Shown: positions 1-40,020 of the stretch, one piece after another | Position numbering within the stretch: position 1 is the first letter of the stretch | How the letters are laid out: every line of letters begins with the position of its first letter | Source: Planctomycetota bacterium | GTDB taxonomy: Bacteria; Planctomycetota; Phycisphaerae; Tepidisphaerales; Tepidisphaeraceae | NCBI GenBank assembly: GCA_038746835.1 | Contig: JBCDKH010000009.1 | Span: 1-40,020, forward strand | Direction of reading: 5' to 3' | DNA: 40,020 nucleotides | Notes under the pieces: model-generated | Databases searched by the model: none | The model's input: only the letters and a program-made list of their open reading frames with translations | Told to the model about the DNA's origin: nothing | Made by a program: the position numbers and the translations under genes

Positions 1-1
1 C

Positions 2-1165
2 ATCGATCCGGGTGCCGGCGACACCGGTATCATCGCCAGCAATCCTGTCTCGATCGACGCGGTCATCGCCGACGAGTTGGACGTCTTGGGAACAGAGGAC
101 GCTGCCTCGATTGGCACCTTCGTCGCCGTCCAGCCCAACGGGACGGCCATCACACGAAAGAACTGGGCCCGCAAGGCACTTGACTACGTCGCCGCGTTCC
201 ACGCTCCTGGCAGCGACACCTTCCCCCACGCCGACCTCCGTTACAGGGCCGACGACCCGACGCTCAACGCCCGAGCTCTTCCCGCTGCCGACTTCACGGC
301 GGCGAGCGTGCCGGTGGAGATCTTCGGCCTGGACAGCGATCTATTCCTGACCCCTCCTGAGTCGATTGGTAGCGAGCTGCGCTCGGATGAAGCATATGCC
401 GAGGCACTCTCAGGGATTCCGGGCCGGATCAACGTGAACACCGCGCCGCTCGGCGTACTGAAGCTGCTGCCGAGTGAGGTCGTCGCAACAACAGGATTGA
501 CCGCAGCAGGGACGCTCGCCACGAATGCCGAGTTCCTCTTCGACCCGCTCGCGGCCGATGGCGATGGGCTCTTCGATTACCTCAATGGCCCGTACGACTA
601 TGTAGCAAGTCGCGACGGAGCACGATTGCCGTTCTTCGGAGCAGCGGGCGAGGCCATCAACGATTCGTACGACCTGCTTTCCGTCCTGCCGGCGGTATCT
701 GCCACGGCAGACGACGAGAAGCCGTTCGTAGCCGACGTGACCGGGCGGATCGACGGCGCGGCGGTCGACGCTGGCGTGTTCACTGACGAGACGCAGTTCT
801 TCGACTACGACGGCTCGCTCGATATCAACGCGACGGTCGACACCACCGAGGCCGCACTGGGCGACGTGATCCGTCTGAGCAATCTCACCTCTCGTCAGAG
901 CGATTCGTACACCGTCTACATCGTTCTCCAAGCTTGGGAGAACGTCGACGCGCCCGCGGGCCGCCTGCCTCGCCTGGTGCGTCAACAGCGGAAGGCATTC
1001 ATCGTCGATCGGAGCGGCGTCAGGCCGTTCTATGAGGATGCTGCAGGCAACGCACAGTCCTGGAGTGATGTCGCTGGTGAACTGAGTGGTGGCACCATCA
1101 CTGTCGATCAGTTTTACAGCCGGTTGACGCAGGATCTTGAGACGACGAACGTACCGGTTCGCTGA
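2..1165 (+). CDS. GspK-like pseudopilin or pilus-assembly protein, 5' truncated
   Basis: The frame is open from the left edge, so the start codon lies outside the window; an internal TTG at 77 is not a convincing start. The visible part is about 387 residues. It carries a helix-hairpin-helix-like GRINVNTAPLGVLKLLP segment (nt about 421-475), typical of the GspK minor pseudopilin of type II secretion and of related type IV pilus proteins. A second conserved-looking stretch, LTSRQSDSYTVYIVLQAW, lies near the C-terminus. The rest is acidic and low in cysteine, as expected for an exported protein. GspK caps the pseudopilus tip in known systems. No other pilus gene is visible, but the upstream neighbours are cut off. 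It could instead be a general planctomycete prepilin-associated protein of unknown role. Confidence 0.6.
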   Translation: MDPGAGDTGIIASNPVSIDAVIADELDVLGTEDAASIGTFVAVQPNGTAITRKNWARKALDYVAAFHAPGSDTFPHADLRYRADDPTLNARALPAADFTAASVPVEIFGLDSDLFLTPPESIGSELRSDEAYAEALSGIPGRINVNTAPLGVLKLLPSEVVATTGLTAAGTLATNAEFLFDPLAADGDGLFDYLNGPYDYVASRDGARLPFFGAAGEAINDSYDLLSVLPAVSATADDEKPFVADVTGRIDGAAVDAGVFTDETQFFDYDGSLDINATVDTTEAALGDVIRLSNLTSRQSDSYTVYIVLQAWENVDAPAGRLPRLVRQQRKAFIVDRSGVRPFYEDAAGNAQSWSDVAGELSGGTITVDQFYSRLTQDLETTNVPVR

Positions 1166-1171
1166 GCAGGC

Positions 1172-1573
1172 TCAGCGGTTCACCATAAACAACGCCACCT
1201 GCTTGAAGAACGGCATCGTCGCCGTAGCAAAGTCAGCAGGAACGTCGCCAGCGTCGGCGGCTTTGGTGATGGCGGAGCGCATCAGTTTCAGCCAGCGACC
1301 CGCTGCCGCGTCGTCGATGGGGAAGGGCATGTGCCGCATTCGCAACCGTGGGTGGCCGCGTTCCTGGGAGTAGGTCGACGGGCCGCCGAAGCGTTGGATG
1401 AGGAAGAGCTTCAGGCGTCGTTCGGCACCGTCCCAGTCGTTGTCCGGGTACATGGGCGACAGGATGTCGTCTTGGCGGACGCGTTCGTAGAACCGCCGGA
1501 CGACCGAGGCGATCCCGTCTTCGCCGACGGCGTCGTAGAGCTTGAGAATCGGATCAACCGGCAGCTCGGCCAC
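1172..1573 (-). CDS. Group II truncated haemoglobin
   Basis: This 133-residue protein has the length and motifs of a TrHb2 globin: RFYERVRQDDILSPMYP (helix B to CD region, with the B10 tyrosine) and then RFGGPSTYSQERGHPRLRMRH, written here in two parts because of its length: GGP-x-x-Y, then GHPRLRMRH with the proximal histidine. The G8 tryptophan is in RWLKLM. Such globins bind haem and O2 or NO in the cytoplasm. I chose the GTG at 1573 because the upstream gene stops at 1582-1584, 8 bases before it, and because the longer frame to 1735 overlaps that gene with unlikely sequence. It faces the truncated GspK-like gene, with the two stops 6 bases apart. It is probably cotranscribed with the small membrane protein upstream. 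Confidence 0.88.
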   Translation of the reverse strand: MAELPVDPILKLYDAVGEDGIASVVRRFYERVRQDDILSPMYPDNDWDGAERRLKLFLIQRFGGPSTYSQERGHPRLRMRHMPFPIDDAAAGRWLKLMRSAITKAADAGDVPADFATATMPFFKQVALFMVNR

Positions 1574-1581
1574 TCCAAAGA

Positions 1582-1908
1582 CTAGTGACGATCGCGACGC
1601 CGGCGGCGGCGGTCTTCGAGGACGAACGGCTGCGGGTTGACGTAGCTCCAGAGGGCGATGATCGACGTCACGCCGGCCATGGCGACGGGCAGAATGCCCT
1701 TCGGGTCTGCCTTTCGGACGTTGTCGCCGCAACATGCCCGTGCCAGTCCGTAGCCGACGGCAACCGCTGCGATGGCGGCGGCGCCGGGAGCCAGCACCTT
1801 CTTGGCGAACTCGATTTCCTGCTCGTCGGCCTCGTTTTCCTTGAATTTGCCCAGGAGTTCTCGTGCGTCACGGAGCGTCTGCATGCCGGCTAATTCTACG
1901 AACGCCAT
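1582..1908 (-). CDS. Small hypothetical membrane protein
   Basis: This protein of 108 residues (100 if the internal ATG at 1884 is used) matches no family I recognise. The N-terminal third is charged and helical (RDARELLGKFKENEADEQE). Two hydrophobic segments follow, APGAAAIAAVAVGYGLA and ILPVAMAGVTSIIALWSYV, separated by a short loop containing RACCGDNVRKADPK. The tail is very basic (EDRRRRRRDRH), which by the positive-inside rule would stay in the cytoplasm. It ends 8 bases before the truncated haemoglobin start, so the pair probably forms an operon. The adjacent CC pair in the loop could bind a metal or haem, but nothing else supports that. Its upstream region (1909-1993) is shared with the divergent photolyase-like gene and must hold both promoters. 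Confidence 0.6.
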   Translation of the reverse strand: MAFVELAGMQTLRDARELLGKFKENEADEQEIEFAKKVLAPGAAAIAAVAVGYGLARACCGDNVRKADPKGILPVAMAGVTSIIALWSYVNPQPFVLEDRRRRRRDRH

Positions 1909-1993
1909 GCCATGGTCGCCGTGGTTGCGTCAATTCGTGTGAAGGCTGAGGGTTCGCACGGTGCTTCGGCAACGCAGTTGCAGGTCAGACGGC

Positions 1994-3286
1994 GTGGAAA
2001 AAGCAATTCAGATCGACACGTCGTCGCGCGAAAGAATCCAAAGCCGGCTGTCAAAGCTGTTTCCCGCAGCGGCCGAGCGCGATGACCGGCTCTCACCGCA
2101 CCTCGGCGGCCTCGCAGAGGCGAAGGGTCGGCTGGATGCCGTCCGGCCGGAGCAATACGCCAAGACGCGGAACCACCTCGTCGGAGCGGTCACGCAGCTT
2201 TCGCCGTACATCCGACATCGCGTGATGAGCCCGTCGCAGGTGCGGGACGCGGCACTCATGAGAGTCTCGCACCCTCGACAGGCCGGCAAGCTCGTGCAGG
2301 AGCTGGCTTGGCACGACTTCTTTCAGCGCGTCTACGCGGCCGTCGGGGAAGAGGGCGTCTGGGATGATCTTGAGCCATGGAAGACCGGTCACGGACCGAG
2401 CGACTATGCCGACGAACTGCCTGCCGAGATCGAGGCGGGTGAGACGGGCGTCGATTGGGTCGATCACTTCGCCCGGCAGTTGTCCAAAGAGGGTTGGCTG
2501 CACAATCACGCTCGGATGTGGCTTGCCAGCTACGTCGTTCACGTCCGACGCGTCCGTTGGCAGGAGGGTGCTAGGTGGTTTCTTCGGCACCTGGTCGACG
2601 GCGATCCGGCGAGCAACAACCTCAGCTGGCAGTGGGTCGCGTCGACGTTTTCGTCCAAGCCCTACTTCATGAATCGCGGCAACGTGGTAAAGAACGCCGG
2701 CGACCTGTTCCCACCGCATGCGAAGAACGACCCAACCGACAAGCCATACGAACTGCTCGCGGCCGATCTGTTTCGCGACGGACCCGAAGCGACACAGGAC
2801 GTGGGTGAGGGTCTCGGCATCGACTTGAAGCGTGTCGCCGCCGAGAGTTCAGGAGGATCGCGACGACAAGATGGCTCGGTGACTTGGGTCCACGAAGACA
2901 TGCTGCGTCCTGACCATCCCGCGGTCGACGGTACCGATGCCGCAGTCTTCGTGTTCGATGACGAGGCGATCGACGATGTCGGCATGACGCTCAAGCCGCT
3001 GGGCTTCGTTGTCGAGTGCCTTGCCGATTTGCAGAACGTCACGCTGCTTCGATCTAATGACTTTGGCGGGTCCGTCGCCGCGGCGGTGCGATCGTTCGCC
3101 GAGGGCCGGCCAGTTGTAACGGGGCAAACGCCCTCGGGCCGACGTCGGGCGATCGGGCGTGAGTTGGACGCGACAACGATTGAGGACGAATCGTTCGTCG
3201 AGCTGGAGGGTCGGGTCGATCTCAAGCGGTTCAGCCGCTACTGGCGATCGGCGGGGAAAGCCTTGCATGCGGCCGGGCACGCGTAG
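1994..3286 (+). CDS. Photolyase/cryptochrome homologue with swapped domain order
   Basis: The N-terminal 250 residues are a recognisable photolyase FAD-binding domain: TQLSPYIRHRVMSPSQV, ELAWHDFFQRVYAA, GWLHNHARMWLASYVVH and then DGDPASNNLSWQWVAS with PYFMNRGNV. The usual N-terminal alpha/beta antenna domain is missing from its normal place. From about residue 295 to the end, however, the sequence resembles that domain: VTWVHEDMLRPDHPAV matches the photolyase opening W-x-R-x-D-L-R-x-x-D-x-P-A, AAVFVFDDEAI matches its next strand, and FSRYWRSAGKAL matches its closing helix. The order therefore looks permuted. It probably binds FAD and acts in light-driven DNA repair or photosensing. The GTG at 1994 is preferred; an in-frame GTG at 1961 would add 11 residues. 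The divergent partner is the small membrane protein and globin pair. Confidence 0.82.
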   Translation: MEKAIQIDTSSRERIQSRLSKLFPAAAERDDRLSPHLGGLAEAKGRLDAVRPEQYAKTRNHLVGAVTQLSPYIRHRVMSPSQVRDAALMRVSHPRQAGKLVQELAWHDFFQRVYAAVGEEGVWDDLEPWKTGHGPSDYADELPAEIEAGETGVDWVDHFARQLSKEGWLHNHARMWLASYVVHVRRVRWQEGARWFLRHLVDGDPASNNLSWQWVASTFSSKPYFMNRGNVVKNAGDLFPPHAKNDPTDKPYELLAADLFRDGPEATQDVGEGLGIDLKRVAAESSGGSRRQDGSVTWVHEDMLRPDHPAVDGTDAAVFVFDDEAIDDVGMTLKPLGFVVECLADLQNVTLLRSNDFGGSVAAAVRSFAEGRPVVTGQTPSGRRRAIGRELDATTIEDESFVELEGRVDLKRFSRYWRSAGKALHAAGHA

Positions 3287-3302
3287 CGATACAGTCTGTG
3301 TG

Positions 3303-4661
3303 ATGGATGACGCCGGCGACGAGTCGAACGAACCGCGGCAGCGCTCGTGGCTCTTTACCGGTCCTTTCGATAAGCGGCTGGCGTTTTTCACTGACACCAT
3401 GCGGGCCATCAGCCGGCATCGCGACCCGCAGGAGCTGGTCGCCGACTACTACCGGCGCATGTACGAGGCGTTTCCGACCGACGGCTATCTCGCGGTGAGC
3501 CGGCGCGATCTGTCTTCGCCGAAGTACAAGATCACCCGCAGCAGCACTTGGGGCATCGACTTCAATCCGTGGCTCGACGGCGATACCAAGCCGCTCTTCG
3601 ATCGTGGGCTTCTCGGCAAGCTGATCTACGAAGGGCAACCCGCAATTTTCGACGATCTTCGCGGGGCGTACGAGCCCGATGATCCGGCGGCGGAGTACCT
3701 CGACGGCATGCGGTCGATGACGGCCGTCCCGATGTTCGATGACGGTGAGTCGCTGAACATGGTCGTCTTCTTGCTGAAGGAGCCCAACGGCTTCGATCGC
3801 GATCGACTGCCGGATCAGGTCTGGGTGCACAACCTCTTCGGCCGGGCGACGAACACACTGGTTCTTCGGAAGCAGATCGCCAAGACGAATCATCAGCTTC
3901 GCGACGCCAACGAGGCGGTTGGTAAGATTCAGAAGACGCTGCTGCCAGAGCGATTGCCCGAGATCACGGGCGTTCGGCTCGGAACGTTTTACGACTCGAG
4001 CGAGCAGGCGGGGGGTGACTACTACGACTTTTTCGAGATTCCTGGTGGAAAGCTGGGCATCTTCATGGGTGACGTCAGCGGCCACGGGACGCCGGCGGCG
4101 GTGCTGATGGCCGTTGTGCACGCGATCGCCCATGCAATCGAAAACCCGCCGCACCCCGATCCGCCCGGTCGGCTGCTGGCCCACCTGAACCACCACCTCT
4201 GCGAGCGGTACACGCGTCGCGGCGGGACTTTCGTCACCGCGTGGTACGGCATCCTCGATCCAAAGACGCGCAAGCTCACGTTCGCCAACGCCGGCCACCC
4301 GCCGCCACGGTTGAAGCACGACAACACGCGCGACGACGACAAGGCCGGCAAGACCGGGCCGCTGGTGGCGGGGCGGGCCCGGAGTCTGCCGCTGGGTATC
4401 GATCCGCACGAGACGTTCCCCGAGGGCGAGGTTCAGCTAGAGTCGGGCGACGTGCTCGTCGCGTATACAGACGGCATCACTGAAGCCCGCGAGCATGGCG
4501 GCCGCGGAATGTGGGGCATCGAGGGTTTGGATGCCTCGCTGTCAAACTGTCGTTGCGGGCCGAAGACGCTGATCGATGACCTGATCCAGAAGCTGACCGA
4601 TTACACGGGCGGCAGCGCGCCGGAGGACGACCGCACGATCGTCACGGCCAAGCTCGACTGA
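3303..4661 (+). CDS. GAF-PP2C (RsbU/SpoIIE-type) serine phosphatase
   Basis: This 452-residue protein has an N-terminal GAF-like sensor (about residues 30-190), a short coiled linker (KQIAKTNHQLRDANEAVGKIQ) and a C-terminal PP2C/SpoIIE phosphatase domain. Metal-binding and catalytic motifs are visible: GGDYYDFF (about 236-243), GDVSGHG (about 256-262), YTDGITEA (about 388) and EDDRTI near the end. Proteins of this type dephosphorylate anti-sigma-factor antagonists in partner-switching stress pathways, with the GAF part sensing a ligand or redox state. No STAS or HPK-type anti-sigma partner is visible nearby, so its target is probably encoded elsewhere. The ATG at 3303 is chosen; the longer frame from 3159 overlaps the photolyase-like gene. 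It faces the coiled-coil gene, whose stop lies 2 bases away. Confidence 0.87.
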   Translation: MDDAGDESNEPRQRSWLFTGPFDKRLAFFTDTMRAISRHRDPQELVADYYRRMYEAFPTDGYLAVSRRDLSSPKYKITRSSTWGIDFNPWLDGDTKPLFDRGLLGKLIYEGQPAIFDDLRGAYEPDDPAAEYLDGMRSMTAVPMFDDGESLNMVVFLLKEPNGFDRDRLPDQVWVHNLFGRATNTLVLRKQIAKTNHQLRDANEAVGKIQKTLLPERLPEITGVRLGTFYDSSEQAGGDYYDFFEIPGGKLGIFMGDVSGHGTPAAVLMAVVHAIAHAIENPPHPDPPGRLLAHLNHHLCERYTRRGGTFVTAWYGILDPKTRKLTFANAGHPPPRLKHDNTRDDDKAGKTGPLVAGRARSLPLGIDPHETFPEGEVQLESGDVLVAYTDGITEAREHGGRGMWGIEGLDASLSNCRCGPKTLIDDLIQKLTDYTGGSAPEDDRTIVTAKLD

Positions 4662-4663
4662 CC

Positions 4664-4951
4664 TCAGTCGACGCCGTCCGCCTCTTCGAGCAGCTTTCGG
4701 AGGTACGCGTTTTCGCGCTTGGTCGCCTCGACGTCGAAGGCGAGGTATTTGACGCCAAGACGCAGGAAGTCGAGCGTCTCCTGCAGTTTGGCGATCGTGC
4801 CGACCAGGCGCTCGTGGCGAACCTTGGCCTCGTCGGCGGCGTGGCGCAGGCGGTTGCGTTCTGCGGCCGGGAGCGTGTCGATCTCCTGGAGCAAGCGATC
4901 GAGCGTGCGCGCGTAGTCGGACGTGCTGGCGGCCGGAGTGCGGTCGGTCAT
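4664..4951 (-). CDS. Hypothetical coiled-coil protein
   Basis: This 95-residue protein has no signal peptide, membrane segment or cysteine. Nearly all of it is predicted helical with heptad-like spacing, such as DYARTLDRLLQEIDTLP and then KRENAYLRKLLEEA at the C-terminus. This suggests a small dimeric coiled coil. One hydrophobic core segment, LDFLRLGVKYLAFDVEATK, breaks the charged pattern. I do not recognise a family. It is convergent with the phosphatase gene and divergent from the gene at 5106. A perfect 7-2-7 dyad lies in its upstream region at 5041-5056. Codon use and composition match its neighbours, so it is likely a real gene. Confidence 0.7.
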   Translation of the reverse strand: MTDRTPAASTSDYARTLDRLLQEIDTLPAAERNRLRHAADEAKVRHERLVGTIAKLQETLDFLRLGVKYLAFDVEATKRENAYLRKLLEEADGVD

Positions 4952-5040
4952 GCGTTTGGCACTTCAATGGCGGTGCCGCGGTCGTGCCGCGTGCCAGATC
5001 GGCTCGCGTCGGGGCGTTGTCAAGGTCAGGTGTGCCGGAT

Positions 5041-5056
5041 GTTGCCACTTGGCAAC
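5041..5056. promoter_or_regulatory. Perfect 7-2-7 dyad in a divergent intergenic region
   Basis: GTTGCCA and TGGCAAC form a perfect inverted repeat around a 2-base centre. It sits in the 154-base region between the divergent genes 4664-4951 and 5106-5495, 49 bases before the GTG at 5106. The size and symmetry fit a dimeric repressor operator. A short RNA hairpin is the alternative, but a 2-base loop makes that less likely. No regulator gene is adjacent. Confidence 0.3.
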
Positions 5057-5105
5057 AGGGCGAAGTGAGTCTGATGCAACGGAGAGACGCCGGTAAGATT
5101 CACTC

Positions 5106-5495
5106 GTGAGCGAAGAACCCGATCTTCAACGCCCCAAACGTCCCGCGCGCCCGGCCGCGCCCGCTGGGGCGAAGCGGCCGTCGCGTCCGACGGGCAACGA
5201 CTCGCCTCGTCCGGCGAAAAATCGACCAGCCAAGCCCAAGCCGGGCGTCGAGGCGGCTCGGACGACGATTCCGACGTGTCTCGTCCTAGCGGTGTTTCTG
5301 CCGTTGTTTGCGCTGATTCGACTCGCAGCACCCTCCGACTCCGGCTGGGCGACCGGTCCGGCGTCGCTGAGCTGGCTAATGCTGCTTGTCGGATTGATTG
5401 CGGCGGCAGGAGCATTCCTGCTGATGCGGTTCGTGCAACGACAGACCGCGCCGGCACCGGCCCGCGCCCGCCGTGGGCGTTCGGCGTCCTCTTGA
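5106..5495 (+). CDS. Hypothetical two-TM protein with Pro/Lys/Arg-rich tail
   Basis: The protein has 129 residues and starts at GTG 5106. The first 45 residues are disordered and rich in Pro, Lys, Arg and Ala (for example KRPARPAAPAGAKRPSRP). Two hydrophobic segments follow: TIPTCLVLAVFLPLFALI and LSWLMLLVGLIAAAGAFLL. A short basic tail ends the protein (ARARRGRSASS). The positive ends suggest that both termini are cytoplasmic. No family is recognised. It lies 130 bases upstream of cdaA on the same strand, so it may share regulation with the cyclic-di-AMP genes, but the gap leaves room for a separate promoter. Confidence 0.55.
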   Translation: MSEEPDLQRPKRPARPAAPAGAKRPSRPTGNDSPRPAKNRPAKPKPGVEAARTTIPTCLVLAVFLPLFALIRLAAPSDSGWATGPASLSWLMLLVGLIAAAGAFLLMRFVQRQTAPAPARARRGRSASS

Positions 5496-5625
5496 CGTCA
5501 GAGACGGCTGAATTCAACCGGACAGGGTTGTCGCAGGGGCGTTCCGCCCACCGACAAGAGGTTCTGCGGTCGCTACGCTCAACGAGACCGGCACGCCGGG
5601 GGCGTGGTCGGACCATTCACGCGTC

Positions 5626-6690
5626 ATGCTGCCGAACGTCACCAACTTCCTGCAGGCCTTTCGCGGCGTGCCGGCGTGGTTGATCGTGCTGGAACTGGTG
5701 ATCATCGGGGCGGTCGTCTTCAGTGTAATTCGGTTCCTGCAAGGGACGCGCGGCGTTCGCGTGCTCAAGGGCATCGTCGTCCTGTTGATCACGTTTTACC
5801 TCGCCGTCCGCATCCTCGGCGGCGTGTTCGACACGGCCCGACTGGGCATTCTGTTCCAGCAGTTCCTCTTCTACGCCAGCTTTGCGGCCATCGTTGTGTT
5901 CCAGCCAGAGCTCCGCCGCGCGCTCATGCGGCTGGGCGAAACCCGACTGCTCCGAGCGGCCACCGGTGGGACCGACGAGATCGCATCGGTCGTGGATGCT
6001 TGCACGACGTTGTCCCGGCGTCGGATCGGGGCGTTGCTCGCGTTCGAGCGAGACGAAGGCCTCGCTGGATTTGCGGAGGATGCGACCCGCATCGACGCCG
6101 AAGTCTCGGCCCAGCTGCTGACGACGATCTTCTACCCCAACACCTCGCTCCACGACCTCGGCGTCGTGATCCGAGACGCGCGCATCGCCTACGCCGGCGT
6201 TCAGTTTCCGCTGGCCGAGAGTGGCGAGCTGACCGAACGCGAGCTTGGCAGTCGACACCGCGCGGCTGTTGGCCTGAGCATGAACGTCGACGCAGTCGTG
6301 GTGGTCGTTTCGGAGGAGACGGGCGACATCAGCGTCGCCGAGGGTGGCCGGCTTCATCGTCGACTGTCTCCGGAGCGGCTTTTGGAGATGCTGCACGAGT
6401 TGTTGAACCGCAGCGTGCCGCTGGCACAGTCGGATCGGCCTTCGACGATCACGGCGTCGGATCGCGAGACCTCGTCGGCTGCCACGCGGCTCGACAGCCT
6501 CAGCACGAAGCGGCCCACGTCGAACGCGATGAAACGTCCGGCCACACTTCCGCCGGCCAAGCCGCAAACACTCAATCTCAAGGCCCCGCGTCCGCACAAG
6601 CCGGCGACGCCCAGCGTCGCGCCGGCCGACATCCGCGAGACCAAGCCCGTCGGGAAGCCAGACGAGGCACCGCGTAAGAAAGCAGGCTGA
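5626..6690 (+). CDS. cdaA: CdaA-type diadenylate cyclase with altered DGA motif
   Basis: This enzyme makes the second messenger cyclic di-AMP from two ATP at the membrane. The N-terminus has three hydrophobic segments (VPAWLIVLELVIIGAVVF, VLKGIVVLLITFYLAVRI, FQQFLFYASFAAIVVF), followed by QPELRRALMRLGETRL, the signature linking the membrane part to the DAC domain. The RHR motif is intact (R210-H211-R212 in RHRAAVGLS), as is VVSEETGDISVAEGG. The other catalytic motif, normally LHDGAV, reads LHDLGV here (D177 kept; G and A replaced by L and G). The C-terminus carries about 85 extra Pro/Lys-rich residues. YbbR (cdaR) follows after 60 bases; glmM, a usual third partner in Firmicutes, is absent. 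The ATG at 5626 was chosen because the membrane part begins just after it. Confidence 0.9.
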   Translation: MLPNVTNFLQAFRGVPAWLIVLELVIIGAVVFSVIRFLQGTRGVRVLKGIVVLLITFYLAVRILGGVFDTARLGILFQQFLFYASFAAIVVFQPELRRALMRLGETRLLRAATGGTDEIASVVDACTTLSRRRIGALLAFERDEGLAGFAEDATRIDAEVSAQLLTTIFYPNTSLHDLGVVIRDARIAYAGVQFPLAESGELTERELGSRHRAAVGLSMNVDAVVVVVSEETGDISVAEGGRLHRRLSPERLLEMLHELLNRSVPLAQSDRPSTITASDRETSSAATRLDSLSTKRPTSNAMKRPATLPPAKPQTLNLKAPRPHKPATPSVAPADIRETKPVGKPDEAPRKKAG

Positions 6691-6749
6691 CGCCAGCCTG
6701 AGTCTCCTCACCAAATCGTCCTTCTCGCCGACCTCTAAACTCCCTCGTC

Positions 6750-7814
6750 ATGGATCGCAGGACGCTCATCACGTTCGCCCAGACGCTTGCCTGGACGGTT
6801 CCGCTCACGCTGATCCTCTGGGTCTGGGCACAGGAGCAACAGATCGAGGAGCGCATCGTCTCCGGCATCACCGTCGAGTTCGGTGTCGACGAGCAGAACC
6901 TCTACGTCCGAAGGCCGAATCGCACCGGCGAGGACGCGGAACGGGTCGTCGCGTCGATGACACTCAGCGGCCCGCGTGCGACGCTTCAGGAGGTCGCCCG
7001 GCGACTTCGCGAGGACGAAGGCGGGCCGCGGCTCGACCTCGATCTGGAGCCCGCCGAGCGCGTCACGATCGATCTTCGCCGCGAGCTCGCGGATCTTCGT
7101 GTTTTTCGCGGCACGGGCGTGCGACTGACGGAGGTGGTGCCGTCGACGATGGACCTGACGGTCGATTCGATCACCGACGCTCCTCTGGAGCTCGTCCGCG
7201 CTGGCGAGCTCCCCGCCAGCGAAATCGTCGGCGGCGTGACCTTTGAGCCGTCAATCGTGCGACTTCAGGGCCCGTCGCTCGTCGTCACGGAGGCTGTGCG
7301 ACTCGGCGTCGTCGCGAACGCGCCGTTGCCGGGGAGCAGCAAGTTCGGCCAGCAGACGATCGACATCCGGCCACGTTTGCCCGACATCATCCGGCAGCAG
7401 CTGTCCAGCCGATTCGGTCGCGATGCGGTCGACCGGTTGCGTCTTGTCCCGTCGCCGGTGCAAGCGACGTTTGAGCGTCGGAACCGCGAGATTGCGACGG
7501 GGGAACTGGATCTCGTCCCGATCTGGGTCGACAAGCCGGCTGCCATGGAAGGCCTGATGAAGGTCGAGATCGACCTTCCGAGTCCGATCGTCAACGGCGT
7601 TGCGATCCGCGGTCCGGCAGAGACGATCCGACGACTCACCGAAGGCGATCTACGCGAAACGGTCCGTGCCCGACTGCCGCTGACTAAGGACGACCGCAAC
7701 AAGATGGGTCAACCAATCACGCGACAGCTCGTCTTCGATCTGCCAGAGGACGTCGAGCCCGTCAACGCAGCACCCGAGGTGGTCTTCACGCTCGTCCCAG
7801 AAGAGACGCGGTAG
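6750..7814 (+). CDS. cdaR: YbbR-domain protein, CdaA regulator (CdaR-like)
   Basis: This 354-residue protein has one N-terminal membrane anchor (TLAWTVPLTLILWVWAQEQ) followed by a periplasmic region made of repeated beta-rich YbbR-type units. A conserved opening, RIVSGITVEF, is repeated in spirit at the later segments VVGGVTFEPSIVRLQGP and LMKVEIDLPSPIVNGV. In Firmicutes the CdaR protein binds CdaA in the membrane and adjusts cyclic di-AMP production. Its position directly after cdaA supports the same role here. The ATG at 6750 is the only sensible start, since the anchor begins within 10 residues. YbbR proteins diverge strongly in sequence, so the assignment depends partly on the neighbour. 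Confidence 0.82.
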   Translation: MDRRTLITFAQTLAWTVPLTLILWVWAQEQQIEERIVSGITVEFGVDEQNLYVRRPNRTGEDAERVVASMTLSGPRATLQEVARRLREDEGGPRLDLDLEPAERVTIDLRRELADLRVFRGTGVRLTEVVPSTMDLTVDSITDAPLELVRAGELPASEIVGGVTFEPSIVRLQGPSLVVTEAVRLGVVANAPLPGSSKFGQQTIDIRPRLPDIIRQQLSSRFGRDAVDRLRLVPSPVQATFERRNREIATGELDLVPIWVDKPAAMEGLMKVEIDLPSPIVNGVAIRGPAETIRRLTEGDLRETVRARLPLTKDDRNKMGQPITRQLVFDLPEDVEPVNAAPEVVFTLVPEETR

Positions 7815-7832
7815 CGGCTGTACCATCGCCCA

Positions 7833-8552
7833 ATGGGAGATCACAGAGCTTTCGGAGTCGTCCTCTTGTACTCGGTGCTCGCCACAACGCCGGTGTCGAG
7901 CTTCGCCAGCGTCGACTTCATTGCGGATGATGGCGACGCGAACACGAGCAGCGGGCCGAGCTTCGATGGCACCGACTATCTGTGGGGCAGTTACTTCACC
8001 GCAAGCGACCCGACCGCCATCGATGAGGTCAGCGTGGCCTTCGGCCGCGTCGATGCCGGGACGGCCGTCACGCTGTTGGTCTACGACGACCCCGATGGCG
8101 ACTTCGATCCTCGGAATGCGACGCTCGTCGGCTCGCTTTCGGGCGTGAGTGGCTTCAGCAACGCGGAAAATCCGCTGCCAGACACGTTCACGAGCTACAG
8201 CTTTCCGATCGGTGGGGAGCCGGTCGTCTCCGGTGGCTTCTACGTGGCTGCGTTCATCAGCGGCGTCGATGGTGTCACCGCCGCTCCGACCCAGACGTTT
8301 GGCGAGGCACCGGCCCGTCGCGATTTCCAGACGGCGACCAACCAGGGCTTCAGCTTCTTCGGCCCTGAGGGTGAGAGCGATCTCACCGACCTGTCCAGCT
8401 TCCCCGTCTTTCAGCCGGTCGGCGATCCGACGATCTTCGGTTCGCTCGCGGGCAACATTCTCGTCCGGGCGCGCGGCACGGTGATTCCCGAGCCGACGAG
8501 TCTCGCGATGGTCTCAGTCGGCGGGCTCTTTCTGCTGCGTCGTCGTCGCTAA
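7833..8552 (+). CDS. PEP-CTERM sorted extracellular protein
   Basis: The 239-residue protein has an N-terminal signal peptide (VVLLYSVLATTPVSSFA) and ends in a textbook PEP-CTERM tail: VIPEP, a short hydrophobic stretch (SLAMVSVGGLFLL) and a final RRRR. Such tails are cut and anchored by exosortase; no exosortase gene is in the window. The middle is acidic, aromatic and cysteine-free, with repeated Gly/Asp turns (VYDDPDGDFDPRN), consistent with a beta-sandwich surface protein. The specific function is unknown. It sits 18 bases after cdaR and 8 bases before ftsY, a tight spacing that implies cotranscription with housekeeping genes. Confidence 0.82.
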   Translation: MGDHRAFGVVLLYSVLATTPVSSFASVDFIADDGDANTSSGPSFDGTDYLWGSYFTASDPTAIDEVSVAFGRVDAGTAVTLLVYDDPDGDFDPRNATLVGSLSGVSGFSNAENPLPDTFTSYSFPIGGEPVVSGGFYVAAFISGVDGVTAAPTQTFGEAPARRDFQTATNQGFSFFGPEGESDLTDLSSFPVFQPVGDPTIFGSLAGNILVRARGTVIPEPTSLAMVSVGGLFLLRRRR

Positions 8553-8560
8553 GCTGCCGC

Positions 8561-9802
8561 GTGGCCTTCTTCGCCAAGACGCTCGACCGCCTCAAGGGCG
8601 CGCTCAACAAGACCGCGGCTGTCCTGAATACGGACGTCCGCACGCTGTTCGTCCCGGGCCGGCAGATCGACCACGCCTTCCTGGACGAGCTCGAAGAGAA
8701 GCTCATCATCGCCGACACCGGCGTCAAGCGGGCCATGACGATCCGCGAGGCGGTTCAGGACCGCTGGCGTCTGGGCAAGATCAAGAACGCCGAGGAAGCC
8801 GCAGACATCGTCAAGTCGGAAATGCTCCAGGGTTGGAGCGACGCGGCCACGCGCGAAATCCGCTACGCGGAGTCCGGCCCGACGGTCATCATGGTCTGCG
8901 GCGTCAACGGTGCGGGCAAGACGACCAGCATCGCCAAGCTTGCATGGCTCCTGAAGGAGCAGGCCGGCAAACGCGTCATGCTGGCCGCCGGCGACACATT
9001 CCGCGCCGCCGCCGTCGAGCAGTTGACGCTTTGGGCGGAGCGACTGGGCATCGAGATCGTCAAGCAGCGCCAAGGCGTCGACCCGGCAGCCGTCGCCTAC
9101 GACGCGTGCGAAGCAGCCGTGGCACGCGGTGTGGACGTTCTCATCGTCGACACCGCCGGCCGGCTCCACACGCAGCAAGGCCTCATGCGGGAGCTGGGCA
9201 AGATTCGCAGCGTCATCGCCAAGAAGATCGACGGCGCCCCGCATGAGACCATCCTCGTTCTCGACGCAACGACGGGCCAGAACGCGATCAGCCAGGCCAA
9301 GCACTTCAATCGCGAGGTCGACGTCACCGGCCTGTTCCTGAGCAAACTTGACGGCTCTGCGAAGGGCGGCGTGGTCGTGGCGATTCGCGACGAGCTGCAG
9401 CTGCCCGTCAAGTTCATCGGCCTGGGTGAGACCCCGCAAGACGTCGAGACCTTTGATCCGGATCGGTTCGTCGAAGCACTGTTCGAGCGCGCGGCCCGAG
9501 GTTCGTCCACGAACTCAGCAGTTTCTGATAACCTTGGCCTTCCCCTCGGGAGACCCAATGTCAGCACTTCGCCTCGCACTGCCGTTCCTTCTGCTTGCCC
9601 TCTTCGCATCGCCCGCGCTCGCCCAGGACAAGGCTTCGCCGGCCGACATCCGCAAGCTACGCAGCCACTCGATGGAGGCGAAGAATCAAGTCCAGCGGAT
9701 GCAGTACTACATCCTGGAGTGGAAGGGCCTTGGCAGCCAGGTCGGCGACTCACGCGTCGCGACGTTCAACCAGACGGCGGAGAAGTTCGCGACCGCATAT
9801 AA
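8561..9802 (+). CDS. ftsY: FtsY, signal recognition particle receptor
   Basis: FtsY is the SRP receptor GTPase that brings ribosome-nascent chain complexes to the Sec translocon. The N domain occupies about residues 1-100. The G domain shows the P-loop GVNGAGKTTSIAKLA, the AAGDTFRAAAVEQL loop, DTAGRLHTQ, LDATTGQNA, the LSKLDGSAKGG specificity motif and IGLGETPQDVETFDPDRFVEALF, where FtsY normally ends (near nt 9487). The acidic A domain of E. coli is absent, as in many bacteria. The frame does not stop there: it continues 245 bases into the next gene as Arg/Pro-rich shadow sequence, while a tandem TGATAA lies out of frame at 9526-9531. The true end may therefore be near 9528. The start is GTG at 8561. 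Confidence 0.93.
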   Translation: MAFFAKTLDRLKGALNKTAAVLNTDVRTLFVPGRQIDHAFLDELEEKLIIADTGVKRAMTIREAVQDRWRLGKIKNAEEAADIVKSEMLQGWSDAATREIRYAESGPTVIMVCGVNGAGKTTSIAKLAWLLKEQAGKRVMLAAGDTFRAAAVEQLTLWAERLGIEIVKQRQGVDPAAVAYDACEAAVARGVDVLIVDTAGRLHTQQGLMRELGKIRSVIAKKIDGAPHETILVLDATTGQNAISQAKHFNREVDVTGLFLSKLDGSAKGGVVVAIRDELQLPVKFIGLGETPQDVETFDPDRFVEALFERAARGSSTNSAVSDNLGLPLGRPNVSTSPRTAVPSACPLRIARARPGQGFAGRHPQATQPLDGGEESSPADAVLHPGVEGPWQPGRRLTRRDVQPDGGEVRDRI

Positions 9803-10862
9803 GGCAGGGGCAGAGCTGGCCTCGACGATGCCAGGGAGTGACCCGCAAGTCGCAGCGCTGGTCGACGAGCTCAACGCATCGCTGGCTGGGTACAACAAAG
9901 CCATCGCCGACGCGACGGCTTTACTCGAAGGGGCCAAGAAGGCCGTCGAAGATGTCGGCGGCATGGCAGCCATTCGCGAGGACATCGAACGCATCGACGC
10001 GATCGCGAATCAGTTCGGAGCGTTTGAGGCCATCCTCCAGCAAAGGCCGGCTGACGCCGCGGCGCTGCTCGGCGAGCATGCTCCGGCGTTGAAGGAGATC
10101 GAGGCATTCGAGAGCAAATACGCCGAGTTTTTCAAGCAGAACAACGCTGACACGGCACAGATCCGTCGTGAGCTGCAGTCGGCCCGTGGCACGCTCGACG
10201 GCGTGACGCAGCTGAAGACGCAGTACCGCGAGTGGGTCATCGACCGCGCCTCCCGACAGATGGAAGAGGCTGCGATGATCATCGAACGCGGCGTGGCGGA
10301 GCGTCGCCCCGCGTTCTTCGGCGAGAACGGTGGCGTGACGCAACAGCTGAGGATGTCGGACGACCTGGTGAAGCTCGCCGTCGCGATCGATGCCGGTTCG
10401 GCGATGCCGCTGGTCGAGCAACTGGGTGCCCTGAAGGCCAAGGGCAAGCAGGCCGGCGACGCGCTCAAGGCCGAAATCATCGCCGCCAACCTGCTCCCTT
10501 CCGACGCCTACCGCGGATCGGATGCCGACGCCCTGAAGGCCGAGGCCAAGCGTCTTTGGCTCGAGCGAAATCCAGGCGACGAGGTCGTGCACGTCGCGAT
10601 CCCGACGCCGCAGTGGAAGCGTGAGACGAAGTGGACTTGGTTCAACGACGCTTTCTACTTCACCGATCGCAGCGACCTCCAGGCCGCTGTCGTCTTCAAA
10701 GCCAAGAGCGAGACCGGCGAGCCGGAGCTGCACTGGTATCCGGTCGACATCACCAAAGATCACCAGAACGGCGACGCGTTGAAGTTTTCGCCGTGGGTCA
10801 AGGAGCCGCTCGACCAACTCACCGTCCACCGCCGACTGTTGCCGGACAAGCTGAAGCACTAG
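9558..10862 (+). CDS. Secreted alpha-helical protein of unknown function
   Basis: The protein has 434 residues and begins with a clear signal peptide, MSALRLALPFLLLALF ending in ASPALAQ, so it is periplasmic or secreted. A GGGAG ribosome-binding site precedes ATG 9558. Most of the mature protein is predicted helical with long charged stretches (for example KASPADIRKLRSHSMEAKN and ARGTLDGVTQLKTQYREW) and no cysteines. The last 85 residues form a separate Trp/Tyr-rich region (PQWKRETKWTWFNDAFYF, then ELHWYPVDITKDHQNG), which may be a beta domain. I recognise no family. Its first 245 bases are overlapped by the run-on ftsY frame, and the HAD phosphatase gene starts 8 bases after it. Confidence 0.75.
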   Translation: MSALRLALPFLLLALFASPALAQDKASPADIRKLRSHSMEAKNQVQRMQYYILEWKGLGSQVGDSRVATFNQTAEKFATAYKAGAELASTMPGSDPQVAALVDELNASLAGYNKAIADATALLEGAKKAVEDVGGMAAIREDIERIDAIANQFGAFEAILQQRPADAAALLGEHAPALKEIEAFESKYAEFFKQNNADTAQIRRELQSARGTLDGVTQLKTQYREWVIDRASRQMEEAAMIIERGVAERRPAFFGENGGVTQQLRMSDDLVKLAVAIDAGSAMPLVEQLGALKAKGKQAGDALKAEIIAANLLPSDAYRGSDADALKAEAKRLWLERNPGDEVVHVAIPTPQWKRETKWTWFNDAFYFTDRSDLQAAVVFKAKSETGEPELHWYPVDITKDHQNGDALKFSPWVKEPLDQLTVHRRLLPDKLKH

Positions 10863-10870
10863 CGTCGTTC

Positions 10871-11653
10871 ATGGCTGTGTCGAGCTATGGCGACATCCAA
10901 CGCTTCGTACTCGTCAGCGATCTCGACGGGACGCTGATCGATCACGAGCACGTCGGCCCAGAGGCTGATCCGAAGTTGGCGGACTTCGCCCGGAGTCTGG
11001 AAGCGGCAGGCAAGCGGCTGACACTGTGGTTCAACTCGTCCCGGCCGATCGCGAGTCAGCGGGAGTCGCTGGAGCGGGTACCGGGTCTGCCGGTGCCGCG
11101 ATATCAGATCGGGGCGATGGGGACGCAGGTGGCGGATGGGGCGACGGGCGAGTTGATCGCCGACTACGGCCGCGAGCAGTTCGGCGATTGGCCGCGGGAA
11201 GAGGTGGAGCGGACTTGCGTCGAGACCTTCGGGCTCGTCCCGCACGCAGCCGCGATGCAGACCGCGTTTAAGGCCAGCTTTGACCTGCCTGACCCGCAGA
11301 TGGCGAAGGCCATCGAATCAGAACTGCGCGGGAAAGGTATCGACGCCAAGATCGTCGTTTCCAGCGGACGTGACCTCGACATCCTGCCGCCGGCCGCGGG
11401 TAAGGCGGCGGCGATTCGATGGCTCGTCAAGCACGAAAACCTCGCGCCGGAGTCGATCGTCGTCTCCGGCGACTCGGCCAATGACCTGGACATGTTCGAC
11501 AAGCCGTTCCGCGGCATCGTCGTCGGCAATGGCCACGACGATTTGCGAAGCCAGGCACCGGCACGGGCGGGTGACTGCTACCTCGCCAAGGGACTTGTCG
11601 CCGCCGGCGTGTTGGAAGGACTTCGTCACTTGGGCGTGCTTCCCGACGCGTGA
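10871..11653 (+). CDS. HAD phosphatase, sucrose-6-phosphatase-like
   Basis: The 260-residue protein shows the HAD motifs in order: FVLVSDLDGTLIDHE (catalytic DxDGT), FNSSRP (motif II Ser region), KAAAIRWLVK (motif III Lys) and VVSGDSANDLDMF (motif IV). The type IIB cap and the SDLDGTL...SSRP pattern fit the sucrose-6-phosphate phosphatase and mannosyl-phosphoglycerate phosphatase group, which remove phosphate from sugar phosphates in the cytoplasm, often to finish making a compatible solute. No sucrose-phosphate or glycosylglycerate synthase is nearby, so the substrate is unknown. The ATG at 10871 was chosen since the longer frame overlaps the preceding gene. Confidence 0.82.
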   Translation: MAVSSYGDIQRFVLVSDLDGTLIDHEHVGPEADPKLADFARSLEAAGKRLTLWFNSSRPIASQRESLERVPGLPVPRYQIGAMGTQVADGATGELIADYGREQFGDWPREEVERTCVETFGLVPHAAAMQTAFKASFDLPDPQMAKAIESELRGKGIDAKIVVSSGRDLDILPPAAGKAAAIRWLVKHENLAPESIVVSGDSANDLDMFDKPFRGIVVGNGHDDLRSQAPARAGDCYLAKGLVAAGVLEGLRHLGVLPDA

Positions 11654-11680
11654 GGCAAACTCTCGCTACGGTCGACGCGC

Positions 11681-12553
11681 GTGATCGTCGACGTCCACAC
11701 TCATGTCTGGCAGACGCCCGACCAGCTCGGCCAGGCCGATCTTGGCGATCCGACGGCCGACTCTGCACGGCAGGCGGCGGGTGGCAGGACGGTCTTCAGC
11801 CGCATCCCGCCTGGCGACCCGGAACTGCACTGGCAGGCCGGCAAGGCCGTCGATCGGATCATCGTGCTCGGTTTCCAAAGTCGGCTGCTCAAAGCCGATG
11901 TGCCCAACGACTTCATCAGCGACTACGTCCGCCGGCACCCGGACAAGCTGATCGGTTTTGCCGGCATCGACCCGACCAGCAAGCGAGCGATCGACGAGCT
12001 CCAGCGGTGCAAGGACGAGCTACGGCTCGCAGGTTTGCACATCAGCCCCGGGAATCAGGGCATTCACCCAACCGACTCCCGCGTGATGGCGGTCTACGAG
12101 GTCGCGCAGCGGCTCGGCATGCCGATCCTGTTTCACGGCGGAGGGCATCTGTCGGAGGCGGCGTGTCCGGAGTTTGCCAGGCCGATCCTCCTTGATGAGG
12201 TCGCGCGGGCGTTTCCTGATCTGCCGATGATCGTGTCGCAGGTCGGTCATCCGTGGGTGGGGGAGACTTGCGGACTGCTCGCGAGGCACCGCCGCGTGTA
12301 TGCCGATATCGGCGGGCTCCTGCGAAGACCGTGGACGGCGTACAACACGCTGATTCAGGCGTTCGAGCACGGTGTCGTGGGCAAGTTGCTCTTCGGCAGC
12401 GACTTCCCCTACGGCCGGGCAGCCGAGACGATCGAGAAGCTGTTTTCCGTCAACTTCGTCGCCCAAGGCACCAATTTGCCAACCGTTCCGCGATCTGCCC
12501 TTCGCGGCATCATCGAACGCGACGCACTATCGCTCCTAGGACTATCGCCTTGA
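11681..12553 (+). CDS. Amidohydrolase-family (amidohydro_2) metal hydrolase
   Basis: The 290-residue protein is a TIM-barrel hydrolase. It has VDVHTHVW (HxH metal site) at the N-terminus, GFAGIDP and GLHISPGNQG in the middle, ILFHGGGH and VSQVGHPWVGE carrying further metal-ligand histidines, and LLFGSDFPYGRA with the catalytic aspartate. This pattern matches the Amidohydro_2 family, whose members cleave or decarboxylate small organic substrates. The substrate cannot be named from sequence. It starts at GTG 11681, 27 bases after the HAD gene. Its TGA stop overlaps the TTG start of the GNAT gene (TTGA), so the two are likely translationally coupled. Confidence 0.85.
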   Translation: MIVDVHTHVWQTPDQLGQADLGDPTADSARQAAGGRTVFSRIPPGDPELHWQAGKAVDRIIVLGFQSRLLKADVPNDFISDYVRRHPDKLIGFAGIDPTSKRAIDELQRCKDELRLAGLHISPGNQGIHPTDSRVMAVYEVAQRLGMPILFHGGGHLSEAACPEFARPILLDEVARAFPDLPMIVSQVGHPWVGETCGLLARHRRVYADIGGLLRRPWTAYNTLIQAFEHGVVGKLLFGSDFPYGRAAETIEKLFSVNFVAQGTNLPTVPRSALRGIIERDALSLLGLSP

Positions 12554-12972
12554 CCCGCGACACGAAATCAGGCATCGATCTCGACCCGCCGCTGCCACGT
12601 TCGGCCAAAACGCTGCCGAGCGTCTTCGTCCAGACGCTGACGCTGCAGAACGGTGGGACGACCGTCGGCGAGCTGTCGTGGTCGCACCTGCCGGCTCATC
12701 TCGGCGTCTATCAGCTTCAACACGTCGAAGTCCGCAAGAAACACCGTCGCCAGGGCTACGGCTCCGAGCTGCTCGATTCGGCGATGGGTCAGATGCAACG
12801 ACATGCGAAACTCGTCGGTATCCCGGTGCGTCGACTGATCGTGCTGATCAACCAGCCGGACACGATCCTGCGAGCCTGGCTCGGCCAGCAAGCTGGGTTC
12901 GTCCACGTGCACACGCTGGAGAACGTCGAAGAGGCAACGGATGTGATGGTGTTCCAGCGGACCTTCGACTGA
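12550..12972 (+). CDS. GNAT-family N-acetyltransferase
   Basis: The 140-residue protein has the GNAT acetyl-CoA binding motif A, VEVRKKHRRQGYGSELLD (Q/RxxGxG/A), preceded by the strand LGVYQLQHVEV and followed by a helix, as the family requires. The C-terminal part, RAWLGQQAGFVHVHTLE, matches motif B. These enzymes move an acetyl group from acetyl-CoA to an amine; the acceptor is unknown. The start is inferred as TTG at 12550, overlapping the amidohydrolase stop; a later start would cut into the first strands. It is convergent with the membrane protein gene, with the two stop codons directly adjacent. Confidence 0.77.
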   Translation: MTRDTKSGIDLDPPLPRSAKTLPSVFVQTLTLQNGGTTVGELSWSHLPAHLGVYQLQHVEVRKKHRRQGYGSELLDSAMGQMQRHAKLVGIPVRRLIVLINQPDTILRAWLGQQAGFVHVHTLENVEEATDVMVFQRTFD

Positions 12973-13707
12973 TCACGCGTCGTCGCCGCCGTCGCTTTCG
13001 CCGTGCAGGAACAGGGCACACGCGACAGAAGCCAGCAGGACGGCCGGGGCAATGACGGGATAGCTTCCGAGCGTCTCTTCGATTAACCCGCGCGACGGCG
13101 CGTAGCGCATCGCGAACGCACCGAGACCGGCTGCGACGAGCACGGTTGCCTCTGCCGCAAGGACAGCCGTCGGGCCGAGCTTGCGGAAGCTGAGCGGGAT
13201 CATGCCGAGGAAGACGCCGCCGATGACACCGCCGGCGAGGACGTGGCCTTCGTCGAGTCCGACCATCCGCCAAGCCGCGCAGCCAGTGACAAAGCCGACA
13301 ATGCCACCCGTCGTCGCGATGGCGGCCGTTTTGAACGACCAGCCGACGACGCCCGCGACCAGCGTGCCGATGACGAGGCCGGACATCCCACCCGCCGGTC
13401 CGCCCGCTGTCTGCGTGCCGACGACCCATCCGGCCCAGGCGCCCAGGGCTCCGATGTTGACGGCCGTCAGCCCACGCCAGCCCCGGCCGCAGAAAAGCCA
13501 CCAGACGATCCCACACGCCAGCAGCACCGCGGCGATCGTCGCCTCGGTCTCCTGAACGAGCGTTAGAACGTCCTCCTGGTGACGCCAGGGGATTGAAATC
13601 TGCTCGATGAGCGTCTTAGGTTCTGTCGGCGCAGCACCGAGTTCACGCCACTCGTCGGGCGTTGCGACCGGAAAGTCCGGCGTCGCGGAGTTCGGCGGAT
13701 CGGGCAT
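12973..13707 (-). CDS. Hypothetical polytopic membrane protein
   Basis: The protein has 244 residues. The first 60 are soluble and Pro/Glu-rich, with FPVATPDEWRELGAAP and EQISIPWRHQEDVLTL. About seven glycine-rich hydrophobic segments follow, among them TIAAVLLACGIVWWLFCG, GLVIGTLVAGVVGW and HVLAGGVIGGVFLGMIPL. The tail is acidic (GESDGGDDA). The glycine-packed helices suggest a channel- or scaffold-like fold, but I cannot name a family. Its upstream gap (13708-13838) is shared with divergent pheA. Confidence 0.68.
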   Translation of the reverse strand: MPDPPNSATPDFPVATPDEWRELGAAPTEPKTLIEQISIPWRHQEDVLTLVQETEATIAAVLLACGIVWWLFCGRGWRGLTAVNIGALGAWAGWVVGTQTAGGPAGGMSGLVIGTLVAGVVGWSFKTAAIATTGGIVGFVTGCAAWRMVGLDEGHVLAGGVIGGVFLGMIPLSFRKLGPTAVLAAEATVLVAAGLGAFAMRYAPSRGLIEETLGSYPVIAPAVLLASVACALFLHGESDGGDDA

Positions 13708-13838
13708 CTCGACACTTGTTCATCGGCCTGCCAGGCACCTCGGAATAGCCCTGGGGCGATAATCCACCGAATATCCACTTGCCACAGATCGCCGAACCGG
13801 GCACAACATTGGACGTGGCCGACCCGAAACAGAACGAG

Positions 13839-14954
13839 ATGCCGCCAGATGACAACGAGCTTGAGTCCCGGCTTCGGCCGATGCGCGATCGAATCGACCA
13901 GCTCGACGATGATCTCGTCAAGCTCCTGAACGAGCGTGCACGCGTCGCCGTCGAGATTGGACGGGCCAAACGCGAGGCCGCCGGCGGAAGCGGTGGAACG
14001 GCCAGCTTCTACGTTCCCAGCCGCGAAAGGGCGGTTTTTGACAAAATTCATCGCCTCAACGAAGGACCGCTGGGTGATCGGACGCTCGACGCCGTCTGGC
14101 GCGAGATCATGTCCGGCAGCATCGGCCTTCAGAAGCCGCTCCGCGTCGCCTATCTCGGCCCGGCAGGCTCGTTCAGCCACGCGGCGGCCATCGGCAAATT
14201 CGGCAACAGCGTCGACTACGTGCCGGCCTCGGACATCGACGCCGTCTTCGGTAGTGTCGCGCGTCGCCACGCCGACTGTGGCCTGGTGCCGGTCGAGAAT
14301 TCGAGCCACGGCGGCGTGATCGACACGCTCGACGCGTTCCTCGACCACTCGGCCAAGGTCTGTGCCGAGGTGCTCATCACAATCCACCACTGCGTCCTTT
14401 GCCGTGGACCATGGGACGAGGTTAAGACCGTGACGACCAAGCCCGAAGTGCTGGCCCAGTGCCGTGGCTGGCTGGGCGACGTCGCGGGACGACGGTCCGT
14501 CGAGCCGGCTGCCAGCACGAGTGCTGCCGCCGAGCGTGCCGCGGCCGATCCAACGGTGGCGGCGATCGCGAGCAGGTTGGCGGGCGAGATCTATGACGTT
14601 CCGCGTCTATTCGAGAACATCGAGGACGACCCCGACAACGTCACGCGCTTTTGGGTCATCGGCTCCGAAGCAGCCAAGCCGACCGGCGAGGACAAGACCG
14701 GGGTGCTCTTCACCACCGCCAACAAGCCGGGTGCCCTCGTTGCCGTCCTCGACAGCTTCCGCGACAACGGCGTGAATCTCACCGACATCGAAAAACGCCC
14801 GAGCGGTCGCACGAACTGGGAGTATGTCTTCTTCGTCGACGCCGAAGGCCACGAAGCGGATCCGAAGCTCCAGGCGGCGATCACGGCCGCGCGAGAGCAC
14901 TGCCTGCAGCTGACCGTTCTGGGAAGCTACCCGCGTGCGAGTGACGTGTTGTGA
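13839..14954 (+). CDS. pheA: Bifunctional chorismate mutase/prephenate dehydratase
   Basis: This enzyme converts chorismate to prephenate and then to phenylpyruvate, the path to phenylalanine. Residues about 8-90 form an AroQ chorismate mutase (LRPMRDRIDQLDDDLVKLLNERA). The prephenate dehydratase domain follows, with VAYLGPAGSFSHAAA, CGLVPVENSSHGGVIDTLD and TRFWVIG, and an ACT regulatory domain closes the protein (GVLFTTANKPGALVAVLDSF, then NWEYVFFVD). The ACT ESRP motif reads EKRPS here. Phenylalanine feedback is expected of this family. The ATG at 13839 is chosen; GTG 13815 and TTG 13779 are in-frame alternatives and no clear ribosome-binding site decides between them. Confidence 0.93.
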   Translation: MPPDDNELESRLRPMRDRIDQLDDDLVKLLNERARVAVEIGRAKREAAGGSGGTASFYVPSRERAVFDKIHRLNEGPLGDRTLDAVWREIMSGSIGLQKPLRVAYLGPAGSFSHAAAIGKFGNSVDYVPASDIDAVFGSVARRHADCGLVPVENSSHGGVIDTLDAFLDHSAKVCAEVLITIHHCVLCRGPWDEVKTVTTKPEVLAQCRGWLGDVAGRRSVEPAASTSAAAERAAADPTVAAIASRLAGEIYDVPRLFENIEDDPDNVTRFWVIGSEAAKPTGEDKTGVLFTTANKPGALVAVLDSFRDNGVNLTDIEKRPSGRTNWEYVFFVDAEGHEADPKLQAAITAAREHCLQLTVLGSYPRASDVL

Positions 14955-14970
14955 TGCCCGAACGGCCGTG

Positions 14971-15636
14971 TCAGTTTGCGGGTGACGCGGGCGTCGAAAT
15001 GTCGACCGACAGGATCTCGCGCGGATCGGTGGCGGCCACAACGTGACGGCGTTGAGCGTCGTCGGTTCGAGTGCGGAGCGTCGAGGCGTAGCTGGCAAAG
15101 GGTGAAGCCTCCGACGTCACACCGGCTGCCGCCTTGGCTTCAGTGGCTGGCGTGGTGAACGCCTCGATGCCTGAGAACGCGACAACCTCGGAGCTGATGT
15201 CGACTGTCACGTCGCGAACGACGTCGACGGGCAGGCCGACGACGAGAAGGGCATCGGGCTGCGTGGGTTCCTGCTCCAAGATGTCGCCCGGACCCATGAC
15301 CGCAATCTGCGGCACCGGATCGGCCGGCAGATCGGCGACGAGGTTCGATTTGGCGGTCAGGCCAGCTGACCAGGCGATGAGCAGCGTGACACCCGCCGAA
15401 AGACCGGCGGCAATGGCCACAGCGGCCGGTCGAGAGCGGCGGAGCGTGGTCGGATCCTGACCGATTGACATCGATCCGGAATCGGCTGCCTCGGAACGCA
15501 GGACGTGCATCACGCGACCGCAGACATCGTCAGCGAGACGATCCACCTCTGCTTCAGGCAGCGAACGGGCCAACAAGTCATCGACGATCGCGTCGACGTC
15601 CTGGTCAGCGAGGGATGTGTGTGCGGGAGCACTCAT
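14971..15636 (-). CDS. Putative anti-sigma factor, single-pass membrane protein
   Basis: The 221-residue protein has an acidic helical N-terminus of about 75 residues (DVDAIVDDLLARSLPEAEVD), one membrane segment (AAVAIAAGLSAGVTLLIAW) and an extracytoplasmic region of about 130 residues rich in Val, Asp and Thr. This is the layout of an ECF anti-sigma factor, and the ECF sigma gene lies 49 bases upstream on the same strand. No zinc anti-sigma HxxxCxxC motif is present, so it would belong to a non-zinc class. The role is inferred from layout and neighbour only. It is convergent with pheA. Confidence 0.65.
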   Translation of the reverse strand: MSAPAHTSLADQDVDAIVDDLLARSLPEAEVDRLADDVCGRVMHVLRSEAADSGSMSIGQDPTTLRRSRPAAVAIAAGLSAGVTLLIAWSAGLTAKSNLVADLPADPVPQIAVMGPGDILEQEPTQPDALLVVGLPVDVVRDVTVDISSEVVAFSGIEAFTTPATEAKAAAGVTSEASPFASYASTLRTRTDDAQRRHVVAATDPREILSVDISTPASPAN

Positions 15637-15685
15637 CGGAGCGGGAGGCTTGTAAAACGACAGACCTCAGTCAGCACATCATGCG

Positions 15686-16501
15686 CTATGCAACGGGTTC
15701 GAGCCGATCGCGAAGCTTTTTACGTGCCTGGAAGACGTGCCACTTGACCGCTTCGGTGCTGCAGTCGAGCCGGCGGGCGACCTCGCGTTGGGGCAGTTGC
15801 TCGACCGTGAAGAGGAGCAGTGCCTGACGCTGCTTGTCCGGGAGCTGGGCGATCTCCTGCCGAAGTTGCTCGCCCAGTTCCTTGCCGCGTGCTCGGTGTT
15901 CGGGGCAGTGCGAGCGTGCGAAGTCTTCGCTGCCTTGGCCTCGGACCGGGGTCTCGGGCTTGGCGTCGCCGCGCTGTTCTCCAAAGGCACCGTCGAGGGG
16001 CTGAGCGATTCGCAGCCGTCGGCCGCGGCGAAAGTTCAAGGAGAGATTCGTGACGATCCTCATGAACCAGCCGCCGAAGGCTTCGGGCCGCTCGAGCGTA
16101 TCGAGCGATCGGAATGCCTTCAGGAAAGCGTCCTGCACGACGTCTCTTGCGTCGTCCTGGTTGCCGAGCAGCCTGTAGCTGACGGCAATCGCCTTCCGGC
16201 TGTGGCCCTGGACGAGGCGTTCAAAGGCCTCGCGCTGCCCTTCGAGCACCCGGCGAACACAGTCGCCGTCTTCAGCCGCAAGCGCCTCGCGTTCGAGCTG
16301 CGCCTCATCGTGCTCCGCTGTTGGCTCGGCCTCGACGGCCTCGCGCTCCAACGCCGGTGGATCAGCCGACACATTGTCGTCTGCCGGGGCGGCGCTGGTT
16401 TGGACACGAAGGAGTGACAAAGGTTGGAGCCTCGTGAAATTTCGTCGGTTGACGGCGTTATGGGCCGCTGGACCCGCGGAGGGTACGGCAAGTGTCGGCA
16501 T
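15686..16501 (-). CDS. ECF-type RNA polymerase sigma factor
   Basis: The 271-residue protein has region 2 (REAFERLVQGHSRKAIAVSY, then DDARDVVQDAFLKAFRSLD with the -10-binding WFMRIVTNLSLNFRR) and region 4 (LPDKQRQALLLFTVEQLP, then REVARRLDCSTEAVKWHVFQARKKLRD, a helix-turn-helix for -35 binding). An acidic N-terminal extension of about 75 residues is longer than is usual for the family. It directs RNA polymerase to a small regulon, probably held in check by the membrane protein encoded just downstream. The ATG at 16501 lies only 4 bases after the trpA stop, which implies coupled translation. An internal start nearer the family core cannot be excluded. Confidence 0.9.
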   Translation of the reverse strand: MPTLAVPSAGPAAHNAVNRRNFTRLQPLSLLRVQTSAAPADDNVSADPPALEREAVEAEPTAEHDEAQLEREALAAEDGDCVRRVLEGQREAFERLVQGHSRKAIAVSYRLLGNQDDARDVVQDAFLKAFRSLDTLERPEAFGGWFMRIVTNLSLNFRRGRRLRIAQPLDGAFGEQRGDAKPETPVRGQGSEDFARSHCPEHRARGKELGEQLRQEIAQLPDKQRQALLLFTVEQLPQREVARRLDCSTEAVKWHVFQARKKLRDRLEPVA

Positions 16502-16505
16502 TCGG

Positions 16506-17315
16506 CTACCCGTCAGCTGCGGCAGCCGGCGCTCCGATCAAAGACCTAGCCAAGCGGCCACACTCGTCAACCACGGCGTCGTCCCCGCGGTCGCGAGCAC
16601 GCTCCGCTGCTCGGACAAAGGCGCTGCCGACGATTGCGCCATCCGCAACGCCTTCAAGTGCTTGCAGGTGCCGGTGTCGGCTGATGCCGAAGCCGACGCA
16701 GATCGGAAGGTCCGTGCGATCGCGCATGTCGCGAACGCCCGTCTCCAGCTCGGCCGGCAGGTCGTCGCGCTCACCGGTGGTACCTGCGATCGAGAGGTAG
16801 TAGATGAAGCCGCCAGCGAGCTCTCCGATGCGGTTGCGTCGAGCCGCTGGCGTGTTGGGCGCAACCAGCAGAATCGGATCGATCTGCACCGCTCGCGCCA
16901 TTGCACAGAACGCTTCCGCCTCACCCACCGGCAGGTCTGGGCACAGAACACCCGCGTAGCCGAGATCGACGAGCTTTTGCAGGAATGCACCAATGTCCTG
17001 GCGAGCCGCAAGGCTGTAGCTGACCATGACGAGCCGCGGGCACGACGTGCCGTCCGGTCGGCCAAGTTCCAGTGCGTGGTCGAGCGTGACGCCGCGCGAG
17101 AGCGTCTCGTGGTACGCCGCCTGAATCGTCGGCCCGTCTGCTATCGGGTCGCTAAACGGAACTCCCACCTCGATCGCACCCGCCCCGGCATTTGCCAGCT
17201 CAGCCATGACCCTCTTCGACGCGTCGTCCGAAATGAACCCGGACGGGAAAAAGGGCACCAAGTGCACCGGACCGATCGAGTCGTTCTTTAGGTGTTCACC
17301 AAGCACGCTCTTCAT
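16506..17315 (-). CDS. trpA: Tryptophan synthase alpha subunit
   Basis: TrpA splits indole-3-glycerol phosphate into glyceraldehyde-3-phosphate and indole, which passes to TrpB. The 269-residue protein has the right length. It keeps the catalytic glutamate and aspartate in AIEVGVPFSDPIADGPTIQ, and the family stretches GVLCPDLPVGEAE, LLVAPNTP, FIYYLSIAGTTG and GFGIS. The opening strand reads VPFFPSGFIS where most have TAGDP. The ATG at 17315 gives a normal N-terminus. No trpB is adjacent; argG lies upstream after 129 bases and the sigma gene follows after 4 bases. Confidence 0.94.
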   Translation of the reverse strand: MKSVLGEHLKNDSIGPVHLVPFFPSGFISDDASKRVMAELANAGAGAIEVGVPFSDPIADGPTIQAAYHETLSRGVTLDHALELGRPDGTSCPRLVMVSYSLAARQDIGAFLQKLVDLGYAGVLCPDLPVGEAEAFCAMARAVQIDPILLVAPNTPAARRNRIGELAGGFIYYLSIAGTTGERDDLPAELETGVRDMRDRTDLPICVGFGISRHRHLQALEGVADGAIVGSAFVRAAERARDRGDDAVVDECGRLARSLIGAPAAAADG

Positions 17316-17444
17316 TCGCGGGCACCGTAGGAAGCTGTCGCTTCGCGAACGGAGCGCTGACGTTGGTGCACGCTCACCGCTGTGCGAGAGCACGCACGTC
17401 GTGGGTCCACGCTGTGGTCAGGCAACGATCCACCATCGACCAGA

Positions 17445-18656
17445 TCAGCGACGATCGCGGAGATTCGACGCTTTCATCGGGAGCCCGAAGCAATCGATGA
17501 AGCCTCGCGCCGCCGTGATGTCGTAGCCCTCCATGCTGAAGCTCGCCATCTCCGGGTCATAGAGCGTTTCCGGCGACTCGACCGCCACCGCGTCGACGGT
17601 GCCCTTGTAGAGCGACAGCGTCACGGCACCCGTGACCGGCCGGCTGGCCTCGTCGATGAACGCCTGCATCGCCCGTCGCAGTGGGTGAAACCACTGGCCG
17701 TTGTAAACAAGGCGGGCGTAGTCGAGAGCGATCTTCTCCTTGGCGTGGAAGAGGTCGCGTTCGAGCGTCAGCTGTTCGAGGTGGTTGTGGGCGCGGTAGA
17801 GCGCCGTGCCGCCAGGGGTTTCGTAGACGCCGCGTGATTTCATGCCGACGAGGCGGTTCTCGACCAGCAGCTTCACGCCGATGCCGTGCTCGCCGGCGAC
17901 CTCGTTCATGCGGGCGATGAGATCGTCCCCACGCAGCTTCTCACCGTCGACGGCCACGGGGTCGCCGTGCTCGAAGTCGATCCGGACGTGTCGTGCCTCA
18001 TCGGGTGTCTGTTCGATGGGCCGCGCCATCGTCAGGCACCGCTCCCACTTTGGCTCGCTGGCCGGGTCCTCGATCTCGGCACCCTCGTGGCTGATGTGCC
18101 AAAGGTTGCGGTCCTGGCTGTAGATTTTCTCCTTGGTCGACGTCACCGGCACGCCGTGTTCGCGGGCGTATTCGATGGCCGCCTCGCGGTCGCGAAGTTC
18201 GAAGGACGGATCCTTCCAGGGCGAGATGATCTGCAGGTCCGGCGCGAGCGCCTGGTACGTCAGCTCGAACCGGACCTGGTCGTTGCCCTTGCCGGTCGCA
18301 CCGTGCGCCACCGCGTCGGCGCCGACCTTCCGGGCGGCTTCGACCTGCTTGGCGGCGATGAGCGGTCGGGCGATGCTCGTGCCGAGCAGGTAGTCCCTCT
18401 CGTAGACCGCGTGGGCCCGCAGCATCGGGTAGCAGAAGTCCTCCGCGAACTCCCGCCGGAGGTCTGCGACGACGACGTCGTCGGCCCCGCTCTCGCGGGC
18501 TTTCTTCTCGACGCCTTCGAGCTCGCTGCCCTGGCCGAGTTCGGCCGCGAAGGCGACAACCTCACAGCCGGGATACCGGCCCTTGAGCCACGGCAGAATG
18601 ACACTCGTATCCAACCCGCCCGAGTAGGCGAGGACGATCTTCCTGGGATTGCTCAA
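17445..18656 (-). CDS. argG: Argininosuccinate synthase
   Basis: ArgG joins citrulline and aspartate using ATP to make argininosuccinate, the penultimate step to arginine. The 403-residue protein is full length. It opens with the ATP-binding P-loop KIVLAYSGGLDTSVILPWL and contains the family motifs AHGATGKGNDQVRFELTY, ISPWKDPSFELRDREAAIEY and GVPVTSTKEKIYSQDRN, with FHAKEKIALDYARLVYNGQW in the C-terminal part. argH is not in the window. It lies 30 bases after the kinase gene on the same strand and may be read from the same transcript. Confidence 0.97.
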   Translation of the reverse strand: MSNPRKIVLAYSGGLDTSVILPWLKGRYPGCEVVAFAAELGQGSELEGVEKKARESGADDVVVADLRREFAEDFCYPMLRAHAVYERDYLLGTSIARPLIAAKQVEAARKVGADAVAHGATGKGNDQVRFELTYQALAPDLQIISPWKDPSFELRDREAAIEYAREHGVPVTSTKEKIYSQDRNLWHISHEGAEIEDPASEPKWERCLTMARPIEQTPDEARHVRIDFEHGDPVAVDGEKLRGDDLIARMNEVAGEHGIGVKLLVENRLVGMKSRGVYETPGGTALYRAHNHLEQLTLERDLFHAKEKIALDYARLVYNGQWFHPLRRAMQAFIDEASRPVTGAVTLSLYKGTVDAVAVESPETLYDPEMASFSMEGYDITAARGFIDCFGLPMKASNLRDRR

Positions 18657-18686
18657 GCTCGAAGCTAGGCGAGCCGCCGAGACGCG

Positions 18687-19571
18687 TCAGAAGTGCGTGT
18701 CGTCAAAGGGCTCAACTTCGTCCGAACCGCTTGAGGACCCACCGTCGCCACGGGACTCAAGGATGTGGTGGCCGACTTCAAGCTTGCGGCTGAGCTCCTC
18801 CATCGTCTGTGGCCGCTTCTTCGGATTGGTCAGGACGCACTGCATGACGACGTCGCTGACGATTTGGGGGACGTCCTTGTTGAGTTCGTGCGGGCTCTTG
18901 AAGAGCGCGTCGAGGACGAAGCTGTTCTCACCAGCGCGCTTGGCGTGGTAGGTGGTCGGGACGTGCTTGCCGGTCAGTGCCCAGTAGAGCGTCGCGCCGA
19001 GATTGAAGACGTCGGTCGCTTCGCTGATCGGCAGCCGCTCGACCTGTTCGGGCGCGATGTAGTCGGGCGTGCCCTGGATGCGCTCCTTGACGGTTCCGAT
19101 GCGACAGGACTGGCCGAAGTCGATCACCTTCACGGTGCCGTCGGCGGCGCGGAGGATGTTGTTGGGCTTGATGTCGCAGTGGGCCCAGCCCATGCGATGC
19201 ATCGCCGCCAGTCCGGCAGCGGCGTCGATGAAGGTCTTGATCACGTCCGCCAGGTCTGGCGGCAGGCCCTTCTCAAGGGGCTTGGCGTCAATGTACTCCA
19301 TCACGAGGATGGCCTCGGTGACCTTCACGAGCATCGTCCGCGTCACCTTGAGGGCAAAGCTGCGACGCAGGTTGGGGTGCGTGAAGTTCCGAGAGACGTC
19401 GTGCTCCGTCTCCATCTGCTCGACGAAGCGGAGGTCCTTGGGCTTGACGCGCTGAACGTGCTTGAGCGCGACCATCCGTCCGGTGTTGATGTCTTTGGCA
19501 CGATAAATCGTGCTTCCCGCACCTTGACCGAGGACGCCTTGGAGATCGTAGTTGAGAAGTCTCTCCGGCAT
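18687..19571 (-). CDS. Serine/threonine protein kinase (Hanks type)
   Basis: The 294-residue kinase domain is complete and has no membrane segment. It shows the glycine loop GQGAGSTIYRA, the ATP-binding lysine K37 in VALKH, the catalytic loop HCDIKPNNIL (131-140), DFG (151-153), GTPDYIAPEQ and DVFNLGATLYWALTG. The HRD motif reads HCD, so it is a non-RD kinase and may not need activation-loop phosphorylation. A Ser/Gly/Asp-rich tail ends the protein (DGGSSSGSDEVEPF). The ATG at 19571 starts just before the kinase fold; an in-frame ATG at 19760 would add a basic, low-complexity extension of 63 residues. The substrate is unknown. Confidence 0.88.
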   Translation of the reverse strand: MPERLLNYDLQGVLGQGAGSTIYRAKDINTGRMVALKHVQRVKPKDLRFVEQMETEHDVSRNFTHPNLRRSFALKVTRTMLVKVTEAILVMEYIDAKPLEKGLPPDLADVIKTFIDAAAGLAAMHRMGWAHCDIKPNNILRAADGTVKVIDFGQSCRIGTVKERIQGTPDYIAPEQVERLPISEATDVFNLGATLYWALTGKHVPTTYHAKRAGENSFVLDALFKSPHELNKDVPQIVSDVVMQCVLTNPKKRPQTMEELSRKLEVGHHILESRGDGGSSSGSDEVEPFDDTHF

Positions 19572-19874
19572 GGCCTGTCGGGACGTTCGCTCCGAGCGAG
19601 TGGACGGTTTCCGGCGGGAGCCGGGCAGTGGCTCACGATAGCCGGACGATCCGGAGGAAGCCGAGAGATCGGCTTCTCCCGCCAGGCCAACGCCCGACGC
19701 TGTAGCCGGATTCTGGATCGCACGAAGAGACATCGCAACCTGCCAAACCGAAAGCGGCACCGCAGTCGCGACACCAAAGGACGAAACGCGACCCCATCAC
19801 CCGATGAGAAGTCGTCTGCCGACCGAATCGGCTTACAGGACACAACGCTGAAGTTGTCACAAAGATTCTGCTGC
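19572..19874 (-). other. 303-base stretch without a confident gene
   Basis: The stretch separates the kinase start from the stop of the small amidase-like gene. The kinase frame is open back to 19760, giving a Ser/Arg-rich N-terminal extension that I judge less likely than the ATG at 19571. Other minus-strand frames contain scattered cysteine pairs (CRECLREQQNLC near 19890, CRDCG near 19770), but in different frames and without a domain. It probably holds the kinase promoter and leader. I see no hairpin or repeat. Confidence 0.35.
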
Positions 19875-20333
19875 TCACGGAGACACTCGCGGCAGACCCA
19901 GCGCGATTGAAAGCGAACGGGCGGCATCGCGTTGAGCCGGTGTCAGGTCCAACGCGTCACCCGCTAACAGCACGCTTGCACTCGAAGTTCCCCCAAAACC
20001 CGCGGCAGATGGTCGCTGCTGAAACCAGCGAGCCAACGCGAACACTTGCCCGTCGCGTCCGATAAAAAAGTGCGCCGGCGGATCGCCGTCGTAGACCGCC
20101 GACAGGTCGTCGGGCACGAGCACCCGATCGCCGGCCGCGAACGCCTCGAGCCGCTGCCATCCCACGGGCCTTTCCGCGACGTCGCTCCAAACGCCGTCCT
20201 CCGTGACCGCGATTGCTGCCAGGCCCGGAGACGCAGTGTCGGTCAGCGGGGCTGGCGAAAGGAGTTGCAGCAAAACCGCAAGAATGATCAACCCGATCGC
20301 CGTCCCAACGAGGATCGTGACGCCGCGACTCAT
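19875..20333 (-). CDS. Small membrane-anchored protein, possible degenerate amidase_2/PGRP fold
   Basis: The protein has 152 residues with one N-terminal anchor (VTILVGTAIGLIILAVLLQLL) and an extracytoplasmic part of about 120 residues. The segment AHFFIGRDGQVFALARWFQQ, followed by SSASVLLAGDALDLTPAQRDAARSL, resembles the core of peptidoglycan-recognition/N-acetylmuramoyl amidase domains (YHFxIxRDGxV, then SIGIxLxGxxxLTxAQ). The zinc-ligand HH near the start of such domains is not visible, so it would be a binding-only or degenerate form. This reading is tentative. Its start overlaps the stop of the zinc-ribbon/VWA gene by 4 bases, so the two are coupled. Confidence 0.6.
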   Translation of the reverse strand: MSRGVTILVGTAIGLIILAVLLQLLSPAPLTDTASPGLAAIAVTEDGVWSDVAERPVGWQRLEAFAAGDRVLVPDDLSAVYDGDPPAHFFIGRDGQVFALARWFQQRPSAAGFGGTSSASVLLAGDALDLTPAQRDAARSLSIALGLPRVSP

Positions 20334-21385
20334 GACCCACCGCCTTCGGGTCGGGCGGTGATTTCGCGACGGAGCTGGCGAATGTCGGCCATGCTCAGCG
20401 CGATCGCCTGGCCGCCAGTCAGCTCAGCCAACTCCGCCAGCTCGTCGGCTGGTTCCGCCTGGCCGAGCGTGATCGTGTGGACCGGCATCGTCGCGCTGGC
20501 GGCGTCTCGCTGGGACACGACCGACTCGGCAAAATCGTCGGGGAGAAACACCGCGTTCCCCGTGACGACGAGTATTGCCCCCGGACTGGCTTCAAGTGCG
20601 ACGTCCATGGCCGGGGCGATGAGCGTGCTGCCGCCGACATCGAGTTCGTCGAGGCGATCGCGAACCGTGTCGAGACTTGCGGCGGTGGCGGGGCGGAGCG
20701 TCCGGGCCGGCAGCGCAGTCGCGGAAAGGTCGGCATCGTCGCGCCCGATCCGGCTCGCGGGCCAGAAGATGAACTGATACTGCCCGCCCGCCGGGAGCGT
20801 GCGTGCCGCGTCGATCAGCAGAAGCATCGACGGCCTGAACGTCCGCTCGCTGGCCGTGCCCGTGTCGACGACGAACGACACGGAGTCTGAAAGGTCGATT
20901 CCGGACAGGCCTGTCGTTTCGTCGGCGAGACGCTCGTCTTCCCCGCCGAGCAGCGTGATGACGAGAACGACGACGACAATCGCGAGCAACGCGGCCGCGG
21001 CGATGGCGATGCGGAGCCGGCTGTCGCTCGATTTGGTCGCCTTGGCGGCCGGCACCTGCACGCTGACGGATGTTCCGCGTCGACTGGGCCGCTTGTTTCG
21101 CGAGGCCGCCCGATTCAGGCCGCTGGAGAGTCCGCTGCTGCTGGCGACGACGTCGGCCAGTTCATCAAGGCCGCTGGTGTTGTCGGTTTGCTCCTCGCGG
21201 CGGTAGAGCGGCTTGGCCTTGCCGGCCGAGCCCTGGGCGGTCGAGCCCTCGGCCAACTCCAGCTCTGCCGCATTCGTTGGAACCGTTTGGATGGTGCCGC
21301 AGAATTTGCACCGACAAACGCCGCCCGCAAAGGCGTCGTCAACCTCCAGAATCTCGCTGCAGTTGCCGCAACGAAGTCGAATCAT
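20330..21385 (-). CDS. Zinc-ribbon membrane protein with VWA-like domain
   Basis: The 351-residue protein starts with a zinc ribbon (IRLRCGNCSEILEVDD then CRCKFCGTIQTVP, two CxxC pairs). A basic linker comes next, then one membrane segment (IAIAAAALLAIVVVVLVITLL, near residues 130-150) and a C-terminal region with a VWA-like pattern. VSFVVDTGTASERTF takes the place of the DxSxS MIDAS strand, DVGGSTLIAPAMDVAL carries the conserved threonine region, and GAILVVTGNAVFLPDDF resembles the DG-turn strand. The MIDAS residues are only partly kept (D-T-G-T). Planctomycetes often carry such ribbon/VWA proteins; the partner is unknown. The neighbouring sppA gene suggests an envelope role. Confidence 0.72.
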   Translation of the reverse strand: MIRLRCGNCSEILEVDDAFAGGVCRCKFCGTIQTVPTNAAELELAEGSTAQGSAGKAKPLYRREEQTDNTSGLDELADVVASSSGLSSGLNRAASRNKRPSRRGTSVSVQVPAAKATKSSDSRLRIAIAAAALLAIVVVVLVITLLGGEDERLADETTGLSGIDLSDSVSFVVDTGTASERTFRPSMLLLIDAARTLPAGGQYQFIFWPASRIGRDDADLSATALPARTLRPATAASLDTVRDRLDELDVGGSTLIAPAMDVALEASPGAILVVTGNAVFLPDDFAESVVSQRDAASATMPVHTITLGQAEPADELAELAELTGGQAIALSMADIRQLRREITARPEGGGS

Positions 21386-21416
21386 CGGGCGTCGGGTGGG
21401 TCGGTTCGTGCGTGGC

Positions 21417-22406
21417 TCAAGGCATCCAGAGGTAGTACGCCCCGGGTTCGAGCATCTGAAGATACCGCTCCAGCACCTCGCTGCCCGGCAAGGCCGGTCT
21501 CGGCGTCAGGGATGCGACATCGCCCGAGGCGTAGATGCTCCCCCGATAGCCGAACGGACGGGTGTAGCGGATGACGGTGGCTCCCTTGGCATCGGCCAAC
21601 TCTGCCGCCCGCGATAAGGAGCTGTCGAGGTCGAGTACCTCGTCGATCAGGCCGATCTCCTTTGCCTGCGTCGCACTGAAGACCCGGCCGTCGAACGCGG
21701 TCTCGGTGTCGGAAATCTCCCGATGTTCGTTCACGACCGCGACAAAGCTTGCGAAAAAGTCGTCGACGAGCCCTCGGAAGACGGCCTCTTCCTCCTCGCT
21801 GAGTCCGTCGAACGGGCTGCCGAGGTCTTTGAGGTCGCCGCTGGTAATCGGCCGTACCTCGACGCCGATTTTGGCCATGAGTTCGCTGGCGTCGAGGGTT
21901 TGGAAGATGACGCCGATGCTGCCGACGATGCCACCCGGGACCGCGTGGATTTCGTCGGCCGCACACGAGACGTAGTACCCGCCGCTGGCTGAGACGTCCT
22001 GCGACGCGGCGACGACCACCTTGCCGGTCTGCTGCTTGAACCGCAGAACATCGCGGTACATCGCCTCGCTTGCAGCCACAGTGCCGCCCGGACTGTTGAT
22101 GCGGAGCACGACCGCCTTGACCCGATCATCAGCCGCTGCCCGGGCGAGCTGCTGGCGAAAAAGGCTGACCGGGTTTTCCTCGGTTCCGAGCAGCCCGCCG
22201 CCGGTGCGTGCGTTAACGAGAAGGCCTTCGACAGGAATCACCGCGACTTTGGCTCGTTTGGTCTCGCCACGGCGAACAACGACTTCTTCGAGTTCCGGGC
22301 TATTCGAGACCGGCTGCACCACGAACGTCGGAATGCTGCATCCGAGCGACGTCAACGCCACGAGTGAGGCGACAAGCAGTGTCACGCCAGAGCGGAGTCG
22401 GGGCAC
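21417..22406 (-). CDS. sppA: SppA-type signal peptide peptidase (S49), lipoprotein
   Basis: SppA degrades signal peptides left in the membrane after secretion. The 329-residue protein has a lipoprotein signal ending LTSLGC (Cys23), unusual because most SppA proteins use a membrane helix. The S49 fold shows VVLRINSPGGTVAASEAMYRD, then the nucleophile Ser141 in DVSASGGYYVSCAADEI, GSIGVIF, and the general-base Lys193 in SGDLKDLGSPFDG. These form the Ser/Lys dyad of the short, half-size SppA family. It starts what may be a long minus-strand transcript and is divergent from the zincin gene at 22512. Confidence 0.9.
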   Translation of the reverse strand: MPRLRSGVTLLVASLVALTSLGCSIPTFVVQPVSNSPELEEVVVRRGETKRAKVAVIPVEGLLVNARTGGGLLGTEENPVSLFRQQLARAAADDRVKAVVLRINSPGGTVAASEAMYRDVLRFKQQTGKVVVAASQDVSASGGYYVSCAADEIHAVPGGIVGSIGVIFQTLDASELMAKIGVEVRPITSGDLKDLGSPFDGLSEEEEAVFRGLVDDFFASFVAVVNEHREISDTETAFDGRVFSATQAKEIGLIDEVLDLDSSLSRAAELADAKGATVIRYTRPFGYRGSIYASGDVASLTPRPALPGSEVLERYLQMLEPGAYYLWMP

Positions 22407-22511
22407 GTGAGAGGGTAGGTGCAGATCGAGTGGTCCCGCTTCTGTCTGCTCACCGCTAATTGGAGACCTTCAAGGACGAGGCTCCGACCGCGATAGCGTT
22501 CCCGCAAGAGA

Positions 22512-22895
22512 ATGCCCTACGAGACGTCCGAGCTCGAGTTTCAGCAGCTGGTCGCCCAGGCGATACGCCGGCTGCCCGAGCGGTGGCGGCAGACGCTGGA
22601 AGAGAACGTCCCGGTTACCGTCGTCGATCGGCCGTCGCCGGAGCTGCTGAGAGACATGGAGATCCCGGAGGAGGAGCTGCTGCTGGGCTTGTTCGAAGGT
22701 GTGGCCATGCCCGACATGGCCGCCGAGGGTTTGGTCGACGTGCCGCCGCGAATCTGGATCTTCCGGCACGACGTCGAAGACTTCAGCGAGGATCGCGACG
22801 ACCTCATCGAGCAGGTTCGAATCACGCTCCTCCACGAGCTCGGGCACTACTTCGGCCTGGACGAAGACGACCTGGCCGATCTCGGCTACGCCTGA
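22512..22895 (+). CDS. Small zincin metallopeptidase-like protein (Zincin_1 type)
   Basis: The 127-residue protein matches the short metallopeptidase family often called DUF1025 or Zincin_1. Its ends show RRLPERWRQTLEENVPVTV, then PPRIWIFRHDVEDF, and the zinc motif HELGHYFGLDEDDL (His108 to His112). The family has a minimal zincin fold with HExxH plus a downstream Asp, and its natural substrates are not established. No signal peptide is present, so it is cytoplasmic. It lies 113 bases before the HlyD-type gene on the same strand and might belong with that cluster, though the family is widespread in unrelated contexts. Confidence 0.85.
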   Translation: MPYETSELEFQQLVAQAIRRLPERWRQTLEENVPVTVVDRPSPELLRDMEIPEEELLLGLFEGVAMPDMAAEGLVDVPPRIWIFRHDVEDFSEDRDDLIEQVRITLLHELGHYFGLDEDDLADLGYA

Positions 22896-23008
22896 CCAAG
22901 TTGCGGCTCACGTGTCACCCGATAACGCCGCCAAGCCCTGGCCCGTCGCGATTGGCGGGCGGACCATCTACGCTGTTGCCCCGCCAGTTCGACGAACCGC
23001 TGCCTTCC

Positions 23009-23872
23009 ATGATCGACAGACCCCTTCGACTCCTCGTCCTGCCGAGCCTCCTCGTTGCCGCCGGTCTGATCGGCTGGTCGACCACCGCGACCGCCCAGGA
23101 CGTCGGCGGCTTCGACGCGGCCTCGTCCGGCGACCGGACGTTCGTCGGCATCACCCGGCCCAGCAAGTCGTTCGAGCTCGCCTTCAGCAACGTCGGCAAG
23201 GTCGCAGAAGTGGCTGTCCGGCCCGGCGATCGCGTTGAGGAAGACCAGCTGCTCATGCGGCAGGACGATCGCCTGGAGCGGGCTCGGCTCGTCGAACTCC
23301 GTGCCGAGGCCGATGTCGCCGGTCGGATCGCGACCGCCCGCCAGCGTGCCGACCTCGCCGCTGTGCAGGAGAAGCGGACTGAACTCGCACGCGACCAGGG
23401 CTTCGGCAACCAGTTGGAGCTCGAGGAGGCACGAATCAACCGCGTCATCGCCGAATTGCAGACGGACGAAGAAATCCGGCAGGGCACCGCGGCCGACGCC
23501 CGGGTCGATCAGCTCGAAATCCAAATCGCCCAGAAGGCCGTCAACGCCCCGTCGGCGGGCATTGTCCGGACGATCGAGGCCCAGGTCGGCGAAATGCACG
23601 GCCCGCAGAATCCGACCATCGAACTGGTCGTTCTCGACCCGCTGAAGGTCGAAATCCTCAATCTTCCACCCGATCGCGTCGCCAGCCTTGCCAAGGGCGA
23701 CGAGGTCATGGTCCGCTACGGTCGCGACGGCTCCTGGCAGCGGGCGACCATCAGCTTCATCGACCCGATCGCCTCGGCGGAGACGAACGAGCAGAAGGTC
23801 GAGCTGGAGCTTCCGAATCCCGAGCTTCGTGCCGCCGGTCGCGAGGTCCAGGTGAAGCTGGCCGATGAGTAG
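23009..23872 (+). CDS. Periplasmic HlyD/RND-type membrane fusion adaptor
   Basis: The 287-residue protein has a signal peptide (LLVLPSLLVAAGLIGW to ATAQ), a barrel-sandwich (lipoyl-like) half GKVAEVAVRPGDRVEEDQLL, a helical hairpin (residues about 90-165, Arg/Glu/Gln-rich), the second half VNAPSAGIVRTIEAQVGE and a beta-barrel region (LKVEILNLPPDRVASLAKGD). These are the domains of a membrane fusion protein that bridges inner membrane to outer membrane in exporters. Family members usually work with an ABC or RND pump; none is present here. The next genes are two further HlyD-containing proteins and a SecA-like ATPase. The ATG at 23009 starts the signal peptide; the longer frame overlaps the zincin gene. 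Confidence 0.83.
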   Translation: MIDRPLRLLVLPSLLVAAGLIGWSTTATAQDVGGFDAASSGDRTFVGITRPSKSFELAFSNVGKVAEVAVRPGDRVEEDQLLMRQDDRLERARLVELRAEADVAGRIATARQRADLAAVQEKRTELARDQGFGNQLELEEARINRVIAELQTDEEIRQGTAADARVDQLEIQIAQKAVNAPSAGIVRTIEAQVGEMHGPQNPTIELVVLDPLKVEILNLPPDRVASLAKGDEVMVRYGRDGSWQRATISFIDPIASAETNEQKVELELPNPELRAAGREVQVKLADE

Positions 23873-24012
23873 ACTGAACCCACGGCTGCGTCAGAGCGTC
23901 TACCTCTAAAGGAAGCGTTGGACGGAGCCACCTCCCGGACAAAACCCTGCCCGAGTAAGCTTGAAGCCCGGCACGCCACCCAAGCCGCCGGCCGAACCTC
24001 CTCCCCCGCGTC

Positions 24013-26019
24013 ATGGCCATCGCCGCCCAGCCCCACGTCCAGCAGTCCGAGCGTGAGCAACGCCAGCAGTCCGAACAGCAGGACCAGGCCAAGCAGGAAA
24101 AGCGGCTGGCCCGCGCCCGGCTTGTCCAGCGACTCGTCGAAAACGCCGGCAACCTGCCGGACTTCATGGAGGACTTGATTCACACTCAGGCCTCCGTCGT
24201 CGCTGGCACCGAAGGCGCCGCCTTCATGATCGAAGGGCCCGACGCCGACGGCAATCCCGAGCTCCGCACGCTCAAGCACGTCCGCCCCGACAACGTCGAG
24301 GACGGCATCAAGCGGCAGGCGATCATGGCCTTCCGCGAGATCGTCACGCAGTGCGTCAAGCAGGACAAAGACGGAGCCCTCCGGGTCTCGGCCGGCAGCG
24401 ACGAGAGCGAGGCCCAGTTCTGCCTCGTCACGCTGCTTCGCCAGGACGACCGCGCCGTCGCGGCCACCGCCGTCATCACGCGTTGCCGTGACGAGGGTCG
24501 AGCGCTTCAGCGGCTTAGCACGATGCAGCTGGTCGCGGGCTACTTCGACATGTTCCTACTGCGTCGGCAGAGCGAGCAGAACAAGCAGGTCGCCAAGACG
24601 CACCAGGATGTTTTGCAGTTTGCCAGCGTCGTCGCCACGGCCGAGGACTTCCACGCGAGCGGCGTTGCTCTGTGCAACGAACTTGCTGCCCGTGCTGGTG
24701 CCGCGCGTGTCGCGCTCGGCTGGGTCAAGACCTTCGGCGGCGACAAGATTCAGCTCAAGGCGATCAGCCACACCGAAGAGTTTGACAAGAAGCAGGAGCT
24801 CTCCGTGCAGCTCGTCGCGGTGATGGAGGAATGCCTCGACCAGGACGAGTTCTGCCAGTTCGACCCGGCCGGCGGATCGACGGACAACGTCACGCGCGAG
24901 GCGATGAAGCTCTCGCAGATGGAAGGTGGCAACCGCGTCGTCAGCGTGCCGCTGCGGCGTCGCGAGAAACTGGTTGGCGTGATGACGATGGAGTTCCCGC
25001 CGGAGAAGCCGACCAGCCCGGCCGAGTCGACCTCGCTTGCCGTCGCGGCCGAACTGCTGGCCCCGCAGCTGTACGACCGGTTCCAGAACGATCGCTACCT
25101 GATTACGAAGGCGGGTCTGAGCGTCCGCGACAACACCAAGAAGATCTTCGGCCTGCGTCAGCACACGCTTGCGAAGGTCATCATCCTGGCCGTCCTCGGC
25201 TTGCTGCTGTTTCTGACGCTGTACAAGCCGATGTACCGCGTCGCGGCTCCGTTCGAGTTCGTGCCGGAGGTCCGCCGAGTCGTCGACGCGCCGTTCAACG
25301 GGCAGATCGTCGCGATTGCCGAGGTCGACGGCAGACGTCTGACCGAAGGGGACACCGTCACGGCCGGCCAACCCATCGTGATGCTCGACACGCGGGAGTT
25401 CGAGGAAGAACTCGTCGTCCAGCAGAAGGCTCATCAGCAGGCGATTCAGGAAGCCCTTGCTCTGCGTGCCCGCATGGAAGAGGGTCCCAGCGTTCGAGCC
25501 CAGCAACGGGCCAAGATGGCCGAGGCCGAGGTCGCTCAGGCACGAATCGCCCAGATCGAGTCGAAGATCGAGAAGTCGACGCTCCGCTCGCCCGTCGATG
25601 GCGTGATCCTCGAAGTGCCCGGCCAGCAAGACCTTCGCGAGCGGATCGGCGACGTCGTGCAGATCGGCTCGCCCATCGTCGTCGTCGGCGATCCGTCGAA
25701 GCTCACGATCGAGGCCCGCGTCGCGGACCGCGACATTGCCGACATCGGCGTGGGCGATCCTGGCACGCTCGCGACCAGCAGCCGCCCGGGACGGAAGATT
25801 CCGCTGGAGGTCGTCGACATCATCGACGCTGCAGCCGCCGACCCGCGGGCTCAGACCAACGCCTACACGGTCGTCGCCACCGTCGCCCCGGCCGACATCG
25901 ACCCGACCTGGCGCTCCGGCGGCACCGGCGAAGTCCGCATCGACGTCGACAATCGCAGCCTCGCCTGGCAATGGACGCACCGCCTCACCGACTGGGTGCG
26001 GCTGAAGCTGTGGCTGTGA
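24013..26019 (+). CDS. GAF-like sensor fused through a TM helix to a HlyD adaptor
   Basis: The protein has 668 residues. A Gln/Glu-rich N-terminus (about 1-45) precedes a first sensor-like region and a GAF-like domain (about 200-355; SGVALCNELAARAGAARVALGW, then NRVVSVPLRRREKLVGVMTME). One membrane helix follows (about 388-406, VIILAVLGLLLFLTLYKPM), and the periplasmic part has HlyD features: VVDAPFNGQIVAIAEVDGRRLTEG, a helical hairpin of Glu/Gln/Arg, LRSPVDGVILEVPG and a barrel (LTIEARVADRDIADIG). Joining a cytoplasmic sensor domain to an adaptor suggests that export is gated by a cytoplasmic signal; this is inference. It starts at ATG 24013, 140 bases after the first adaptor gene. Heptamer repeats follow its stop. 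Confidence 0.83.
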   Translation: MAIAAQPHVQQSEREQRQQSEQQDQAKQEKRLARARLVQRLVENAGNLPDFMEDLIHTQASVVAGTEGAAFMIEGPDADGNPELRTLKHVRPDNVEDGIKRQAIMAFREIVTQCVKQDKDGALRVSAGSDESEAQFCLVTLLRQDDRAVAATAVITRCRDEGRALQRLSTMQLVAGYFDMFLLRRQSEQNKQVAKTHQDVLQFASVVATAEDFHASGVALCNELAARAGAARVALGWVKTFGGDKIQLKAISHTEEFDKKQELSVQLVAVMEECLDQDEFCQFDPAGGSTDNVTREAMKLSQMEGGNRVVSVPLRRREKLVGVMTMEFPPEKPTSPAESTSLAVAAELLAPQLYDRFQNDRYLITKAGLSVRDNTKKIFGLRQHTLAKVIILAVLGLLLFLTLYKPMYRVAAPFEFVPEVRRVVDAPFNGQIVAIAEVDGRRLTEGDTVTAGQPIVMLDTREFEEELVVQQKAHQQAIQEALALRARMEEGPSVRAQQRAKMAEAEVAQARIAQIESKIEKSTLRSPVDGVILEVPGQQDLRERIGDVVQIGSPIVVVGDPSKLTIEARVADRDIADIGVGDPGTLATSSRPGRKIPLEVVDIIDAAAADPRAQTNAYTVVATVAPADIDPTWRSGGTGEVRIDVDNRSLAWQWTHRLTDWVRLKLWL

Positions 26020-26024
26020 ATGCG

Positions 26025-26121
26025 TAGCTGTTAGCTGCTAGCGACTAGCTGCTAGGGCAGACACCGATGACCGCGAGGACTCCAACTCTGGCCTAGTCGC
26101 TAGGCCCTAACCGCTAGCAAC
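26025..26121. repeat. Inverted array of TA-starting heptamer repeats
   Basis: Two arrays of 7-base units face each other between the GAF-HlyD and M50-HlyD genes. The left array (26025-26059) reads TAGCTGT, TAGCTGC, TAGCGAC, TAGCTGC, TAGGGCA. The right array (26094-26121) reads TAGTCGC, TAGGCCC, TAACCGC, TAGCAAC, whose reverse complement gives the same TAGCNNY-type units. The arms CTAGCGACTAG (26038-26048) and CTAGTCGCTAG (26093-26103) are perfect 11-base inverted repeats, able to form a long stem around a 44-base spacer. Stop codons occur in most frames. It could be an attenuator, a protein-binding array or a short mobile repeat; it is too short and irregular for CRISPR. Confidence 0.7.
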
Positions 26122-26131
26122 TCGTTCCACG

Positions 26132-28363
26132 ATGACCCTCCAACTCCGCCCAACGTTCAGCGAATCGTGGTACCGGGTCAAAGACCTCAAGCCGCGTCTC
26201 CGTGCCGCCGCACAGATCTCGCGGCAGTTCTACCGCGGCGAGCGGTGGTACATCGTCCGTGACCCGGCCGGCAACCAGTATCACCGGCTCAGCGACGTCG
26301 CCTACCAGTTCATCGGCCTGCTCGACGGCACGCGGACTGTCGGCGAGGCGTGGGAACTCGTCGGCGGACAGCTGGCGGACGACGCGCCGACGCAGCCGGA
26401 AGTCATTCAGATCCTCTCGCAGCTCTACAGCGCGAACCTGATCGAGACGAACATCGCCCCCGACGCCCAGGTGCTGCTGCGTCGGCAGAAGAAGCAGCGC
26501 GAACGCAAGTTCCAAGGCAGGCTGATGAACCTGCTCTTCCCACGCATTCCGCTTTGGGACCCGGATAAGTTCCTCAAGATCTGGATGCCGCTCGCCGGCC
26601 CGCTGATCAGCCGGGGTGGGATGATCCTGTGGCTGCTCGTGGTCGGGGCGGCACTCTTCCTGGTCTTGCCCGAGAGCGACAAGTTCGCGGCACAGACGCA
26701 GGACTTCCTTCGGAGCGGCACCGTCGAGATGTGGCTGCTGCTGGGCGTCACCTTCCTCGGCACGAAGTTTTTGCACGAGATGGGACACGCCTTCGCGGTC
26801 AGGCGATTCGGCGGGGAGTGTCACGAGGTCGGCATCATGTTCCTGGTGCTCATGCCGTGTCCGTACGTCGACGCGTCGACAGCATGGGGCTTCCCGAGCA
26901 AGTGGAAGCGCATCTTCGTCGGTGCCGGCGGCATGATCGCCGAGGTGTTCATTGCGGCGCTCGCCGCGATCGTTTGGTACATCACGCTGAATAACCCGAA
27001 TTCGGCCGTCAACCAGATCGCGTACTACACGATGCTGATCGCTTCGATCAGCACGCTGCTCTTCAACGCCAACCCGCTGCTCCGCTACGACGGGTACTAC
27101 ATCCTGTCGGATTGGCTGGAAATCCCGAACCTGCAGCAAAAGTCCCGCGAGTACAGCCTCGGCCTGATTAAGCGGTACATCCTGCGGGTCAAGACGACTC
27201 AGCCGCTGCCGCAGACGATTCGCCAGAAACTCTGGCTCGCGTTTTACTGGTCGGCCAGCGGGCTCTACCGCATCTTCATCGGGTTCGCCATCCTCTACAT
27301 GGTGATCTACTCGCTGCCGGAGCAGGTCCGCATCGTCGGCTACTTCCTGGCGGCGGGGGCGATTGCGACGTTCTTCGTCGTCCCGATCTTTAAGCTCTTC
27401 AAGTACCTCACGACGGAACCAGAACTGCACCGCAAGCGGACCCGCGCGTGGCTCTTCACCGGGACGGTCACAGCGGTGCTCGTGTTTTTCGTCGGGATCC
27501 TGCCGATCCCCTCGGCCGTGCGGGCGGACGCAATCAGCGAACCGCTGGACCGGGCCGAGGCGACCATCATGTCGGCCGGCACGCTCGTGAAGCTCGAAGT
27601 TCGCGACGGCGATCTTGTCGAAGAGGGCCAGCCGCTGGCGACGCTGGAGAACAAGGAGCTCGAGACCGAGCTCCGAGTCGCCGAGCTGGAAGTCGAGCGA
27701 CTTCGCACGCTTCGCGACGGCGTGCGGTTCAACGACCGGGCCTTCCTCGGCTCGCTGAATGAGCAGATCGCCGGTGCCAAGACCCGTGTCGAAGGGCTCA
27801 AGAAGCGGCTCGACGATCTCGTCGTCCGGGCCCCGATCGCCGGCGTCTTCATGGCTCCACGAATCGAAGATCGACTGGACACGTATCTGCAGCAGGGCGA
27901 TCCGCTGGGTATCGTGCAGGACGCTCAGCAGCTCGAGTTCTTCGTCAGCGTCGATCAGGCGTCGTACCAGCGGGTCTTCGACGCGATGAAGCGCGACGCC
28001 GCGACGGTTCAGGTTCGGCTTGCGAGTGATCTTGACAATCCGATCGAGGGTGGCGAGATCGACGCCGACGTTCGCATGCTGCCGTCTGCGAAGAACGAGC
28101 TGAGGAGCAATGCCTTGACCTTCGCCGGCGGCGGAACGATCGCGCCGGATCCGTCCGACCCGAACAAGTCGAGCGAGAGCCTCTTCGAGATCCGCCTCGT
28201 CCTGCCCAACGCGGGCGAGGGCGATCGGCCTCGGTATCTGCCGGGGCAGCGGGCGTACGTTCGCATCAAGCTCGAAGATGAGCCGATTATGACGCAGGCC
28301 CTGCGTGCCGCACGGCAGCTCATCCAGACACAGACCACCGCCACCGCCGCCCAGCAGGGCTAG
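26132..28363 (+). CDS. PqqD-like, M50 metalloprotease and HlyD fusion protein
   Basis: The protein has 743 residues. An N-terminal PqqD-like winged-helix region (about 40-115; YIVRDPAGNQYHRLSDVAYQ) resembles peptide-chaperone domains. A membrane M50 site-2-protease core follows, with the zinc motif HEMGH (215-219), VLMPCPYVDAS and the third ligand in NPLLRYDGYYILSDWLEIP (D320), across about eight membrane segments. A C-terminal HlyD part follows the last helix (about 442-460): AEATIMSAGTLVKLEVRDGD, a helical hairpin and LVVRAPIAGVFMAPRIED. Similar proteins are described as putative peptide zinc metalloproteases near peptide exporters. It probably cuts or handles an exported peptide in the membrane. 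The SecA-like gene starts 11 bases after it. Confidence 0.88.
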   Translation: MTLQLRPTFSESWYRVKDLKPRLRAAAQISRQFYRGERWYIVRDPAGNQYHRLSDVAYQFIGLLDGTRTVGEAWELVGGQLADDAPTQPEVIQILSQLYSANLIETNIAPDAQVLLRRQKKQRERKFQGRLMNLLFPRIPLWDPDKFLKIWMPLAGPLISRGGMILWLLVVGAALFLVLPESDKFAAQTQDFLRSGTVEMWLLLGVTFLGTKFLHEMGHAFAVRRFGGECHEVGIMFLVLMPCPYVDASTAWGFPSKWKRIFVGAGGMIAEVFIAALAAIVWYITLNNPNSAVNQIAYYTMLIASISTLLFNANPLLRYDGYYILSDWLEIPNLQQKSREYSLGLIKRYILRVKTTQPLPQTIRQKLWLAFYWSASGLYRIFIGFAILYMVIYSLPEQVRIVGYFLAAGAIATFFVVPIFKLFKYLTTEPELHRKRTRAWLFTGTVTAVLVFFVGILPIPSAVRADAISEPLDRAEATIMSAGTLVKLEVRDGDLVEEGQPLATLENKELETELRVAELEVERLRTLRDGVRFNDRAFLGSLNEQIAGAKTRVEGLKKRLDDLVVRAPIAGVFMAPRIEDRLDTYLQQGDPLGIVQDAQQLEFFVSVDQASYQRVFDAMKRDAATVQVRLASDLDNPIEGGEIDADVRMLPSAKNELRSNALTFAGGGTIAPDPSDPNKSSESLFEIRLVLPNAGEGDRPRYLPGQRAYVRIKLEDEPIMTQALRAARQLIQTQTTATAAQQG

Positions 28364-28374
28364 CCAACGCAACC

Positions 28375-30330
28375 ATGAGTTCCGCAGCCGGCGAGCTGTT
28401 CCACATCTTCGACGCACGCCGCGTCAAGGCCCCGGAAATCAAGGGCCTCGACACAGCCGCCAATGCGGCCGTGGGATGGGTGAAGCACAAGCAGCCGGTC
28501 TTGCGTGGCTTGCTTTCGTTCTCGCGGCAGGTCGACGCGCTTGAGCCCGAAGTGCAAAAGCTCGGCTCGACGGCGTTCAAGGAGGAAGTCGCTCGACTCC
28601 GCGACGTCGCCCGGCGTGGCCGACTCGACAAGCAACCTGACGACCTTGCACGCGCGTTCGCCATTGCCCGCGAGGCGTCTGTCCGCACCGTCCAGAAGCG
28701 ACCGTTTCCCGTGCAGATCGCCGGTGCCCGGGCGATTCAAATGGGCTACGTCGCGGAGATGGCCACGGGTGAGGGCAAGACGCTGACCGCTGCGATCGGT
28801 GCCGCGATCCTCGCGTGGCAGGGTCGGCCGGTACACGTCGTTACCGTCAACGACTACCTCGTTGCCCGCGACGCCGAGTTGAACCGGCCGCTGTTCGAAC
28901 TGCTCGGCTCGAGCGTCTCGGCGGTCACGCACGAGACGACGCCGCAGGACCGTTATCACGCGTATCGCAAGGGCGTCGTCTACTGCACGAGCAAGGAACT
29001 CGTCGCCGACTTCCTGCGCGACCAGATCATGCTCGGCGAGCAGCGATCCAGCTCCAGCACCGCCATCGGCATGATGGCCGGCCGGCAGAACAGGCCGTGC
29101 CTCGTACCGGGTCTGTTCCGTTGCGTGGTCGACGAGGCGGACTCGCTGCTGATCGACGAGGCCGTCACGCCGCTCATCATCAGTAATGCGCCCGACGGCA
29201 ACGCGAACGAGCCGCTCTATCGTGAGGCCCGTGACCTCGCACTCCAGTTAACCGAAAATCGCGACTACAAAGTCGACCGCACCGAACGGAAGGTCGACCT
29301 CACCGGCCGGGGCAAAGAGCAACTCCACAGGCTGGCTGAGGCGCTGCCGAAGGAAGAGGACGCCGGGTTCTGGGTCGGTCGGCGTCGCCGCGAGGAGCTC
29401 GTCACGCAGGCACTCGTCGGCGAGTACTGCTTCCTCAAGGACGAGCAGTACCTCATCAGCGACGACGGCAAGATCGTCATCATCGACGAATCCACGGGCC
29501 GAACCATGGCCGATCGGTCCTGGCGCGGCGGGCTTCACCAGGCGATCGAGATCAAAGAGAGCGTCGAGGTCACCAGCGACAAGGAGAACCTGGCTCGTCT
29601 CAGCTTCCAGCGGTTCTTCCGGCAATACCCGCATTTGGCCGGCATGACCGGCACCGCGTGGGAAGCCCGCGGCGAGCTCTGGCAGATCTTCAACAAGGCG
29701 GTTGTTCGCGTGCCGACGAACAAGCCGCTGATTCGCCAGCAGCTGCCGCTGCGGTTCTATGGAACCAGCGACGAGAAGTGGGAAGCCGTCGTCGACCGCG
29801 TCGCCGAGCTGCACGCCGACGGCAAGCCCGTGCTGATCGGCACGCGGAGCGTCTGGAGCAGCGAAGAGGTCGATCGCCGCCTGGCCGAGCGTGGACTGCC
29901 ACATCGCGTGCTCAACGCTCGTCAGGACCAGCAAGAGGCCGAGGTTGTCGCACAGGCTGGTCAGCCAGGGGCGATCACGGTCGCGACGAACATGGCCGGT
30001 CGTGGTACGGACATTCTGCTGGGCCGCGGCGTCCGCGACAATGGTGGGCTCAATGTCATCGCGACCGAGCCGCACGCCAGCGGTCGCATCGACCGTCAGC
30101 TCTTCGGCCGAGCGGGCCGTCAAGGCGACCCTGGGACGGCCCAAATGTTCGCCAGTGCCGAGGACGACCTCATCAAGCGTCATGTCGACCGCCTCCGCAA
30201 CAAGTGGCGTGCGCTGGGCGGCAGTCGCCTCATCCGGATCGCGCAGAAGCGGGCTGAAAAACTCGCACGTTTCAACCGCAAACAGGTCCTTCGCAGCGAC
30301 GACTGGATGGATCAGTCGCTGCCGTTCTAG
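28375..30330 (+). CDS. Shortened SecA-like preprotein translocase ATPase
   Basis: The 651-residue protein shows the SecA motor: Walker A MATGEGKTLTA (129-139), VHVVTVNDYLVARDAE, the exact DEAD box VVDEADSLLIDEAV (253-256), a PPXD-type crosslinking region, LARLSFQRFFRQYPHLAGMTG, and NBD2 with TNMAGRGTDILLGRGV (538-553) and QLFGRAGRQGDPG. It ends in QKRAEKLARFNRKQVLRSDDWMDQ, equivalent to the start of the helical scaffold. The wing domain and C-terminal zinc tail of normal SecA (about 900 residues) are absent. It is therefore an accessory SecA-type motor, perhaps driving substrates through the HlyD/M50 proteins encoded just upstream. Its stop shares the CTAG overlap with the msrB stop. Confidence 0.9.
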   Translation: MSSAAGELFHIFDARRVKAPEIKGLDTAANAAVGWVKHKQPVLRGLLSFSRQVDALEPEVQKLGSTAFKEEVARLRDVARRGRLDKQPDDLARAFAIAREASVRTVQKRPFPVQIAGARAIQMGYVAEMATGEGKTLTAAIGAAILAWQGRPVHVVTVNDYLVARDAELNRPLFELLGSSVSAVTHETTPQDRYHAYRKGVVYCTSKELVADFLRDQIMLGEQRSSSSTAIGMMAGRQNRPCLVPGLFRCVVDEADSLLIDEAVTPLIISNAPDGNANEPLYREARDLALQLTENRDYKVDRTERKVDLTGRGKEQLHRLAEALPKEEDAGFWVGRRRREELVTQALVGEYCFLKDEQYLISDDGKIVIIDESTGRTMADRSWRGGLHQAIEIKESVEVTSDKENLARLSFQRFFRQYPHLAGMTGTAWEARGELWQIFNKAVVRVPTNKPLIRQQLPLRFYGTSDEKWEAVVDRVAELHADGKPVLIGTRSVWSSEEVDRRLAERGLPHRVLNARQDQQEAEVVAQAGQPGAITVATNMAGRGTDILLGRGVRDNGGLNVIATEPHASGRIDRQLFGRAGRQGDPGTAQMFASAEDDLIKRHVDRLRNKWRALGGSRLIRIAQKRAEKLARFNRKQVLRSDDWMDQSLPF

Positions 30331-30866
30331 CCGATGTCGCTCGGGACGAAGGTCAATGAGACGCCATTGATGCAGTGCCTCAGTCCGGTCGGTGCCGGAC
30401 CGTCGGTGAAGACGTGGCCGAGGTGGCTGTTGCACCGGCCGCACTCGACCTCGGTGCGGACCATGCCGTAGCTGAAGTCCGGCTTGGTCACGACGTGATC
30501 CTCGTCAATCTCGCGCCAAAAGCTCGGCCAGCCGGTGCCACTGTCGTATTTCGTGTCGCTGCTGTAGAGCGGTAACGCGCACACGATACAGGCGAAGACA
30601 CCGCTGCGCTTCTCGTTCAGCAGATCGCTGGTGAACGCACGCTCGGTGCCGTCTTCGCGTGTGACCTTGTAGCCGAGCGGCGAAAGCTTCTCTTTCGCAA
30701 CAGCGTTTGCGCGAGCGGCGTCCCAGCCGGTCAGGTCGTGCCCGCTGGCACTCATCGCCGGCCGCGTCGTGGGCGTGGCGTTGACTTCGGCGGTGGCAGC
30801 AGAGTCGCAGCCAGTCGGCAGCAACACGACGGCCACGACAGCTAGAACAGCAGCGATGCGTCTCAT
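30327..30866 (-). CDS. msrB: Lipoprotein methionine-R-sulfoxide reductase
   Basis: MsrB reduces methionine-R-sulfoxide in oxidised proteins. The 179-residue protein starts with a lipoprotein signal (IAAVLAVVAVVLLPTGC), so it should be anchored in the envelope. The MsrB domain shows ERAFTSDLLNEKRSGVFACIVCALPLYSS, written in pieces as FTSDLLNEKRSG and CIVC, then DSGTGWPSFW, CGRCNSHLGHVFTDGP and the catalytic cysteine in RHCINGVSLTF. Both zinc CxxC pairs are kept. ATG 30866 is chosen at the signal peptide; the frame upstream is unlikely. Two GTGATCCC direct repeats sit upstream. It is convergent with the SecA-like gene. Confidence 0.94.
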   Translation of the reverse strand: MRRIAAVLAVVAVVLLPTGCDSAATAEVNATPTTRPAMSASGHDLTGWDAARANAVAKEKLSPLGYKVTREDGTERAFTSDLLNEKRSGVFACIVCALPLYSSDTKYDSGTGWPSFWREIDEDHVVTKPDFSYGMVRTEVECGRCNSHLGHVFTDGPAPTGLRHCINGVSLTFVPSDIG

Positions 30867-30938
30867 GTGGGCAATCATCGCTCGTTTTGCCGATAGTCGC
30901 GTCAAATCGCGTGATCCCTTGGACAAGTGATCCCAGCT

Positions 30939-30955
30939 GTGGGCTTCAAGCCCAT
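30939..30955. other. Short hairpin followed by a T-rich run
   Basis: TGGGCT (30940-30945) and AGCCCA (30949-30954) pair around a TCA loop, extended by a G-T pair. A TGGTTTTCTG stretch follows on the plus strand. It lies in the 136-base gap between msrB and the CPXCG gene. No plus-strand gene ends here, and on the minus strand no T run follows, so its use as a terminator is doubtful. Confidence 0.25.
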
Positions 30956-31002
30956 GGTTTTCTGATCTTCCGCCGCCGAAGCTCACTTTTATCAAGTACA
31001 AC

Positions 31003-31185
31003 TCACTCGGCCTGAGCGTCGACGACCAGGGCGTCGCCCGAGCGGAAGACGCGGATGATCACCGGCCGGCAGCAGACGGGGCAGTCTTCGACATACTCCT
31101 GCTCCTCGCCAGCAGATGGATCGACGGGGATGACGATCTCCTCGCCGCAGGAAGGGCAGACGTAGCTCGCGTCGTCTTGGTCCAC
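31003..31185 (-). CDS. CPXCG-motif cysteine-rich zinc-ribbon protein
   Basis: The 60-residue protein has the CPXCG signature YVCPSCGEEIVIPVDPS followed by a second pair CPVCCRP, giving four zinc-ligand cysteines in a small ribbon. The family is widely conserved, small and without an assigned biochemical role. It starts at GTG 31185, 2 bases after the accD stop, and is therefore probably cotranslated with it. An acidic loop (AGEEQEYVED) separates the two knuckles, as in other members. Confidence 0.87.
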   Translation of the reverse strand: MDQDDASYVCPSCGEEIVIPVDPSAGEEQEYVEDCPVCCRPVIIRVFRSGDALVVDAQAE

Positions 31186-31187
31186 GC

Positions 31188-32021
31188 TCAGCCGCAGCAG
31201 TAGTCGATCAAGCGGGCGATCTCCTTGCGAAGATCGTGGCGCGGTACGACGAAGTCGACAAAGCCCTTCTGCTCAAGGAACTCGGCACGCTGGAAGCCGG
31301 GCGGAAGCTTTTGCTTGGTCGTCGACTCGATCACGCGTGGGCCTGCGAAACCGATCAGCGCACCCGGCTCGGCGAGGATGAAGTCGCCCAGCATGGCAAA
31401 GCTCGCTGTGACGCCGCCCGTTGTCGGATCAGAGAGGACGCTGACGAAGAGCCCGCCGGCGTCGTCGTGGCGAGCCAGGGCGGCCGAGGTTTTGGCCATC
31501 TGCATGAGTGAGAGCGTCGACTCCTGCATGCGTGCTCCGCCGGAGCAGCTGACGATGATGATGGGCTTCTTCTCGTCGGTCGCGCGTTCGATTGCGCGAG
31601 TTAGCTTCTCGCCGACGACGCTGCCCATCGAGCCCATCATGAACGTCGGGTCCATCGCCGCGACGATGACGGGACGGCCCTTGATGAACGCCCGGCCGCT
31701 GACGAGTGCGTCGGCCGAGCCGCCTTTGAGCCGCTCGGCGGCGAGCCGGTCGGTGTAGGTTTTGCGGTCGGAAAAGCCGAGCGGGTCCGTGCTGGTAAGG
31801 TCGCCGTCGGTCTCCTCGAACGTGTCCGGGTCGGCAAGCTGTCGCACCCGCTCGCGGCCCGAGACGCGGTGGTGATGGCCGCACTCGGGGCAGACGAGCA
31901 GGTTGGCTTCGAGCGACTTTCGGAAGAGCGTCGCACCGCAACCCTTGCAGGCGACCCAGAGGCCTTCAGGAATGCGTGTCGATTTCGGCGGCCGGGTCTC
32001 GGCTGGAGCAGTCGTCGCCAT
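31188..32021 (-). CDS. accD: Acetyl-CoA carboxylase carboxyltransferase beta subunit
   Basis: AccD, with AccA, moves the carboxyl group from biotin to acetyl-CoA to make malonyl-CoA for fatty-acid synthesis. The 277-residue protein has the N-terminal zinc ribbon (WVACKGCGATLFRKSLE, then LLVCPECGHHHRVS) and the crotonase-like core: DPLGFSDRKTYTDRL, MGSMGSVVGEKLTRAIE, VSCSGGARMQESTLSLMQ, LSDPTTGGVTASFAMLGD and IGFAGPRVIE. ATG 32021 begins the normal N-terminus; the longer frame is unlikely. rpe lies 10 bases upstream. accA is not in the window. Confidence 0.96.
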   Translation of the reverse strand: MATTAPAETRPPKSTRIPEGLWVACKGCGATLFRKSLEANLLVCPECGHHHRVSGRERVRQLADPDTFEETDGDLTSTDPLGFSDRKTYTDRLAAERLKGGSADALVSGRAFIKGRPVIVAAMDPTFMMGSMGSVVGEKLTRAIERATDEKKPIIIVSCSGGARMQESTLSLMQMAKTSAALARHDDAGGLFVSVLSDPTTGGVTASFAMLGDFILAEPGALIGFAGPRVIESTTKQKLPPGFQRAEFLEQKGFVDFVVPRHDLRKEIARLIDYCCG

Positions 32022-32031
32022 GGCAGCAAGG

Positions 32032-32724
32032 TTAGGACAGGCCAGCGCGAAGGGCGGCGATGGCGTCGGCCCGGTTCGACTCGCCGAAGATCGCACTGGC
32101 CGCGACGAACCAGTCGACGCCGGCGGATCGTGCCCGGCCGATTGTGTCGACGCTGATTCCGCCGTCGATTTCGAGTCGCTGGTCGGGTCGTAGTCGCCGC
32201 TTGATCGCCTCGCACTTGTCCAGCACGCTTGGCATGAACGATTGCCCGCTCGCGCCGGGCACGACGCTCATCACGAGCACAAGGCGAACCTCGTCCAGAA
32301 TCGGAAAGACGGCTTCGGCGGGCGTCATCGGGTTGATGGCCACGCCGATGTCGACGCCGTCGCTTTCAACGCTGCTATTCAAGTCCGCCAGTGTCCGCCG
32401 AACGTTGTCGGCGAGTTCGGCATGAAACGTGATGCCGTCTGCACCGGCGGCGATGAGCTGCGGTGCGACCTCTTCGGGTCGCGTGACCATCAGGTGACAG
32501 TCCAGGTATGCCTCCGGGGCGGCTTGCCTTGCGGCCTTGACCACCACCGGTCCGAAGCTGACGGTCCTGACGAAGTGTCCGTCCATGATGTCGATGTGGA
32601 GCGCATCACCACCGCTGTCGAGGACGTCGTCGATTTCGCTCCCAAGCTTGGTGAAGTCGGCTGACAGAATCGACGGCAGGATCATCGGCCTGTCATGGGC
32701 GTAAGGGTCGAAGACGTCGGGCAT
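32032..32724 (-). CDS. rpe: Ribulose-phosphate 3-epimerase
   Basis: Rpe interconverts ribulose-5-phosphate and xylulose-5-phosphate in the pentose phosphate pathway. It is a TIM barrel with LPSILSADFTKLGSEI, the metal-binding HIDIMDGHFV, LDCHLMVTRPEE, VMSVVPGASGQSFMPSVLDK and LEIDGGISVDT, all family hallmarks with His and Asp metal ligands in place. The usual MSVNPGF motif reads MSVVPGA. ATG 32724 gives 230 residues; ATG 32685 is an in-frame alternative starting right at the first strand. It is divergent from the lipoprotein gene at 32785. Confidence 0.93.
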   Translation of the reverse strand: MPDVFDPYAHDRPMILPSILSADFTKLGSEIDDVLDSGGDALHIDIMDGHFVRTVSFGPVVVKAARQAAPEAYLDCHLMVTRPEEVAPQLIAAGADGITFHAELADNVRRTLADLNSSVESDGVDIGVAINPMTPAEAVFPILDEVRLVLVMSVVPGASGQSFMPSVLDKCEAIKRRLRPDQRLEIDGGISVDTIGRARSAGVDWFVAASAIFGESNRADAIAALRAGLS

Positions 32725-32784
32725 GCGAGCATGGTGGCGAGTGCGAAACTTGCCGACAACCCCGCGGCCGGGCACGATGACGCC

Positions 32785-33486
32785 ATGAGAATTGTCCTCG
32801 TCGCGGGACTGGCCAGTTTGGTGGGCCTCGCCGGTTGTTCATCTGAGCCAGACGTCGCACCGCCTCCGACGCCGCAGTCGGTCGAAGGAGCGCGGGCTCG
32901 GCTGATCACGCAGCTCGAAGACCAAGGCGGCGGGACGCTGTTTCTGCTGCCGCTGGAGGAGACAACGCCGGACGGGGTATTCGAGAACCTCGGCCTGCAG
33001 ACGTTTCGCGTCAAAGACGAGCCCGGCGAGGTGTTCGCGTACGAGACCTTTGCCGTGACGAGCGACGACGCGATTCAGGTCGGTTCTGGCTCTGGCGGAC
33101 CCGGGATCACGAGCTTCACGCTCGCCGATGCGGACGGCGATGGCGAGTTGGACCTCGTCTACGTCACCGGTAGCGGTCGCGGCATCAAGAGCTACGACGC
33201 GGGTGCGATCGATCGGCCGGGCTTTGTGCCGTACGACCCTGCGAACCCGCCTTTGGCTGATCAGCCGGTCGCGCGCACGCCGCTCCGGAGCCGGCCGGTC
33301 GCGCTGGGTTATCGCGATCCGATTGAGCTGCGTCCGGTGGCGTCGGGCAACGGCTTTGACGTCTGGGATCCTGGACGTCGGGTCCGGTTGGGTCGATTGG
33401 TGTTTCGCGAAGAAAGCGCCGACTTCGTCGTTGCCGACGGCTTGCCCAGAAACGTGCAGCAGCGGTTCCTGTCGCCAACGCCGTAA
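32785..33486 (+). CDS. Lipoprotein with FG-GAP-like repeat segment
   Basis: The 233-residue protein has a lipoprotein signal (IVLVAGLASLVGLAGC). A Pro-rich linker precedes a region with one Asp/Gly calcium-loop-like segment (TLADADGDGELDLVYVTG), as in FG-GAP/VCBS repeats, within a beta-rich body. The C-terminal half has no recognised domain. It is probably anchored at the periplasmic face. It lies 10 bases before ribF on the same strand, so it shares that transcript. The function is unknown. Confidence 0.75.
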   Translation: MRIVLVAGLASLVGLAGCSSEPDVAPPPTPQSVEGARARLITQLEDQGGGTLFLLPLEETTPDGVFENLGLQTFRVKDEPGEVFAYETFAVTSDDAIQVGSGSGGPGITSFTLADADGDGELDLVYVTGSGRGIKSYDAGAIDRPGFVPYDPANPPLADQPVARTPLRSRPVALGYRDPIELRPVASGNGFDVWDPGRRVRLGRLVFREESADFVVADGLPRNVQQRFLSPTP

Positions 33487-33496
33487 CGTCGCGGGC

Positions 33497-34420
33497 ATGG
33501 AGCTGTTGCACGGCCTGGATGCGATGAATCACCTGCCGCGAGGGGCGGCGTTGTCGGTTGGCAACTTCGACGGCATCCACCTCGGGCACCAGAAGATCAT
33601 CGATCACCTTGCCGACGCTGGCACGTCAGGCGTGGTGGTCGCGACGTTCGAGCCGCATCCGACGTCGGTCCTTCGGCCCGACCTCGCGCCGCCGAGGCTG
33701 ACGAGCGTCGAGCGGAAGCGTGCGCTGCTGGCCGAAGCGGGCGTGACGCATCTGGTCGAACTTCCGGCAGACGATTCAGTTCTGAAGCTGGAGGCCAAAG
33801 CGTTTTGTGAAGCGGTCCGCGACCGGGCCGAGCCGGCGGTCTGGGCGGAAGGGCACGACTTTCGGTTTGGCAGAGGTGCCATCGGCAACGTGGACCGGCT
33901 GACCGAGTGGCTAGCGGAGTCAGGCGTATCGGTCGAGATTGTCGAGCAAGCAACGGTGGTGTTGCCGGGCCTTCAGGTGGTTTCCGCGTCGAGCAGTCTG
34001 GTTCGATGGCTCGTCGTGCACGGGCGGGTGTGCGACGCGGCTGCGGTGCTCGGCCGGAAATACAGCGTGAGTGGCGAGGTCGTTCGCGGAGCCCAGCGTG
34101 GACGCACGATCGGTTTCCCGACGGCCAACGTGCAAGTAGATGACCACCTCGTCCCTGCAGACGGCGTCTATGCCGGGCGATGCGATGTCGACGGCGCGTC
34201 GCACGTCGCGGCGGTCAGCATCGGCACGAACCCGACGTTCGACGGACCAGTGCGGACGGTCGAGGCGTACCTGGTCGGCTTCGAGGGGGACCTGTACGGG
34301 CGTCACCTGAGTGTGACACTGGAGCGATGGCTGCGTGGGCAGGAGCGGTATTCCGGGGTCGATCCGCTGGTGCGTCAGCTCAACGTCGATGTTGAGCAAG
34401 CGGTTCGGTTGGTGGCTTGA
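33497..34420 (+). CDS. ribF: Bifunctional riboflavin kinase/FAD synthetase
   Basis: RibF phosphorylates riboflavin to FMN and adenylates it to FAD. The 307-residue protein has the N-terminal nucleotidyltransferase motif LSVGNFDGIHLGHQKII, TFEPHP, then AEGHDFRFGRGAIGNV and VVSASSSLVRWLV (the usual ISSTxIR), followed by the C-terminal kinase domain with GRTIGFPTANVQ, ADGVYAGRCDV and SIGTNPTFDG. VEAYLVGFEGDLYGRHLSV completes the kinase core. The ATG at 33497 starts the fold; the longer frame overlaps the lipoprotein. A hairpin terminator follows on the opposite side. Confidence 0.95.
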   Translation: MELLHGLDAMNHLPRGAALSVGNFDGIHLGHQKIIDHLADAGTSGVVVATFEPHPTSVLRPDLAPPRLTSVERKRALLAEAGVTHLVELPADDSVLKLEAKAFCEAVRDRAEPAVWAEGHDFRFGRGAIGNVDRLTEWLAESGVSVEIVEQATVVLPGLQVVSASSSLVRWLVVHGRVCDAAAVLGRKYSVSGEVVRGAQRGRTIGFPTANVQVDDHLVPADGVYAGRCDVDGASHVAAVSIGTNPTFDGPVRTVEAYLVGFEGDLYGRHLSVTLERWLRGQERYSGVDPLVRQLNVDVEQAVRLVA

Positions 34421-34423
34421 TGC

Positions 34424-34462
34424 TTATAAAAACAAGGCAGGGCGGCTGAAGCCGCCCTGCCT
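34424..34462 (-). terminator. Rho-independent terminator of the RTX gene (possibly bidirectional)
   Basis: AGGCAGGGCGGC (34435-34446) and GCCGCCCTGCCT (34451-34462) form a perfect 12-base stem around a TGAA loop. Read on the minus strand, the stem is followed by TGTTTTTATAA, a good U run, directly after the RTX gene stop at 34486. On the plus strand it follows ribF but has no U run, so use in that direction would be weaker. Confidence 0.85.
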
Positions 34463-34485
34463 CGCGGTCTCGTCGTCATCCTGGT

Positions 34486-36876
34486 TCAAACGCCGTCGAT
34501 GATCTCGATCGAGTCGAACGCGTCGTCGTCATCGTCGTTGAAGACCGTGTCGTCACCGTCGCCGCCGAAGAGGAAGTCGGCACCAGCGCCGCCATCGAGG
34601 CTGTCGTCGCCGAAGACGCCCTCGATCAGGTCGACGCCATTGCCACCTTCGAGCGAGTCGGGTCCGCCGTTGGCGACGCCGCCGCGCGGGCCATCGAGGG
34701 CGTCGCCGACGAGGGTGTCGTTGCCATCGCCGCCGATGAGCAGGTCGTTGTTGCCGAAGCCTCGGAGCGTGTCGTTGCCGGCTTGGCCACGGAGCGTGTC
34801 GCGTGAGCCCGAGCCGTTGAGCAGGTCGTCACCCTCGCCGCCTTCGAGGACGTTGGCGTCGAGGCCGCCGGTCAGCGTGTCGTTGCCGGCACCGCCGATG
34901 AGCGTGTCCTGGTCGAAGAAGCCCGCCGCCAGCGTTGCGGCGTCGAAGGTGATGCCGGTGCCGCCGAGCAGGTAGTCGTTGCCCTCGCCGCCGACGATCG
35001 AGTCGTTGCCGCCGAAGCCGTCCAGCACGTCGTCGCCGTCACCGCCGAAGATCTCGTCGTTACCGAGTGCGCCCGAGACGGTGTCGTCGCCGGCACCGGC
35101 GAAGATGCGTGCGGCCGCGACGTCTTCACCCAGGACGATCAGGTCGTCCCCGTCGCCGCCCTCAATCTCGATGATGCCGACGCTGTCCTGCGGCTGCGAC
35201 GTATTCAGGCCGTTGATGCTGATGATGACGTTTGAGCCGTCGAGCGAGACGGCGATGTTGTCCGAGCCGGTGGTGCCGTTGACCGTCAGGATGCCAGTGC
35301 TGCTGTCCAGCGTCTGGGCCTCGCGAACATCAGCCAGGGCGACAACGCTGAGGTTAGCGCCGAGGTTGCCGGTGACGTTGACGGTGATAGGCAGGTCGTC
35401 CGCGACGCCCGCGTACGTGTGGCTGCCGACGACTTCGAACGTGCCGGGCGTCGAGCCTTCGCGGACGACGACCGGGTTGTCACCGGCGAGGCCCTGGTCG
35501 ACCTGGCCGTCGCCCCAGTCGATGGTGGCGGTCCAATCGGACGGATCGCCGTTGGGGTCGAGGTCGGTGAGCGTCGCAACGACGGCGTCCTGCAGCTCGA
35601 CGCCACGAATGGCGACGACGTTCTGGCCAATGAGCGTGCCGCCCGAATCGCCGACGCCGACGGTGACCTGCTGGATGTCGTACGGGAAGCTGTTGTTCCC
35701 ACGAATGGTCCGCGGCGTGCCATCGATGATGTCGCGGGCGTAGACGAACAGATCGACCGCGCCTGTGAAGCCGGCCTCGGGCGTGAACGTGACGTCGCCG
35801 GTGTTCTGGTCGACGCTCACGGTTCCCACGCCAGCCTGCGTCGTAAGGAAGGAGCCGCCGTTTTCGACGTCGTTGAACGCGGCGGCGTATTCGATCGGAT
35901 CGTCTTCCGGATCGACCGCGCCGGTCTGGAAGACGATCGCCTGGCCCTGGTCGGTGACGAGGTTGTCGATCGACTGCAGCAACACGGCCGGGCTGTTGGT
36001 CGCGTCCTCGATGACGTCGAACTCGTACGTGTCCGTCGAGGTGCCGCCGTCGGGATCGGTGGCGGTGACGCGGACTTCAAACGACTCGCCGATGAGCGAG
36101 CTGTCAGCGCTGACCGCCAGGACGCCGTCGGTGGTGATCTCGACGACATCGACCGAGGTCACGACGACCGGATCGTCGAGAATCTGGCTGCTTGCAGAGC
36201 CGCTAATGATGTCGTCGCGGACGTCGAATCCGCGAAGCAGCTGTCCGAAGAGCGTGAAGTTGCCGTCGAGGATGCGCTTGTCCGTGCCGGGCGTGGCCAG
36301 TTCCTGCGTGACGAAGAACTGGCTGCCGTTGGTGTCCTTGCCGGCGTTGGCCATGGCGAGCTGGCCGTCGCCGTTGTAGACAAAGTCGGCGTCGAACTCG
36401 TCGTCGAACCGGAACTCGACCTCGTCGCGGACCGGGTTCGAGTTGGTGCCGTTTTCGCCCGGGCTGCCGAACTGGAAGATGAAGTCGGGAACGACGCGGA
36501 AGATCCGCAGGTCGTCGTAGAAGCCCGACTCGGCCAGACCGCTGATGCGGCGGACGGTCTCCGGCGCGACGTCGTCGAAGAGCTGGTACGTCAGCACGCG
36601 CCCATCAGCGAGGTTCATCTGCAGATACGTCGTGTCACGCGGCAGGAACGTGGCCGTGGCGTTGTTCGCGTCGTCGCCGAGCACTTCGGCGGTCAGGTTC
36701 AGCGCATCGCCGTCGGTGTCGTCGGCACGAACCGGGACGTACAGCGACTTGCCCGCCTGGACCGGAAGGTCGAACGGCTGGCTCAGCAGCTGCGGTGCGG
36801 CCAGGAGGCGGCGGCTCTCGAGCGTTTCGGTGACGGCGCGGGTGACGGGCGACATGGGGCGTTGGCGACGGATCAT
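34486..36876 (-). CDS. Surface protein: LEPR-XLL-like N-terminus, cyclophilin, Ig-like and RTX repeats
   Basis: The protein has 796 residues. The N-terminus has [14 protein letters not shown], close to the LEPR-XLL signal motif of large planctomycete surface proteins. A cyclophilin-like peptidyl-prolyl isomerase domain follows (about 85-250): [37 protein letters not shown] and [11 protein letters not shown], with the catalytic Arg kept. Beta domains come next ([19 protein letters not shown], then a PKD-like [15 protein letters not shown]). About a dozen GGxGxDxL calcium-binding RTX nonapeptides fill the last 230 residues. The final tail is acidic ([13 protein letters not shown]). RTX proteins are usually exported and fold on binding calcium outside. 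lepB lies 60 bases upstream, and the gene ends in a strong terminator. Confidence 0.9.
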
Positions 36877-36936
36877 GACGGTTGGTTTATGGAAGGCCGC
36901 GTCGTTGGCGGCGTGGGTTGGACTGTATCGGGGTCG

Positions 36937-38718
36937 TCAGCGGATGAACCGCATGTCGCCGACATTGGGCACCACCGGCGGCAGGAAGGGCAGCGGCCGG
37001 TACCCGCCCGGCCAGTAGACGAAGAACGCCTTGCCGAGCAGAAACCGGCCCGGAACCCGGCCAGCATCTGAGGCGAGTCGCTCACGCGGGAGCAGAACGT
37101 CGTCGGTCCACGTCCGCGCGTCGCCCGACAGCATCGGGTTATCACCGATGACGAAGTACTCCTCCTCGCCCAGCCGCATGACGCCGTGCGGGAACAGCTC
37201 CGGCGAGGCGTATGGATGCAACCCGCCACCGCCCGAGCCGCCAGCCGTCTGGTCGCGGGCGGTGTAGTGGACGTCGCGGTACAGCTTGACGCGCGTGATG
37301 TCGGCCACGTGCCCGACGGCCGAGATCGACGCCGCAGGTTCCGGGCCCTTCAGGCTGTTGCGTTCCTCGAAGATCAGTTCGCCGACGTCGGGCTCGTAGT
37401 TCGTCTCGATGACGCGCTTTCCATCGATCTCGACGTGGATCGCATAGTCGAAATGTGCCAGCTGCAGCCGCGACGTCCCGCCGACGGCCGAGACGCCCGC
37501 ATCGCTGTGCCGGGCGAGTTCGACCGGCGATGACGGATCGGTTTCGTCCAGCAGAACCACTTCGCCCGGCGTGACGCGAGCGACGAACGTCTTGCCATTG
37601 CCGGACAGCCGCAGCGCGATCGGGCCGCCGCCGTCGCGCCGGTGGTGGACGAGGCTCAGGCGCAGGTCATCGGCGTAGTGCAGCCAGGCCGTGCCGGGAT
37701 CACGCGAGTGCGGTCCGCCGGCGAAGTTGAACCCTCGGCCAAAGGTGTCCGCACTGTCCTTCCCCCGAAGGCCATCATCCCATGTCTGGTTGTACGCGAT
37801 GTAGTCGAGCAAGTAGAAGCAGAGCGGGTTGGCGTCCTTGTCGAACGTGAGCTGGCCGCCCTCACCGGCGAAGGCGAAGCCGTCCGATTCGACACGCCAG
37901 CCGCCCGAGGGTTTCCACGGAAGCTCGAAGTCGGCATCCGTCTCCACGCGTCCGCCCGACAACTGAACGTCCCGCTCGGCCCCGCGCGGGCGGAAGTCGT
38001 CGTCGTACACGACACGCCAGAGAGCCTCCTGCACGGTGTCCGACTTGCGGGCGATCTTGAAGTCGCTCGCCGTCAGCTCGGCCGTCTCCTTGTGCCGGGC
38101 GTCGCCGGCGATGTAGACGTCCCCGTCGAGCAGCAGCACGCTCTCGCCCGGCAGGCCGACGAGCCGCTTGATGTAGTTCTCCTGGTACGACTCCGTGCTC
38201 TCGACCGGCAGATTCGCGTAGGCCGCTCCCGACCGACTCGGGTTCTTGAAGACAACCACGTCGTAACGCTGGGGGTCCTGGAAGAGGTAGAGGTACTTCA
38301 GCACCAGAATGCGGTCGCCGTAGTAGACGTTCGGCCCTTGTGCGTTCTCGTCGACCGGGTCCAGCCCGGGCATGGGTCTCGGCGGCTGTCGGAAGCCGCA
38401 GTTGGGGCATCGGATGTTGAGCGTCCGATCCTCGCCGCTGGAATTCTGGGCCTTCTTCGGGATGAACGTGGTCGAGCCGACGGTGCGGTAGTTGACGTCG
38501 TAATCCCACCCGCAGTCCGGGCAATCGAACCGCATGTGCGCCCCCAGCAGCGTCGTGGCCATGGAGCCGGTGGGGATGATGAACGCCTCGACGACGAACG
38601 CCCTGAAGACGAACGCGAGCACGAGCGCGATGAGCACTTGCTCGATCGTCGTCCGCACCCCCGCCTGCTCCGCATCGGCCGACGAGGCGATCGTGGTGGT
38701 CTCGGACGGCGAACTCAT
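36937..38718 (-). CDS. lepB: Signal peptidase I with zinc ribbon and large inserted domain
   Basis: LepB removes signal peptides at the outer face of the inner membrane. The 593-residue protein has one N-terminal anchor (TIEQVLIALVLAFVFRAFVVEAF), the nucleophile Ser52 in IPTGSMATTLLG and Lys184 in NYIKRLVGLPGESVLLLDGD. Box E is GDNPMLSGDARTW, and a C-terminal tail follows. Between Ser52 and Lys184 sits a zinc ribbon (CPDCGWDY at 66-73 and CPNCGFRQ at 104-111). A large beta-rich insert (about 210-520) precedes box E, with concanavalin-like features (DITRVKLYRDVHYT). E. coli LepB is only 324 residues. The ATG at 38718 is chosen. It is divergent from the HupE-like gene. Confidence 0.93.
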   Translation of the reverse strand: MSSPSETTTIASSADAEQAGVRTTIEQVLIALVLAFVFRAFVVEAFIIPTGSMATTLLGAHMRFDCPDCGWDYDVNYRTVGSTTFIPKKAQNSSGEDRTLNIRCPNCGFRQPPRPMPGLDPVDENAQGPNVYYGDRILVLKYLYLFQDPQRYDVVVFKNPSRSGAAYANLPVESTESYQENYIKRLVGLPGESVLLLDGDVYIAGDARHKETAELTASDFKIARKSDTVQEALWRVVYDDDFRPRGAERDVQLSGGRVETDADFELPWKPSGGWRVESDGFAFAGEGGQLTFDKDANPLCFYLLDYIAYNQTWDDGLRGKDSADTFGRGFNFAGGPHSRDPGTAWLHYADDLRLSLVHHRRDGGGPIALRLSGNGKTFVARVTPGEVVLLDETDPSSPVELARHSDAGVSAVGGTSRLQLAHFDYAIHVEIDGKRVIETNYEPDVGELIFEERNSLKGPEPAASISAVGHVADITRVKLYRDVHYTARDQTAGGSGGGGLHPYASPELFPHGVMRLGEEEYFVIGDNPMLSGDARTWTDDVLLPRERLASDAGRVPGRFLLGKAFFVYWPGGYRPLPFLPPVVPNVGDMRFIR

Positions 38719-38906
38719 GCCCCAGCACCGTACGTCGCCGATCGCCGGCACGCGAAGTCGGGCGTAACGGGCAGCAGAATCCCGAGCGCAGTGCCCAAAA
38801 AGAAAACGCCGCCGGTGCACCCACCACCTTTTGACGGCAGAACTGGGACGATCCTCCCGAGCGCGTTCACCACCGCGGCTGTCCTGAGCGCGCATAGCTT
38901 CATGCA

Positions 38907-39650
38907 ATGCGTCGGTGCCTGCTCCTGGCGGTAATCCTCCTGCTCGCACTCATCCCGACGCAGGCGTCTGCCCACGGCATGACCGAGGATGACCAAGCCC
39001 GCATGCTGGAGGCCGGCTATCCCGAGTACGCCTGGCTGGGGGGCAAGCACATGCTCACCGGGTACGACCACCTCTTGTTCCTGCTGGGCGTCGTCTTCTT
39101 TCTCACCAAGTTCGGCGACGTTCTGAAGTTCATCACCGCCTTCACCCTCGGCCACTGCATCACGCTCATCGGCGCGACGCTGCTGGGCATCCAGGCCAAC
39201 TACTACCTCATCGACGCCGTCATCGCTCTGACCGTCATCTGCAAGGGTTTCGACAACCTCGGCGGCTTCCAGAAGCAGCTCGGCGTCGATCCGCCAGATC
39301 TCCTGGGCATGGTGTTCGCCTTCGGCCTGATCCACGGCTTCGGCCTGTCGACGCGTCTGCAGCAGCTTCCGCTCGGCGAAGACACCGGCGGCCTCGTCCT
39401 GCGCATCCTCTCGTTCAACGTCGGGGTCGAGCTTGGGCAGTTGATTGCGCTGGGACTGATGATCCTCCTGCTCGCCGCCTGGCGAAAGACCGCCTCGTTC
39501 AAAACGTTCAGCCGTGCTGCCAACGCCGGCCTGATCGCTGTCGGCGCGCTGCTGCTTGTCATGCAACTCCACGGCTACGTTCACTCCGTCAGTCCCGAAG
39601 AGTTCCCACTCAACGCCGACGACCACCAGCACCTGCACGAGGCCGACTGA
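38907..39650 (+). CDS. HupE/UreJ_2-like membrane protein
   Basis: The 247-residue protein has a signal peptide ending ASA, placing a histidine (HGMTEDD) at the new N-terminus. Five or six membrane helices follow, with the family motifs KHMLTGYDHLLFLLGVVFF, FTLGHCITL, and FGLIHGFGLSTRLQQLPL. The tail is His/Asp-rich (NADDHQHLHEAD). HupE/UreJ proteins are linked to nickel or other metal transport; this subfamily has several histidines in the right places but no proven substrate. The next gene encodes a His-rich membrane protein, supporting a metal role. It starts 189 bases from divergent lepB. Confidence 0.83.
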   Translation: MRRCLLLAVILLLALIPTQASAHGMTEDDQARMLEAGYPEYAWLGGKHMLTGYDHLLFLLGVVFFLTKFGDVLKFITAFTLGHCITLIGATLLGIQANYYLIDAVIALTVICKGFDNLGGFQKQLGVDPPDLLGMVFAFGLIHGFGLSTRLQQLPLGEDTGGLVLRILSFNVGVELGQLIALGLMILLLAAWRKTASFKTFSRAANAGLIAVGALLLVMQLHGYVHSVSPEEFPLNADDHQHLHEAD

Positions 39651-39701
39651 ACGACCTCGTCCCACCCCATTCATCAGCAACTCCGCCACAGGAGCCCGAC
39701 G

Positions 39702-40010
39702 ATGACCACGACCGACAGTCCCGAAGCGCCCACGGCCGGCGGCGGCAAATCCACCCTCCTCGTCGGCGGCATCGCGCTCGCGATCACGGCTCTTCTCTTT
39801 GTCGCCTTCGCGATCTTCAACACGTCGTCACCCGACGCAACGGGTCATGACGAGTCGGTCCCACACGATCATGACGACGCCGGCAACGCGATCCCGGTCG
39901 TTGACGGCGACGAGCCCCACGACGAATCGGTGCCTCACAGGCACGCACCTGAACCCAACCGCATCCCTCTCGGCCAGCCGCACGACGAGTCCGTTCCGCA
40001 CACACACTGA
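39702..40010 (+). CDS. Membrane-anchored His-rich protein with three HDESVPH repeats
   Basis: The 102-residue protein has a short Thr/Pro-rich start, one membrane helix (LLVGGIALAITALLFVAFAIF, about 19-39) and a tail carrying three HDESVPH repeats at residues 49-55, 73-79 and 94-100, each followed by another residue and His. The repeat codons differ (for Val gtc, gtg, gtt; for Pro cca, cct, ccg), so the peptide, not the DNA, is conserved. Such His clusters usually bind nickel, zinc or copper. An AGGAG site (39690-39694) precedes ATG 39702. The HupE-like gene ends 51 bases upstream, suggesting that the two act together. No family is recognised. Confidence 0.78.
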   Translation: MTTTDSPEAPTAGGGKSTLLVGGIALAITALLFVAFAIFNTSSPDATGHDESVPHDHDDAGNAIPVVDGDEPHDESVPHRHAPEPNRIPLGQPHDESVPHTH

Positions 40011-40020
40011 CGCGCTCACG

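Follow-up and report, generated by a model that had tools for sequence, protein, structure and literature searches.

Does ORF 1994-3286 encode a photolyase whose two domains have changed places, and how would such a protein have arisen and what would it do? The textbook photolyase has two domains, always in the same order. In the window, which is the whole 40,020-nucleotide stretch of planctomycete DNA analyzed here, the ORF begins with the FAD domain, and no alpha/beta domain stands before it according to Pfam, AlphaFold, and hhalign, as the original prediction had stated. The helical FAD-binding domain with its photolyase signature places the protein in the cryptochrome/photolyase family. 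In class I enzymes the alpha/beta antenna domain precedes the FAD domain, and the window protein falls outside this class because its own domain is C-terminal; its order is the reverse one, with the FAD domain first and the photolyase alpha/beta domain second. The original prediction also held that all known photolyase classes have the opposite order. This has to be corrected, since the reversed order was published in 2022 for the picocyanobacterial proteins Phr4/Phr5 of marine Synechococcus and Phr6 of Cyanobium (PMC9426592).

We consider it probable (about 0.7) that the window protein is a DNA photolyase formed by fusion of the gene pair of a two-component photolyase, with an FAD/catalytic unit of the Phr4/short-photolyase type followed by an antenna unit of the Phr5 type. 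Through the 30-residue linker, the antenna unit would pack against the FAD unit in a manner similar to that of conventional photolyases; if a chromophore is bound, it would hand light energy to FADH-. The FADH- would then split cyclobutane pyrimidine dimers (CPDs) by electron transfer, and the Trp triad would photoreduce the flavin.

The features of the gene are collected in Table 1. An alternative in-frame GTG start at 1961 would lengthen the protein by 11 aa. Full-length homologues include L002, L003, L120, and L121, among others. The AlphaFold model of the whole protein has a pLDDT of 92.4 and a pTM of 0.92, so that the relative placement of both domains is confidently predicted, and the linker at about residues 261-290 is disordered in the model. 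A Foldseek search with the full model aligned photolyases to a portion of the protein only (TMq no higher than 0.47); this is what a sequential method should give on swapped domains.

Table 1. Positions of the photolyase gene and its parts in the window.
Feature	Position	Strand	Remarks
Fused reverse-order photolyase gene	1994..3286	+	430 aa, GTG start, no internal stop
Helical FAD/catalytic domain, residues 31-261	2084..2776	+	Pfam, phmmer, AlphaFold
W129, equivalent to E. coli W306, outer Trp of the electron-transfer triad	2378..2380	+	Alignment
Span with the four Fe-S cysteine positions	2456..2731	+	Cys in 81/87 relatives
W155, P240, A243, and D246 in place of the Fe-S cysteines	2456-2458, 2711-2713, 2720-2722, 2729-2731	+	Alignment
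M175, equivalent to E. coli M345	2516..2518	+	Met in 87/87 relatives, as in CPD photolyases
W189, equivalent to E. coli W359, middle triad Trp	2558..2560	+	87/87 relatives
W212, equivalent to E. coli W382, inner triad Trp	2627..2629	+	86/87 relatives
Interdomain linker, residues 262-294	2777..2875	+	Low confidence, pLDDT about 56-62 at residues 261-290
C-terminal alpha/beta domain of putative antenna type (PF00875-like), residues 295-426, five-stranded	2876..3271	+	Profiles, AlphaFold
WVHEDMLRPDHPAV, residues 298-311, beta-1 motif	2885..2926	+	Matches the start of the conventional N-terminal domain
FSRYWRSAGKAL, residues 413-424, closing helix motif	3230..3265	+	Aligns with the conventional V-F-T-P-F-x-K segment

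The FAD domain is readily recognized. Pfam places FAD_binding_7 at residues 101-227 (E 1.7e-28, 99.8 bits against a cut-off of 27 bits), and phmmer matches the domain to E. coli photolyase 1dnp at 4.7e-18. The best solved relatives are the E. coli and A. nidulans photolyases, which align over their C-terminal halves. In the AlphaFold model the domain is all-helical with pLDDT mostly above 90. Alignment with the A. nidulans enzyme assigns E103 and W106 as the active-site Glu and Trp. E. coli N341 is matched by N171, and D372, D374, N378, and W384 are also kept. Six residues (N171, M175, W189, D202, N208, and W214) are invariant in 87/87 relatives, and E103 and W212 are kept in 86/87. The position of W129 is more variable, with Trp in only 4/87 relatives and usually Tyr. 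Two arginines of E. coli are replaced by histidine: the FAD-contact residue R278 by His107, found as His in only three family members, the window protein among them, and R342 by His172, which is His throughout the family. The FAD-contact residues are otherwise mostly kept.

Unlike Phr4 and Phr6, all of which are reported with four Fe-S cysteines, a trait that is not the defining order, the window protein has none, a loss that the original prediction did not mention. All four cysteines are absent in 6 of the 87 relatives and all four are present in the others, and this all-or-none loss supports the idea that the four act together. The six members are the window protein, L002, L003, L031, and two Anaerolineales proteins (L068 and L101), and they form one branch of the FAD tree with a support of 92. 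The joint loss marks the window protein as a member of a cluster-less subclade, which is not described for Phr4/Phr6.

What does the enzyme repair? Met at position 345 of the E. coli numbering is a CPD-type residue, and eukaryotic (6-4) enzymes have His at this position. The N341/M345-type active site together with the Trp triad favors light-driven CPD repair, and the residues indicate that the window protein would act on CPDs. Repair of (6-4) photoproducts by the same architecture is an unlikely alternative. It was proposed for Phr4/Phr5/Phr6 from their Fe-S cysteines; the authors expect (6-4) repair by Phr4/Phr5, and loss of phr4/5 reduced survival after UV-C, not UV-B (PMC9426592). In E. 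coli, Phr4/Phr5 gave similar protection against UV-C in the light and in the dark (PMC9426592). The Fe-S argument does not carry over to the window protein, which lacks all four cysteines. The equivalent of M345 is invariant in the family, in contrast to the His of the eukaryotic (6-4) enzymes, and for the related SPL/Phr7 proteins CPD photolyase activity is reported, as cited in PMC9426592 and PMC9649867.

The loss of the Fe-S ligands as a set and the replacement of R278 by His could instead mark a change of function to a cryptochrome-like blue-light sensor in which repair has been lost. The window genome has another photolyase of conventional order, and a GAF-SpoIIE phosphatase gene follows the photolyase gene on the same strand, both of which would fit a sensor. 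We regard this as quite unlikely, as E103, W106, N171, M175, and the Trp triad are retained, and Phr7 also lacks the Fe-S cysteines, yet is reported as a CPD photolyase (PMC9426592).

Relatives of the fused photolyase were gathered by a genome scan, whole-genome searches, and a plasmid search. The FAD domain of the window protein lies inside a clade with Synechococcus/Cyanobium proteins, set apart from the SPL-type and conventional outgroups in the FAD tree as one branch of 87 rows (support 85, not starred). This clade represents a two-component photolyase with members in several phyla. The pair of FAD and antenna parts was found in Cyanobacteria, Chloroflexi, Acidobacteria, Verrucomicrobia, Actinomycetota, Planctomycetota, Deinococcus, and Methylophilaceae, which is a lower bound because the genome scan used the best 80 of 586 loci. 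The search for homologues of the same order suggested in the original prediction was successful: 19 of the 89 non-conventional tree rows are fused. Fifty have an adjacent antenna gene, and 20, including two SPL-type outgroup rows, have none nearby. One fused homologue (L002 1405-2595) has a shortened antenna domain, with about 103 aa between the motifs and the middle part missing. The IMG/VR viral contigs contained no relatives of the window protein, and in the phage records only the FAD domain was matched, over no more than 38% of the query.

In the relatives, the antenna gene usually sits just downstream of the FAD gene. Spacing in the 50 adjacent pairs was measured from the start codon nearest the FAD stop. 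By this measure, the antenna start overlaps the FAD stop by at most 8 nt in 25 pairs, mostly in the ATGA-type arrangement, and a gap of 0-50 nt separates the two in 14 pairs. For eight loci that lack an antenna gene in the 2.5 kb around the FAD gene (L060, L063, L072, L074, L087, L093, L115, and L119; genomes G470-G477), the search was extended, and an antenna gene was found elsewhere in the genome in 8/8; two controls with an adjacent gene were also recovered by this whole-genome search.

The two parts also occur together. Among 145 cyanobacterial genomes, the FAD gene (at least 290 bits) is present in 35, and the antenna gene (above 100 bits) is present in 35/35 of these and in 1/110 of the others, 36 genomes in total (Fisher p = 7e-33, a value that ignores shared ancestry). 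Linkage does not explain this co-occurrence, since 9 of the 35 pairs are unlinked. In Planctomycetota, both parts are present in the same 3 of 392 genomes, and among 100 relatives again the same three have both. At the thresholds used, no antenna gene was found in Prochlorococcus-like genomes with the Phr7 type or in the planctomycete with the SPL-type protein L033. The single cyanobacterial genome of the 145 with an antenna gene and without a clade FAD gene is that of L156 (G553 contig C97), where no clade FAD gene lies within the 5 kb fetched around the antenna gene.

The separate or adjacent genes, the scattered fusions, and the co-occurrence together make it most likely that the reversed order arose by fusion of an operon, not by circular permutation. 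Where the antenna start overlaps the FAD stop, changing a single base can be enough to merge both frames, and the reversed order is then the gene order of the operon. The fused state requires 7 changes on the FAD tree, at least 2 of them forced by starred branches, and the direction of change is unrooted. The original prediction had offered a true circular permutation as one of two origins. Such an event would begin with a tandem duplication inside one conventional gene, whose outer halves are then lost; with a cut at the domain boundary, each half would read internally as in conventional photolyases, and this is what the two halves show. We nevertheless find it improbable, because the relatives are mostly separate genes, fusions turn up at scattered places in the tree, and none of 122 loci contained a tandem or double-antenna intermediate. 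The other origin, a short photolyase that regained the domain at its other end, came close, as the data fit a short FAD gene fused to the antenna gene downstream of it; its premise of a lost domain did not hold, as the relatives examined have the domain in trans.

A further reading, which we hold to be unlikely, is that the short photolyases of the clade do not lack an antenna but serve as catalytic subunits in an obligate two-subunit photolyase, with a separate gene for the antenna subunit. If this is true and the split state came first, both the conventional and the reversed photolyases would be independent fusions of once separate subunits, and such an ancestral split would change the accepted picture of the origin of the family.

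The identity of the C-terminal domain required family profiles, as residues 290-430 of the window protein have no match in Pfam or NCBIfam. Among 52 relatives of the domain, PF00875 is the best-represented Pfam family (37/52), and the window copy alone scores nothing. We built a domain profile from 67 relatives out of the fetched loci and ran it over all ORFs of at least 60 aa of those loci. Outside the family it found only two truncated copies and photolyase-sized ORFs, the latter matched at their N-terminal part (best 7.6e-7). In the PDB, the family profile matched 27 distinct sequences, and 27/27 are photolyase/cryptochrome N-termini (best 1.4e-4). Comparison by hhalign with a profile of 33 conventional N-terminal domains gave 97.4% (E 1.5e-11) over 135/143 columns, and six column-shuffled controls and one reversed control all gave 1% or less. 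As the match runs from end to end, the domain has no internal permutation. In the hhalign comparison, RFSRYW / FSRYW of the window domain pairs with the V-F-T-P-F motif that closes the conventional domain. Both motifs named in the original prediction were thus read correctly, WVHEDMLRPDHPAV as conventional beta-1 and FSRYWRSAGKAL as the closing segment.

The structure prediction that had been proposed as a check gave a five-stranded alpha/beta domain with helices between the strands, with a pLDDT of 93.3 for the domain alone. Foldseek with this lone domain reached a best E of 0.03, with a plant cryptochrome and a class II photolyase on top and with photolyases or cryptochromes making up 6 of the 7 best matches (TM 0.45-0.54 for those). 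The antenna identification therefore rests on the sequence profiles. The Foldseek matches also include the nucleotidyltransferases CoaD and PanC, none of the matches being below E 0.001, and 4/52 relatives of the domain touch Usp weakly in Pfam, so that another HUP/Usp-type alpha/beta domain merely resembling an antenna domain had to be considered. This is very improbable, and we rejected it on the Pfam matches of the relatives, the PDB profile matches, and hhalign: all 27 PDB matches and all outside ORFs listed are photolyase/cryptochrome N-termini or photolyase-sized ORFs, and the hhalign coverage includes the closing motif. The profiles support the C-terminal domain as a divergent photolyase alpha/beta (antenna-type) domain, as originally predicted. 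CofH was not found above the curated cut-off in the window genome, so 8-HDF is not indicated as the antenna chromophore; the candidates are MTHF, a flavin, or no chromophore. An assembly or frame artefact joining two genes can practically be dismissed: the source assembly is a draft of 335 contigs, but a single open frame runs through the entire gene, and independent fused homologues occur in L002 and L003 (same family), Deinococcus, Methylophilaceae, and Cyanobium.

Among known systems, Phr4/Phr5 and Phr6 have the same arrangement as the window protein, an FAD domain followed by a photolyase alpha/beta domain, encoded either by two genes or by a single fused one. Phr4/Phr6 belong to the same FAD clade, as judged from the organisms and the architectures of the Synechococcus/Cyanobium loci. 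Their hosts are cyanobacteria, whereas the host of the window protein is a planctomycete. Class I CPD photolyases (E. coli PhrB 1dnp and A. nidulans 1tez) consist of the same two domain families and have the Trp triad and the N341/M345-type active site, but in the opposite domain order, and the antenna domain of the window protein, at about 130 residues, is shorter than usual.

SPL/Phr7 proteins resemble the window protein in their N-terminal FAD domain, the lack of an N-terminal alpha/beta domain, and the HNHARM motif of the active site (Xu et al., 2021, as cited in PMC9426592 and PMC9649867), and Phr7 likewise lacks the Fe-S cysteines (PMC9426592). According to both papers, they end in a short "Z-domain"; the window protein ends in a full antenna-type domain and is thus outside this group, which has no alpha/beta domain beyond the Z-domain. 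The SPL-type proteins L033 and L122 form the nearest branch outside the clade in the FAD tree. The Z-domains of such proteins (encoded at L033 1264-2586 and L122 2525-3757 and in L145-L149 and L150-L154) have a GFFxFK motif near the end and a G-x-x-QIVT motif. Compared with the antenna domain by hhalign, they gave 37% with 7 sequences and 10% with 12, and shuffles gave 2% or less. These values are suggestive of the Z-domain being a degenerate antenna domain.

The window gene is an ordinary member of the reverse-order group and is set apart by the loss of the Fe-S ligands. The reversed order itself was already known; the breadth of phyla, the co-occurrence of the FAD and antenna parts, and the cysteine-less subclade (6/87) are new. 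The separate genes and reverse fusions of this clade show the antenna unit to be capable of working as a separable module, and the idea of short photolyases simply without an antenna domain is thereby qualified. The split, fused, Fe-S-containing, and Fe-S-less forms are natural controls for the contributions of antenna and cluster.

Upstream of the photolyase gene lie a bacterial-like (truncated) globin gene (1172-1735, minus strand) and a small ORF, also on the minus strand. Immediately after the photolyase gene, and on its strand, comes the GAF + SpoIIE phosphatase gene (3303-4661), and a diadenylate cyclase gene (5626-6690, DAC domain E 2.1e-36) lies further downstream. An operon with repair genes was rejected on these neighbors. 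One other photolyase is encoded in the window genome (L157 873-2240, G000 contig C4), with PF00875 followed by FAD_binding_7, and by eye it looks class II-like.

Follow-up and report, generated by a model that had tools for sequence, protein, structure and literature searches.

A conserved locus with a SecA-like ATPase and HlyD-type adaptors as a probable export module for LExRxLL-tagged proteins

A four-gene locus in a Planctomycetota bacterium probably serves as an export module dedicated to proteins that have a short LExRxLL tag at the N-terminus in place of a Sec signal peptide; we put the probability of this reading at about 0.65. The locus lies in a stretch of 40,020 nucleotides (the window, meaning the whole stretch that was analysed). 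As read from genome sequences, the module is kept together as a whole, and the active sites of its ATPase and protease are preserved. In several phyla it also co-occurs and co-localises with LExRxLL proteins, which are often giant. The link to LExRxLL cargo is a strong association, and it strengthens the case for export by the module, which we infer. The locus is a further case of a module that was described earlier and is unexplained. The new part is a cargo and a signal that can be tested.

Results

The four-gene module

The four genes are where the earlier note had placed them, as confirmed from the sequence and with Pfam. All are on the + strand, and 11 bases separate the PqqD-M50-HlyD gene from the SecA-like gene.

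23009..23872, + strand: HlyD-type adaptor, predicted periplasmic (287 aa; ATG at 23009, stop codon ending at 23872)
24013..26019, + strand: GAF-TM-HlyD protein (GAF-like cytoplasmic part, hydrophobic stretch, periplasmic HlyD part)
26132..28363, + strand: PqqD-M50-HlyD protein (PqqD-like domain, M50 site-2-type membrane protease, HlyD adaptor)
28375..30330, + strand: SecA-like ATPase (Pfam: SecA_DEAD 290.7 bits, P-loop_SecA 184.8 bits, SecA_PP_bind 85.8 bits)

The first protein matches HlyD_3 (38.7 bits) and HlyD_D23 (31.0 bits) in a Pfam scan that used a longer enclosing frame, and its N-terminus resembles a Sec signal peptide by eye. The GAF-TM-HlyD protein matches HlyD_3 (55.3 bits) and has, by eye, a single hydrophobic stretch at about residues 385-407. 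The wording "GAF-like" in the earlier note was well chosen, because the GAF match (17.5 bits) is under the Pfam cut-off of 22.4. The third protein matches Peptidase_M50 (29.6 bits, cut-off 27.2) and HlyD_3 (30.2 bits, cut-off 22.2), and its PqqD score of 23.4 bits is exactly at the cut-off of 23.4. Its M50 part contains HEMGH at residues 215-219 and D320. The SecA-like protein aligns to residues 25-607 only of Bacillus subtilis SecA and has no match to SecA_SW (wing/scaffold) in the Pfam scan. Thus, by the usual domain limits of SecA, the wing and the two-helix finger are missing.

The Pfam scan of 28 window proteins gave no ABC transporter, in agreement with the earlier note, and no RND family either. 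The remaining identified neighbours are mostly housekeeping genes. A Zincin_1 metallopeptidase (22512-22895, +) is directly upstream of the HlyD gene and, as far as seen, is outside the conserved unit. Genes for an SppA signal peptide peptidase (21417-22406, -) and for an S26 signal peptidase that contains a long insertion (36937-38613, -) flank the module. Farther away (5626-7814, +), a DAC diadenylate cyclase domain precedes a protein that has no Pfam match and that we take, from its position, to be YbbR-like. A possible defence role was considered with PADLOC, in which the SecA-like protein gave only weak helicase-type matches.

The AlphaFold model of the M50-HlyD protein (mean pLDDT 90.7) begins with a mixed domain at the N-terminus, followed by a helical membrane part and then the adaptor half. 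Residues 457-727 resemble the adaptors MacA, MexA and AcrA (best Z 16.6 over 218 residues, 2.4 A), and this half dominates the Foldseek and VIA lists. A further structural match (Z about 10) pairs residues 15-111 with a domain of GdmN.

The model of the SecA-like protein (pLDDT 91.9) matches SecA, and its top TM-scores (0.79-0.80) are to substrate-engaged forms of SecA bound to SecY (5eul and 6itc). This likeness, and the retention of a SecA fold with a preprotein-binding domain, could mean that the protein feeds ordinary SecYEG in an accessory pathway of the SecA2 type and that the HlyD and M50 parts act later on periplasmic proteins. We consider this unlikely. The wing and the two-helix finger of SecA contact the channel, and the SecA-like protein has neither. 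In addition, none of the 28 window proteins scanned is a SecY homologue, and the tagged N-termini described below have no hydrophobic Sec signal that could be seen by eye.

Conservation of the module

An alignment of 25 M50-HlyD proteins was used to collect relatives in named genomes, and the best 80 of 561 were compared. These 80 loci come from Planctomycetes, Verrucomicrobia, Proteobacteria, Nitrospirota, Fibrobacter, Omnitrophota and others. Among them, a SecA-like gene is within 3.5 kb downstream of the M50-HlyD gene in 70 of 73 testable loci (it is missing at L079, L107 and L127), and a GAF-HlyD-type frame is upstream in 69 of 73 (missing at L106, L114, L135 and L154). Judged from these loci, the gene order kept in other phyla shows more than chance. 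The earlier note had named scattered homologues and a nearby ABC or RND pump as findings that would speak against its reading; the synteny is kept, and no such pump is among the 28 window proteins scanned.

The active sites are kept as well. Protease residues H215, E216, H219, N314 and D320 are invariant in all 60 rows of an alignment that includes the window's own protein and was picked from 72 candidates; the HExxH motif and a third zinc ligand (Asp), the sequence marks of an M50 protease, are thus present in 60/60 rows. In the SecA-like protein, Walker A (G132-K135), D253/E254/D256 and R579/R582 are invariant in 53/53 rows.

Among 119 planctomycete genomes, 16 have SecA-type matches that reach 300 bits in frames no longer than 740 aa (among the matches listed), and all 16 are within the 27 genomes that have M50-HlyD at E<1e-30. 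The SecA-like gene is far from the M50-HlyD gene in several Planctomycetes (e.g., G043, G062 and G092).

The earlier note had suggested looking for TolC-like outer membrane partners, and this was borne out in part. In some relatives an OEP/TolC gene adjoins the module (PF02321 in three tested proteins), and the homology group containing two PF02321 proteins is present at 11 of the 80 loci (best 80 of 561 relatives). There is no OEP/TolC gene in the window; the window's genome has OEP genes on 10 contigs, none of which is the window's contig.

Several alphaproteobacterial loci have a gene between those for M50-HlyD and the SecA-like protein. At L091 (12279-13136) it encodes SapC (PF07277), a family whose name derives from S-layer proteins, and similar ORFs are present in L140, L141, L148, L150 and L152.

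Candidate cargo in the window's genome

The window contains one protein with a candidate tag.

34486..36876, - strand: candidate cargo, 796 aa (LESRRLLA-type N-terminal tag at 36793-36840, cyclophilin domain, CshA-like repeat, RTX repeats)

With a tag in front of a cyclophilin-type prolyl isomerase that is fused with CshA-like and RTX repeats, the protein has an unusual architecture. The tag scores 18.9 bits against PF07595, under the cut-off of 25.5, and NF012209 is not listed for this protein at E<=10. By eye only, it fits the consensus RRLxxExLExRxLLA of Seeger et al. In the whole genome there are 40 matches to PF07595 at E<=10, none above the cut-off. Reading of 33 other such places gave about 31 distinct ones that resemble N-terminal tags by eye; one place (L066) was spurious on reading. 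The same tagged N-terminus appears at two contig ends (L041 and L043, on contigs C4 and C251 of genome G000), so these are one gene split by the assembly. Because the genome has many tagged genes, finding one at a distance of 4 kb from the module carries no significance on its own.

RTX repeats, which characterise the cargo of ABC type I systems, are found at the C-terminal end of several tagged proteins; examples are the window protein and a giant protein of Vibrio (PMC10868602, available in part). Such proteins might therefore exit by another route, with the module only processing, retaining or sensing them at the envelope, and a protease joined by a GAF-like sensor would suit such surveillance. 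We give this alternative little chance, since the module has its own ATPase from a protein-threading family and the SecA-like gene is adjacent in 70/73 loci (best 80 of 561 relatives).

Co-occurrence of the LExRxLL motif and the module

Co-occurrence was scored with NCBIfam NF012209 (LEPR-XLL) as the marker for the motif and M50-HlyD as the marker for the module. PF07595 alone was tried as a presence/absence marker and found unfit: it matched 107 of 119 genomes at E<=10, only two of them above the cut-off, and it matched 8 of 14 controls. NF012209 was used instead.

The association is clearest in the window's class (n=248), where 115 genomes have both markers, 16 have M50-HlyD only, nine have LEPR-XLL only and 108 have neither. 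The Fisher value of 5e-41 ignores relatedness; stratified by family, the data give a Mantel-Haenszel odds ratio of 33. Shuffling within families is the fairer test, and 0 of 20,000 shuffles reached 115 (the best reached 102). PEP-CTERM (PF07589) was uninformative as a contrast, being present in 246 of the 248 genomes. Its matches gave family labels for all 248 genomes, and the result indicates that a search for a short motif works in LEPR-negative genomes.

A similar pattern was found in the family around Shimia gijangensis (n=179), with 23 genomes having both markers, six M50-HlyD only, seven LEPR-XLL only and 143 neither (Fisher 1.3e-17, relatedness ignored). Six of the seven LEPR-only matches are weak or short; the seventh, with E 1.3e-9 in G511, is strong.

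In the phylum sample (n=119), LEPR-XLL is above the cut-off in 11 genomes, all among the 27 with M50-HlyD (E<1e-30); 16 of these 27 have no LEPR match above the cut-off. The Fisher value, again ignoring relatedness, is 1.2e-8, or 8e-4 without the window's class (4/20 versus 0/91). Four module-less genomes (G017, G027, G047 and G099) have LEPR matches below the cut-off (E<=0.1), and PF07595 matches at E<0.02 also occur where M50-HlyD is absent (e.g., G048).

In other phyla, LEPR-XLL was found in 43 of 48 genomes from the best 80 of 561 relatives, a set that consists of module-bearing genomes only, without a matched negative set. Among 14 named control genomes there was one LEPR match, in Deinobacterium chartae. 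Genomes with the module thus tend to encode large proteins that have an N-terminal LExRxLL motif.

LExRxLL genes beside the module

The two are often neighbours. Of the 34 LEPR matches in the Shimia family, 23 are within 15 kb of M50-HlyD and seven are in module-less genomes. For most of the 23, M50-HlyD lies less than 3 kb past the giant frame's 3' end, with frame ends estimated from frame length. Four genomes (G149, G436, G529 and G567) have two LEPR genes each, every one with its own adjoining module.

Across phyla, a LEPR frame adjoins the module in at least 23 of 48 genomes after inspection (best 80 of 561 relatives), which is a lower bound because contigs end. Automatic matching of LEPR frames to loci had given 31/44; inspection dropped eight of these as coincidences (L082, L093, L094, L104, L106, L117, L123 and L147), leaving 23. 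Tagged giant frames were seen at L122, L128, L136, L137, L143, L153 and L155 (best 80 of 561 relatives), and all seven match NF012209 above the cut-off.

In the class set, 13 LEPR matches are within 15 kb of M50-HlyD (among the matches listed), in addition to those in G067 and G046; eight other pairs on the same contig are farther apart (among the matches listed). In G107, four tagged frames (861, 657, 631 and 4713 aa) adjoin the module. In G067, a tagged frame of 5026 aa lies between the SecA-like gene and a HlyD gene, followed by an OEP gene.

This association with giant ORFs also bears on whether the module matures and exports RiPP-like peptides, with an M50 protease that has a PqqD/RRE-like domain trimming small precursors. 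Residues 22-417 of the M50-HlyD protein do match the daptide protease model NF041824 (E 3.6e-44), but the score of 151.4 bits is well short of the cut-off of 300. Short peptides need no SecA motor, and we give this possibility very little chance.

Discussion

If the module exports tagged proteins, as we favour, the tag could be recognized by the PqqD-like domain of M50-HlyD or by the GAF-HlyD protein. In RiPP pathways, leader peptides are bound by domains of the PqqD type. The truncated SecA-like ATPase would then thread the unfolded chain, powered by ATP hydrolysis, through an inner membrane passage formed or gated by the M50 membrane part, perhaps together with the membrane segment of GAF-HlyD. 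The M50 part may remove the tag, and the three HlyD parts would span the periplasm and connect to a TolC/OEP channel whose gene would lie elsewhere in the genome. In the window's genome, some thirty tagged proteins would share one module. In alphaproteobacteria, a giant gene usually has its own module adjoining.

In its most specific form, this reading describes a distinct one-step secretion conduit that is free of ABC proteins, is driven by a SecA-like motor, recognizes the N-terminal LExRxLL and exports giant surface proteins in many Gram-negative phyla. Its parts would be the SecA-like motor, M50-HlyD as gate and protease, GAF-HlyD, HlyD and TolC. We regard the chances for and against this whole reading as even.

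Two questions meet here: the role of the secondary SecA locus, raised in 2015, and the route by which LExRxLL planctomycete proteins exit from the cell. A functional association would make both open to direct tests, and it would give some of the largest bacterial proteins known (open frames of up to 17,824 aa) a candidate exporter that is independent of both SecYEG and an ABC motor.

The module shares several features with type I secretion (HlyB-HlyD-TolC): HlyD adaptors, OEP at some loci, and large repeat or RTX proteins near many of them. However, the window has a SecA-like ATPase and no ABC exporter; none of the HlyB kind accompanies the adaptors among the 28 window proteins scanned, and the proposed tag of the module is N-terminal. 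SecA2 accessory Sec systems likewise have a second, divergent SecA ATPase beside genes for large surface proteins. In contrast to these, the SecA-like protein is shorter (SecA 25-607) and is grouped with HlyD and M50 proteins, and there is no SecY2 in the window. The protein lacks the full set of SecA domains for SecY engagement and scores far below the cut-off of the NCBIfam SecA2 models.

The proposed cargo is the group of LEPR-XLL (NF012209) and Planc_extracel (PF07595) proteins. LExRxLL has been called a planctomycete "export signal", a description dated 2004 and cited in the part of PMC8567305 that was available. Seeger et al., in the part available, name no exporter, and "hlyd" and "seca" are absent from the main text. 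LEPR-XLL otherwise comes up a single time in each of two papers, in other contexts (PMC10868602, available in part, is one of them). The open-licence literature, to which the search was confined and outside which subscription papers and preprints lie, gave no paper linking LEPR-XLL to the secondary SecA locus.

The closest known system is the locus reported by Kamneva, Poudel and Ward in 2015 (PMC4452313, available in part), a conserved locus whose role they called completely unknown. The earlier note had regarded the combination of genes as undescribed; this claim fails, since the same locus is in that paper. The shared features are a SecA_DEAD protein without wing/scaffold, Peptidase_M50/HlyD, GAF/HlyD and HlyD/biotin_lipoyl proteins, OEP at some loci, the lack of an ABC transporter, and the same phyla. 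The window shares with that locus a wing-less SecA_DEAD protein, three HlyD-type partners and, among the 28 proteins scanned, the lack of an ABC gene. The earlier note had also proposed that a SecA-like motor replaces the ABC motor. The synteny, the lack of a pump and the invariant active sites are consistent with this, but the mechanism repeats that of PMC4452313, which proposes that SecA_DEAD takes over from the ABC motor as the ATPase and that the M50 protein may be a pore. The available text of that paper names no cargo, and the link to LExRxLL proteins is what the present analysis adds.
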